A DNA stretch of 64,000 nt from Planococcus sp. MB-3u-03 (lineage in GTDB: Bacteria > Bacillota > Bacilli > Bacillales_A > Planococcaceae). The notes below the pieces were generated by a model that was given only the letters and a program-made list of their open reading frames with translations, had not been told where the DNA came from and searched no databases. The translations under genes and the position numbers were made by a program. The first letter of the stretch is position 1. Each line of letters opens with the position of its first letter. The stretch covers positions 96,001-160,000 of the forward strand of contig NZ_CP025135.1 in NCBI RefSeq assembly GCF_002833405.1, written 5' to 3'. Below, piece by piece: positions 1-64,000 of this stretch.

Positions 1-138
1 AAGCACGAAGCCCCTCAAGATGAGATTTCCCATTGCGCAAGCAAGTAAGATCCCTCAAAGACGATGAGGTAGATAGGTTCGGGGTGGAAGCGTGGCGACA
101 CGTGCAGCTGACGAATACTAATCGATCGAGGACTTAAC
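1..138 (+). rRNA. 23S ribosomal RNA, 3' end (partial)
   Basis: The sequence matches the conserved 3' end of bacterial 23S rRNA, ending in the stretch ACGAATACTAATCGATCGAG followed by GACTTAACCA. The 5' part lies outside the window. The exact 3' end is set by similarity to Bacillus 23S and may be off by a few bases. No tRNA gene is seen between it and the 5S gene. Confidence 0.93.
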
Positions 139-271
139 CAACAAACTGAAACATGCGTTTCCAATGTCGATTTATCCAGTTTTGAAAGAACAAGAATTTT
201 GCCTCCGGGCAAAAAGACTTGTAAAACTCGTCAGAGTTGGTATAATAAGACTTGTCTTTCAAAACCTTATA

Positions 272-385
<114 letters not shown>

Positions 386-393
386 AAGTAGAA

Positions 394-430
394 AGGCCGT
401 TACCGGTTCATTCCGGTAGCGGTCTTTTTT
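394..430 (+). terminator. rRNA operon terminator
   Basis: The hairpin arms GGCCGTTACCGG and CCGGTAGCGGTC (one G-U pair) enclose a short loop and are followed by six T. It ends the rRNA operon 8 bases after the 5S gene. Confidence 0.9.
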
Positions 431-497
431 GTATTTCAAATTAAAAAAAGGATTGAAAATATAGTATAAAGGGAAAAAAGAACTGAGGTGAAAACTT

Positions 498-743
498 ATG
501 AAAGCTGGTTATTACAAAGTGAAAACGGTCGAGAAAAGAACAGCATTATTAGTTTCATTAAAAGATTCTGCTGAACAATATACTTACCCCATTGCAGATT
601 TTACTCATGATGTAAATAAAGGGGATATAGTAGAAGTTTGGCAAGAGGGCACACGTTGGAAAACCAAGTATGTCGAAGAAAAAACTCGTTCGGTATCTAG
701 TCATACTAAAGATTTTATGAAACGGATGATGGACCAAGAATGA
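498..743 (+). CDS. Small uncharacterised protein, possibly DUF3006-like
   Basis: This is an 81-residue, charged, soluble protein whose function I do not recognise. The start is ATG with a GAGGTG ribosome binding site 8 bases upstream. The first ~50 residues look like a small beta-rich fold with a GDIVEV turn near residue 45, and the C-terminus is a basic amphipathic helix ending KRMMDQE. Length and layout (beta barrel, GD turn, charged helix) recall DUF3006 proteins, but no diagnostic motif proves it. It stands alone between two terminators, so it is a single-gene unit. It is the most AT-rich coding stretch near the start of the window. Confidence 0.75.
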   Translation: MKAGYYKVKTVEKRTALLVSLKDSAEQYTYPIADFTHDVNKGDIVEVWQEGTRWKTKYVEEKTRSVSSHTKDFMKRMMDQE

Positions 744-745
744 CG

Positions 746-775
746 AGTCTCGGGATATTTCACCCGAGACTTTTT
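746..775 (+). terminator. Terminator after the small gene
   Basis: GTCTCGGG and CCCGAGAC form a perfect 8-bp stem followed by five T. It separates the small gene from the ctsR operon. Confidence 0.88.
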
Positions 776-793
776 CTGTCCCAAACTAAGTAT

Positions 794-822
794 TTGATAT
801 CCGTAAATCGCTTATGTATAAT
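794..822 (+). promoter_or_regulatory. SigA-type promoter of the ctsR operon
   Basis: The boxes are TTGATA and TATAAT with a 17-base spacer. This is the only good promoter upstream of ctsR, and the CtsR boxes begin two bases after its -10 box. Confidence 0.85.
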
Positions 823-824
823 TA

Positions 825-847
825 AGTCAAATATAGTCAAAGTCAAT
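825..847 (+). promoter_or_regulatory. CtsR operator
   Basis: Two heptads AGTCAAA separated by TAT match the known CtsR box (direct repeats of RGTCAAA spaced by three bases). A third, degenerate AGTCAAT abuts the second. The site covers the start-of-transcription region, so bound CtsR should block the promoter and give autoregulation of the operon. Confidence 0.9.
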
Positions 848-882
848 CATTAGCGCATTTAAACGCTAAAGAGGTGAAAGCG

Positions 883-1368
883 ATGCGGAATATTTCAGAT
901 ATAATTGAAGGTTATTTAAAAGAGATTATCGAAATAAGCGGTAAGGACCATATTGAGATTAAACGAAGTGAGGTTGCCGAAAAATTTCAATGTGTTCCAT
1001 CCCAAATTAATTATGTGATAAATACTAGATTTACATTAGATCGTGGATACGTAGTTGAAAGTAAGCGTGGTGGAGGCGGGTATATCCGTATAAAGAAAGT
1101 ACGCCTTCATAAAAAATCGGATTTAATTGCCCAAATTATTAATAGGCTGGAAACGGGTGCTTCACAAACCATGGCTGAAGATATTGTATGGAGGCTCTTG
1201 AGTGAAGAAGTTATATCCAAGCGTGAAGCTAAATTGATTTTGAGTGCCATTGATCGTTCTACTCTCGGGCTGCCTCTTCCTGTACGAGATGAAGTGCGGG
1301 CACGGATTCTAGTGGCGATGTTATTTACTATTCAATATGAGTCAAACGGGCAAGGAGTGATCAAGTGA
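883..1368 (+). CDS. ctsR: CtsR, class III heat-shock repressor
   Basis: CtsR is a dimeric winged-helix repressor of clp and related stress genes; heat inactivates it, and McsB targets it for ClpCP degradation. The protein (161 residues) starts MRNISDIIEGYLKEII. It carries the DNA-binding wing with the glycine-rich RGGGGYIRI segment at about residues 62-70. I chose ATG 883 over the in-frame GTG at 874 because that GTG is part of the ribosome binding site AAAGAGGTG. The stop overlaps the GTG start of mcsA, so translation is coupled. The operator upstream fits autoregulation. Confidence 0.96.
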   Translation: MRNISDIIEGYLKEIIEISGKDHIEIKRSEVAEKFQCVPSQINYVINTRFTLDRGYVVESKRGGGGYIRIKKVRLHKKSDLIAQIINRLETGASQTMAEDIVWRLLSEEVISKREAKLILSAIDRSTLGLPLPVRDEVRARILVAMLFTIQYESNGQGVIK

Positions 1369-1898
1369 TTTGTGAACAATGTGGAGAACGGCCTGCTACA
1401 GTCATCGTAAAGCAAAACCAGCAGGACCATTTAACAGAAAGGCACCTCTGTCACGTTTGTGCGGCAGAAAACCATAATATCAGTTTTTCTTTTGATCAAG
1501 ACCCGATGGCGATCCATAACTTATTAGCTAATTGGTTTCCGAAGCAGCAAGCCGCCGTGAGTCCTGTACGAAAAGAAGTTCCAGCTTGCCCGTCTTGTGG
1601 ATTTACTTTTCAAAAGTTCTTGAGTCTTGGTAAATTTGGCTGTGCTGAGTGCTATAGTACCTTCGCGCCTCAGCTAGATGAGATTTTAAAACGAGTGCAA
1701 AATGGAAATACAGAACATGCAGGGAAGATTCCTGCTTCTTATGGAACGACGTTGAAAATTAAAAAAGAAATTGAAGAACTGAGAAAGCAAATGCAGGCTG
1801 CGATACAAGATGAGAACTTTGAAGAAGCTGCAAGGCTACGAGATCAAGTAAAGGCCTTGAATGAAAAGCTTGAAGGAGGTGGGGACGTTGGCGATTGA
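1365..1898 (+). CDS. mcsA: McsA, zinc-binding activator of McsB
   Basis: McsA activates the arginine kinase McsB and helps modulate CtsR. The 177-residue protein has paired CxxC motifs (CEQC near the N-terminus, CHVC near residue 29, then CPSC and CAEC) fitting zinc binding. A C-terminal UvrB/UvrC-type motif spans about residues 130-168 and contains DENFEEAARLRDQVKALNEK. The GTG start overlaps the ctsR stop and has AAGGAG upstream. The 3' end overlaps mcsB by 11 bases. Confidence 0.95.
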   Translation: MICEQCGERPATVIVKQNQQDHLTERHLCHVCAAENHNISFSFDQDPMAIHNLLANWFPKQQAAVSPVRKEVPACPSCGFTFQKFLSLGKFGCAECYSTFAPQLDEILKRVQNGNTEHAGKIPASYGTTLKIKKEIEELRKQMQAAIQDENFEEAARLRDQVKALNEKLEGGGDVGD

Positions 1899-2979
1899 CC
1901 GTTTCCTTCAACCCCGTGCGAGCAGTTGGATGGCTAATAACGGTGAACATGTTGATATAGCTATGAGTACGAGAATCCGATTGGCACGGAATTTAGACGA
2001 GTTTAAATTTCCATATGCATTTTCTGAGGATGAGGCGTTGAAAGTTGATAAAGCCGTTTCTTCGGTATTACTGGATAAGGGAAAGGAAGTTGGATACGGG
2101 TTTACTCATATCAATATTGAAGAATTAAATGACCTGCAACGTGAAGTGTTAGTAGAAAAACATTTAATTAGCCCTTATTTAGCGAACAGCCAGCATTCCA
2201 GTGCTGTATTATTATCGGATGAAGAAGAGCTTAGCGTGATGGTCAATGAAGAAGATCATATGCGGATTCAAAGTTTGCAATCAGGCTTTCATTTGCAGGA
2301 AGCATATGACATAGCGAATAAAATGGACTCGCTTTTGGAAGAGCATCTTTCTTACGCTTTTCATGAGAAGTTCGGTTACTTGACCAGTTGTCCTACAAAT
2401 ACGGGCACAGGAATGCGTGCTTCTGTCATGCTCCATTTACCTGCCTTAACCATGTCCCATCAAATCAACCGGATCATCCCGGCTATATCCCGTCTGGGGA
2501 TGGTTGTTAGAGGGATTTATGGTGAAGGAAGTGAAGCGCTTGGTAATGTATACCAGATTTCTAACCAAGTAACATTAGGGAAATCGGAGTATGAGATTTT
2601 GCAGGATTTGCAAAATATGACCCAGCAGATTATTGAACAGGAAAGGCGAGCGAGGGAGGCGTTGAATGCGAATTCTCCGCTGCTCCTTGAAGATAGGGTG
2701 TACCGGTCGTTAGGTGTGCTGACCCACGCCCGTCTGTTGAATACGGAAGAAGCAGCCATTTGTTTATCAGATGTCAGACTTGGAATCGATCTTCATCTAA
2801 TTACAGATGTGGACATGTCGATATTAAATGAATTGATGGTCTTTATGCAGCCTGCTTTTTTGCAGCAGTATGCAGGGCGTCCATTAGAAGCGAAGGAACG
2901 GGACCTAGCCCGGGCGGAATTGTTCCGGGAGAGGTTAGCTGATAACGGGATAAATACAAAAGGAGAGGATTTTGCATGA
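1888..2979 (+). CDS. mcsB: McsB, protein arginine kinase
   Basis: McsB phosphorylates arginine residues on proteins, including CtsR, and so marks them for ClpCP. The 363-residue protein has the phosphagen-kinase catalytic fold: [10 protein letters not shown] near residue 29, the NEEDH loop and [18 protein letters not shown] around the active-site Cys. I chose the TTG start because AAGGAGGTGG sits 5 bases upstream and the product then begins [15 protein letters not shown], as in Bacillus. An upstream in-frame ATG at 1861 lies deep inside mcsA and lacks a site. The stop overlaps the clpC start as ATGA. Confidence 0.94.
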
Positions 2980-5420
2980 TGTTCAACCGATTTACACAAC
3001 GCGCACAAAAAGTTCTTCAATTAGCTCAAGAAGAGGCAATCCGCATGAAGCACGAATCGATCGGAACTGAGCATATTTTGCTTGGTTTGATCCGAGAAGG
3101 CGGCGGAATCGCTGCTAAAGCTCTTGAAGCAATTGAAGTGAATACACAATTGATCGAAGACGGTGTCAAAGAACTAGTTGGGGTCGGCGAAAAAGATGTC
3201 GGGCCGATTGTTCATTATACGCCGCGGGCTAAAAAAGTGATCGAGCTATCGGTCGATGAATCCCGCAAGCTTGGGCACTCTTATATCGGAACAGAGCATT
3301 TATTGCTTGCTTTAATCCGTGAAGGCGAAGGAGTCGCTGCACGTGTACTTGGAAATGCCGGTGTCAGCTTGAACAAAGCGCGCCAGCAAGTGTTGCAGCT
3401 ACTTGGCAGCAACGAGCAAGCATCGACTGGCACAAGCCCGAATGCTTCTGCCAATACACCGACTTTGGACGGCTTGGCACGTGATTTGACGCAAGTTGCG
3501 CGTGAAGGCAGCTTGGATCCAGTCATTGGACGCAGTGACGAAATCACGCGTGTGATTGAAGTATTGAGCCGTAGAACGAAAAACAACCCGGTATTGATCG
3601 GGGAGCCTGGCGTTGGTAAAACAGCCATCGCAGAAGGGCTTGCACAACAGATTGTTAACAATGAAATTCCAGAAACATTGCGCGATAAACGCGTGATGGT
3701 GCTTGATATGGGGACAGTCGTTGCCGGAACGAAATACCGCGGTGAATTTGAAGACCGTTTGAAAAAGGTAATGGATGAAATCCGCCAAGCGGGCAATGTC
3801 ATCCTCTTCATCGATGAGCTCCATACATTGATCGGGGCTGGCGGTGCTGAAGGCGCGATTGATGCTTCAAACATCTTGAAACCATCACTTGCACGCGGCG
3901 AATTGCAGTGCATCGGTGCGACAACATTGGACGAGTACCGCAAATACATCGAAAAAGATGCAGCGCTTGAGCGCCGTTTCCAACCGATTCAAGTGGACGA
4001 GCCGACGGTTGAAGAATCAATCGAAATCATCAAAGGCTTGCGTGACCGCTACGAAGCACATCATCGCGTGAAAATTACCGATGAAGCGATTGTTGCGGCA
4101 GCGAAAATGTCTGACCGTTATATTTCCGACCGCTTCTTGCCGGATAAAGCGATCGATTTAATCGATGAGGCCGGTTCGAAAGTGCGTTTGCGTTCGTATA
4201 CGACTCCACCGGATTTGAAAGAGCTTGAAGCCCGTCTTGAAGCTGCGCGTTCTGAAAAGAATGAAGCGGTGCAGAGTCAGGAATTCGAAAAAGCGGCTTC
4301 TCTTCGCGATGCAGAGCAGAAGTTGAAAGATGAGCTCGACCAGACGAAGAAAGAATGGAAAGAAAAGCAAGGCAAAGAAGAGTCTGAAGTGACAGTTGAA
4401 GATATTGCGAAAGTCGTCTCTATGTGGACAGGCGTGCCAGTATCGAGATTGGCGCAGACAGAATCCGATAAATTGCTTAATTTGGAGCAGATCCTCCATA
4501 GTCGTGTAATCGGCCAAGATGAAGCAGTGACTTCGATTTCGAAAGCGATCCGCCGTGCGCGTGCCGGGTTGAAAGATCCGAAACGTCCGATTGGCTCGTT
4601 CATTTTCCTAGGGCCAACAGGCGTCGGTAAAACTGAGCTTGCGAAAGCTTTGGCTGAGTCGATGTTCGGGGATGAAGATGCGATGATCCGCATCGATATG
4701 TCCGAGTACATGGAACGCCATACGACTTCACGCCTTGTTGGTTCACCTCCAGGCTATGTCGGTTATGAAGAAGGCGGCCAACTGACGGAGAAAGTCCGCA
4801 GAAAGCCATATTCAGTGGTCTTGCTTGATGAAATCGAGAAAGCCCACCCTGAAGTCTTCAATATCCTCTTGCAAGTGCTTGAAGACGGGCATTTAACAGA
4901 CTCCAAAGGGCGCCGCGTCGATTTCCGTAATACGGTTATCATTATGACGTCGAACGTCGGTGCACAGGAATTGAAATACAATAAGTATGTTGGCTTTAAC
5001 TTGGAAGATTCGAAGACGGATTATAAAGACATGAAGGGCAAAATGCTTGCGGAATTGAAGAAAGCGTTCCGTCCTGAATTCTTGAACCGTGTCGATGATA
5101 TGATTGTCTTCCATTCACTTGAAAAGAACGATTTGCGCAAGATTGTCGAGCTGATGACGCAGCAATTGACGGACCGTTTGAAAGAACAGGACATTGATTT
5201 GGAGCTGACAGAAGCAGCGCTTGATAAAATTGCTAAAGAGGGGTATGATCCGGAATACGGAGCACGTCCTTTGCGCCGCTCACTTCAAAAACATGTCGAA
5301 GACCGTTTGTCTGAAGAGTTGTTGAAAGGTACAGCAATTGCCGGGCAAAAAATCATCTTCGATGTACAAGGCGAAGAATTTATCGTCCGTACTAATGAAG
5401 GGGCCGTAGAGAAATCGTAA
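2976..5420 (+). CDS. clpC: ClpC, Hsp100 AAA+ unfoldase of the ClpCP protease
   Basis: ClpC is a hexameric unfoldase that feeds substrates, including arginine-phosphorylated proteins, to ClpP. At 814 residues it has the normal length. It has two N-terminal Clp repeats (residues ~5-145), a D1 ATPase with Walker A GEPGVGKT at about residue 210, a UVR-type coiled middle segment (~425-455) and a D2 ATPase with GPTGVGKT at about residue 547. The start MMFNRF overlaps the mcsB stop, with AAGGAG upstream. It is last in the CtsR-controlled operon and is followed by a strong terminator. Confidence 0.97.
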
Positions 5421-5429
5421 CGATATCCC

Positions 5430-5461
5430 GCCCGCCGGATATGTCTCCGGCGGGCTTTTTC
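5430..5461 (+). terminator. Terminator of the ctsR-clpC operon
   Basis: GCCCGCCGGA and TCCGGCGGGC form a perfect 10-bp stem with a 6-base loop followed by five T. It lies between clpC and radA, so radA may depend on read-through or a separate promoter. Confidence 0.92.
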
Positions 5462-5479
5462 TATATATAGGAGGTAACT

Positions 5480-6862
5480 ATGGCGAAGAAGAAAATAAAG
5501 TTCATCTGCCAATCCTGCGGTTATGAGTCTGCAAAATGGATGGGGAAATGCCCAGGTTGTGCGGCATGGAATACGATGACAGAAGAAACGGAAGTTGCAG
5601 CACCGAAAGGCACAAGGGGGGCATTCCAGCATAGCGCACCGCAAATTGCCCAAAAAGCGACACCGATCAATTCGATTGAAACGAAAGAAGAGCCAAGGAC
5701 GAAAACGGAAATGGAAGAATTGAACCGCGTTCTCGGCGGCGGGATTGTTTCCGGTTCGCTTGTTTTGATTGGGGGCGACCCAGGCATCGGGAAATCGACT
5801 TTGCTCTTGCAAGTATCGGCGCTTCTTGCGAAAGCTGGCAAGAAAGTGTTGTATATTTCAGGTGAGGAATCGATTCGCCAAACGAAAATGCGGGCAGAGC
5901 GGCTGGATGCGGTTTCGGGAGACTTGTTGATTTTTGCGGAAACCAATTTGGAGCTGATCCATCATACGATTGAGGAAGTAGAGCCGGATTTCGTTATTGT
6001 CGATTCAATTCAGACGGTTTATCATCCGGAAGTGACGTCTGCGCCCGGCAGCGTGACACAAGTGCGTGAAAGCACGGCGGAATTGATGCGGGTGGCGAAA
6101 ACAAAGAACATCGCAATTTTCCTGGTCGGCCACGTGACGAAAGAAGGCCAGATTGCCGGACCTCGTATTTTGGAACATATGGTGGATACAGTGCTGTATT
6201 TTGAAGGAGAACGGCATCATACGTACCGCATTTTGCGCAGTGTTAAAAACCGCTTCGGTTCGACGAATGAAATTGCGATTTTCGAAATGCTACAAGGTGG
6301 TTTAAAGGAAGTATTGAATCCATCCGAGCTGTTTTTACAGGAACGTTCAAGCGGCACAGCAGGATCGACGGTTGTCGCTTCCATGGAAGGGACACGGCCG
6401 ATACTGGTGGAAATCCAGGCGCTGGTGACGCCGTCGAGTTTTAATTATCCGAAGCGGATGGCGACAGGGATTGACCAGAACCGGGTATCGTTATTGATGG
6501 CGGTGCTTGAGAAGCGCGTCGGCTTGATGCTGCAGTCGCAAGATGCATACATTAAAGTGGCAGGCGGCGTGAAGCTGGATGAACCCGCGATCGATCTTGC
6601 CGTGCTCGCAAGCATTGTTTCGAGTTTCCGGGATATTGCACCGAAAGTGGATGATTGCATTATCGGTGAAGTCGGGTTGACCGGAGAGGTGCGCCGTGTG
6701 TCGCGCATCGAACAGCGCGTGCAGGAAGCGGCAAAGCTGGGCTTTAAGCGTGCCATCATCCCGAAATCGAATATGGGAGGTTGGGATTTTCCGGAAGGAA
6801 TCCGCGTCGTTGGTGTTGAAACTATAAACGAGGCGCTGAAGGAATTATTCCCGCAACAATAA
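5480..6862 (+). CDS. radA: RadA (Sms), DNA repair ATPase
   Basis: RadA is a RecA-like ATPase and branch-migration helicase that processes recombination intermediates. The 460 residues show an N-terminal C4 zinc finger (CQSC at ~10 and CPGC at ~27), Walker [11 protein letters not shown] near residue 97, the RadA-specific KNRFGSTNE motif near residue 255 and a C-terminal Lon-protease-like domain. ATG with AGGAGG 7 bases upstream fixes the start. In most Bacillus and Listeria the next gene is disA, which is not here. Confidence 0.96.
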
Positions 6863-6887
6863 GGGGGCAGCAATGCCTCTTTTTTTC
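6861..6887 (+). terminator. Probable terminator after radA
   Basis: AAGGGGGCA and TGCCTCTTT pair over a GCAA loop, with G-U pairs, and run into seven T. It overlaps the last bases of the radA stop codon. It is weaker than the other terminators here. Confidence 0.6.
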
Positions 6888-6965
6888 TATTATTGGAAGG
6901 GTAAGGTTATGCAGAGAGTTTCATAAATAAAACGTGTATAATACCAAGAGAAGGAGGTGGAATAG

Positions 6966-8066
6966 ATGCTTCGAAAAATTATTCAGCTATTGTTTTTATT
7001 AGTAGGCGCTACGGTTGGAATTTTGTTTTTGCCATATGCTTTTGAACTTATTTCTATCTCTAATAATCCTTGGATCAACAACCCGTATGTCGCTGCCATT
7101 ATCGGTGCTGCGATTTTTTATGTATTGTCATTATTGTTTGTCGATTCGATTGTCCATTTCATGAAATGGATGGAGGGCAAACTGCTCCATGCCCCGACAG
7201 CGGATTTGCTATTTGGCTCGCTTGGGATGATTATTGGCTTGGTGGTTGCCTTTTTGATCGGCTTTGCCTTAAATACCATTGATGTGCCATTAATTGCGAC
7301 AGTGGCGCCGATCATTCTTTCCGTTGTTCTCGGCTATTTGGGATTCCAGGTCGGTTTCCAAAAACGCGATGAACTGACGGGGATGCTCGCGCCTGCCAAA
7401 CTTTCTAACGGCAAAAAGCCGGAAGATGAACCGGTGGAAAAATCGGTGTATAAATTGCTCGATACGAGCGTCATCATCGATGGGCGGATTGCGGATATTT
7501 CAGAGACCGGATTTATGGAAGGGACGTTCGTCGTGCCGCAATTTGTCATTGCAGAGCTTCAGCATATTGCGGATTCGTCCGACACGTTGAAGCGCACACG
7601 CGGCAGACGGGGACTCGATATCCTGAAGCGCCTGCAGACAGAGCGCGTAGGGGCGATCATGATTACGGAAGAGGATTTCGGCGATGCGGCTGAAGTCGAT
7701 ATGAAGCTCATGCGCGCAGCCCAGAAAATGGGCGGGAAAGTTGTGACGAATGATTTTAATTTGAATAAAGTGTGTGAGCTCCATAATGTGCCGGTCTTGA
7801 ATATCAATGACCTCGCCAATGCGGTAAAGCCTGTCGTCATACCAGGCGAGGAAATGCACGTGGTCGTCATTAAAGATGGCAAAGAGCAAAATCAAGGGGT
7901 CGCGTATTTGGACGATGGCACGATGATTGTCATCGAAGAAGGCAAAGGCCATATCGGCGAAGCGATCGACGTCGTAGTGACGAGCGTATTGCAGACCTCT
8001 GCAGGGCGGATGATTTTTGCCAAGCCTAAAGGTCTTGCTGTGAAGAAAAACGGATCAAAAAAATAA
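6966..8066 (+). CDS. yacL: YacL-type membrane PIN/TRAM domain protein
   Basis: The protein (366 residues) has about four N-terminal membrane segments (residues ~5-125). A PIN-type nuclease domain follows, starting at LLDTSVIIDGRIADI (~residue 163) with further acidic residues, and then a C-terminal TRAM domain (~295-355). YacL-family proteins are membrane-anchored and presumed RNases; the cellular role is not settled. The start ATG has AAGGAGGTGG 5 bases upstream. TATAAT at 6937 could be a -10 box, but no good -35 is seen. It normally follows disA; here it follows radA directly. Confidence 0.92.
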   Translation: MLRKIIQLLFLLVGATVGILFLPYAFELISISNNPWINNPYVAAIIGAAIFYVLSLLFVDSIVHFMKWMEGKLLHAPTADLLFGSLGMIIGLVVAFLIGFALNTIDVPLIATVAPIILSVVLGYLGFQVGFQKRDELTGMLAPAKLSNGKKPEDEPVEKSVYKLLDTSVIIDGRIADISETGFMEGTFVVPQFVIAELQHIADSSDTLKRTRGRRGLDILKRLQTERVGAIMITEEDFGDAAEVDMKLMRAAQKMGGKVVTNDFNLNKVCELHNVPVLNINDLANAVKPVVIPGEEMHVVVIKDGKEQNQGVAYLDDGTMIVIEEGKGHIGEAIDVVVTSVLQTSAGRMIFAKPKGLAVKKNGSKK

Positions 8067-8078
8067 AGGATGTCTGTC

Positions 8079-8768
8079 ATGAAATATACAGTCGTATTGC
8101 CTGCTGCTGGCAGCGGGAAACGAATGAGAGCCGACCGCAATAAATTATTGCTTGAACTCTCCGGCAAACCGATTTTCATTTATACATTGGAAGTGTTCGA
8201 CCGGGACCCAGATTGTGAGGGCATGTGGCTTGCGGTTAAAGAAGATGAGCGCGAACTGATCGAGAAGTATGTCGAGCATTATGGAATCAAGAAAGTCAAA
8301 GGCTATGCAGCAGGTGGAGCGGAGCGGCAAGACAGCGTGCGCGCGGGCCTTGAAATGGCAAGGCAATCCGAAGTCGTGCTCGTGCATGACGCTGCGCGGC
8401 CGTTCATCAGCCCAGCTGTCATTCGCGAGTTGGTGGAGCGGGCAAATGAATCCGGCGCTGCGATTGCCGGCGTGCCGGTAAAAGACACGATCAAAAAAGT
8501 TCGCGAAGGCGTCATTACCGAAACGGTGGATCGTGCGGAGCTGTGGATGATCCAGACGCCGCAGGCATTCCGTTACAAACTCTTGATGGAAGCGGCGCAA
8601 CGGGCGCAAGCCGACGGGTTCCTCGGGACGGACGAGGCGATGCTTGTCGAACGGACGGGACACCCGGTGCAGATTGTCGAAAGTACGTATGAGAACGTCA
8701 AGATGACGACACCGGATGATTTGATTTATGGAAAAGCGATTCTTGAGAGTCGATTACAGGAGGAATAA
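8079..8768 (+). CDS. ispD: IspD, 2-C-methyl-D-erythritol 4-phosphate cytidylyltransferase
   Basis: IspD makes CDP-methylerythritol from MEP and CTP in the non-mevalonate isoprenoid pathway. It has the nucleotidyltransferase signature [10 protein letters not shown] at the N-terminus, [11 protein letters not shown] near residue 98 and TPQAF near residue 159. I prefer ATG 8079 (229 residues) because AAAGGA lies 8 bases upstream; the in-frame ATG at 8070 overlaps that site and has none of its own. ispF follows after 2 bases, so the two consecutive-step enzymes are co-translated. Confidence 0.94.
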
Positions 8769-8770
8769 TC

Positions 8771-9271
8771 ATGATACGAATTGGACAAGGATACGATGTG
8801 CATCAATTGGCAGAAGGGCGCCCGTTTATTTTAGGCGGCGTTGAAATCGAACACGACCGGGGGCTTCTCGGCCATTCGGATGCGGATGTGCTATTGCATA
8901 CGATCACGGACGCAGCACTCGGCGCAATCGGCGGGGGAGACATCGGCAAGCATTTCCCGGATACCGATCCGGAATTTAAAGACGCCGATTCCAAGAAATT
9001 GCTGACGCATATTTGGGAATACGTCAAAGAGCAGGGGTATGAACTCGGCAATGTCGATTGCACGGTCATTGCGCAAAAACCGAAGCTTGCGCCTTATATC
9101 GAGCAAATGCGCGCATCGATTGCGGAGCTATTGGAAGCTGATATTTCGCAAGTGAACGTCAAAGCGACGACATCCGAACATCTCGGCTTTACCGGCCGGG
9201 AAGAGGGAATCGCGGCGCTCGCAGTCATTTTATTGAATCAGCGCCCGCTTTCGCTGGACGTTCCGGAGTGA
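8771..9271 (+). CDS. ispF: IspF, 2-C-methyl-D-erythritol 2,4-cyclodiphosphate synthase
   Basis: IspF cyclises CDP-ME 2-phosphate to MEcPP, releasing CMP, in the MEP pathway. The zinc-binding GYDVHQL motif lies at residues 6-12, and [10 protein letters not shown] near residue 34 supplies further ligands and active-site groups. [17 protein letters not shown] near residue 137 is the family's C-terminal signature. At 166 residues it is several residues longer than the usual ~158 because of a tail ending LSLDVPE. AGGAGG precedes the ATG. Confidence 0.95.
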
Positions 9272-9313
9272 TAGAATAACTAAAGGATTAAGGCAATTTT
9301 AGGAGGAAACCAA

Positions 9314-10777
9314 ATGACACAAGAAACACGCGTACGCTATGCACCGAGCCCGACCGGCCATTTACATATCGGCGGAGCCCGCACAGCGCTATTTAATTAT
9401 TTATATGCTCGCCATATGAATGGCAAATTCATCGTCCGCATCGAAGACACGGATACTGCCCGCAATATTGAAACGGGCGTCATGTCCCAGATTGACAACT
9501 TGAAATGGCTCGGCATCGAGCACGACGAGTCGATCGACGTGGGCGGAGAATACGGCCCATATCGCCAGATGGAGCGTTTGGATATTTACAAAAAATATGC
9601 TGATGAGCTATTGGAAAAAGGCGATATCTACAAATGCTTCTGTACGCCGGATACGCTTGAGAAAGAACGTGAAGCCCAGCGCGCCTCTGGTGTTGCGGCA
9701 CCTCAGTACAGCGGGACTTGCCGCAATTTGACGGCCGAAGAAGTGGCTGAAAAAGAAGCGGCTGGCGAGACGTATTCCCTTCGCATGAAAGTGCCGGCGG
9801 ATGTCACGTATAAATTCGATGACATGGTGCGCGGCGAGATTTCATTCGAATCAAAAGATGTCGGCGACTGGGTTGTCGTGAAGACGAACGGCATTCCGAC
9901 GTATAACTTCGCAGTGGTCATCGATGACCATTTGATGAAGATCACCCACGTATTCCGCGGCGAAGAGCATTTGTCGAACACGCCGAAACAGCAAATGGTC
10001 TACGATTCGTTCGGCTGGGATCATCCAACTTACGGACACATGACCTTGATCGTCAACGAAGATCGCAAGAAGCTATCGAAGCGCGACGAGTCGATTATCC
10101 AGTTCATTTCCCAGTACAAAGACCTTGGCTATATTCCGGAAGCGCTGTTTAACTTCTTTGCGCTGCTCGGCTGGTCCCCGGAAGGCGAAGAAGAGATCTT
10201 CTCGAAAGAAGAATTGATCCGCATTTTCGACACCGAGCGTTTGTCGAAATCGCCGTCGATGTTCGATAAGCAAAAATTGACATGGATGAACAACCAATAC
10301 ATCAAGCAAATGTCACTCGAAGAAGTCGTTGGGCTGGCGTTGCCGCATCTTCAAAAAGCCGGCAAGCTGCCGGAGGAATTATCGGAAGAGCAAGCGCAGT
10401 GGGCAGAGAAATTGATCGCCTTGTACCATGACCAATTGAGCTTTGGCGCAGAAATCGTCGAGTTGTCCGACTTGTTCTTTACGGACGATCTTCATTACGG
10501 CGAAGCCGAAAAAGAAGTCTTGAGCGGCGAACAAGTACCGGAAGTCATGGCGGCTTTCAAAGAGCAGCTAGCTTCTTTAGACGCGTTCGAACCGGCAGAA
10601 ATCAAATCCGCGATCAAAGCGGTACAAAAAGCGACTGGCCATAAAGGGAAAAACCTCTTCATGCCGATCCGCGTCGTAACGACAGGGCAGACACACGGCC
10701 CAGAATTGCCGGATGCGATTTCGCTTCTTGGCAAGGAAAAAGCGATTGCGCGCGTCGGCCAATACGCAGGGGCATAA
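9314..10777 (+). CDS. gltX: Glutamyl-tRNA synthetase
   Basis: GltX charges tRNA-Glu. In bacteria lacking GlnRS, as typical Bacillales, the enzyme is non-discriminating and also loads tRNA-Gln, which GatCAB then amidates. The class I HIGH motif appears as HIGG in [16 protein letters not shown] (~residues 11-26) and the KMSKS equivalent as KLSKR near residue 255. The 487-residue length is normal. AGGAGG lies upstream of the ATG. It sits between ispF and the cysteine T-box, the classical Bacillus order. Confidence 0.97.
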
Positions 10778-10781
10778 AGTT

Positions 10782-10809
10782 TTGACTTATGCGCATAAGC
10801 GTGTACAAT
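10782..10809 (+). promoter_or_regulatory. Promoter of the cysE T-box transcript
   Basis: TTGACT and TACAAT are separated by 16 bases, starting 4 bases after the gltX stop. It should drive the T-box leader and cysE-cysS. Confidence 0.75.
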
Positions 10810-10837
10810 GAATTTACCAATTATCAAAACGTTGACG

Positions 10838-11063
10838 GGAAGAAGTAAGGAGAGCATGCTCCAAAGAGAGGGTCATCACCGGCTGTAAGTGACCTGTGCC
10901 GCTGCGCTCCTGAAATGCCTCCCCGAGTGCTGAGTTGAATCAAGTAGACCAGACGTTTGCCTGCGTTAAAGGCTTCGAGAGAAAAGGACATGTCCTTTTA
11001 ATCAGAGTGGAACCGCGCGGGAAAGCGTCTCTGTCAAGCAATTGACAGGGGCGCTTTTTATAT
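10838..11063 (+). promoter_or_regulatory. T-box leader, cysteine specific (cysE-cysS)
   Basis: A tRNA-sensing leader. The antiterminator T-box core AGAGTGGAACCGCG lies at about 11004-11017. It is followed by a terminator hairpin with arms AAGCGTCTCTGTCA and TGACAGGGGCGCTT and a T-run ending near 11060. The specifier is TGC (Cys) at 10928-10930, placed just before TGAGTTGAAT. The same sequence context precedes the second T-box specifier in this window. Uncharged tRNA-Cys should stabilise the antiterminator and switch on cysE and cysS, the family behaviour. Confidence 0.93.
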
Positions 11064-11086
11064 TGGAACAGAAAGGAGAATGCTGA

Positions 11087-11761
11087 ATGTGGAAATTATT
11101 GAAAGAAGATATTGATGTCATTTTTGAACAAGACCCTGCTGCCCGCAGTTATTTTGAAGTGGTGCTGACGTATGCCGGACTGCATGCCATCTGGGCCCAC
11201 CGTTTGGCGCATTTCTTCTTCAAGAAGAAGCTATTTTTCATCGCGCGGGCGATTTCCCAGATCAGCCGCTTTTTCACAGGAATTGAAATCCATCCAGGCG
11301 CCGTCATCGGCCGTCGGTTGTTTATCGACCATGGCATGGGTGTCGTCGTCGGGGAAACCTGTGAAATCGGAAACGATGTGACGCTCTATCAAGGCGTTAC
11401 ACTTGGGGGAACCGGTAAAGAGCGCGGGAAACGCCATCCGACACTCGCAGATAACGTGCTGGTCGCGACAGGCGCTAAAGTGCTCGGCTCAATTACGGTA
11501 GGCGAAAACTCCAAAGTCGGAGCGGGATCGGTCGTTTTGAAAGACGTGCCGCCGAATTCGACGGTTGTCGGCATCCCAGGAAAAGTCGTCATTCAGGACG
11601 GCGTTAAAGTGAAAAAGCGAGATTTAAACCACCAGAACATGCCGGATCCGGTCATGGATAAATGCGATGGCATGGAAATGAAAATCGCTGCCTTGCAGCG
11701 TGAAGTGGAACAATTAAAAAGAGAAAATAACCAGCAGCAGGAAGAAGGGAAGTTATTATGA
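11087..11761 (+). CDS. cysE: Serine O-acetyltransferase
   Basis: CysE transfers acetyl from acetyl-CoA to serine, the first committed step of cysteine synthesis. At 224 residues it matches the short Bacillus type. The C-terminal half is a left-handed beta helix of hexapeptide repeats, including [18 protein letters not shown] (~residues 66-83) with the catalytic His, and [23 protein letters not shown] precedes the ATG. The stop overlaps cysS as ATGA. The T-box upstream ties expression to tRNA-Cys charging. Confidence 0.95.
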
Positions 11762-13155
11762 GTATCCAGATTTTTAATTCATTGACGCGCCAAAAAGAAG
11801 CGTTCGTGCCGCTTGAAGAAGGCAAAGTGAAAATGTATGTGTGCGGGCCGACTGTCTATAATTACATCCATATCGGGAACGCACGCCCGGTCATCGTGTA
11901 TGACACGGTGCGCCGTTACTTGGAATACCGCGGGTACGACGTGAAATATGTATCGAATTTCACGGATGTCGACGATAAATTAATCAAAGCCGCAAATGAA
12001 CTTGGCGAGGAAGTGCCGGAAATTGCAGAACGCTTTATCACTGCATATTTCGACAACACGAAAGCCCTCGGCTGCGCAGAAGCGGATGTCCATCCGCGTG
12101 TTACAGGGCATATGCCGCAAATCGTCGAGTTTATCGAAGCGCTCATCGAAAAAGGCTATGCCTATGAATCGCAAGGCGATGTTTATTACCATACACGTAA
12201 ATTCGATGGATATGGGAAATTATCCCACCAGTCAGTGGATGAATTGAAGATCGGTGCTCGCATCGAAGCCGGAGATAAAAAACAGGATGCCCTGGATTTT
12301 GTTTTATGGAAAGCGGCAAAACCTGGCGAAATTTCCTGGGAAAGCCCATGGGGCAAAGGACGCCCGGGCTGGCATATCGAATGCTCGGTGATGGCAAGGG
12401 AACACCTTGGCGATACGATCGATATCCATGCCGGCGGGCAGGATTTGACGTTCCCACACCATGAAAATGAAATCGCCCAATCGGAAGCTTATACGGGCAA
12501 GCCGTTTGCGCGTTATTGGATGCATAACGGGTATATTAATATTGAAAACGAAAAAATGTCCAAGTCCTTGAATAACTTCGTATTGGTCAATGACATCTTA
12601 AAAGAACTTGACCCGCAAGTATTGCGTTTGTTTATGCTGTCGGTTCATTATCGCCATCCGATCAATTACTCCAAAGGATTGGTAGAAGACGCAAAAGCGG
12701 GGATGGAGCGGATCCGTACGGCGTATGGCAATGTTAAACACCGCTTGGAGAATTCAGCCGGCCTTGGTGACCATAACGATATTTGGCTGTCGAAAATCGA
12801 AGCGATCAAGCAGGAATTCATCGAAACGATGGACGATGATTTCAACACGGCGAATGCCATTTCGAAGTTGTTCGACCTGTCGAAACTTGCGAATACTTAC
12901 CTGCTCGAGAAGCAGACGGCTGAACCGGTTCTTCAAACTTTCATTGATGTGTTCGATGAGTTGGCGGGAGTTCTTGGCTTGCCGTTTGCGCAAACAGAGC
13001 TTTTGGATGCGGAAATCGAAGCGTTATTGGAAGAGCGCATTCAAGCACGCAAAAACCGTGATTTTGCAAGATCGGATGAAATCCGTGACCAATTGAAAGA
13101 ACAGAACATCATTTTGGAAGATACAGCGCAAGGCATGCGCTGGAAGAGAGGCTAA
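11758..13155 (+). CDS. cysS: Cysteinyl-tRNA synthetase
   Basis: CysS charges tRNA-Cys. The 465-residue protein carries [16 protein letters not shown] (~residues 28-43), which holds the HIGH motif and one zinc-ligand Cys. A further zinc region [10 protein letters not shown] lies near residue 204, and the KMSKS loop EKMSKSLNN near residue 265. It is coupled to cysE by a 4-base overlap and shares its T-box, so cysteine supply and charging respond to the same signal. mrnC follows 5 bases later. Confidence 0.97.
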
Positions 13156-13160
13156 TCGGC

Positions 13161-13577
13161 ATGGTATTGAGAAAACAAGACGTTGATCAATTGAATGCCT
13201 TGGCGCTCGCTTATATGGGAGATGCTGTTTACGAGACAGCAGTGCGTGCACACTTGCTTCACGCAGGCCGCGTCAAGCCGAATATCCTTCACCGGTCATC
13301 GACGGCATTCGTTTCGGCCAAGTCCCAGGCGCTCATTTTGAAGCGCTTTGTCGATGAAGGGGTCCTGACCGAAACAGAACTTGCCATCATGCGGAGGGGC
13401 CGCAATGCAAAATCCGGTTCGGTACCGAGAAATACCGATGTCCAGACCTATAATTTCAGCACCGCCTTCGAAGCGGTGCTCGGCTGGTTGTATTTAAAAG
13501 AAGAGCAGGAGCGGCTGGATGAGTTGATCAATTATGCCATCAGCATCGCCGAAGAGCCGAGAGGAGTGGTCAAATGA
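13161..13577 (+). CDS. mrnC: Mini-ribonuclease III
   Basis: MrnC matures 23S rRNA ends. It is an RNase III catalytic domain without the dsRNA-binding domain, as its 138 residues show. The signature ALAYMGDAVYETAVRAHLL lies at residues ~12-30 with the metal-binding acidic residue, and the segment RRGRNAKSGSVP near residue 78 is also typical. The place directly after cysS and the 4-base overlap with rlmB match the Bacillus operon. Confidence 0.95.
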   Translation: MVLRKQDVDQLNALALAYMGDAVYETAVRAHLLHAGRVKPNILHRSSTAFVSAKSQALILKRFVDEGVLTETELAIMRRGRNAKSGSVPRNTDVQTYNFSTAFEAVLGWLYLKEEQERLDELINYAISIAEEPRGVVK

Positions 13578-14323
13578 CAGAGGAAACGCCTGAAATCATC
13601 GGAGGCAAAAATCCGGTGTTGGAAGCATTGCGCGCCAAGCGCGACATCAATAAAATCTGGATCGCGGAAGGCGTCCAGAAAAAAGGCATTGCAGAACTTC
13701 TGCAATTGGCAAAAGAACAGAAAGTACTGGTGCAGTTTGTCCCGAAGAAGAAAATTGACGGACTGACCGATACGAATCATCAGGGAATTGCCGCAGCAGT
13801 CGCGGCTTACCGCTATGCGGAACTGGAAGAATTGTTTGCGAAAGCCCAGGACAAGCAGGAAGATCCGTTCTTCCTCATCTTGGATGAACTGGAAGACCCG
13901 CATAATCTTGGGTCGATCATGCGCACGGCAGATGCAGTCGGCGCCCACGGCTTGATCATCCCGCAGCGCCGTGCAGTCGGCTTGACCGGCGTCGTAGCGA
14001 AATCATCGACAGGGGCGATTGAACACGTGCCGGTTGTGCGCGTTAATAATTTGTCTCAGACGGTCGATGAATTAAAAAAACGCGGCGTATGGATCGCGGG
14101 CACCGACGCTAAAGAATCGGTGGATTACCGGCGCATGGATGCGACCTTGCCCCTTGCCGTCATCATCGGCAGCGAAGGCAAAGGCATGAGCCGCATCTTG
14201 CGCGACAAATGCGACTTCCTTTATCAATTGCCGATGGTCGGCCATGTGACATCCTTGAACGCGTCGGTGGCGGCGAGCTTGTTGATGTATGAAGTCTACC
14301 GCAAGCGCCATCCACTCGGGTGA
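13574..14323 (+). CDS. rlmB: RlmB-type 23S rRNA 2'-O-methyltransferase (SpoU family)
   Basis: A TrmH/SpoU-family SAM methyltransferase that modifies a guanosine of 23S rRNA. SpoU motifs are clear: LDELEDPHNLGSIMRTADA (~101-119), IGSEGKGMSRIL (~197) and MVGHVTSLNASVAASLLMYE near the C-terminus, the knot that binds SAM. An N-terminal substrate-binding domain (GGKNPVLEALRAK) precedes it. ATGA overlap with mrnC implies coupled translation. The precise target nucleotide is inferred from family, not shown by sequence. Confidence 0.94.
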   Translation: MTEETPEIIGGKNPVLEALRAKRDINKIWIAEGVQKKGIAELLQLAKEQKVLVQFVPKKKIDGLTDTNHQGIAAAVAAYRYAELEELFAKAQDKQEDPFFLILDELEDPHNLGSIMRTADAVGAHGLIIPQRRAVGLTGVVAKSSTGAIEHVPVVRVNNLSQTVDELKKRGVWIAGTDAKESVDYRRMDATLPLAVIIGSEGKGMSRILRDKCDFLYQLPMVGHVTSLNASVAASLLMYEVYRKRHPLG

Positions 14324-14327
14324 TGCC

Positions 14328-14837
14328 ATGAATATTCTGCTGGTGGATGGCTATAACATCATTGGCGATTGGGAAGAACTGAAAGCGCTGAAGAAAGAAC
14401 GCCTGGCGGATGCGCGCGACCGGTTGATTGAACGGATGGCCGAATATCAAGGGTTCAAAGGATGGCGCGTCATCATTGTGTTCGATGCCCATCTGGTGCC
14501 GGGCATCGAAGCGAAAAATTTGCACAGCGAAGTGGAAGTCATTTTCACCCGTTCCAGCGAGACGGCCGATGAGCGAATTGAAAAGCTGGCGATCAGCCTG
14601 AATAGCCGGCGCGACCAAATTTACGTCGCCACATCCGATTCGACCGAACAATGGGTTATTTTTGCTAAAGGAGCTTTGCGCATCTCCGCGCGTGAATTGG
14701 AAATCGAGATGGAGGAAATTGACAAGCGCATTGCAAAGAAAGTGCGTGAGATCCAAGAGCAGCGCTCCATCTCCAAGATTCCACTCGAAGGAGAAGTGGC
14801 AGAAATTTTCGAAAAATGGCGACGAGGCCTCAAATGA
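14328..14837 (+). CDS. rae1: Rae1 (YacP), ribosome-associated mRNA endonuclease
   Basis: A NYN/PIN-like nuclease that in B. subtilis enters the ribosomal A site and cuts specific mRNAs. The 169-residue product starts MNILLVDGYNIIGDWEEL, with the first catalytic Asp in VDGYN; later acidic positions include the IIVFDAH segment near residue 50 and ATSDSTEQ near residue 103. I chose ATG 14328, four bases after the rlmB stop, although the ribosome binding site is poor (GGGTGA), so coupling to rlmB is likely. An ORF start further upstream lies inside rlmB. Confidence 0.92.
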   Translation: MNILLVDGYNIIGDWEELKALKKERLADARDRLIERMAEYQGFKGWRVIIVFDAHLVPGIEAKNLHSEVEVIFTRSSETADERIEKLAISLNSRRDQIYVATSDSTEQWVIFAKGALRISARELEIEMEEIDKRIAKKVREIQEQRSISKIPLEGEVAEIFEKWRRGLK

Positions 14838-14841
14838 ACTG

Positions 14842-14871
14842 TTGACGCTCAAATTTTTCTTCCTGTATACT
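14842..14871 (+). promoter_or_regulatory. Promoter of sigH
   Basis: TTGACG and TATACT are separated by 18 bases, beginning 5 bases after the rae1 stop. Confidence 0.7.
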
Positions 14872-14908
14872 GGAAATATCGAGGCTCACCCAATCGGAGG
14901 GATCACCC

Positions 14909-15559
14909 GTGGAAAATTTTGAGCAAGTTCGCAACCGTAACTTTACTGAAATGGCAGATGAAGAACTTGTCGGTCTGGTCCATAGCGGCAACACGGAAGC
15001 CTTGGATTTTCTTATCACCAAGTTCCGTCCGTTTGTGCGGATGAAAGCCCGTTCCTATTTTCTCATTGGCGCAGATAAAGAAGACATCATCCAAGAAGGC
15101 ATGATTGGCTTGTACAAAGCGATCCGTGACTTCAGGAGCGATAAACTGTCTTCATTCCGCGCATTTGCGGAGCTATGCATCGTCCGCCAGATCATCACGG
15201 CGATCAAGACAGCCACTCGCCAGAAGCATATCCCGCTGAATTCTTATGTCTCTCTCGACAAGCCGATCTACGATGAAGAGTCGGACCGGACATTGATGGA
15301 TGTGCTTGCCGGAAGCGGCGCGGACGACCCGGAAGAATTGATGATCCATAATGAAGAATTCCGGTACATGGAAGGCAAAATGGATGAAGTGTTGAGTGAA
15401 CTGGAACGTGAAGTGTTGACGCTATATCTCGATGGGCAGTCTTATCAGGAAATCTCTGAAAAGCTGGAACGGCATGTAAAATCAATCGACAATGCCTTGC
15501 AGCGGGTCAAGCGGAAACTTGAGCGGCATCTGCAGGCGAGTGAAAGCCGGTCCTCGTAA
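14909..15559 (+). CDS. sigH: RNA polymerase sigma factor SigH
   Basis: SigH is the sigma-70-family factor that controls early stationary phase, competence and sporulation entry in Bacillus. At 216 residues it has region 2 (ADKEDIIQEGMIGLYKAIRDF, with the -10 and core binding helix; ~residues 51-71) and region 4 with a helix-turn-helix (YQEISEKLERHVKSIDNAL, ~179-197). The GTG start has GGAGGG upstream and the product starts MENFEQVRNRNF. It lies between rae1 and rpmG as in B. subtilis. Whether this strain sporulates cannot be told from the window. Confidence 0.95.
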   Translation: MENFEQVRNRNFTEMADEELVGLVHSGNTEALDFLITKFRPFVRMKARSYFLIGADKEDIIQEGMIGLYKAIRDFRSDKLSSFRAFAELCIVRQIITAIKTATRQKHIPLNSYVSLDKPIYDEESDRTLMDVLAGSGADDPEELMIHNEEFRYMEGKMDEVLSELEREVLTLYLDGQSYQEISEKLERHVKSIDNALQRVKRKLERHLQASESRSS

Positions 15560-15565
15560 GTACTA

Positions 15566-15594
15566 TTGACAGCAAGTTTTTATGATGATACTCT
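15566..15594 (+). promoter_or_regulatory. Probable promoter of rpmG-secE
   Basis: A perfect TTGACA is followed after 17 bases by TACTCT, a weak -10 box. It lies just after sigH. Confidence 0.5.
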
Positions 15595-15628
15595 TGAAAA
15601 AGCTGTAAAATAGAGCAAGGTGAGAATA

Positions 15629-15775
15629 ATGGCTAAAAAAATCGTGTTGAGCTGCTCGAAATGTGCTTCCCGCAATTATGCGGTACCTGCGAAAGCGGAT
15701 TCAAGCACACGTTTGGAACTCAAAAAATTCTGTGCTCATTGCAACGAGCATACCGTGCATAAACAAACGAAATAG
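15629..15775 (+). CDS. rpmG: 50S ribosomal protein L33
   Basis: A 48-residue zinc-binding L33 with cysteine pairs CSKC (9-12) and CAHC (35-38), the C+ form used when zinc is sufficient. It begins MAKKIVLSCSKCASRNYAV and ends HTVHKQTK. The ATG has AAGGTGAG upstream. The position before secE is typical of Bacillales. Other L33 paralogues probably exist elsewhere. Confidence 0.93.
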   Translation: MAKKIVLSCSKCASRNYAVPAKADSSTRLELKKFCAHCNEHTVHKQTK

Positions 15776-15834
15776 TATTACTTTGAATGCCGGACGATAT
15801 AGAGTGATTTTGAAATTCGGAGGTTTTTACGATA

Positions 15835-16020
15835 ATGGGTAACATTGGCGATTTCTTTAAAAATGTCGTTTCGGAAATGAGAAAAGTCAGCTGGCCAAAA
15901 CGCAAGGAATTGACGCGCTATACAATCGTCGTCCTGTCAACGGTCATCTTCATGGCTCTTTTCTTCGCATTGATCGATACCGGCATATCGGAATTATTCC
16001 GTTGGTTCCTGGCACTGTAA
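15835..16020 (+). CDS. secE: SecE, preprotein translocase subunit
   Basis: SecE clamps the SecY channel. At 61 residues it is the short single-pass form: an amphipathic surface helix (FFKNVVSEMRKVSWPKRKEL, residues ~6-25) then one membrane segment (~35-55). GGAGG precedes the ATG. It lies 59 bases after rpmG and is followed by a terminator-like hairpin before nusG. Confidence 0.95.
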   Translation: MGNIGDFFKNVVSEMRKVSWPKRKELTRYTIVVLSTVIFMALFFALIDTGISELFRWFLAL

Positions 16021-16047
16021 CACAGTCATAAGAATAACGAAAAATAG

Positions 16048-16074
16048 CCCGTCATTCCATGGAACGGGTTTTTT
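16048..16074 (+). terminator. Terminator or attenuator between secE and nusG
   Basis: CCCGT and ACGGG pair over an 11-base loop, with TCC/GGA possible inside, and are followed by six T. The short stem suggests partial termination, which would set nusG below secE. Confidence 0.6.
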
Positions 16075-16116
16075 CATTTGTAAAAAAGGAGGGATGGACG
16101 CTTAGTCCGCTCGAAT

Positions 16117-16650
16117 ATGGAGAAAAATTGGTATGTAGTCCATACGTATTCCGGTTACGAAAACAAGGTAAAAGCGAACCTGGAAAAGCGCGTAGAAACA
16201 ATGGGAATGGAAGATTTGATCTTCCGCGTCATCATCCCTGAAGAACAGGAAACAGATTTCAAAGACGGAAAAAAACGCACAGTCATGCGCAAAACCTTCC
16301 CGGGTTACGTGCTAGTAGAACTAGTCATGACGGATGAGTCTTGGTACGTCGTCCGCAATACACCGGGCGTGACCGGATTTATCGGTTCATCGGGCGGGGG
16401 AGCGAAACCGACGCCTCTTTTAGAAGAAGAAGTTGATTTCATCCTCAAGCAAATGGGCATGACCGAACGCAAAGTGGATATCGATTTCGCCGTCGCTGAC
16501 ACCGTCGAAGTGATGGAAGGGCCATTCGCCAACTTCCAAGGGAAAGTCGAGGAAATCGATGACACCAAAGGCAAAGTCAAAGTGTCGATCGACATCTTTG
16601 GGCGCGAAACGAAAATGGAGCTCGATTTCGAGCAGGTCCAAAAAGTATAA
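16117..16650 (+). CDS. nusG: NusG, transcription elongation and termination factor
   Basis: NusG binds RNA polymerase and modulates pausing and antitermination. The 177-residue protein has the NGN domain (KNWYVVHTYSGYENKVKANL at residues 3-22; FPGYVLVEL near residue 66) and a C-terminal KOW domain (VEVMEGPFANFQGKVEEID, ~129-147). The only in-frame start is ATG 16117, yet the ribosome binding site AAAGGAGGG ends 24 bases upstream. A small hairpin GGAC-GCTTA-GTCC lies between them and would shorten the gap. Confidence 0.95.
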   Translation: MEKNWYVVHTYSGYENKVKANLEKRVETMGMEDLIFRVIIPEEQETDFKDGKKRTVMRKTFPGYVLVELVMTDESWYVVRNTPGVTGFIGSSGGGAKPTPLLEEEVDFILKQMGMTERKVDIDFAVADTVEVMEGPFANFQGKVEEIDDTKGKVKVSIDIFGRETKMELDFEQVQKV

Positions 16651-16659
16651 CAACGCCCC

Positions 16660-16688
16660 TTGCTATTTTTTTGCAATGGTGGTATCAT
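16660..16688 (+). promoter_or_regulatory. Promoter of rplK-rplA
   Basis: TTGCTA and TATCAT are separated by 17 bases, just after the nusG stop. A leader of about 130 bases follows. Confidence 0.7.
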
Positions 16689-16772
16689 TTCATAGGTCAG
16701 ACTGCCAAAGCGCAGCATCTGTACAAACCAATTAATTCTATCAACGAAAATCAAGTTGACGGACAGATATGA

Positions 16773-16797
16773 GTGGGAGGGGCAACCCTATTACCAC
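16773..16797 (+). promoter_or_regulatory. Probable L1-binding autoregulatory element in the rplK leader
   Basis: GTGG pairs with CCAC and, inside, AGGG pairs with CCCT capped by a GCAA (GNRA) tetraloop; the two helices are joined by an asymmetric internal loop (G / ATTA). Two short helices flanking an asymmetric loop is the known form of L1 sites in rRNA and mRNA. It lies 27 bases before the rplK start, the classical place for L1 feedback on rplKA. Confidence 0.65.
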
Positions 16798-16823
16798 ATC
16801 ACGGACTTAAGGAGGTGTGTTTC

Positions 16824-17249
16824 GTGGCTAAAAAAGTAGTTAAAGTCGTAAAATTGCAGATTCCTGCAGCAAAAGCTAACCCAGCGCCGCCAGTAGGACC
16901 AGCACTAGGTCAAGCAGGCGTCAACATCATGGGCTTCTGTAAAGAATTTAACGCGCGTACTGCTGAACAAGCAGGACTTATTATTCCGGTTGAGATTTCG
17001 GTATTTGAAGACCGTTCATTTACTTTCATTACGAAAACTCCGCCAGCTGCAGTTCTATTGAAAAAAGCAGCAGGTATTGAATCAGGTTCAGGTGAACCGA
17101 ACCGCAATAAAGTAGCGACTGTGAAACGCGACCAAGTTCGCGAAATCGCAGAAACTAAAATGCCAGATCTAAATGCCGCTTCAGTTGAAGCTGCAATGTT
17201 GATGGTTGAAGGTACTGCTCGCAGCATGGGCATTACAATCGAAGACTAA
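16824..17249 (+). CDS. rplK: 50S ribosomal protein L11
   Basis: L11 forms the GTPase-associated stalk base and binds 23S rRNA with the L10-L12 stalk. The 141-residue protein begins [20 protein letters not shown] and has [15 protein letters not shown] (~26-40) in its N-terminal domain. I chose the GTG at 16824 because AAGGAGGTG lies 8 bases upstream and this gives the family's usual length. An upstream in-frame ATG at 16773 would translate the L1-site hairpin. Confidence 0.96.
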
Positions 17250-17271
17250 TTTCAAGAAGTTGTTTTTGGAT

Positions 17272-17304
17272 GGGTTGCGCAGTTCAACGCGAACAGCGCA
17301 GCCC
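17272..17304 (+). promoter_or_regulatory. Hairpin between rplK and rplA
   Basis: GGGTTGCGC and GCGCAGCCC form a 9-bp stem (one G-U pair) over a 15-base loop, with no T-run after it. It could be a processing or second feedback site. No family assignment is possible from sequence alone. Confidence 0.45.
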
Positions 17305-17355
17305 TTAATCGTGGGAGGTTCAATCCGTTAGACCACAACAAGGAGGACGTTTAAA

Positions 17356-18054
17356 ATGGCTAAAACAGGCAAAAAGCTGCAAGAAGCAGCAAAACTGATC
17401 GACCGTTCTAAGCTCTACGAAGCGAAAGAAGCTATCGAACTTGCAAAAAAGGCAAGCACAGTTAACTTCGACGCTACTGTAGAAGTCGCTTTCCGCCTAG
17501 GAATCGACACGCGTAAAAATGACCAGCAAATCCGTGGGGCAGTCGTGCTTCCAAACGGTACTGGTAAAACTCAAAGCGTTTTGGTTTTCGCTAAAGGCGA
17601 CAAACTGAAAGAAGCTCAAGAAGCAGGCGCTGACTATGTCGGTGATGCTGAGTACATCCAAAAAATCCAACAAGGCTGGTTCGAATTCGACGTTATCGTC
17701 GCTACTCCGGACATGATGGGCGAAGTTGGTAAACTTGGACGCGTTCTTGGACCAAAAGGCTTGATGCCAAACCCGAAAACAGGAACTGTTACATTTGATG
17801 TAGCGAAAGCTGTTCAGGAAATCAAAGCTGGTAAAGTGGAATACCGTGCAGAAAAATCCGGTATCATTCACGCGCCGATCGGCAAAGTGTCTTTCGAAGA
17901 CGACAAACTTGCTGAGAACTTGCAAGCAATCTATGACGTGATCTTGAAAGCTAAGCCATCTGCTGCTAAAGGCACGTACATGAAATCACTAAACGTAACG
18001 ACTACAATGGGCCCTGCTGTCAAAGTAGACCCTGCAAAAGTAGTAGTTAAATAA
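17356..18054 (+). CDS. rplA: 50S ribosomal protein L1
   Basis: L1 binds the mobile L1 stalk of 23S rRNA and represses its own operon in many bacteria. The 232-residue protein has the family core: [20 protein letters not shown] (~39-58), [20 protein letters not shown] (~115-134) and [10 protein letters not shown] just after. AAGGAGG lies 9 bases before the ATG. It ends 4 bases before the -35 box of the rplJ promoter. Confidence 0.97.
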
Positions 18055-18058
18055 AATA

Positions 18059-18087
18059 TTGACATTCTTTCACAACTTCGCTATACT
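18059..18087 (+). promoter_or_regulatory. Promoter of rplJ-rplL
   Basis: A perfect TTGACA, 17-base spacer and TATACT. The -10 box forms the centre of a perfect inverted repeat (entered separately). Confidence 0.88.
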
Positions 18088-18102
18088 GGCGAAGTTGTGA
18101 AA
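18068..18102 (+). repeat. Perfect 14-bp inverted repeat around the rplJ -10 box
   Basis: The arms are TTTCACAACTTCGC (18068-18081) and GCGAAGTTGTGAAA (18089-18102), with spacer TATACTG. The spacer holds the whole -10 hexamer. There is no T-run, so it does not look like an ordinary terminator for rplA. As DNA it could be an operator; in read-through RNA it would be a long hairpin. Confidence 0.9.
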
Positions 18103-18240
18103 TAACCATTTGTACCGCAGACAGCAGGGGCGGCTTGCCGCTTAATGAATCCCTGCCGAGGACATGATGAATTCAGATTCCATCTTAATTGATGCTGATT
18201 TTATGCCTCTGTGTCTGCACTGGACCAGAGGCTTTTCTTA
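18103..18240 (+). promoter_or_regulatory. L10 leader with attenuator
   Basis: The segment ACAGCAGGGGCGGC...CTTAATGAATCCCTGCCGAGG fits the known L10(L12)4-binding leader of Firmicutes. A terminator-like hairpin follows at 18205-18232 (GCCTCTG/CAGAGGC) with TTTT after it. In B. subtilis, free L10-L12 complex favours termination at this spot. Confidence 0.8.
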
Positions 18241-18282
18241 TGGACGGACGGTATGAATGACAAATCTATAGGAGGTGCCCAC

Positions 18283-18783
18283 ATGAGCAAAGCAATTGAA
18301 ACGAAAAAAGTTGTTGTGCAAACAATCGCTGACAAATTCAACGCTGCTGCATCGGTTGTCGTTGTTGACTACCGCGGTTTGAACGTTGCCCAACTTACAG
18401 AACTTCGTAAACAGCTTCGTGAGGAAGGCATCGAGTTTAAAGTTTACAAAAACTCCATGACTCGCCGCGCGACAGAAGTCCACGGCCTTGAAGCGATCAA
18501 CGAACACTTCACAGGACCGAACGCTATCGCATTCTCGAACGAAGACGTCGTTGCTCCTGCGCGAATCATCAACGATTTCGCAAAAGGCAACGAAGCACTA
18601 GAAATCAAAGCCGGTATCATTGAAGGCAATGTTGCATCTGCAGATGAAATGAAAGCTCTTGCTGAACTTCCATCACGCGATGGCCTATTGTCTATGCTAC
18701 TCAGCGTACTACAAGCTCCAGTCCGCAACTTCGCTGCTACAACAAAAGCAGTTGCAGACCAAAAAGAAGAACAGGGCGCTTAA
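18283..18783 (+). CDS. rplJ: 50S ribosomal protein L10
   Basis: L10 anchors L7/L12 dimers to the ribosomal stalk. The 166-residue protein has [20 protein letters not shown] (~22-41) and a C-terminal helix for L12 binding. ATG 18283 has AGGAGG 7 bases upstream. An in-frame ATG at 18211 lies inside the leader terminator hairpin and is rejected. Regulated by the L10 leader. Confidence 0.96.
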
Positions 18784-18837
18784 TCTCTTAGCATCCTGAG
18801 CATCACAAAAAATTACCTATCATAGGAGGAAATTATA

Positions 18838-19197
18838 ATGACACAAGAACAAATTCTAGACGCAATCAAAGAAATGACAATTCTTCAACTTAACGACCTA
18901 GTAAAAGCAATCGAAGACGAGTTCGGCGTAACTGCTGCTGCTCCAGTTGCTGCAGCTGCTGCTGGTGGCGCTGCTGAAGCAGAGCAAACAGAATTCGACG
19001 TAATCCTTAACTCAGCTGGCGACCAAAAAATCAAAGTCATCAAAGTTGTTCGCGAAGTTACAGGTCTTGGCCTGAAAGAAGCGAAAGGTCTTGTTGACGA
19101 AGCTCCTAAAGCTCTTAAAGAAGGCGCTACTAAAGAAGAAGCTGAAGAAATCAAAGCTAAACTTGAAGAAGTTGGCGCTTCTGTAGAAGTTAAATAA
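18838..19197 (+). CDS. rplL: 50S ribosomal protein L7/L12
   Basis: L7/L12 dimers recruit translation GTPases. The 119-residue acidic protein has an N-terminal dimerisation helix ([20 protein letters not shown]), an alanine-rich flexible hinge (~residues 36-49) and the C-terminal factor-binding domain ([20 protein letters not shown]). AGGAGG lies before the ATG. It is followed by a strong terminator, which ends the rplJL unit. Confidence 0.97.
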
Positions 19198-19220
19198 TTC
19201 ACCTATATTACAAGAAAGAA

Positions 19221-19251
19221 AGCTCGTCAGTATTCACCGACGGGCTTTTTC
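19221..19251 (+). terminator. Terminator after rplL
   Basis: AGCTCGTC and GACGGGCT pair (one G-U) over a 10-base loop, followed by a T-rich tail. Flanking A-rich and T-rich tracts lengthen the stem. Confidence 0.87.
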
Positions 19252-19310
19252 TTCTTTTTAAATCCAATCCAGTGAGAACTTGAGATTGTATGATGGAAGG
19301 AGGACTCCGT

Positions 19311-19913
19311 ATGTCCCAGCATTATTATTCCAAAAATCCTCAAACTAAAAGCAAACCCCAAGAGTGGACCTACACATTGCGGGGCGAGACGTTCCGGTTT
19401 CAAACGGATTCAGGCGTTTTCAGCAAAAATGAAGTCGACTTCGGTTCACGGCTATTGATTGAGGCGTTTGATGAACCGGTTGTAGAAGGCCCTATCCTCG
19501 ATGTGGGCTGCGGGTATGGACCAATCGGAATGGCTATCGCCAAAGCATTTCCACAAAGACATGTGCACATGGTGGACATCAATGCCAGAGCCATTGAACT
19601 CGCACAAAAAAACACCGTGTTAAACGGCGTTGAGAATGTTTCAGTCTATGAAAGCGACGGCTTGTCCAATGTTGAACAACAAGGATTCGGCGCTATTTTA
19701 ACAAATCCGCCAATTCGTGCGGGAAAAGAGACGATTTTCCGGTTTTATGAAGAAGCGCATGCAAAGCTTGCGGCTTCTGGATCGTTATGGGTTGTCATAC
19801 AGAAAAAGCAAGGCGCCCCTTCGACTCAAGAGAAATTGCAGGAGTTGTTCGGCGACGTCCGGGTGGCCGATAAGAAGAAAGGTTACTTTATTTTCGAGGC
19901 CAGAAAAGTTTGA
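19311..19913 (+). CDS. RsmC-like class I SAM-dependent methyltransferase (YbxB)
   Basis: The 200-residue protein has a class I methyltransferase core: SAM motif I PILDVGCGYGPIGMAIA (~62-78), an acidic motif II in HMVDINARAIELA and the catalytic NPPI in ILTNPPIRAG (~127-136), typical of base N-methyltransferases such as RsmC (16S rRNA m2G). The substrate is inferred from family. I chose ATG 19311 because AAGGAGG precedes it; the ATG at 19290 overlaps this site. Its place between rplL and rpoB matches ybxB in B. subtilis. Confidence 0.92.
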   Translation: MSQHYYSKNPQTKSKPQEWTYTLRGETFRFQTDSGVFSKNEVDFGSRLLIEAFDEPVVEGPILDVGCGYGPIGMAIAKAFPQRHVHMVDINARAIELAQKNTVLNGVENVSVYESDGLSNVEQQGFGAILTNPPIRAGKETIFRFYEEAHAKLAASGSLWVVIQKKQGAPSTQEKLQELFGDVRVADKKKGYFIFEARKV

Positions 19914-19941
19914 CTTGACAAAATGCCTGTGATATTATAAT
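19910..19941 (+). promoter_or_regulatory. Promoter of rpoB-rpoC
   Basis: TTGACT is followed after 17 bases by TATTAT. An overlapping alternative is TTGACA with TATAAT at a 15-base spacer. The promoter overlaps the end of the methyltransferase gene. Confidence 0.75.
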
Positions 19942-20021
19942 AAAATGCAAAAAATATTATTTTGAGGTCGTTTGCCCTTTTTCGGGCAGAGCATGGCGGC
20001 CAGTTTTAACATGTGTAAACC

Positions 20022-20062
20022 GAAAATGAGCTCATATGCGGTCTCGTTTTCTTTTTGTCTTT
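20022..20062 (+). terminator. Attenuator hairpin in the rpoB leader
   Basis: GAAAATGAG and CTCGTTTTC form a 9-bp stem with one T-G pair, followed by TTTTTGTCTTTT. It lies about 70 bases before the rpoB start and downstream of its promoter, so it should attenuate rpoBC. An upstream hairpin GCCC/GGGC at about 19976-19987 could take part in folding. Confidence 0.72.
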
Positions 20063-20129
20063 TCGATATCATACACTATTTTACAGATATCGCAAAGTCC
20101 TATAATCGTTTTATTGAGGGGTGAATAAG

Positions 20130-23100
20130 TTGACAGGTCAACTAGTTCAGTACGGTCAGCATCGTCAACGCAGAAGTTTTTCGAGAATCAGTGAAGTTCT
20201 AGATCTCCCGAATCTGATTGAGATCCAATCGTCTTCTTACGAATGGTTCTTAGAAGAGGGGCTCCGTGAAATGTTCCGCGACATTTCACCAATCGAAGAT
20301 TTCACAGGAAACCTTTCCTTGGAATTCGTCGACTACAGCCTAGCGGATCCTAAGTACCCGGTTGATGAATCGAAAGAACGGGACGTTACTTACGCAGCGC
20401 CACTCCGCGTAAAAGTGCGTCTTCACAACAAAGAGACGGATGAAGTGAAAGAACAGGACGTCTTCATGGGCGATTTCCCATTAATGACAGAAACTGGTAC
20501 TTTCGTCATCAACGGCGCAGAGCGCGTCATCGTTTCGCAATTAGTACGCTCACCAAGCGTCTATTTCCACGACAAGACAGATAAAAACGGCAAACGAGGT
20601 TTTGGCGCTACTGTCATTCCAAACCGTGGTGCATGGCTTGAGTATGAAACCGATGCAAAAGATGTCGTATACGTACGCATCGACCGCACACGCAAATTGC
20701 CTGTAACGGTTCTTCTGCGTGCGTTAGGCTTTGGTTCCGACCAGGAAATCATTGAATTGCTCGGCGATAACGAGTATTTGCAGAACACATTGGAAAAAGA
20801 CAATACCGAAAACACGGAAAAAGCGCTTCTTGAGATCTATGAGCGCCTACGCCCTGGAGAGCCACCGACAGTAGAAAGCGCTAAGAGCTTACTCTACTCA
20901 CGTTTCTTCGACCCAAAACGCTATGACTTGGCGAATGTCGGCCGCTACAAGATGAACAAAAAGCTTCATATTAAAAATCGCTTGTTCAATCAGACGATTG
21001 CAGAAACACTCGTTGATCCTGAAACGGGCGAGATTTTAGTAGAAGCTGGAACTGTTATTGACCGCCGTGTCCTTGACCGCTTGATCCCTAATTTGGAGAA
21101 TGGCGTTGGTTTTCATACCGTTTCCCAAGCTGGAGGCGTGCTTGAAGACGACGTAACACTTCAATCCATTAAAATCTATGCGCCAAATGACGATGAGCAA
21201 AAAGAAATCACCGTCATCAGCAATGCATATATCGAAGACAAGATCAAAAATGTAACGCCTGCGGATATCATCTCGTCTATCAGCTACTTCTTCAACTTGC
21301 TGCATGGCGTCGGCAACACAGATGATATTGACCACCTAGGTAACCGTCGTCTGCGTTCAGTTGGCGAACTTCTACAGAACCAATTCCGTATCGGCTTGTC
21401 CCGTATGGAACGCGTGGTGCGCGAGCGCATGTCGATCAACGACACGCAATCGATCGTACCTCAGCAATTGATCAATATCCGCCCGGTTATTGCATCGATT
21501 AAAGAGTTCTTCGGAAGCTCCCAATTGTCCCAGTTCATGGACCAAACGAACCCGCTTGCTGAATTGACGCATAAACGCCGTCTATCTGCGCTTGGGCCCG
21601 GTGGTTTGACGCGTGAACGCGCCGGCTTTGAAGTGCGTGACGTTCACTACTCTCACTACGGCCGCATGTGCCCGATCGAAACGCCTGAGGGCCCGAACAT
21701 CGGCTTGATCAACACACTTTCAACATTTGCGAAAGTGAATAAATTCGGATTCATCGAAACACCTTATCGCCGTGTCGATCCGGAGACGAATAAAGTCACC
21801 GACCAGATCGATTACTTAACGGCTGATGAAGAAGACAACTATGTCGTCGCTCAGGCGAATTCACGCTTGAATGAAGACGGATCGTTTGTCGAAGAAGAAG
21901 TCGTTGCCCGCTTCCGCGGTGAGAACACCGTTTACAGCCGCTCTAGCATCGATTATATGGACGTTTCTCCAAAACAAGTCGTGTCTGTTGCGACTGCTTG
22001 TATTCCGTTCCTTGAAAACGATGACTCCAACCGTGCGTTGATGGGAGCGAACATGCAACGTCAAGCTGTGCCTCTATTGAACCCAGAAGCTCCGTTTGTC
22101 GGAACTGGCATGGAGCACTTAGCCGCACGTGATTCAGGCGCTGCCGTAATCGCGAAGAATGGCGGAATTGTCGAATTCGTTGAAGCGAAAGAGATTCGCG
22201 TTCGCCGCATCGAAAACGTAGAAGGCAATGAAGTCAAAGGCGATGTGGATACGTATCGCCTGCAAAAATTCATCCGTTCAAACCAAGGTACCAGCTATAA
22301 CCAGCGCCCGATTGTTAAAGTCGGCGATCGTGTAGAAAAACGCGATATCCTGGCTGACGGACCTTCAATGGAACGCGGTGAAATGGCGCTTGGCCGTAAC
22401 GTGCTTGTCGGATTCATGACTTGGGACGGCTTTAACTATGAGGATGCGATCATCATGAGTGAGCGCCTCGTTAAAGATGATGTCTACACGTCGATCCATA
22501 TCGAAGAATACGAATCAGATTCCCGTGATACAAAGCTCGGGCCTGAAGAAATCACGCGTGATATTCCAAACGTCGGCGAAGATGCTTTGCGCAACTTGGA
22601 CGACCGCGGCATCATCCGTGTCGGTGCTGAAGTGAAAGATGGCGACATCCTAGTCGGTAAAGTAACGCCTAAAGGGGTTACGGAACTGACAGCAGAAGAA
22701 CGCCTGCTTCATGCAATCTTCGGTGAAAAAGCGCGTGAAGTACGCGATACTTCATTGCGTGTGCCTCACGGTGCAGGCGGGATCGTGCTTGATGTGAAAA
22801 TCTTCAACCGTGAAGATGGCGACGAATTGCCGCCAGGCGTTAACCAATTGGTGCGCGCTTATATTGTCCAAAAACGGAAAATCTCCGTCGGCGACAAAAT
22901 GGCCGGACGTCACGGGAACAAAGGTGTTATCTCCCGCATCTTGCCAGAAGAAGACATGCCATTCATGCCGGATGGCACGCCGATCGATATCATGTTGAAC
23001 CCGCTTGGTGTTCCGTCCCGTATGAATATCGGTCAGGTGCTTGAACTTCACCTCGGCATGGCTTCCCGTTCTCTAGGCCTTCATATGGCATCATCCGTAT

Positions 23101-23684
23101 TTGATGGCGCGAATGAAGAAGATGTCTGGGAAACGATGGAAGAAGCTGGAATGCCACGCGACGGAAAAACCATCCTTTATGATGGCCGTTCCGGTGAGCC
23201 ATTCGATAACCGCGTATCTGTCGGGATCATGTACATGATCAAACTGGCACACATGGTTGACGATAAGCTTCATGCACGTTCAACTGGACCTTACTCACTG
23301 GTTACGCAACAGCCACTCGGCGGTAAAGCGCAATTTGGCGGTCAGCGTTTCGGGGAGATGGAAGTTTGGGCACTTGAAGCATACGGTGCTGCCCATACAC
23401 TCCAAGAAATCTTGACAGTTAAATCAGATGACGTGGTCGGCCGTGTGAAAACTTATGAAGCGATTGTCAAAGGTGAAAGTGTTCCAGAACCAAGTGTTCC
23501 AGAATCATTCAAAGTATTGATCAAAGAGCTTCAAAGTTTGGGTATGGACGTCAAAATGCTCACAATCGATGATGAAGAAATCGAATTGCGCGATTTGGAT
23601 GAAGAAGACGATCTTCAACCTGCAGATTCACTTAATATCTTGCCGATCGCCGACGAAGAATCACCAGTAGGCACGATTGAATAA
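20130..23684 (+). CDS. rpoB: RNA polymerase beta subunit
   Basis: Beta subunit of core RNA polymerase. I chose the TTG at 20130 (1184 residues) because GAGGGGTG lies 6 bases upstream and the product then begins [17 protein letters not shown], as in B. subtilis, which also uses TTG. The GTG at 20121 is part of that ribosome binding site. The rifampicin region reads [20 protein letters not shown] then [10 protein letters not shown], a wild-type pattern. The catalytic-core segment [15 protein letters not shown] is intact. Preceded by a promoter and an attenuator. Confidence 0.97.
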
Positions 23685-23701
23685 AGTATATATAGAAGAA
23701 A

Positions 23702-23724
23702 CCGTCCGGCACAGCGCCGGGCGG
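23702..23724 (+). promoter_or_regulatory. Intercistronic hairpin between rpoB and rpoC
   Basis: CCGTCCGGC and GCCGGGCGG form a 9-bp stem (one T-G pair) over a 5-base loop without a T-run. It may stabilise or process the rpoBC message. Confidence 0.5.
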
Positions 23725-23794
23725 AAACTTATCGATTTAGTCATAAACGAGAAAGAGCCGTACAGAAACTCGAGACAAAAGGGAGGTAGGCTCC

Positions 23795-27400
<3,606 letters not shown>

Positions 27401-27412
27401 GTTAGAAAAACG

Positions 27413-27450
27413 AATCCCGGAGAGCTATACGCTCTCCGGGATTTTTTTTG
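27413..27450 (+). terminator. Terminator of rpoBC
   Basis: AATCCCGGAGAGC and GCTCTCCGGGATT form a perfect 13-bp stem with a 5-base loop and eight T. It splits rpoBC from the rpsL unit. Confidence 0.95.
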
Positions 27451-27459
27451 AAGTTTCGG

Positions 27460-27489
27460 TTGACAGTAACGCATGGTGAATGATAGTAT
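27460..27489 (+). promoter_or_regulatory. Probable promoter of rpsL-rpsG-fusA
   Basis: A perfect TTGACA is followed by TAGTAT after 18 bases. It lies just after the rpoC terminator, which makes a new promoter necessary. Confidence 0.6.
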
Positions 27490-27496
27490 ATTAAGG

Positions 27497-27700
27497 GTTG
27501 ATGATTATCGATCTTTGCATGTCAGGAACATGATCGTCAGGTACTAAGCAAAAACAGTAAAAGCGTTCAGCTTTGCTGGATGTAGCCATGATGGCATTAC
27601 TGGATACCGGTTTTTGTGTAAAATCACAAAGACTTTGTTTTTTACCCAAAAATGAACCACCTGGATATGTGGTATTAGAACACCTTTTGAGAGGAGGAAA
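27497..27700 (+). promoter_or_regulatory. Structured leader of rpsL
   Basis: This gene-free stretch holds a hairpin (CATGT/ACATG at 27518-27532, extended by CGAT/ATCG) and a possible three-way junction closed by CAGTAA (27555) and TTACTG (27597). The junction has arms CAGC-TTT-GCTG and GCC-ATGAT-GGC. A weak TTTGTG/CACAAA hairpin with a later T6 tract (about 27637-27642) may be an attenuator. No known leader family is recognised with confidence. Confidence 0.5.
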
Positions 27701-27705
27701 AATCG

Positions 27706-28125
27706 ATGCCTACTATTAACCAATTGGTTAACAAGCCTCGTAAACCGAAAAGCACTAAATCAGACTCACCAGCGTTGAACAAGGGGTATAACAGCTTCAA
27801 AAAGTCACAGACTAACTTGAGCTCTCCGCAAAAACGCGGCGTCTGCACACGTGTTGGAACGATGACACCAAAAAAACCAAACTCCGCATTGCGTAAATAC
27901 GCACGTGTACGTTTGACAAACCAAATTGAGGTCAATGCATATATCGGCGGCGAAGGTCACAACCTTCAAGAGCACAGTGTTGTTCTTATCCGCGGAGGAC
28001 GCGTAAAAGACCTTCCGGGTGTACGTTACCACGTTGTACGCGGCGCACTTGATACTGCTGGAGTAAACGGCCGTATGCAAGGACGCTCTAAATATGGAAC
28101 AAAACGCCCTAAAGCAAAAAAATAA
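27706..28125 (+). CDS. rpsL: 30S ribosomal protein S12
   Basis: S12 sits in the decoding centre. The 139-residue protein has the conserved [20 protein letters not shown] segment with the streptomycin-related Lys, and [20 protein letters not shown], both wild type. AGGAGG precedes the ATG. First gene of rpsL-rpsG-fusA. Confidence 0.97.
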
Positions 28126-28145
28126 TAACAATGAATTAACGATAG

Positions 28146-28640
<495 letters not shown>

Positions 28641-28690
28641 ATTCTTGCGAAACTTAAAATCTTATTTCGAGACGGAAGGAGAAAGACCAT

Positions 28691-30769
28691 ATGCCTAGAG
28701 AGTTCTCCTTAGACCATACACGTAATATCGGAATCATGGCTCACATCGATGCCGGTAAAACGACTACTACGGAGCGTATTTTGTATTACACAGGCCGTAT
28801 CCACAAAATCGGCGAAACGCACGAAGGTGCTTCTCAAATGGACTGGATGGAGCAGGAGCAAGAGCGTGGAATCACGATCACATCTGCTGCGACAACAGCT
28901 TCATGGGAAGGCCACCGCGTTAACATCATCGATACTCCTGGACACGTAGACTTCACGGTTGAAGTTGAACGTTCATTGCGTGTACTTGATGGTGCTGTAA
29001 CGGTTCTTGATGCCCAATCAGGCGTTGAGCCACAAACAGAAACTGTATGGCGTCAAGCGACAACATACGGAGTACCGCGTTTGGTATTCATTAACAAAAT
29101 GGATAAAATCGGCGCTGACTTCCTGTATTCAGTAGGCACTCTTCACGATCGCCTGCAAGCTAACGCACATCCGATTCAATTGCCAATCGGCGCAGAAGAC
29201 GAGTTCTCAGGGATCATTGACCTTGTAAACATGAACGCACGCTTTTATGCGAACGATTTGGGAACTGAAATCACTGAAGGCGAAATTCCTGAAGAGTACA
29301 AAGAGCTAGCTGACGAGTGGCACACGAAACTACTCGAAGGCGTTGCTGAGCTTGATGAAGACTTGATGGAAAAATACCTTGGTGGCGAAGAAATTACTGT
29401 TGATGAACTTAAAGCTGCAATCCGTAAAGGAACGCTCGACGTTGAGTTCTACCCAGTAGTTTGCGGAACTGCTTTCAAAAACAAAGGGGTTCAATTGATG
29501 CTTGATGCAGTAATTGATTACCTCCCATCTCCACTAGATGTACCGCCAATGACAGCACTTCGTCCGGATTCAGACGAAGAAGTATTGCGTAAAGCATCTG
29601 AAGACGAGCCTTTCTCTGCCCTGGCATTTAAAGTAATGACAGACCCATATGTAGGGAAATTGACGTTCTTCCGTGTTTACTCGGGTACTTTGAAATCTGG
29701 TTCGTACGTACAAAACTCTTCAAAAGGCAAACGTGAGCGCGTAGGACGTATCCTGCAAATGCACGCTAACTCCCGCGAAGAGATCGCTGAAGTATATTGC
29801 GGGGATATCGCTGCTGCGATCGGCCTGAAAGATACTTCTACAGGCGATACGCTATGCGACGAAAAAGACCAAGTAATCCTTGAGCGCATGGTCTTCCCGG
29901 AACCGGTTATCTCACTTTCAGTAGAGCCGAAATCCAAAGCGGACCAGGACAAGATGGGCCAAGCCCTTGCGAAATTGCAAGAAGAAGACCCAACTTTCCG
30001 TGCGCATACAGACCAGGAAACTGGTCAAACGATCATCGCGGGTATGGGTGAGCTTCACCTTGATATCCTAGTTGACCGTATGAGACGCGAATTCAACGTT
30101 GAAGCAAACGTCGGAGCTCCTCAGGTATCTTACCGTGAGACATTCCGTCAGTCTGCAAAAGTTGAAGGGAAGTTCGTACGTCAATCCGGTGGTCGTGGTC
30201 AGTTCGGACACGTTTGGATCGAATTCTCTCCAAACGAAGAAGGCGCTGGCTTTGAGTTCGAAAATGGAATTGTCGGTGGTGTTGTTCCGCGTGAATACAT
30301 CCCAGCAGTTGAAGCGGGTCTTCGCGACTCTCTTGATAACGGTGTAGTTGCCGGTTATCCATTGGTCGACATTAAAGCACGTTTGTTCGACGGATCTTAC
30401 CACGATGTTGACTCCAACGAGATGGCGTTTAAAGTTGCTGCTTCTATGGCACTGAAAAACGCTGTATCAAAAGTTAACCCGGTAATCCTTGAGCCGATCA
30501 TGAAAGTTGAAATTGTAATCCCTGAAGAATACCTTGGCGATATCATGGGTGACGTTACGTCTCGCCGTGGACGCGTAGAAGGTATGGACGCTCGCGGAAA
30601 CGCACAAGTTGTCCGTGCAATGGTTCCACTTTCTGAAATGTTCGGTTATGCAACAAACTTGCGTTCTAACACGCAAGGACGCGGTGTGTTCTCTATGCAC
30701 TTCGATCACTACGAAGAAGTGCCGAAATCCATCGCTGAAGAAATTATCAAGAAAAATAAAGGCCAATAA
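28691..30769 (+). CDS. fusA: Elongation factor G
   Basis: EF-G drives translocation and, with RRF, ribosome recycling. The 692-residue protein shows G1 [19 protein letters not shown] (residues ~17-35), G3 DTPGHVDFT (~82) and G4 NKMDKIGAD (~136), followed by domains II-V. AAGGAG precedes the ATG. Part of the str operon with rpsL and rpsG. Confidence 0.97.
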
Positions 30770-30809
30770 TTGAATTTTGACCTTTAATCAAGTATAAATA
30801 GTTTGTATG

Positions 30810-30840
30810 CCCAATCTGCGGTTTATTTTGGCAGCTTGGG
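30810..30840 (+). promoter_or_regulatory. Hairpin in the fusA-tuf intergenic leader
   Basis: CCCAA/TTGGG and CTGC/GCAG helices form one hairpin with a single mismatch and an 11-base loop, no T-run. It lies about 48 bases before the tuf start. A TTGACC at 30777 could be a -35 box, but no matching -10 is clear. Confidence 0.45.
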
Positions 30841-30887
30841 TACTCAAACTACTACTATTAACTTACATTCTGAGGAGGATTTTTCTA

Positions 30888-32075
<1,188 letters not shown>

Positions 32076-32088
32076 TTGCTTTTGCTTA

Positions 32089-32121
32089 AATCCCTAACTC
32101 ATTATGAGTTAGGGGATTTTT
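32089..32121 (+). terminator. Terminator after tuf
   Basis: AATCCCTAACTCA and TGAGTTAGGGGATT pair with one bulged G over a short loop and run into five T. Confidence 0.9.
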
Positions 32122-32319
32122 GCGTTCTTTTAACTAAAGATGAACTTTACGTGACAGCATGAGGGTGTTAAAAGACTGAACGATCGAGGCGTCTGCTAGA
32201 GGATTTTCATTAAAAGCTACTAGTTAAGGAGAGCTTGTCCATCTTTTATACGCAATATATCGCATTTTCATAAAATATTCAAACTTTTTTAAAAACATTT
32301 TAAACCGCGCTACGACAAC

Positions 32320-32337
32320 AATGTAAACGGATACAAA
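32320..32337 (+). promoter_or_regulatory. CcpA cre site upstream of ilvE
   Basis: AATGTAAACGGATACAAA matches the published cre consensus WWTGNAARCGNWWWCAWW at every fixed position. Its centre is about 88 bases upstream of the expected start of transcription. B. subtilis CcpA activates ilv-leu from a site at a similar distance, so activation rather than repression is likely. Confidence 0.75.
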
Positions 32338-32344
32338 TGATTTC

Positions 32345-32359
32345 AATGTTCAGAATTAG
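32345..32359 (+). promoter_or_regulatory. Possible CodY box upstream of ilvE
   Basis: AATGTTCAGAATTAG matches the CodY consensus AATTTTCWGAAAATT at 10 of 15 positions, with an intact TTCAGAA core. A second 10-of-15 candidate is AATATTCAAACTTTT near 32275. CodY represses branched-chain synthesis in relatives, but the match is weak. Confidence 0.35.
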
Positions 32360-32381
32360 CAAAAAAATCGCATTTTGTTTG

Positions 32382-32410
32382 TTGACACCCTTTGGAATAG
32401 GCGATATGAT
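32382..32410 (+). promoter_or_regulatory. Promoter of ilvE and the ilv-leu region
   Basis: A perfect TTGACA, 17-base spacer and TATGAT. The region from the tuf terminator to here (about 260 bases) holds no gene, only the AT-rich promoter-upstream DNA with the cre site. Confidence 0.88.
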
Positions 32411-32484
32411 AGCAACAATTTAACAGAACAAAGCATTTACAGCGCTAATCCTCATAAAAAATTTCGGAGAAAGAAGTGGACATC

Positions 32485-33387
32485 ATGACTGAACAAGTAA
32501 TCTATATGAATGGTGAATTTGTAAAAAAAGAAGATGCCAAGGTTTCAGTTTATGATCATGGCTTCCTATATGGCGACGGAGTCTTCGAAGGCATTCGTTC
32601 ATACAACGGAAATGTCTTTCGTTTAGAAGAACACCTGGAGCGCCTTTACGATTCGGCTAAATCAGTGATGCTTGAAATTCCGCATACTTTCGAAGAAATG
32701 ACGCAGCTGGTCGTGGAAACGCTCCGGCAAAACAAATTGAAGGATGCCTATATCCGCTTAGTCGTCTCACGCGGGGTTGGAAATTTGGGGCTCGATCCAT
32801 TCAGCTGTGCAACGCCGAATGTCATCGTCATCGCAGAGCCGCTTTCTTTATTCCCGAAAGCTTTATACGACAGCGGTATTGAAATCGTCTCGGTCGCTTC
32901 AAGAAGAAGCCGCTCAGACGTCCTTAGCCCGAAAGTGAAATCACTGAACTATATGAACAATATTCTAGTGAAGATCGAAGCAAGCCTGGCTGGTGTCTCT
33001 GAAGCACTCATGCTGAACGATCAAGGCTATGTGGCTGAAGGATCGGCCGATAATATCTTCATTGTCCGCAAAAACAAATTGCTGACGCCTCCCGGTTATG
33101 TAGGGGCGCTTGAAGGAATTACGCGCAACGCCATCATGGAGGTCGCAGCTGAAAAAGGCTACCAAATGGAAGAAGGCGTCTTTACTAGACACGATGTCTA
33201 CGTCGCGGACGAAGTGTTCCTGACAGGGACGGCAGCAGAAGTCATCGCCGTCATCAAAGTGGATGGACGCGTGATCGGCGACGGCAAGCCAGGGCCTGTC
33301 ACCAATGATCTTCTCGAAGCATTCCGCGAGCTGGTGCAGCAAGACGGCGTTAAAGTGTATAACGAAGAACATCTAAACGTAGTATAA
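32485..33387 (+). CDS. ilvE: Branched-chain amino acid aminotransferase (fold type IV)
   Basis: A PLP enzyme that makes Leu, Ile and Val from their 2-oxo acids. The 300-residue protein has VSVYDHGFLYGDGVFEGIRS (~residues 23-42) and the catalytic Lys in SPKVKSLNYMNNILVK (~153), with EGSADNIFIV near residue 188 binding the cofactor. ATG 32485 is preferred over GTG 32476, since the latter lies in the probable site AAAGAAGTGG. It comes first in the branched-chain block, ahead of the T-box, so it escapes tRNA control. Confidence 0.92.
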   Translation: MTEQVIYMNGEFVKKEDAKVSVYDHGFLYGDGVFEGIRSYNGNVFRLEEHLERLYDSAKSVMLEIPHTFEEMTQLVVETLRQNKLKDAYIRLVVSRGVGNLGLDPFSCATPNVIVIAEPLSLFPKALYDSGIEIVSVASRRSRSDVLSPKVKSLNYMNNILVKIEASLAGVSEALMLNDQGYVAEGSADNIFIVRKNKLLTPPGYVGALEGITRNAIMEVAAEKGYQMEEGVFTRHDVYVADEVFLTGTAAEVIAVIKVDGRVIGDGKPGPVTNDLLEAFRELVQQDGVKVYNEEHLNVV

Positions 33388-33394
33388 ATTCATA

Positions 33395-33684
33395 TGATCA
33401 ATTCAATGACGAGGTTAAAGCAAATGGAATACAGCATTCACAGAGAGCCGGGGCGGTGGAAGCCGGCAATGCTGCCAGATGCGACATCCCCTCTGAGTGG
33501 AATGCTGAACGGCTTCGGCCTTCTAGGTGTTCCCGGTGACTGCAAGCGACGGGTTATCGTTATCAGCGGATAAGCAATTATCCAAGAGGCTGCAAATCGC
33601 AGTGAAATAGGGTGGTACCATGAAGCTTTTTCATCCCTATGCAAAGAAGATGTCTTCTTTGTGTAGGGATGAAAAAGCTTTTTC
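33395..33684 (+). promoter_or_regulatory. T-box leader, leucine specific (ilvB-leuD)
   Basis: The T-box core AGGGTGGTACCA lies at 33609-33620. A long terminator follows, with arms AAGCTTTTTCATCCCTA and TAGGGATGAAAAAGCTT and a T-run ending near 33683. The specifier reads CTC (Leu) at 33491-33493, directly before TGAGTGGAAT. This matches the TGC-TGAGTTGAAT context of the cysteine T-box in the same window. Low charged tRNA-Leu should allow read-through into ilvB. Confidence 0.92.
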
Positions 33685-33726
33685 ATTTGCTACTTCCGAA
33701 GACTTAAGAAGAAGGAGGCGGAAAGA

Positions 33727-35460
33727 TTGGGAGTAAACGTAAAGGTCAGAGAAGAACTCAAACAAGGATTATCCGGCAGCGGGGCAGACGTATTAATTCA
33801 ATCATTGAAACAGCAGGGTGTTGAGATCATTTTTGGCTACCCAGGAGGTGCGGTTCTGCCAATCTACGATGCTTTGCATCGAAACCCGATCCGTCACATA
33901 TTAGCGAGACACGAACAAGGCGCGATCCATGCAGCGGAAGGCTACGCCAGAGTTTCCGGAAAAGCAGGAGTGGTCATTGCAACGTCCGGGCCGGGGGCGA
34001 CGAACCTCGTCACCGGGATTGCGGATGCCATGCTCGATTCATTGCCGCTCGTCATCTTCACCGGGCAAGTTGCTACTTCGGTTATCGGAACAGATGCTTT
34101 CCAAGAAGCGGATATCGTCAGCATTACACAGCCGATCACAAAACATAATTACCAGGTGAAAAAAGCGGAAGACTTGCCGCGGATCATCAAGGAGGCATTC
34201 TTCATCGCTTCAACAGGGCGCCCGGGACCGGTCGTCGTCGATATCCCGAAAGACGTATCCACGATGCTGTTCGCCGGAAGTGAAGAACAAGCGGATGCAG
34301 ATGTTTACTTGCCGGGCTATCAACCGACCATCTCACCGAATTATCTGCAGATCCAAAAGGCAGTTCAATCGCTGTCCAAGGCGAAAAAGCCGGTGATTCT
34401 CGCCGGTGCTGGAGTATTGGCAGCGAGAGCTTCCGAAGAGCTTCAAGCATTTGCGGAACATCATCAAATCCCGATTGTGAACACCTTGCTTGGACTTGGA
34501 ACAATCGGCGGCGATCATGAATTGTTCCTCGGCATGGGAGGCATGCACGGAACGTATGCAGCGAATACGGCAATTTGCGAATGTGATGTCTTGCTGAATA
34601 TCGGAGCCCGTTTTGACGACAGGCTCACCGGCAATTTGGCGTCATTTGCGCCGAATGCGGAAGTCATCCATATCGATATCGATCCTGCAGAAATCGGGAA
34701 GAACGTCCCGACAGCCATCCCGATCGTGTCGGATGCCAAAGCGGCATTGGTCGAGCTATTGAAAAGCAATTTCGAAAGCCCGGACACAGAAGAATGGCGC
34801 GGCAAGCTCCATGCATACCAAGAAGCTTACCCGCTTCAGTATCACCAAAAAGAACGTGTTGGCATCATGCCTCAGCAAGCTGTCGAATTGATCCACCGTT
34901 TGACAGGCGGCGATGCTATCGTCACAACGGATGTCGGCCAACACCAAATGTGGACGGCTCAGTATTACCGCTTCAACAACCCGCATAACTGGGTGACATC
35001 CGGTGGGCTTGGGACGATGGGCTTCGGCTTCCCGGCAGCGATCGGGGCGAAGTTCGCAAGACCGGAAGAAACGGTCGTGGCCGTCGTCGGCGATGCCGGT
35101 TTCCAAATGACTTTACAGGAATTGTCGCTATTGCAGGAATACCGGTTGCCGGTAAAGATCGTCATCTTGAACAACCAAAGCCTTGGGATGGTTCGCCAGT
35201 GGCAAGAAACCTTCTACGAGGAACGCTATTCCCAATCGATGATGCCGGTGCAGCCGGATTTCGTTAAACTGGCGGCCGCTTATGATCTTGACGGCTATAA
35301 GGTCGAAACGATGGAAGAAGCGGAAGAAGTATTCAAAAAAGCGTTTGAATCAGATGGCCCAGCGCTCATCGATTGCCGGGTAATCCAACTCGAATGTGTG
35401 TACCCGATGGTGGCGCCAGGCAAAGGGCTCAACGAAATGATCGGGGTGAAAGGCGAATGA
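33727..35460 (+). CDS. ilvB: Acetolactate synthase, large (catalytic) subunit
   Basis: A ThDP enzyme that condenses pyruvate with pyruvate or 2-oxobutyrate, the first common step of Val, Leu and Ile synthesis. The 577-residue protein has [14 protein letters not shown] with the catalytic Glu region [15 protein letters not shown], and the ThDP motif [13 protein letters not shown] (~453) running to NNQS. TTG start with AAGGAGG 8 bases upstream. The stop overlaps ilvN as ATGA. Confidence 0.96.
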
Positions 35461-35969
35461 AGCGAGTAATCACAACGACGGTCATCAACCAGAGCGGCGT
35501 CTTGAACCGGGTTACAGGGCTGTTGATGAAACGCCAATTCAATATTGAAAGCATTTCGGTCGGACATACCGAGCAAGCAGGAATTTCCAAAATGACTTTT
35601 GTCGTCAATGTGGAAGATAAAGGCAAGCTGGAGCAATTGCTCAAACAGCTGCAAAAGCAGATTGACGTCTTGAAAGTCAATGACATTACCGATAAGGCGA
35701 TGGTCATGAGAGAACTCGCACTGATTAAAGTGGTCGCACCGCCCGCAGCGCGCAGCGAGATTTACAGCATTGTGGAACCGTTCCGCGCGACAGTGGTCGA
35801 TATGAGCAAAAACGTCACTACGTTCCAAGTAACAGGCGATCCTGAGAAAATCGAAGCCTTCATCGATTTGATGAAGCCATACGGCATCAAAGAATTAACA
35901 AGAACCGGAGTATCCGCTTTTGTCAGAGAAACGCAAAAAGCCCATACACCGCAATTGAACATCCTTTAA
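35457..35969 (+). CDS. ilvN: Acetolactate synthase, small (regulatory) subunit
   Basis: The regulatory subunit that gives valine feedback and activates IlvB. The 170-residue protein begins [20 protein letters not shown] with an ACT domain (residues ~3-75) including [13 protein letters not shown], then the C-terminal ALS domain. ATG 35457 overlaps the ilvB stop. The gene is often called ilvH in Bacillus. Confidence 0.95.
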
Positions 35970-38559
<2,590 letters not shown>

Positions 38560-38587
38560 CCAGCAAACCCACAGAGGAGGAATTACT

Positions 38588-39688
38588 ATGGAAAAGACAA
38601 TCGCAGTATTGCCAGGAGACGGCATCGGACCAGAAGTAACAGAGGCGGCAGTGAAGGTGCTAAAATCCATTGCGATGCGCTATGGGCACACATTCCATTG
38701 GAAATTCGCGGCAATCGGGGGAGCGGCGGTCGATGAATCCGGGAACCCGCTGCCAAAAGAAACCGTTGAAGCGTGCGAAGCGAGCGATGCCATCCTCCTC
38801 GGTGCGGTAGGCGGCCCGAAATGGGATAACAACCCCGCAGAACAGCGCCCAGAAAAAGGGCTGTTGAATATCCGAAAACACTTCGACTTGTTTGCCAACG
38901 TCCGCCCAGTCAAAGCGGTACCGGCACTTCTCGGATCTTCCCCATTGAAAGAAGAGATCGCGCGTGAAGTGGACATGGTCATCGTCCGCGAATTGACCGG
39001 CGGCTTGTATTTCGGAGAACCGAAACGCCACAATGAAAATTCCGCAGTCGATACACTCGTCTACACACGGGCGGAAATCGAACGCATCGTCGACCAGGCA
39101 TTCGAAATGGCCCGTTCGCGCCGCGGCAAATTGGCTTCAGTCGACAAAGCGAACGTCTTGGAATCCAGCAAGCTTTGGAGAAAAGTCGTTGAAGAACGCA
39201 AGGCCGGTTATCCGGACGTGGAAGTTGAACATATGTTGGTCGATTCGGCTGCAATGAAATTGATCACCAACCCACGGGCGTTCGACGTCTTGGTGACGGA
39301 GAACATGTTCGGCGATATCTTGAGCGATGAAGCATCAGTCATCACCGGTTCGCTCGGCATGCTGCCATCCGCGAGCATCCGTTCAGACGGTTTCGGTTTG
39401 TATGAACCGGTACACGGCTCGGCACCGGATATCGCGGGGCAAAACAAAGCAAACCCATCCGCAGCGATTTTATCGGCGGCAATGATGCTGCGCCAATCGT
39501 TCGGCATGGATTCAGAAGCATCGTCGATTGAAGATGCAGTTATGAGCGTCCTTGAAGATGGCTATTGCACAGGCGATTTGTCGGCTTGCGGCAATAAAGT
39601 CATCTCAACGGAACGCTTCGTGGAAAAAGTCATCGAAGAATTGGAACGGGAATTCGTGTCGGAACACATCATGTTTTCCTACGTGTAA
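38588..39688 (+). CDS. leuB: 3-isopropylmalate dehydrogenase
   Basis: LeuB oxidatively decarboxylates 3-isopropylmalate with NAD. The 366-residue protein has [18 protein letters not shown] near the N-terminus, [13 protein letters not shown] (~136) and the metal-binding [19 protein letters not shown] (~238-256). [15 protein letters not shown] gives NAD specificity. AGGAGG precedes the ATG. It lies in the leuABCD order usual for Bacillus. Confidence 0.96.
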
Positions 39689-39707
39689 ATGGAAGGGGCA
39701 CTCTGCT

Positions 39708-41126
39708 ATGGCAAAAACGATTATTGAAAAAATCTGGGAACAGCATATTGTATTCGAAGAGCCGGGAAAACCCGACCTGTTGTATATCGATCTTCATCTC
39801 CTGCATGAAGTTACTTCCCCGCAGGCGTTTGAAGGCTTGCGCCTGAACGGCCGAAAAGTGCGGCGTCCGGATCTGTGCTTTGCGACGATGGATCATAACG
39901 TGCCGACGCGCAACCGCTCAGTGATCAAAGACCCGATTTCCCGCAAGCAAATCAAGACGCTTCAGGAAAACTGTGATGAGTTCGGGGTGCCGCTTGCTGG
40001 GATCAATCATCCCGACCAAGGCATCGTCCACGTCATCGGGCCGGAACTCGGCCTCACACAGCCCGGCAAGACGATTGTCTGCGGCGATAGCCATACGTCC
40101 ACGCACGGAGCGTTCGGCGCTTTGGCATTCGGCATCGGCACAAGTGAAGTAGAGCATGTGTTGTCGACGCAGACGCTTTGGCAGTCCAAGCCGAAAACGA
40201 TGGAAATCCGCATCGACGGAGAGCTTGGCTTCGGTGTTTCCGCAAAAGACGTCATTCTCGCGATCATCTCGAAGTACGGTGTCGATATGGGGACAGGACA
40301 TATCATTGAATACACCGGGGAAGCGATCCGCAATTTATCGATGGAAGAACGCATGACGATCTGCAATATGTCCATCGAAGCGGGCGCACGCGCCGGCCTT
40401 GTAAGCCCAGACGAAACGACAGTCGAATATTTGCGCGGCAGAAGAAATGTCCCGGAAGGCGAAGCGTTTGAACAAGAAGCTGGGCGCTGGCTGGCACTGG
40501 CGACAGATGAAGACGCAAGCTATGACGTGTCGCATACAATCCATGCGAACGATATCTCGCCGTTTGTCACATGGGGCACCAACCCGTCCATGGGTTCAGG
40601 CATTGCCGAACACGTGCCGACAGCAGCGGATTACGACAAGCAGGAAGACCGGGACGCTTTGCGCCAAGCGCTTGCTTATATGCAATTGGAAGAAGGCGCA
40701 CCGTTATCATCCATCGCCATCCAGCACGTCTTTATCGGCTCTTGCACGAATGCCCGCCTCAGTGATTTGCGGGCAGCAAGTGAAATCGTCAAAGGCAGAA
40801 CGGTGCATCCGTCGGTCACGGCGATTGTCGTACCGGGTTCGGAGACCGTCAAGCGCGCAGCTGAAGCGGAAGGGCTTGACCAAGTGTTCTTGCAGGCAGG
40901 CTTTGAATGGCGCGAGACAGGTTGCAGCATGTGTCTGGCAATGAACGAGGACGCTGTACCGTCAGGCGAGCGCTGTGCTTCTACATCGAACCGCAATTTT
41001 GAAGGGCGCCAAGGTGCAGGGTCCATGACGCATTTGGTCTCACCCGTAATGGCGGCTGCTGCTGCGATTGAAGGGCATTTGACGGATGTCCGCAATTATA
41101 TGGAAGAACCTGTGCCCTCGGCATAA
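39708..41126 (+). CDS. leuC: 3-isopropylmalate dehydratase, large subunit
   Basis: LeuC, with LeuD, isomerises 2- to 3-isopropylmalate using a 4Fe-4S cluster. The three cluster Cys sit in [17 protein letters not shown] (~343-359) and [10 protein letters not shown] (~407). [20 protein letters not shown] (~127-146) is the aconitase signature. Length 472 residues. I chose ATG 39708 with GGAAGGGG upstream. A longer ORF beginning at 39552 only shadows the leuB 3' end. Confidence 0.96.
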
Positions 41127-41144
41127 CGGAAGGAGGAACTGAAT

Positions 41145-41738
41145 TTGAAACCCATCAATGAAATTTCGAGCATCTTGACGCCGCTCGACCGCAAAAACGT
41201 CGATACCGACCAAATCATTTCAAAGGAATTCCTCAAGCGCATTGAGCGCACAGGGTTCGGGAAGTATTTGTTCTACCATTGGCGTTTTCATTCAGACGGC
41301 ACACCCAATCAAGAATTTGTCTTGAACGACCCGCGCTTCCAAAATTCCGAGATCCTTGTGGCGCAGGAAAACTTTGGCTGCGGCTCCTCCCGTGAACACG
41401 CGCCGTGGGCCATCCTGGACTACGGTTTCCGTGTCGTCATCTCGCCGAGTTATGCGGATATCTTCTATAATAACTGTGTGAAGAACGGCATCTTGCCGAT
41501 CCGCCTCGAAGAAGCGGAGGTGGCTGCTTTGCTGGAAAAAGGCAAACAGGCGCCATACCGTCTTGATGTCGACTTGAAACACCAAACGGTGACGGCAGAA
41601 GACGGCGCCAGCTATTCCTTCGACATCGATCCGTACTGGAAAGAAATGCTGTTGAACGGCTGGGATGAGATCGCCTTGACGATTCAATACGATTCCTATA
41701 TCCAGGCATACGAAGAAAAAATGCAGCAAGCCCAATAA
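41145..41738 (+). CDS. leuD: 3-isopropylmalate dehydratase, small subunit
   Basis: LeuD supplies the swivelling domain that closes over the LeuC active site. The 197-residue protein has the NFGCGSSREHAPWAILDYGF segment (~76-95) typical of the family. TTG start with AAGGAGG 8 bases upstream, product MKPINEISSILTPLDRKNVD. Last gene of the T-box-controlled operon, closed by a terminator. Confidence 0.95.
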   Translation: MKPINEISSILTPLDRKNVDTDQIISKEFLKRIERTGFGKYLFYHWRFHSDGTPNQEFVLNDPRFQNSEILVAQENFGCGSSREHAPWAILDYGFRVVISPSYADIFYNNCVKNGILPIRLEEAEVAALLEKGKQAPYRLDVDLKHQTVTAEDGASYSFDIDPYWKEMLLNGWDEIALTIQYDSYIQAYEEKMQQAQ

Positions 41739-41745
41739 AGCACCG

Positions 41746-41796
41746 CCGCTCTTTGCCCTTGTTTCGTTCCACGACAAGGCAGGGAGCGGTTTTTTT
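41746..41796 (+). terminator. Terminator of the ilv-leu operon
   Basis: CCGCTC/GAGCGG form the base and GCC(C)TTGT/ACAAGGC the top of a long hairpin, followed by seven T. Confidence 0.88.
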
Positions 41797-41824
41797 GATG
41801 CCTTTCAGGAGCGGTTTCGCTGTG

Positions 41825-41853
41825 TTGACATCATTGTGCAGATTTGTTACTTT
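41825..41853 (+). promoter_or_regulatory. Promoter of the antiporter-family gene
   Basis: A perfect TTGACA, 17-base spacer and TACTTT with an extended TGT just before the -10 box. CTTTA/TAAAG half-sites overlap the -10 region. Confidence 0.72.
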
Positions 41854-41886
41854 AGTAAAGGACTTTAACGCTTTAGCAAACTAAAG
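41850..41886 (+). repeat. CTTTA/TAAAG repeat cluster over the start region
   Basis: A palindrome CTTTA-G-TAAAG (41850-41860), a lone CTTTA (41863) and an inverted repeat CTTTAG-CAAA-CTAAAG (41871-41886). The last arm covers the AAAG of the ribosome binding site AAAGGAG. It may be an operator, an RNA hairpin that hides the ribosome binding site, or both. Confidence 0.6.
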
Positions 41887-41898
41887 GAGAAATGAACA

Positions 41899-43227
41899 AT
41901 GAATGCAGTTATTATCGCCGTTTTAGTGATGCTCATATTGAGCTTGCTCCGTGTCAACGTCGTCTTTGCTTTATTGATCGGCGCACTCGCCGGCGGGCTT
42001 AGTGGGGGACTCAGCTTCACTGAAACCTTGACTTCCTATACAGATGGTCTCGGTGCGGGGGCGACTATCGCATTGAGCTATGCCATGCTCGGTGGATTCG
42101 CCGTCGCTATTTCACGCACCGGCATACCCGAGCTGCTCGTTGCGGGTGTTTTGAAACTGGTCAATAAAGACGGGGAGGCGACGCGCGAGAACTTGGCGAA
42201 AGCGCTCATCATCTTTGCGCTGTTTGCCATGGCCATCTTCTCGCAAAACTTGATCCCAATCCATATTGCCTTTATCCCGCTCTTGGTGCCGCCGATTCTG
42301 CACATCCTGAATGAATTGCGCATCGACCGCCGGCTCATCGCCTCTGTCCTGACATTCGGGCTGACGGCGCCGTATATTTTATTGCCGTATGGCTTCGGAT
42401 TGATCTTCCATGAGATTCTCGCCACGCAGATGGAACTGGCGGGCATGCCGATCGATATGGCGGATATTCCGAAAGCGATGGCATTGCCAGTCGCCGGCCT
42501 ATTCCTCGGCTTAGTGGTGGCGGTCTTCATTTCTTACCGCAAGCCGCGTGATTATCGGACTGTGGAAGCAGCTAATACTATAGAAGAAACTCCAAAACGG
42601 ACTGCTTCCGTTAAAGACATCATCGTAACGGTCATTGCATTGATCGCAGCACTCTTCGCGCAGATCCAAAGCGACTCGATGATCATCGGGGCGCTCGCCG
42701 GGATTCTCATCCTCTACATCTTCGGTGCAATGAAATGGAAAGAAGCGGACGATGTCCTGACAGCGGGTATGCGCATGATGGCATTCATCGGGTTTGTCAT
42801 GATCTCAGCGAACGGATTCGCTTCGGTCATCCAAGCGACTGGGGCCATCGACTCGCTCGTTGAAAATGCCGCGAGCATCTTCGGCGACAACAAAGGCCTA
42901 GCGGCACTCGCCATGTTGATCGTCGGTTTGTTCGTCACGATGGGCATCGGTTCCTCGTTCTCGACGATTCCGATTATTGCTGCGATATTTGTTCCACTAA
43001 GTGTCGAGTTCGGTTTCTCGACGATGGCGATCATCGCATTGATCGGGACAGCCGGCGCACTTGGCGATGCCGGGTCGCCAGCTTCTGACTCGACGCTTGG
43101 GCCGACCGCTGGCTTGAACGTCGACGGCCAGCACAATCACATCTGGGATACGGTCGTCCCAACGTTCATCCATTACAATATTCCGCTCGTTTTATTCGGC
43201 TGGATTGCCGTCATGTTTTTAGGATGA
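41899..43227 (+). CDS. Na+/H+ antiporter family membrane protein (YuiF-like)
   Basis: A 442-residue polytopic membrane protein with about 11-12 hydrophobic segments. It resembles the Na+/H+ antiporter family (NhaC-like superfamily; YuiF in B. subtilis). The C-terminal half has GIGSSFSTIPIIAAIFVPL (~352-370) and GDAGSPASDSTLGPTAGLN (~391-409), the conserved unwound-helix region of these carriers. The ion or substrate is unproven; some relatives are listed as amino-acid carriers. AAAGGAG lies 9 bases before the ATG. It has its own promoter and sits between two unrelated core operons. Confidence 0.88.
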   Translation: MNAVIIAVLVMLILSLLRVNVVFALLIGALAGGLSGGLSFTETLTSYTDGLGAGATIALSYAMLGGFAVAISRTGIPELLVAGVLKLVNKDGEATRENLAKALIIFALFAMAIFSQNLIPIHIAFIPLLVPPILHILNELRIDRRLIASVLTFGLTAPYILLPYGFGLIFHEILATQMELAGMPIDMADIPKAMALPVAGLFLGLVVAVFISYRKPRDYRTVEAANTIEETPKRTASVKDIIVTVIALIAALFAQIQSDSMIIGALAGILILYIFGAMKWKEADDVLTAGMRMMAFIGFVMISANGFASVIQATGAIDSLVENAASIFGDNKGLAALAMLIVGLFVTMGIGSSFSTIPIIAAIFVPLSVEFGFSTMAIIALIGTAGALGDAGSPASDSTLGPTAGLNVDGQHNHIWDTVVPTFIHYNIPLVLFGWIAVMFLG

Positions 43228-43258
43228 GTCCGAAAGATTTCGACTATTATCGTATCGG

Positions 43259-43286
43259 TTGAAACTGAAAAGAATCCTGCTATACT
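43259..43286 (+). promoter_or_regulatory. Upstream promoter P1 of the S10 operon
   Basis: TTGAAA and TATACT are separated by 16 bases. A hairpin with a T-rich tail begins about 15 bases after the -10 box, so its transcript may be short. Confidence 0.6.
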
Positions 43287-43300
43287 AGTAAAAGCGAATG

Positions 43301-43337
43301 AAAAGAATTTCGTGCAAAGTCTTGCGGAATTCTTTTT
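43301..43337 (+). terminator. Terminator or attenuator ahead of the S10 operon
   Basis: AAAAGAATT/AATTCTTTT form the base and GCAA-AGTC-TTGC the tip of a hairpin, followed by TATTTTG. The symmetrical A/T flanks could work in both directions. It probably also ends the antiporter transcript. Confidence 0.62.
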
Positions 43338-43349
43338 ATTTTGTATAAT
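43322..43349 (+). promoter_or_regulatory. Downstream promoter P2 of the S10 operon
   Basis: TTGCGG and a perfect TATAAT are separated by 16 bases. The -35 box lies in the 3' arm of the terminator hairpin. Confidence 0.65.
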
Positions 43350-43354
43350 GGTGA

Positions 43355-43786
<432 letters not shown>

Positions 43787-43835
43787 TTGGTAAACGAAAA
43801 TAAAAAACATAAAATTTTGCAGGAGGTGTGACGAC

Positions 43836-44465
43836 ATGACCAAAGGAATCTTAGGTAGAAAAATCGGTATGACGCAAGTTTTTGCTGAGAACGGTGATTT
43901 GATCCCTGTAACTGTAATCGAAGCTGCTCCAAACGTAGTGCTTCAGAAAAAAACAGTTGAAGTGGATGGCTACGAATCGGTACAACTTGGTTTTGATGAC
44001 AAACGCGAGAAGCTTTCGAACAAACCAGAGAAAGGCCACGTAGCAAAAGCAAACACTGCTCCTAAGCGCTTCATTCGCGAACTTCGCAATGTAAACTTAG
44101 CTGATTACGAGATTGGTCAGGAAGTCAAAGTAGATGTATTCGCAGAAGGCGATGTAGTAGATGTAACAGGAACTACGAAAGGTAAAGGTTTCCAAGGTGT
44201 TATTAAACGCCACGGACAATCACGCGGACCAATGACTCACGGTTCACGCTACCACCGTCGTCCTGGTTCAATGGGGCCTGTTGCTCCGAACCGCGTATTC
44301 AAACAGAAGAAATTGCCTGGTCAAATGGGCGGCAACACGGTCACTATCCAAAACCTTCACATCGTGAAAGTGGATGCTGAGCGCAACTTGCTTCTTATTA
44401 AAGGGAATGTTCCTGGCGCACGTAAATCACTAATCCGTGTTAAGTCGGCTATCAAAGCTAACTAA
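43836..44465 (+). CDS. rplC: 50S ribosomal protein L3
   Basis: L3 lies near the peptidyl transferase centre and starts 50S assembly. The 209-residue protein begins [16 protein letters not shown] and has the long extension [20 protein letters not shown] (~127-146) that reaches the active site. AGGAGGTG precedes the ATG. Confidence 0.97.
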
Positions 44466-44493
44466 TCACATTTAAGGGAAGGAGGAAACAAGA

Positions 44494-45117
44494 ATGCCTA
44501 AAGTAGCTTTACTAAACCAAACTGGTTCACAAGTTGGCGATATCGAATTGAACGATCTTGTCTTCGGCATTGAACCAAATGAATCTGTACTTTTTGATGC
44601 AGTCGTTGCACAACGTGCTTCATTGCGTCAAGGTAACCATAAAGTTAAAAACCGTTCTGAAGTAGCCGGTGGCGGAAGAAAGCCATGGAAGCAAAAAGGA
44701 ACTGGACGTGCTCGTCAAGGTTCGATCCGTTCACCACAATGGCGCGGAGGCGGAGTCGTATTCGGCCCAACACCACGCAGCTACAGCTACAAACTTCCTA
44801 AAAAAGTCCGTCGCTTGGCTCTTCGTTCTGCATTGTCTTCGGCAGTAGCAAACGAAAACCTGATGGTACTTGAAGGATTGGCTTTCGACGCACCGAAAAC
44901 AAAGGAATTCACGAAGCTCGTGACTGACCTGTCTGTCGGTAAGAAAGCATTGTTCGTAACAGCTGACCTTGATGAAAACGTGGCACTATCTGCACGCAAC
45001 ATCAAAGGCATGACAGTTGTACCGGCAAACGGTATCAACGTATTGGACTTGCTTGGCCATGACAAAGTTGTCATGACTAAAGGAGCCGTAGAGAAAATCG
45101 AGGAGGTGCTAGGTTAA
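44494..45117 (+). CDS. rplD: 50S ribosomal protein L4
   Basis: L4 lines the peptide exit tunnel. The 207-residue protein has the tunnel loop [20 protein letters not shown] (~69-88), wild type at macrolide-linked positions as far as can be read. AAGGAGG precedes the ATG. Its stop overlaps the rplW start by one base (TAATG). Confidence 0.97.
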
Positions 45118-45401
45118 TGGAAGCACGTGACATTCTAAAGCGTCCAGTCATTACCGAGCGTTCTTCTGAGGTAATGGCGGAGAAGAAGTACACTTTTGAA
45201 GTGGACGTTCGCGCTAACAAAACTCAAGTTAAACATGCAGTTCAAGAAGTCTTCGGCGTTCAAGTTGAGAAAGTCAACATCATGAACTACAAAGGCAAAT
45301 TCAAACGCATGGGCAAACACGCAGGCTACACGAACAAACGCCGCAAAGCGATCGTGAAATTGACTGCTGATTCAAAAGACATCGAACTATTCGAAATGTA
45401 A
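45117..45401 (+). CDS. rplW: 50S ribosomal protein L23
   Basis: L23 sits at the tunnel exit and docks SRP and trigger factor. The 94-residue protein starts [20 protein letters not shown]. One-base overlap with rplD and GAGGTG 9 bases upstream indicate coupled translation. Confidence 0.97.
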
Positions 45402-45448
45402 TTGTATAAGTTCTGAACAAGAACTAATCAAAGAAGGAGGGAAACAAC

Positions 45449-46279
45449 GTGGGGATTAGAAAATACAAACCTACCACTAACGGTCGTCGTAACATGACTA
45501 GTTCGGATTTCGCTGAAATCACAACGAACAAGCCTGAAAAGTCGCTTTTGCAACCGACGAAGCGTAAAGGCGGCCGTAACAACCAAGGTAAAATCACTGT
45601 ACGCCACCACGGGGGCGGACATAAGCGCCAATACCGCGTGATTGATTTCAAACGTAACAAAGATGGCATTCCAGGACGCGTTGCTACGATCGAATACGAT
45701 CCGAACCGTTCTGCTAACATCGCACTTATCCATTACGCTGACGGAGAAAAACGTTACATTCTTGCACCTAAAGGTGTTCAGGTTGATACGCAAATCATGT
45801 CAGGACCGGAAGCAGACATCAAAGCAGGTAACGCTTTGCCATTGCTTAACATCCCAATGGGTTCTACTATCCACAACATCGAGTTGAAACCAGGCGGAGG
45901 CGGCCAATTGGTACGTTCTGCAGGAGCTTCAGCACAGGTGCTTGGTAAAGAAGGAAAATACGTAACTGTCCGCTTGCAATCAGGCGAAGTTCGCATGATC
46001 CTTGCTACTTGCCGCGCAACAATCGGCGCTGTCGGAAACGAACAGCACGAATTGATCAACATCGGTAAAGCTGGACGTAACCGTTGGAAAGGCAACCGCC
46101 CAACAGTCCGCGGATCTGTCATGAACCCGAACGATCACCCACACGGTGGTGGTGAAGGACGTTCGCCAATCGGACGTAAATCTCCAATGTCTCCATGGGG
46201 CAAACCAACTCTTGGATACAAAACACGCAAGAAAACGAACAAATCCGATAAATTCATCGTGCGTCGCCGCAAAAAATAA
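45449..46279 (+). CDS. rplB: 50S ribosomal protein L2
   Basis: L2 is needed for subunit joining and peptidyl transfer. The 276-residue protein starts [20 protein letters not shown] from a GTG with AAGGAGGG upstream. The conserved C-terminal [20 protein letters not shown] with its functional His just before (PHGGGEG) is present. Confidence 0.97.
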
Positions 46280-46339
46280 TTTGATTTCGCTGCGGTTCGC
46301 CAAAAGAACCGTGGTGCAATCACGAAGGGAGGATCCCAA

Positions 46340-46618
46340 ATGGGTCGCAGCTTGAAAAAAGGACCTTTTGTAGACGATCATCTTATGAAGAAAGTCGAAG
46401 CGCAAAAGGAATCTGAGAAAAAACAAGTGATCAAAACATGGTCTCGCCGTTCTACAATTTTCCCGACATTCATCGGACTAACGATTGCAGTATACGATGG
46501 CCACAAACACATCCCTGTATACGTGACTGAAGATATGGTAGGCCATAAACTTGGTGAATTTGCTCCAACACGCAAATACGCAAGCCATGGTGCAGACGAT
46601 AAGAAAACAAGACGTTAA
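46340..46618 (+). CDS. rpsS: 30S ribosomal protein S19
   Basis: S19 forms a complex with S13 in the 30S head. The 92-residue protein starts [20 protein letters not shown] and has the [20 protein letters not shown] core. GGGAGG precedes the ATG. Confidence 0.97.
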
Positions 46619-46637
46619 TTGAGAGGAGGATTTCCCC

Positions 46638-46979
46638 ATGCAAGCAAAAGCTGTTGCTAGAACAGTACGTATTGCTCCTCGTAAAGTCCGTTTAGTAGTA
46701 GATTTAATCCGAGGCAAGCAAATCGGTGAAGCGGTCGCAATTTTGAACCACACTCCTAAAGCAGCATCCATTGTTGTTGAGAAGTTGTTGAAATCTGCAG
46801 CTGCTAACGCTGAACACAATTACGAAATGAACATCGAGAACCTTGTCATCAGCGAAGTATTCGTTGACGAAGGGCCGACTTTGAAGCGTTTCCGTCCACG
46901 TGCAATGGGACGCGCGAGCGCGATCAACAAACGCACAAGCCACATCACACTAGTGGTATCTGAGAAGAAGGAGGGATAA
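46638..46979 (+). CDS. rplV: 50S ribosomal protein L22
   Basis: L22 lines the exit tunnel through its beta-hairpin. The 113-residue protein has [20 protein letters not shown] (~75-94), the conserved hairpin at the tunnel. AGGAGG precedes the ATG. The rpsC start follows 3 bases after the stop. Confidence 0.97.
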
Positions 46980-46982
46980 TTC

Positions 46983-47639
46983 GTGGGACAAAAAATTCAT
47001 CCAATTGGAATGCGAATCGGAATCATCCGTGATTGGGAGTCGAAATGGTACGCTGAAAAAGACTACGCGACACTCCTTCACGAAGATTTGAAAATCCGTG
47101 AATACATCGAAACACGTTTGAAAGAAGCTTCAGTTTCGAAAATCGAAATCGAGCGCGCTGCAAACCGTGTAAACGTAACAATCCACACTGCTAAGCCAGG
47201 TATGGTAATCGGTAAAGGTGGCTCTGAAGTAGAAGTACTTCGTACGCAACTGAACACGATGACTGGCAAGCGTGTCCACATCAACATCGTAGAAATCAAA
47301 CGCGCTGACCTTGACGCGAAATTGGTCGCTGAAGGAATCGCACGCCAGCTAGAAAACCGTGCATCATTCCGCCGTGCCCAAAAACAAACGCTTCAACGCA
47401 CTATGCGTGCAGGCGCTAAAGGGATCAAAACTCAAGTATCTGGACGTCTAGGCGGAGCTGACATTGCCCGTGCTGAGTCCTATAGCGAAGGAACTGTTCC
47501 GCTCCATACATTGCGCGCAGACATCGACTATGCGCACGCTGAAGCAGACACTACTTATGGTAAGCTCGGCGTGAAAGTATGGATCTACCGCGGTGAAGTC
47601 CTTCCAACCAAGAAGAATTCTGAGGAAGGAGGCAAATAA
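46983..47639 (+). CDS. rpsC: 30S ribosomal protein S3
   Basis: S3 binds the mRNA entry site and has helicase-linked residues. The 218-residue protein starts from GTG as [20 protein letters not shown]. It has a KH domain with [16 protein letters not shown] (~74-89). AAGGAGGG precedes the start. Confidence 0.97.
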
Positions 47640-47640
47640 T

Positions 47641-48265
<625 letters not shown>

Positions 48266-48288
48266 TAATTCGAGAGGAGGTTGCAAGT

Positions 48289-48552
48289 ATGTCTGAGCGT
48301 AACCAACGCAAAGTATACACAGGCCGCGTCGTGTCTGACAAAATGGATAAAACCATCACAGTAATGGTTGAAACTCAAAAAAAGCACGCGCTTTATGGCA
48401 AACGTGTAAAATACTCTAAGAAATTCAAGACTCATGATGAGAACAACGAAGCGAAAATGGGCGACATCGTTCGCATCATGGAAACTCGTCCGCTATCAGC
48501 TACAAAACGTTTCCGTTTAGTGGAAGTCGTCGAAAAAGCTGTCATCATCTAA
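48289..48552 (+). CDS. rpsQ: 30S ribosomal protein S17
   Basis: S17 is a primary 16S rRNA binder of OB fold. The 87-residue protein has [20 protein letters not shown] (~6-25) and [20 protein letters not shown] near the end. GAGAGGAGG precedes the ATG. Confidence 0.97.
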
Positions 48553-48599
48553 TTTAAATAAGTTCGGAATCCTAAAAGTTCCGGAGGGAGGTTACCTAA

Positions 48600-48968
<369 letters not shown>

Positions 48969-49004
48969 AACATCCAACGTGCGATACCAAGGAGGTGCGA
49001 CAGA

Positions 49005-49316
49005 ATGCATGTAAAAAAAGGCGATACAGTTAAGGTCATCTCTGGTAAAGACAAAGGCAAAACAGGAGTTGTTTTGACTGCTCTACCTAAGAAAGACCGT
49101 GTGCTCGTTGAAGGTGTTAACATCGTCAAAAAGCATACAAAACCGAACCAGGCAAGCCCGCAAGGCGGAATTGTCAGCCAAGAAGCTGCGATCCACGTTT
49201 CCAACGTGATGGTAGTTGACCCTAAATCCGGCGAGCCGACTCGCGTAGGATACAAAATGGAAGACGGCAAAAAAGTTCGTGTTGCAAAAAAATCCGGTGA
49301 AAAATTAGATAAATAA
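49005..49316 (+). CDS. rplX: 50S ribosomal protein L24
   Basis: L24 is an assembly initiator with a KOW motif: [20 protein letters not shown] (residues ~4-23). Length 103 residues. AAGGAGGTG precedes the ATG. Confidence 0.97.
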
Positions 49317-49343
49317 AATTCCTGAATGAGGGGAGGTACAAAC

Positions 49344-50088
<745 letters not shown>

Positions 50089-50117
50089 TCCCCTAAATTG
50101 GGAAGGAGGTAAATGTA

Positions 50118-50516
50118 ATGACAATGACAGATCCGATTGCAGATATGCTGACACGCATTCGTAATGCAAACATGGTTCGTCACGAGAAATTGGAGCTTCC
50201 GGCTTCCAACGTGAAAAAAGACATCGCTGAAATCCTGAAGCGCGAAGGTTTCGTACGTGACGTAGAATATGTTGAAGATGATAAACAAGGCATGATCCGC
50301 ATTTTCCTTAAATACGGTGCTAACAACGAACGCGTCATCACTGGCTTGAAACGCATTTCAAAACCAGGACTACGTGTATACGCTAAAACTGACGAGGTGC
50401 CTCGTGTACTAAACGGTCTTGGAATCGCTCTAGTATCGACATCACAAGGTTTGGTAACTGATAAAGAAGCCCGCGCGAAAAAAGTCGGCGGCGAAATCAT
50501 AGCTTACGTTTGGTAA
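50118..50516 (+). CDS. rpsH: 30S ribosomal protein S8
   Basis: S8 binds the central domain of 16S rRNA and, in enterobacteria, represses the spc operon. The 132-residue protein has [20 protein letters not shown] (~5-24) and the C-terminal [20 protein letters not shown]. The ATG has AAGGAGG 8 bases upstream; ATG 50124 is a possible alternative two codons later. Confidence 0.96.
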
Positions 50517-50546
50517 GAAGCAACAAACGAATGGAGGTGCAACAGA

Positions 50547-51086
50547 ATGTCACGTGTAGGTAAAAAACCAATCGAGGTTCCTGCTAACGTTACCGTTACT
50601 ATCGGAAACGATAATAACGTAACTGTAAAAGGGCCTAAAGGCGAGCTTGCTCGCTCGTTTAACTCAGATATCACAATCACGCAGGAAGACAATGTTTTGA
50701 CATTGTCACGCCCATCAGATTCCAAAGACCACCGCACAATCCACGGTACAACCCGTGCATTGCTCGCGAACATGGTTACTGGAGTATCTGAAGGCTTCTC
50801 CCGCTCACTTGAACTAGTCGGTGTAGGTTACCGTGCCCAGCTACAAGGCAAGAAATTGGTCTTGAACGTTGGATACTCTCATCCGGTGGAATTCACTCCG
50901 GAAGAAGGAATCGAAATCGAAGTACAAGGCAACACGAAAGTCGTCGTTAAAGGAATCAACAAAGAGATGGTCGGAGCACTTGCTTCAAACATCCGTGCTA
51001 CTCGCCCACCAGAGCCGTATAAAGGCAAAGGTATCCGTTACGAAGACGAAAAAGTTCGCCGCAAAGAAGGTAAAACAGGTAAATAA
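50547..51086 (+). CDS. rplF: 50S ribosomal protein L6
   Basis: L6 lies near the factor-binding region. The 179-residue protein begins [20 protein letters not shown] and ends with the [18 protein letters not shown] signature (here [20 protein letters not shown]). GGAGGTG precedes the ATG. Confidence 0.97.
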
Positions 51087-51119
51087 TGCTGCTTAGGCAG
51101 GCTGAAAGGAGTGACCTCA

Positions 51120-51482
51120 GTGATTACGAAACTCGATAAAAACGCATCCCGTAAAAAACGTCACGCTCGCGTACGTTCTAAAATCACGGGAACAGCTGAA
51201 CGTCCACGTTTGAACGTTTTCCGTTCAAACAAATACATCTACGCTCAATTGATCGACGATGTAAACGGCGTAACGCTTGCTAGCGCATCATCTGCAGATA
51301 AAGATTTTTCTCTTGAAACAAAAGGCAACGTCGAAGCGGCTGCTCAAGTCGGCGAAACGATTGCAAAACGCGCAGTAGAAAACGGCTTGAAATCAGTTGT
51401 TTTTGACCGCGGTGGTTATCTATATCACGGCCGTGTGAAAGCTTTGGCTGAATCTGCTCGTGAAAACGGCTTAGAATTCTAA
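51120..51482 (+). CDS. rplR: 50S ribosomal protein L18
   Basis: L18 binds 5S rRNA with L5 and L25. I chose GTG 51120 (120 residues, product [20 protein letters not shown]) because AAAGGAG ends 9 bases upstream and the length matches Bacillus L18. The GTG at 51111 overlaps the ribosome binding site. [20 protein letters not shown] is the conserved C-terminal signature. Confidence 0.96.
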
Positions 51483-51502
51483 AAGAAGGAGGGACCCATA
51501 TA

Positions 51503-52003
51503 ATGCGTCGTATTGATCCAAACAAACTTGAACTTGAAGAACGCGTAGTTACGATTAACCGCGTAGCGAAAGTTGTAAAAGGTGGACGTCGTTTCCGTTT
51601 CTCCGCATTGGTTGTTGTAGGCGACAAAAATGGTAAAGTCGGTTTTGGTACTGGGAAAGCACAAGAAGTTCCAGAAGCAATCCGTAAAGCTATTGAAGAT
51701 GCGAAGAAGAACTTAATCGAAGTACCTATGGTTAAAGGTACTACTCCACATCTAGTGACCGGGCGCTTCGGTGCCGGCTCGATTCTTATCAAACCTGCTT
51801 CACCAGGTACTGGTGTTATTGCTGGTGGTCCTGTTCGTGCGGTATTAGAGCTTGCAGGAGTACAAGACATCTTGTCTAAATCTCTTGGTTCTAACACACC
51901 GATCAACATGGTCCGTGCTACTATCAACGGTTTGACTCAACTGAAGAGCGCTGATGAAGTTGCAAAACTTCGCGGTAAAACTACAGAAGAGTTATTCCAA
52001 TAA
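51503..52003 (+). CDS. rpsE: 30S ribosomal protein S5
   Basis: S5 acts in decoding fidelity and at mRNA entry. The 166-residue protein has [20 protein letters not shown] (~24-43), a double-stranded RNA-binding-like fold, and [22 protein letters not shown] precedes the ATG. The spectinomycin-linked loop (residues ~20-30) reads wild type. Confidence 0.97.
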
Positions 52004-52017
52004 GGGAGGGAAATTAC

Positions 52018-52200
52018 ATGGCTACTAAACTAGAAATTACCCTCACTAAATCCGTGATCGGTTCAAAGCCGACACAACGTAAAACAGTCCAGTCACTAGG
52101 CCTGCGCAAAATGCATCAGACAGTTGAGCACCAAGACAACGCGGCAGTTCGCGGAATGCTTGATAAAGTCGCTCACTTAGTTACTATTAAAGAAGTTTAA
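52018..52200 (+). CDS. rpmD: 50S ribosomal protein L30
   Basis: A small 60-residue L30: [20 protein letters not shown] then [22 protein letters not shown] precedes the ATG. Lies between rpsE and rplO as in all Bacillales. Confidence 0.97.
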
Positions 52201-52233
52201 TCCCTGATTTCTATAGAAGGAGGTGCCAACCAC

Positions 52234-52674
52234 ATGAAACTTCACGAATTAAAACCAGCAGAAGGTTCACGCAGCTCACGCAAGCGTATCGGACGCGGAA
52301 TCGGTTCAGGTACTGGTAAAACAGCCGGTAAAGGCCACAAAGGTCAAAAAGCCCGTTCAGGCGGCGGTGTCCGTCCAGGATTCGAGGGTGGTCAAAACCC
52401 ATTGTTCCGTCGTTTGCCGAAGCGTGGATTCACGAACATCAACCGTAAAGATTACACTGTTGTAAACCTTGACGTGTTGAACCGTTTCGAAGAAGGCACA
52501 GAAATTACACCTGCATTGTTGATCGAAACAGGTGTTGTGAGCAAGGAGCGTTCTGGTATCAAGATCCTTGGTAACGGAAGCTTGGACAAGAAATTGTCTG
52601 TACAAGCCCACAAATTCTCTGCATCAGCTAAAGAAGCTATTGAAGCTGCCGGCGGTCAAACCGAGGTGCTTTAA
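52234..52674 (+). CDS. rplO: 50S ribosomal protein L15
   Basis: L15 is a late-assembly 50S protein. The 146-residue protein has the glycine-rich N-terminal tail [20 protein letters not shown] (~18-37) and [26 protein letters not shown] precedes the ATG. One-base overlap with secY (TAATG). Confidence 0.97.
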
Positions 52675-53969
52675 TGTTTCAGACAATCTCTAATCTTATG
52701 CGCGTATCTGATATTCGAAATAAAATTTTCTTTACTTTAGCAATGCTCATCATCTTCCGTATCGGGACATTCGTTCCGGTGCCGAACGTTGATGCGTCAG
52801 TACTCCAAGCTACTGATCAGATGGGTCTGATCGGTTTCTTGAATACTTTCGGTGGAGGCGCCCTTGCCAACTTCTCGATTTTGGCGATGGGAATCATGCC
52901 TTATATCACAGCATCGATCATCGTGCAGCTTCTGCAAATGGATGTTGTGCCGAAATTTGCTGAGTGGGCGAAACAAGGTGAAGTCGGAAGACGGAAACTT
53001 GCTCAATTCACTCGTTACTTTACAATTGTTCTTGCATTTATTCAGGCGATCGGTATGTCTTATGGATTTAACCAAATGTACGGAGGTACATTGATTCAAG
53101 ATGATTCGATTGCGACTTACGTGGTAATCGCCATCGTACTGACAGCAGGAACAGCATTTCTATTGTGGCTTGGTGAGCAGATCACGGCAAAAGGCGTGGG
53201 GAACGGTATTTCGATTATCATCTTCGCAGGGATTGTCGCTGCAGTACCAGGAGCAATTAACCAACTTTATGCGCAGCAGATCCAAGGGGCTGGCGACCAG
53301 CTTCCGGTCAATATTGCCATCATGGCATTGCTCGCACTCGCAGTTGTTGCAATTACTGTATTGGTCATTTACGTCCAACAAGCGTTGCGTAAAATCCCGA
53401 TCCAGTATGCCAAACGTGTCGCTGGCCGTGGCCAGAGCTCAACTGGGCAGCAAACGCATTTACCTTTGAAAGTAAACGCGGCCGGAGTTATCCCGGTAAT
53501 CTTTGCTGTGGCGTTCATCATCACGCCGCAAACCATTGCTTCTTTCTTTGGAGCCAACGCGTTTACGGAGGCAATCCAGAATACGTTTGATTACACGCGT
53601 CCTGTCGGCATGATCATTTATGTCGCCTTGATTATTGCATTCACGTATTTCTATGCATTCATTCAGGTCAACCCTGAAAACGTAGCGGATAACTTGAAAA
53701 AGCAAGGTGCATACATTCCGGGAATCCGTCCGGGTAAAAATACGCAAGATTATTTAACAAGTGTGCTTTACCGTTTAACTTTTGTGGGAGCTATCTTCCT
53801 ATCAGTTATCTCGGTTCTGCCAATCTTCTTCATCAATATCGCAAACCTGCCTCAATCTGCACAGATTGGCGGCACCAGTTTGCTGATCGTCGTCGGGGTA
53901 GCCTTGGAGACAATGAAGCAATTGGAATCGCAGCTTGTGAAACGTCATTACAAAGGCTTTATGAAATAA
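52674..53969 (+). CDS. secY: SecY, protein translocation channel
   Basis: SecY is the central channel of the Sec translocon. The 431-residue protein has ten hydrophobic membrane segments, with the GIMPYITASIIVQLL segment (~75-89) of TM2 and the cytoplasmic loop containing AKRVAGRGQSSTGQQTHLP. Its start overlaps the rplO stop. Works with SecE, encoded at about 15.8 kb. Confidence 0.97.
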   Translation: MFQTISNLMRVSDIRNKIFFTLAMLIIFRIGTFVPVPNVDASVLQATDQMGLIGFLNTFGGGALANFSILAMGIMPYITASIIVQLLQMDVVPKFAEWAKQGEVGRRKLAQFTRYFTIVLAFIQAIGMSYGFNQMYGGTLIQDDSIATYVVIAIVLTAGTAFLLWLGEQITAKGVGNGISIIIFAGIVAAVPGAINQLYAQQIQGAGDQLPVNIAIMALLALAVVAITVLVIYVQQALRKIPIQYAKRVAGRGQSSTGQQTHLPLKVNAAGVIPVIFAVAFIITPQTIASFFGANAFTEAIQNTFDYTRPVGMIIYVALIIAFTYFYAFIQVNPENVADNLKKQGAYIPGIRPGKNTQDYLTSVLYRLTFVGAIFLSVISVLPIFFINIANLPQSAQIGGTSLLIVVGVALETMKQLESQLVKRHYKGFMK

Positions 53970-54680
<711 letters not shown>

Positions 54681-54985
54681 GTCCCGGCGCCGGGCGCAGC
54701 TAGTTGCCTCCATGTGGCTTTAAGGAGCACCGGAGATATGAATTTTCGAGAGCTGCAAAAGCAAATAAGGCTTGATTATATGAAACCGGTGAGGCTCGTT
54801 GCTCCGTGCAATTCCGCACCGGAGGTAGTATAATGGGTTTCGTGGAAGCATCTGTGTAACGGGTTTGGAACTCATCCAAGGCAGTCCGGGCAGTCGAGGA
54901 TACGTGGGTCAGACTGGCTCAACCGGAACCCCCGAACTCCGCTGTCATAAGTGGGGAGAGGAACCCGGAGAAGGTCTTTCAAATG
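54681..54985 (+). other. Structured, GC-rich intergenic region between adk and infA (map absent)
   Basis: This gene-poor stretch lies where map is expected in relatives; no aminopeptidase reading frame is present in any frame. It holds a 9-mer GCACCGGAG twice (54727 and 54816), CCGGTG (54786) that can pair with either copy, a hairpin GTGC-AATTCC-GCAC extended by CTCC/GGAG (54802-54824), and a CAGTC/GACTG stem (54891-54916). Two small frames with ribosome binding sites, 54738-54833 (31 codons) and 54833-54859 (8 codons), overlap as TAATG. I recognise no known RNA family. Confidence 0.55.
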
Positions 54986-55039
54986 TCACTCATGAATTCC
55001 TGGTGAATGGATAAGAATTATTCAATCAGCAAATACTGT

Positions 55040-55067
55040 TTGAAGATGAGTACCTGATTTGTATACA
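55040..55067 (+). promoter_or_regulatory. Possible promoter of infA
   Basis: TTGAAG and TATACA are separated by 16 bases, ending 17 bases before the infA start. It would let infA and the alpha operon be expressed apart from secY-adk. Confidence 0.5.
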
Positions 55068-55084
55068 GAAGGGAGACTGGGTCG

Positions 55085-55303
55085 ATGGCGAAAGACGATG
55101 TAATTGAAATCGAGGGAACAGTCATTGAGACTTTGCCCAACGCGATGTTTAAAGTGGAGCTTGAAAATGGCCATACGATTCTTGCGCACGTATCAGGCAA
55201 GATTCGCATGCATTTCATCCGCATTCTGCCAGGAGATAAAGTAACAGTAGAACTTTCTCCTTACGATTTAACACGCGGTCGCATCACATACCGTTTTAAA
55301 TAA
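55085..55303 (+). CDS. infA: Translation initiation factor IF-1
   Basis: IF-1 binds the 30S A site during initiation. The 72-residue OB-fold protein starts [20 protein letters not shown] and contains [21 protein letters not shown] purine-rich GGGAGACTGG lies upstream of the ATG. It opens the alpha operon part. Confidence 0.96.
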
Positions 55304-55340
55304 TCTTTTGCACTCCGGACTACTAAGGAGGTTGGGTTAG

Positions 55341-55454
<114 letters not shown>

Positions 55455-55478
55455 TAAAGAAGGAGGTGCATCGCACAC

Positions 55479-55844
55479 ATGGCACGTATTTCTGGTGTTG
55501 ACATTCCGCGCGACAAACGCGTTGTAATTTCATTGACTTATATCTACGGTGTTGGGAAAACGACTGCTCAGAAAGTTCTTTCTGGTGCTGGTGTTTCTGA
55601 AGAGACTCGCGTTCGCGATCTTACAGAAGACGAGTTGAACAATATCCGTGAACAATTGGATCAGTACAAAATCGAAGGTGACCTTCGCCGTGAAGTTTCC
55701 ATGAACATCAAACGTTTGATGGAAATCGCTAGCTTCCGTGGTATCCGCCACCGTCGCGGTCTTCCGGTTCGTGGTCAAAATACGAAGAACAACGCGCGTA
55801 CGCGTAAAGGTCCTCGTAAAACTGTAGCTAACAAGAAAAAATAA
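55479..55844 (+). CDS. rpsM: 30S ribosomal protein S13
   Basis: S13 contacts the 50S subunit and P-site tRNA. The 121-residue protein starts [20 protein letters not shown] and has [20 protein letters not shown] near the C-terminus. AGGAGGTG precedes the ATG. Confidence 0.97.
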
Positions 55845-55851
55845 TCAGTAA

Positions 55852-56259
<408 letters not shown>

Positions 56260-56386
56260 TCGTTGGTCTGAGTAGGATTTTTGAACATCACGACTTACTA
56301 AATGTGTTCTGAATCGTAGCGAAAGTCTGTGACTATCGAATTCTTATGCAACGAAAATACCGACGTTTTGAAGGAGGGTAAACTGA

Positions 56387-57331
56387 ATGCTCGAAATAGA
56401 AAAACCAAAAATTGAAACGGTTGAGATCGACAGCAATGCCAAATACGGCAAATTCGTTGTTGAACCCCTTGAGCGTGGATATGGTACCACTTTAGGTAAC
56501 TCCTTACGTCGAATCTTACTTTCATCTTTACCGGGCGCAGCTGTTACTTCGATCCAAATTGATGGCGTTTTGCATGAATTCTCCACTGTCGAAGGTGTAG
56601 AAGAAGATGTTGCCTCTATCATTTTGAACATCAAGAAGCTCGCTTTGAAAATTTACTCTGACGAAGAAAAAGTCATTGAAATTGATGTAAAAGGTGACGG
56701 AACGGTTACGGCTGCAGATATCACTCACGATAGTGACGTGGAAATTCTGAATCCGGATCTATATATTGCGACAATCGCGAAAGACGGCCACTTGCGCATG
56801 CGCATGTATGCTAACCGCGGCCGTGGATATGCCCGTGCAGATCAGAACAAACGTGAAGATCTTCCGATCGGCGTTATCCCGATTGACTCTATTTATACGC
56901 CAGTTTCACGCGTCAATTTCCAAGTGGAAAATACCCGTGTGGGCCAACTCGCTCATTTCGATAAATTAACCCTCGATGTCTGGACAGATGGAAGCATCGG
57001 TCCTAAAGAGGCAATTGCGCTTGGCGCGAAAATTTTCACTGAACATCTGAACATCTTCGTAGGATTGACGGATGAGGCTCAAACAGCTGAAATCATGGTT
57101 GAAAAAGAAGAAGACCAAAAAGAGAAAGTGCTTGAGATGACTATCGAAGAGCTTGATCTTTCTGTTCGTTCTTATAACTGCCTGAAACGTGCCGGCATTA
57201 ACACTGTCCACGAATTGGCCAACAAGTCGGAAGACGACATGATGAAAGTTCGCAACCTCGGACGCAAATCACTTGAAGAAGTGAAAGTGAAGTTGGAAGA
57301 TCTAGGTCTTGGCCTTCGTAAAGAAGACTGA
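56387..57331 (+). CDS. rpoA: RNA polymerase alpha subunit
   Basis: Alpha dimer starts core polymerase assembly; its C-terminal domain binds UP elements and activators. The 314-residue protein has [20 protein letters not shown] (~26-45) in the N-terminal domain and [20 protein letters not shown] (~246-265) in the C-terminal domain. AAGGAGGG precedes the ATG. Confidence 0.97.
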
Positions 57332-57376
57332 TTGCCCGGTTCTTTCTGAACTATTCAACAAAGGAGGGAAACTTCA

Positions 57377-57751
57377 ATGAGAAAACTTCAACGTACAAGT
57401 TCTCAACGTAAAGCGCTTTTGCGTGACCTTACGACTGACCTAATCGTTCACGAACGCATTCAGACAACTGAAGCACGTGCAAAAGAAGTCCGTTCAACTG
57501 TAGAAAAAATGATCACGCTTGGTAAGCGCGGAGACATCCACGCACGCCGTAAAGCTGCAGCATACATTCGCCGTGAACTCGTGACTTCGACTGACGAAGA
57601 AGGCAACGAAAACACAATCTTTGCTTTGCAAAAATTGTTTGATGATGTAGCACCACGTTACGCTGACCGTCAAGGCGGCTACACGCGCATCATGAAAATG
57701 GGGCCTCGTCGCGGAGATGGCGCACCAATCGTAATTATTGAATTGGTTTAA
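57377..57751 (+). CDS. rplQ: 50S ribosomal protein L17
   Basis: L17 lies near the tunnel exit. The 124-residue protein has [20 protein letters not shown] and [27 protein letters not shown] precedes the ATG. A terminator follows, closing the long S10-spc-alpha array. Confidence 0.97.
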
Positions 57752-57757
57752 TCAGTT

Positions 57758-57786
57758 GAAGAGGGTTCATAGCCCTCTTCTTTTAG
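57758..57786 (+). terminator. Terminator of the ribosomal protein array
   Basis: GAAGAGGG and CCCTCTTC form a perfect 8-bp stem with a 7-base loop, followed by TTTT. Confidence 0.88.
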
Positions 57787-57835
57787 CATCATGATTTATA
57801 CGACAATATGAAAAGCTGAGTGTTATGATGAGCGA

Positions 57836-57956
57836 GCCTTAGGGCGGCGTCTCGTCTAGCTCTACGCACCTCATTCAACCGGCGGCTTAAGCACCCGCAG
57901 GAGCCATAGAGACAGAAAAGCGCATACTCTGAATGAGGTGCGCGCTTTTTTTATTT
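57836..57956 (+). ncRNA. Candidate small RNA or leader upstream of ecfA1
   Basis: A perfect 12-bp stem, CGCACCTCATTC (57865) with GAATGAGGTGCG (57931), encloses 54 bases and runs into CGC then seven T, a terminator-like 3' end. A possible promoter upstream is ACGACA-18-TATGAT (57800-57829). GTCTC (57849) can pair with GAGAC (57909), which would compete with the terminator stem. It lies between the rplQ terminator and ecfA1 and holds no good reading frame. It could be a stand-alone RNA of about 120 nt or an attenuated ecf leader. Confidence 0.5.
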
Positions 57957-58090
57957 ATTGATCAATTAATTTTCAGTGTTGATATTCCGCAGAAGGGAAT
58001 ATGAGCAGTGCAAATTAAGCGTGGCTAAAGAGTTCCCGTTTTACAGCACATAAGAGCAGAGTAGAGAAAGTTTAGAGGAGGCTTCAACAC

Positions 58091-58939
58091 ATGAAAGGAA
58101 GCATTTTGTCATTCGAACAAGTGACATTCACATACGCACCGGAAGACAAGTCGGTCAAGCCGGCCGTTTCGGACCTATCGTTCTCGATTGGCGAAGGCGA
58201 ATGGGTGGCGCTTGTCGGACACAACGGCTCGGGCAAGTCGACAATCGCCAAATTGATGAACGGCTTATTATTCCCGCAGCAAGGAACAGTCAAAGCAATG
58301 GGACTGACAATGTCTGAAGAAAGCTTGTGGGACATCCGCTCGCAGATGGGCATGGTGTTTCAAAATCCAGACAACCAATTCGTCGGGGCAACGGTGCAGG
58401 ATGATGTAGCGTTCGCGCTCGAAAACAACGGCGTTCCTCACGAAGAAATGGTCGTGCGTGTCCGTGAATCTTTGCAGCAAGTGAAGATGGCGGACTATCT
58501 CGATCATGAACCGCATCACCTATCGGGCGGGCAAAAGCAGCGTGTGGCGATTGCCGGGGCACTTGCTTTGCGCCCCCGCCTGCTCATTTTGGATGAAGCT
58601 ACATCGATGCTCGACCCTCAAGGGCGCCGGGAAGTGATCGAGACAATCCGCGAATTGCGTGAAGCAACAGGCCTGACTGTGCTGTCGATTACCCATGACC
58701 TTGAGGAAGCGGCACTCGCTGACCGTGTGCTGGTGATGAATGCCGGGCATAAACAAATGGAAGGCACTCCCGATGAAGTGTTTTCCTCGGGTGAAGAGCT
58801 GACCGAAATGGGGCTGGACTTGCCGTTTGCGATGCGGATGGCCGGTTTACTGAAACAAGCCGGAGTGCCGATGACCGGTGAATCTATGACAGAACATGAG
58901 CTGGTGGAGGAATTATGGACATATTACTCAAGCAAGTAG
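58091..58939 (+). CDS. ecfA1: ECF transporter ATPase EcfA1
   Basis: One of two ATPases of the energy-coupling factor module that powers many vitamin and metal S-components. The 282-residue protein has Walker A GHNGSGKSTIAKL (~44-56), Q-loop region VFQNPDNQF (~92), signature LSGGQKQRVAIAGALA (~141-156) and Walker B RLLILDEAT. GAGGAGG precedes the ATG. Its end overlaps ecfA2 by 25 bases. The gene order ecfA1-ecfA2-ecfT-truA-rplM-rpsI is standard in Firmicutes. Confidence 0.95.
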   Translation: MKGSILSFEQVTFTYAPEDKSVKPAVSDLSFSIGEGEWVALVGHNGSGKSTIAKLMNGLLFPQQGTVKAMGLTMSEESLWDIRSQMGMVFQNPDNQFVGATVQDDVAFALENNGVPHEEMVVRVRESLQQVKMADYLDHEPHHLSGGQKQRVAIAGALALRPRLLILDEATSMLDPQGRREVIETIRELREATGLTVLSITHDLEEAALADRVLVMNAGHKQMEGTPDEVFSSGEELTEMGLDLPFAMRMAGLLKQAGVPMTGESMTEHELVEELWTYYSSK

Positions 58940-59787
58940 GATATAGCTACGCGAAAGATACCCCTTTTGAAAAGCGGGCGCTGACGGATGTCACGCTGCA
59001 CATACCATCGGGCTCTTACACAGCGATCATCGGGCACACGGGTTCCGGGAAATCGACCGTGCTGCAGCATTTGAATGCCTTATTGCAGCCGACTGAAGGC
59101 AGTGTACTGATCGGCGAGCGGAAAATCGAGGCAGGGACGAAAGCGAAGAACTTGAGGGATGTGCGGAAAAAAGTCGGCATCGTCTTCCAATTCCCGGAGC
59201 AGCAGCTATTCGATGAAACGGTCCTGAAAGACATCATGTTCGGCCCGCTGAATTTCGGTGTACCCGAAGAGGAGGCCCGCAGACGGGCAATCGCTTTGGT
59301 CGAACAGCTTGGGCTTCCGGAAGGCGTGCTGGAGAAATCGCCTTTTGACTTATCCGGGGGGCAGATGCGCCGCGTCGCGATAGCAGGAGTCTTGGCGATG
59401 GAGCCGGATGTTTTGGTGCTGGATGAACCGACAGCAGGACTCGATCCGCGAGGACGCCGGGAAATCATGGATCTGTTTTACCGCCTGCATCAAGAGAAAG
59501 GCTTAACGACTGTGCTTGTGACCCACAGCATGGAAGATGCGGCGCGTTATGCGGATACGCTGGCCATCATGCATGGCGGCAAATGCGTCGCCACAGGTGA
59601 TGTGCGGGACGTCTTCGCCAATGAAGAGCAACTCGGCGATTACCGGCTGGAGCCGCCGCGCACCGTGCGCATGCAGCGGGAGTTTGAAGAGAAAACCGGC
59701 TTGACACTCGATGAACTTGCGCTGACTGAAGAAGCGCTGGCACGTTCCATTGCGCAAGCGCTCAAGGAAGGGCGTGAGCCGAAATGA
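58915..59787 (+). CDS. ecfA2: ECF transporter ATPase EcfA2
   Basis: The second ATPase of the ECF module. The 290-residue protein has GHTGSGKSTVLQH (~37-49), VFQFPEQQLFDETVL with the Q-loop (~92-106), LSGGQMRRVAIAGVLA (~144-159) and VLVLDEPTAGLDP. ATG 58915 lies inside ecfA1 with GGAGGAA upstream. The stop overlaps ecfT as ATGA, so the three subunits are translationally coupled. Confidence 0.95.
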   Translation: MDILLKQVGYSYAKDTPFEKRALTDVTLHIPSGSYTAIIGHTGSGKSTVLQHLNALLQPTEGSVLIGERKIEAGTKAKNLRDVRKKVGIVFQFPEQQLFDETVLKDIMFGPLNFGVPEEEARRRAIALVEQLGLPEGVLEKSPFDLSGGQMRRVAIAGVLAMEPDVLVLDEPTAGLDPRGRREIMDLFYRLHQEKGLTTVLVTHSMEDAARYADTLAIMHGGKCVATGDVRDVFANEEQLGDYRLEPPRTVRMQREFEEKTGLTLDELALTEEALARSIAQALKEGREPK

Positions 59788-60581
59788 TGGAGAAAATGAT
59801 TTTTGGGCGCTTTATTCCAGGAGATTCGATCGTCCACCGGCTGGACCCAAGAGCAAAAATCCTGTTCGTCTTTTTGTTTATTGCGATCGTTTTTATCGCG
59901 AATAATGCCATTACCTATGCGATTTTGCTTGGATTTACCTTGCTCTCCGTATTTTTATCGAAAATTCGGTTGTATTTCTTGATTAACGGCTTGAAACCCG
60001 TCTTTATTTTAATGGCCTTCACCTTTTTCCTGCATTTATTCTTTACCGAAGGCGGGGCAGTGCTCTTCAGTTTCGGTTTTGTGGATGTCTATGAAGAAGG
60101 ATTGCGGCAAGGGATATTCATCTCGATCCGGTTCCTGGTGTTGGTGTTCATGACGAGCATACTCACCTTGACCACTTCTCCGATTTCGATCACGGATGGC
60201 ATCGAGGTGCTGCTCGGGCCATTCAAGCGCGTCAAACTGCCGGTCCACGAATTGGCGTTGATGATGTCCATTTCACTCAGATTCATCCCGACCTTGATGG
60301 ATGAAACCGGAAAGATCTTGAAAGCCCAAATGGCACGCGGCTCGGATATCGGCTCAGGGCCCATCAAAGAACGCATTAAAGCCGTTGTGCCGCTATTGAT
60401 CCCCTTGTTTGTCAGTGCCTTTAAACGGGCGGAAGATCTAGCGACCGCCATGGAAGTGAGGGGCTACCGCGGGGGAGAAGGGCGTACACGCTACCGCCAG
60501 CTCAACTGGCGCTTCATGGATACGCTAAGCCTATTGCTGCTCATTGGATTTGCCGGATTGCTCTGGTATTTCCGCACTTGA
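59784..60581 (+). CDS. ecfT: ECF transporter transmembrane subunit EcfT
   Basis: EcfT couples the two ATPases to interchangeable substrate-binding S-components. The 265-residue membrane protein has about five to six hydrophobic segments and the two coupling-helix motifs around ARG (KAQMARGSDIG, ~174-184) and the related VRG (AMEVRGYRGG, ~220-229). No S-component gene is in the window, as usual for group II ECF modules. Confidence 0.95.
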   Translation: MMEKMIFGRFIPGDSIVHRLDPRAKILFVFLFIAIVFIANNAITYAILLGFTLLSVFLSKIRLYFLINGLKPVFILMAFTFFLHLFFTEGGAVLFSFGFVDVYEEGLRQGIFISIRFLVLVFMTSILTLTTSPISITDGIEVLLGPFKRVKLPVHELALMMSISLRFIPTLMDETGKILKAQMARGSDIGSGPIKERIKAVVPLLIPLFVSAFKRAEDLATAMEVRGYRGGEGRTRYRQLNWRFMDTLSLLLLIGFAGLLWYFRT

Positions 60582-60652
60582 TCAAAAGATACGGCGATTC
60601 ACCTGAGTTTATGCTTGTGAATAAATTGCCGGATGATTCACTGAAGCTTTAT

Positions 60653-60688
60653 CTTTCAAGCCCGCAAAAAGTGCGAGCCTGAAAGGTG
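60653..60688 (+). promoter_or_regulatory. Hairpin between ecfT and truA
   Basis: CTTTCA/TGAAAG with inner GC and GCA/TGC pairs form an interrupted hairpin without a T-run. It lies in the 133-base ecfT-truA gap; nothing else is seen there. Confidence 0.4.
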
Positions 60689-60714
60689 AAAGCTGCATTA
60701 AAAGGAGAGACCTC

Positions 60715-61452
60715 ATGAAACGAATGAAAGCGACGATCGCCTATGACGGCAGCGGATTTGCAGGCTACCAAATCCAGCTGAAAACCCGCACCGTTCAACT
60801 GGAGCTCTTGCGCGCGTTGAAAGAATTGCATAAAGGCGAACGGGTCGAAGTGGTGGCGAGCGGACGGACGGATTCCGGGGTGCATGCCACTGGGCAAGTG
60901 ATTCATTTCGACACCCCGTTCTCCATGCCGAAAGAGTCCTGGGTGCGTGCGCTCAATGTGCGCCTGCCCCAGGACATCCAAGTCTATGATATCGAAGAAG
61001 CGGATGTGGATTTCCATGCCCGCTACCACGCAAAAGGGAAAATTTACCGTTATAAATGGAACCGCAGCAAACTCATCAACCCATTCAGCCGCAACCATCT
61101 CGTCCATGTACCGCAGCAAATCGATGTGGCACGCATGGAAAAAGCGGCCCAAGCGTTTATCGGCACGCATGATTTTTCAAGTTTTTGCGCGGCAAACACC
61201 AATGTCGTCGATAAAGTAAGAACGATCTGGAGAATTGATTTTGAAGAGCATGGCGAGGAATTGCATATGGTCATCGAAGGATCCGGTTTCCTCTATAATA
61301 TGGTGCGCATTATTGCAGGCACTTTGCTCGAAGTCGGGTTAAATAGAAGAGAACCGGAAGAACTGGCCGAAATCATTGCCGCCTGTGACCGCGACGCTGC
61401 CGGCAAAACCGCCGCAGCACACGGTTTATACTTGGAAAAAGTGCATTACTGA
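60715..61452 (+). CDS. truA: TruA, tRNA pseudouridine(38-40) synthase
   Basis: TruA isomerises uridines 38-40 of the tRNA anticodon arm. The 245-residue protein starts MKRMKATIAYDGSGFAGYQI and has the catalytic Asp in SGRTDSGVHATGQVIHFDT (~50-68). IEGSGFLYNMVRIIAGTLLE lies near residue 187. AAGGAG precedes the ATG. An alternative start three codons on (MKATIAYDG) is possible. Confidence 0.95.
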   Translation: MKRMKATIAYDGSGFAGYQIQLKTRTVQLELLRALKELHKGERVEVVASGRTDSGVHATGQVIHFDTPFSMPKESWVRALNVRLPQDIQVYDIEEADVDFHARYHAKGKIYRYKWNRSKLINPFSRNHLVHVPQQIDVARMEKAAQAFIGTHDFSSFCAANTNVVDKVRTIWRIDFEEHGEELHMVIEGSGFLYNMVRIIAGTLLEVGLNRREPEELAEIIAACDRDAAGKTAAAHGLYLEKVHY

Positions 61453-61490
61453 AGGCGAAGCAACTTTTCCAGGTGTTTTTCTAAATATCC

Positions 61491-61519
61491 TTGACTTAAA
61501 GCGTAATCCGTTATATGAT
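61491..61519 (+). promoter_or_regulatory. Promoter of rplM-rpsI
   Basis: TTGACT and TATGAT are separated by 17 bases. Confidence 0.8.
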
Positions 61520-61525
61520 GATGTA

Positions 61526-61665
61526 TGGTATTTTCATTACCCCCACGATATGCCCCGGAAGGTTATTTGTGTTAAGGGATAAGGAAAACACGGAACAACG
61601 GAACCAACATGGAACACTTGGAACTGAATTCTAAAAAAAAAGAGACGATTCATTAGGAGGACAAT
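61526..61665 (+). promoter_or_regulatory. Probable L13 leader
   Basis: The gene-free 140-base leader ahead of rplM occupies the place of the known Firmicutes L13 leader, which L13 uses for feedback. The assignment rests on position and length; I could not confirm the full fold by eye. Confidence 0.45.
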
Positions 61666-61669
61666 ATAC

Positions 61670-62107
61670 ATGCGTACAACATTCATGGCTAAAGGTCACG
61701 AAGTAGAGCGTAAATGGTTGGTTGTCGATGCAGAAGGGCAAACTCTTGGACGTTTGGCTTCTGAAGTCGCTTCAATCTTGCGCGGGAAATACAAACCAAC
61801 ATTCACACCGAACGTCGATACTGGCGATCACGTCATCATCATCAATGCTGACAAAATCCACTTGACTGGTAAAAAACTTACCGACAAAATCTACTACCGC
61901 CACACGCAATACACAGGCGGACTTAAGCAGCGCACAGCTCTTGAAATGCGCACGAAATATCCTACAAAAATGCTTGAACTAGCGATCAAAGGCATGCTTC
62001 CAAAGAACTCTTTGGGCCGCCAAACATTCAAGAAATTGCATGTATACGCTGGACCAGAGCACAACCACCAAGCACAACAGCCTGAAGCTTACACGCTTCG
62101 CGGATAA
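61670..62107 (+). CDS. rplM: 50S ribosomal protein L13
   Basis: L13 is an early-assembly 50S protein. The 145-residue protein starts [20 protein letters not shown] and has [20 protein letters not shown] (~28-47). TAGGAGG lies 10 bases before the ATG. Paired with rpsI as in most bacteria. Confidence 0.97.
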
Positions 62108-62136
62108 TAATCAGTAAATAAGAGGAGGATACACCT

Positions 62137-62529
62137 TTGGCACAAGTTCAATATATCGGTACAGGTCGCCGTAAAAACTCAACAGCTCGCGTACGTTTGG
62201 TACCAGGAGATGGTACGATCACAATCAACAACCGTGACGTATCTGACTACGTTCCATACGAAACGCTTGAGCAAATCATCAAACAACCACTAGTAACTAC
62301 TGAAACTCTTGGTAGCTACGATGTATTGGTAAACGTAAAAGGCGGCGGGTTCACTGGACAAGCCGGCGCAATCCGTCACGGAATCGCACGCGCTCTACTT
62401 ACAGTAGACCCAGAATTCCGCGGAGCACTTAAATCTGCTGGATTCCTAACACGTGACCCACGTATGAAAGAACGTAAAAAATACGGTCTTAAAGCGGCAC
62501 GTCGCGCACCTCAGTTCTCAAAACGTTAA
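62137..62529 (+). CDS. rpsI: 30S ribosomal protein S9
   Basis: S9 reaches the P site with its C-terminal tail. The 130-residue protein starts from TTG as [20 protein letters not shown] and ends with the tail [17 protein letters not shown], ending in the conserved SKR. GAGGAGG precedes the start. Confidence 0.97.
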
Positions 62530-62540
62530 TTTTACCTTTC

Positions 62541-62577
62541 AAAAGCACTTTCCGGTTTTCCGGAAGGTGCTTTTTTG
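62541..62577 (+). terminator. Terminator of rplM-rpsI
   Basis: AAAAGCACTTTCCGG and CCGGAAGGTGCTTTT pair almost perfectly over a TTTT loop and run into T6. Confidence 0.93.
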
Positions 62578-62620
62578 TGTTTTGGCGAAGCTTATAACAA
62601 ACCGAAAAGGAGTGGATGGA

Positions 62621-63061
62621 ATGAACCGCATTAATTTGATCTGCCTGGGCGTTCAGGACATGGAAAGGTCTGTGAAGTTTTACCGGGATGAACTGGGCTT
62701 TCAAACGAACGAAACGAGCGATAAACCGGATATCATTTTCTTCAATACTTCAGGCACGAAATTGGAGCTATATCCTTTAGAGGAATTGGCAAAAGACATC
62801 GACGCAGAACATCCACCGGTGAAAAGTGGATTCTCTGGAATCACCTTGGCCTATAATGCCAAATCCCGCGATGAAGTGGACCAAGTCGTGGAATTGGCCA
62901 GAAAAGCAGGAGCGGTGATCGTGAAAGAACCTGTTGATGTCTTTTGGGGAGGGTATTCGGGTTATTTCCAAGACCCTGACGGATATCACTGGGAAGTTGC
63001 ATATGGCCCTGATTTCACATTTGATGCACACGACATGCTCGACTTCGACCGCAATGAATAG
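62621..63061 (+). CDS. VOC superfamily protein (glyoxalase/dioxygenase fold)
   Basis: A 146-residue single VOC module pair. The N-terminal part INLICLGVQDMERSVKFYRD and ELGFQTNE is typical of lactoylglutathione-lyase-like proteins, and the C-terminal YSGYFQDPDGYHWEVAYGPD supplies a glutamate metal-ligand position. No substrate can be named; such proteins include glyoxalases, antibiotic resistance factors and dioxygenases. ATG 62621 has AAAGGAGTGG 5 bases upstream. An in-frame start at 62567 lies in the rpsI terminator and is rejected. It seems monocistronic. Confidence 0.88.
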   Translation: MNRINLICLGVQDMERSVKFYRDELGFQTNETSDKPDIIFFNTSGTKLELYPLEELAKDIDAEHPPVKSGFSGITLAYNAKSRDEVDQVVELARKAGAVIVKEPVDVFWGGYSGYFQDPDGYHWEVAYGPDFTFDAHDMLDFDRNE

Positions 63062-63100
63062 AGGCATAGAAGATGCCACGCAGCGAAAAGCCTGAATGGA

Positions 63101-63128
63101 TTTAAAAACGCTTTCACTATGTTATACT
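63101..63128 (+). promoter_or_regulatory. Probable promoter of the Mrp/SalA gene
   Basis: TTTAAA and TATACT are separated by 16 bases, starting about 40 bases after the VOC gene stop. Confidence 0.6.
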
Positions 63129-63162
63129 GGACTGTAGCAAAAGTGATAAGGAGTGTAGTGGA

Positions 63163-64000
63163 ATGTTAAGTGAAACACAAGTGCGAGAAGCAGTCGGAGC
63201 TCTAGAAGATCCGTTTTTACATAGAACCCTGTCGGAAACAAACGGCATCTTGTCGGTAAAAATCAAAGAAGAGAAAAAATACGTCAGTGTGAAATTGGCG
63301 ATCGCCAAAACGAATACACCGGAACAAATGCAGCTTCAAATGAAAGTCGTGGACGCCATCAAGGGAGTTGGCGCTGACTCTGTCGGCATCCGCTTCGAAG
63401 AATTGCCGCCCGAAGCCTTGGCGCAGTTCCGCGGAACCGCGAACGAGTCTGAAGCACAGGATCTACTGTCTCCATTGAACAAAGTCGAATTCATTTCCAT
63501 CGCCAGCGGTAAAGGCGGCGTCGGCAAATCGACCGTTTCCGTCAACTTGGCGATCGCGCTTGCGCGTGCAGGCAAAAAAGTTGGGCTCGTTGACGCAGAT
63601 ATCTACGGCTTCAGTGTGCCGGACATGATGGGCATCGATAAAGCGCCAGTTGTCCGGGGCGATACAATCATTCCCGTCGAGCGATTCGGCGTCAAAGTGA
63701 TTTCCATGGGCTTCTTCGTCGAAGATAATATGCCTGTCGTATGGCGTGGCCCAATGCTCGGGAAAGTCTTGGATCAATTCTTCCGCGATGTGGAGTGGGG
63801 AGATCTTGACTATCTTCTATTGGACTTGCCACCAGGAACAGGGGACGTCGCACTCGATATCCATCAAATGCTTCCGGCTTCCAAAGAAATCGTTGTCACC
63901 ACTCCGCACCCGACAGCTGCATTCGTTGCAGCCCGAGCAGGAGCGATGGCTTTGCAAACCAATCACGAAGTATTGGGAGTCGTCGAGAACATGTCGTGGT
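63163..64000 (+). CDS. salA: Mrp/NBP35-family P-loop ATPase, SalA type (partial, 3' end cut)
   Basis: At least 279 codons are present before the window ends. An N-terminal DUF59/MIP18-like domain (residues ~1-90) precedes a P-loop domain with the deviant Walker A SGKGGVGKSTVSVNLAIAL (~114-132), a DADIYGFSVPDMMG switch and LLDLPPGTGDVALDI (~223-237). The family includes Fe-S carriers (Mrp/ApbC) and Bacillus SalA, a transcription regulator. Position after rpsI in this locus supports SalA (YbaL). Start ATG has AAGGAG 13 bases upstream, a rather long gap. The C-terminal CxxC, if any, is beyond the edge. Confidence 0.88.
   Translation, partial: MLSETQVREAVGALEDPFLHRTLSETNGILSVKIKEEKKYVSVKLAIAKTNTPEQMQLQMKVVDAIKGVGADSVGIRFEELPPEALAQFRGTANESEAQDLLSPLNKVEFISIASGKGGVGKSTVSVNLAIALARAGKKVGLVDADIYGFSVPDMMGIDKAPVVRGDTIIPVERFGVKVISMGFFVEDNMPVVWRGPMLGKVLDQFFRDVEWGDLDYLLLDLPPGTGDVALDIHQMLPASKEIVVTTPHPTAAFVAARAGAMALQTNHEVLGVVENMSW

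Follow-up and report, generated by a model that had tools for sequence, protein, structure and literature searches.

A decayed map gene between adk and infA in the Planococcaceae, apparently under constraint and possibly serving as a noncoding control element

A bacterial gene that is lost in place leaves a unitary pseudogene, and such remnants are normally erased quickly. In mammals, Xist derives from Lnx3, a protein gene that turned noncoding, and pieces of the dead gene persist in a noncoding role. Conserved noncoding stretches before translation genes are also known, namely the ribosomal protein leader RNAs (e.g. the L10 leader). The gap between adk and infA in the family Caryophanaceae (NCBI naming), or Planococcaceae, resembles each of these in part. 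It occupies the adk-infA place of map (mapA; type I methionine aminopeptidase of the spc-alpha operon, TIGR00500) and can be aligned to the EELQKHIVPG, YNGFRGSICV..ELIQGIP and EAKPDERLSNISHAIQTYVE motifs of its product, but it carries stops, frameshifts and large deletions and is unable to make the enzyme. Like other unitary pseudogenes of bacteria it is a gene lost in place; unlike them, it persists as a gap of 294-458 nt in 175/175 loci and is apparently constrained letter by letter. Compared with Xist and Lnx3, this relic is bacterial, sits at an operon junction and probably acts in cis, and its noncoding role is putative. Compared with the ribosomal protein leaders, it has no Rfam match, derives from coding sequence and holds one covarying helix. 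A full-text search of the part of the literature that is under open licence found no report of a map relic or an exapted map, and a search of PMC11109978 for infA, adk and four genus or family names gave nothing.

The window, i.e. the whole stretch of 64,000 nucleotides that was analyzed, belongs to a Planococcus genome. Its features around the gap are as follows.

54027..54680, + strand: adk, an open frame (it opens at 53973; we chose the start at 54027)
54681..55084, + strand: adk-infA gap of 404 nt, the map (mapA) relic plus the infA leader
54727..54735, + strand: copy 1 of the 9-mer GCACCGGAG, for which no conserved pairing was found
54816..54824, + strand: copy 2 of the same 9-mer, including the 3' arm of hairpin P3
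55069..55075, + strand: infA ribosome binding site AAGGGAG, read from the sequence
55085..55303, + strand: infA, an ORF of 72 aa

We read the open frames after infA as rpmJ-rpsM-rpsK-rpoA-rplQ. The AAGGGAG site was retained in most relics printed and altered in g4 and in part of g8 and g14 (g numbers denote genera and L numbers loci). A sequence-only reading of this DNA had proposed that a GC-rich, structured and possibly switching RNA replaces map here. It was right that map is missing, as the open-frame list of the window holds no map-sized ORF in the 404 nt between the end of adk (54680) and the start of infA (55085). The words on which it built were also recovered by sequence search, with GCACCGGAG at 54727 and 54816, CCGGTG at 54786 and CTCCGTGC at 54802. 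The richness in GC proved only mild (54.1% in the segment that it singled out and 50.2% in the whole gap vs 48.0% in adk), and the repeated 9-mer is within chance, since 110 of 1000 dinucleotide shuffles also have one. Several other Bacilli have a KOW gene behind map, and 54681-55084 lacks this gene too; the genome has only two KOW matches, both elsewhere, which we read as rplX and nusG from position alone.

It is near certain that the gap is a decayed map gene and not an unknown RNA that replaced map, and a unitary pseudogene of map (mapA) in the spc-alpha ribosomal operon is its best explanation. Searched with a covariance model of the best-conserved core (R1, 93 positions), 398 genomes of the class yielded 63 with a match, comprising 37 in the family (among them the own genome, at 54.5 bits and E 1.4e-9) and 26 outside it (Bacilli). 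For 20 of these 26 outgroup genomes the adk-infA locus was retrieved, and in every one an intact map lies between the two genes, with a frame of 246-248 open codons that reads as Map; a KOW-like frame, judged by eye, comes after map in at least 11 of the 20. Because intact map sits at the very outgroup loci matched by R1, the conserved "RNA motifs" are old Map codons. Moreover, searches with the intact Map proteins (tblastn, best of 20) found 124 of the 134 unique relics at E<1e-3, while one shuffled Map gave E 0.02 and the own second Map E 0.015 as controls. The ten misses were all relics of g4 (3), g8 (2) and g12 (2), two of g10 and one of g1; those of g4 are tied to the map relic by an R1 match and those of g12 by 87-96% DNA identity to the window over the matched blocks. 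Another possibility in the sequence-only reading, the remnant of an element that had displaced map, was correct in that the gap is a remnant; homology and the outgroup loci make it one of map itself. The pieces of Map that can be placed in the window are these.

54748..54766, + strand: block A, former EELQK codons of Map, one base short in our reading
54802..54993, + strand: stretch aligned to outgroup Map residues 39-136, numbered from the first Met of the L233 frame (tblastn E 4.1e-8), with a stop and deletions
54829..54863, + strand: block B, former YNGFRGSICV codons of Map
54974..54993, + strand: block C, former RLSNISH codons of Map, core of R1

The full former motif of block A in other genera is EELQKHIVPG. 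Its HIVPG codons, kept in those genera, have diverged in the window copy; the stretch reads ELQKHIVPG in L098 and L056, and ELQKQIMPD in L079. The own genome has another type I methionine aminopeptidase gene at contig position 1009507, which could explain why the loss of map was tolerated.

The relic is spread through the family. A DNA search of 150 genomes (own included) matched 81, namely 46 in the genus, 34 elsewhere in the family and only one outside, the last weakly (E 0.006). Conservation in relatives, which the sequence-only reading had named as a check, was clear: each of the 45 further genus members searched gave a near full-length match to the gap (base 1-5 to 404), and the 34 family genomes gave partial ones. 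On one other contig the relic is identical to that of the window at 100% (after rounding). A pattern scan of genomes returned 72 records, one labelled Bacillus sp. FJAT-22090; the others carry genus names that we take to belong to the Planococcaceae/Caryophanaceae. In addition, 80 adk-infA gaps, mostly of other genera, were fetched by place. Both flanking genes were present in 175 of 182 loci, and none of these 175 has a gap long enough to hold map (about 744 nt). The 175 loci cover all 19 genera into which the family is divided and include genomes counted twice (two records each); 136 of the gaps are unique, and the survey for an intact map covers these 175 loci of the family. infA was detected in 149 of 151 family genomes searched. 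Loss of the reading frame and of large parts of the gene would date from before the Caryophanaceae (Planococcaceae) spread, or from an early stage of that spread. The remnant of a group II intron or other mobile element was dropped as a candidate, given one place in 175 loci and no second genome copy; neither the gap nor its core has a second match above chance in the own genome (best E 0.195 and 2.6, respectively). In g12 (Indiicoccus), the relics L087 (same genome as L154) and L088 have lost block C and retained block B together with the infA-proximal block.

Considering that the gene is broken, two simple accounts of its conservation had to be weighed, continued coding and neutral decay. 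Reading phases and stops are scattered across genera, and the middle and C-terminal parts of Map, which hold the metal ligands, are absent from the four relics printed as alignments. Identity at codon positions 1/2/3 was 0.84/0.90/0.86 in block A (LQKHIVPG; 104 relics, 18 genera), 0.87/0.84/0.86 in block B (122 relics, 17 genera) and 0.74/0.81/0.76 in block C (68 relics, 13 genera); the blocks were chosen for being conserved, which biases the level of identity and leaves its evenness over codon positions unbiased. The same codons in intact maps, which come from many families and are also more distant than the relics, gave 0.71/0.91/0.40 (n 17), 0.94/0.89/0.54 (n 20) and 0.89/0.91/0.46 (n 20). 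No coding-like drop at third positions appeared in any of seven clade sets, the largest spread being 0.83/0.76/0.83 in g6 with g9. It is true that L079 (g11, Paenisporosarcina) keeps an open frame from block A on, throughout the part of the relic that aligns, and that 13 of 41 Planococcus relics have blocks B and C in one phase with no intervening stop, so that a shortened protein might still be encoded in some genera (g11, part of g1). We nevertheless rejected this reading on the codon positions and regard it as extremely improbable: the signal is absent precisely in g1 (0.864/0.862/0.873) and g11 (0.962/0.968/0.969), length differences between relics are not multiples of three, and the four printed alignments lack much of Map.

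The other account has map lost on several recent occasions, the relics being alike only from earlier conservation of the protein. The conserved blocks do coincide with conserved Map motifs, and the neighboring genes are conserved too. Against this, third positions reach 0.86 in blocks A and B, far above those of the intact maps; all 175 gaps are too short for map; and the four printed relics share the loss of the middle and the C-terminal part. We also found that relic mean identity exceeded that of the 4-fold sites of adk plus infA, our single neutral yardstick, in 13/13 bins (all pairs, 134 relics). In the three easily aligned bins (105, 101 and 70 pairs, non-independent) the values were 0.950 vs 0.826, 0.961 vs 0.874 and 0.978 vs 0.924, so that between close pairs the relic changes at roughly one third of the synonymous (4-fold) rate. 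Between genera the means were 0.619 and 0.503, a comparison in which alignment inflates the relic figure. Conservation in the relic comes in blocks separated by variable stretches. As the sole explanation neutral decay is thus largely refuted, and we hold it to be very improbable. That the relic is noncoding and constrained appears well supported by these comparisons, and we are rather confident of the joint statement that a map relic is present and that its remaining letters are under constraint.

What the constraint serves can be proposed with less assurance. An action of the map relic in cis on infA is plausible. The boldest reading, which comes close to being probable and is put forward tentatively, is that map died in the family ancestor inside an essential operon and became a noncoding control element that selection has held since, with two of its codons as the -10 box of infA-rpoA, a new RNA hairpin, and Xist as a parallel. 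Our best guess at the function, judged from sequence and held with considerable doubt, is that the relic was retained because it supplies the infA operon with its promoter and leader. The features concerned are the following.

54775..54834, + strand: hairpin P3, with a covarying stem 54786-54791/54817-54822 and an outer stem 54775-54781/54828-54834, the latter from folding a single sequence
54806..54811, + strand: candidate -35 GTGCAA, 3/6 of consensus, former Asp/Gly-Ala-Ile codons
54829..54834, + strand: candidate -10 TATAAT, former Tyr-Asn codons of GYNGFRGS

The relic would be kept as the carrier of signals for the downstream infA-rpmJ-rpsM-rpsK-rpoA-rplQ operon. The former Tyr-Asn codons (TAT AAT) would act as the -10 box together with a TG in the -35 place at spacer 17, and transcription would start near 54841 and give an infA leader of about 244 nt. 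For a candidate sigma-A promoter, this spacer falls within the expected 16-18 nt. TATAAT is perfect in 108 of 124 relics and altered in g7, g10 and g18; TG (-35 places 2-3) stands at a spacer of exactly 17 in 94 of the 124 and is absent from all relics of g2, g7, g10, g13 and g18. As a genus mean, TG reaches 0.66 at spacer 17, and no other spacer between 8 and 33 exceeds 0.22. Of the 20 intact maps of other families (L231-L250), 14 have TATAAT and 16 have TG. Since the same letters occur in living map, they were retained and not gained, and ancestral letters were kept at 0.94 in TATAAT, 0.73 in TG, 0.44 in the spacer and 0.82 in the 21 letters downstream; TATAAT is only slightly better preserved than this downstream block. 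A promoter scan did not list the site at 54806-54834, because its -35 is weak, and a promoter leaves blocks A and C unexplained. The putative leader, from the proposed start to infA, has little excess folding (mean z -0.69). For B. subtilis, the infA-rplQ unit is described with its start upstream of infA (PMC4495994), which would make a promoter in this place unremarkable; the novelty of the putative promoter is its seat in a dead gene.

The hairpin is the one element of RNA structure that we found, and P3 is well supported in Planococcus. It was spotted by eye before the scans. A helix-level scan of every position against 60 tree-based null alignments gave P3 a score of 2.70 in Planococcus vs a null maximum of 2.25, beyond 60/60 nulls; the scanned window (gap 106-110 with 138-142, i.e. 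54786-54790 with 54818-54822) was 98% canonical, with double changes at 5/5 pairs. With the arms aligned separately, P3 was the best of 980 windows, with double changes at 5/6 pairs. In three other clades the scan found nothing beyond the nulls (best E 0.05). The P3 segment, placed only roughly for g3 and g8, had a mean folding z of -2.50 over 44 relics of 18 genera, was negative in 43 of them and folded at p 0.05 or less in 29, vs an average of +0.45 for the segments of intact map at the same place (five of 20, recovered by pattern). This difference suggests that the hairpin probably arose after map died. In mRNA that reads through from adk, P3 would be present and could shield untranslated sequence from nucleases or Rho, or else indicate a site of processing.

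The structural part of the sequence-only reading fared unevenly under the same data. Of its two partners for CCGGTG, copy 2 (CACCGG, 54817-54822) covaries with it in the genus and copy 1 is unsupported: copy 1 retains AGGAGCACCGGAGATA in 33 of 41 Planococcus relics while CCGGTG changes. The mutually exclusive helices of a switching RNA were accordingly rejected, as copy 1 does not follow these changes and only one alternative covaries. Its further helices, CAGTC/GACTG and CTCC/GGAG, do not appear among the 14 helices that the scan listed for the genus, where the first alone reached significance. The segment that it had called structured has a z of -1.23 in the window sequence, and 11 of 100 shuffles fold as well. 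Covariation, which it had proposed to look for, was found as one helix beyond the nulls in Planococcus, while single covarying pairs under a tree-based null gave none significant. An Rfam search, likewise proposed, gave nothing at gathering score in the gap and two chance-level matches (E 0.93 and 8) at E up to 10. We had ourselves drawn long helices for a large pseudoknotted RNA, namely GGGUUUCG/CGAAACC, GGAUUGU/ACAAUCC, CUUUCGAACAU/AUGUUGAAGG and CUGUGUA..CUCAUC/GAUGAG..UAUACAG. They were dropped and are not claimed, because none was prominent in the helix scan and most of their letters are old Map codons.

Two further functions compete with a promoter seated in the relic. The relic may be a structured leader RNA that regulates infA in cis (e.g. 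via a ribosomal protein or IF1), has no internal promoter and is transcribed only from upstream. P3 covaries and lies upstream of the putative start, so that it would be RNA only in a longer transcript, and whole relics, one per genus, have negative z in 16/16 genera (-0.1 to -4.3, mean -2.16). On the other hand, only one helix is significant and the gap has no match to an Rfam leader. A complementarity of 54852-54876 with 55045-55068 (CTGTGTA and CTCATC with GATGAG and TATACAG) ends beside the infA ribosome binding site. By eye it is found in several genera, which would suit such a leader; it is lost in others and not among the helices listed by the scan. We consider this account unlikely on balance, though with a substantial chance of being right. 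A small RNA acting in trans is improbable. The strongly conserved blocks and the perfect -10 box of most relics would fit it, but no terminator-like site was found in 54600-55150, the relic runs directly into the infA ribosome binding site, and, as noted above, gap and core have no second match above chance in the genome.

A bacterial pseudogene kept letter by letter in every genus examined allows the conversion of coding DNA to a noncoding element to be put to the test. There is a warning in it as well: a gap in a ribosomal operon that looks like a strongly conserved "orphan RNA" can turn out to be a dead gene. Should the promoter reading hold, it places the transcription start of infA and rpoA in the Planococcus family and raises the question of whether the same promoter already works inside the living map of other Bacilli; the TATAAT of the intact maps may mean that an internal promoter was already there. 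Elsewhere in the window, Rfam identifies a T-box leader at 10823-11035 (RF00230, 105.6 bits) and a ribosomal protein L10 leader at 18097-18247 (RF00557, 66.5 bits).
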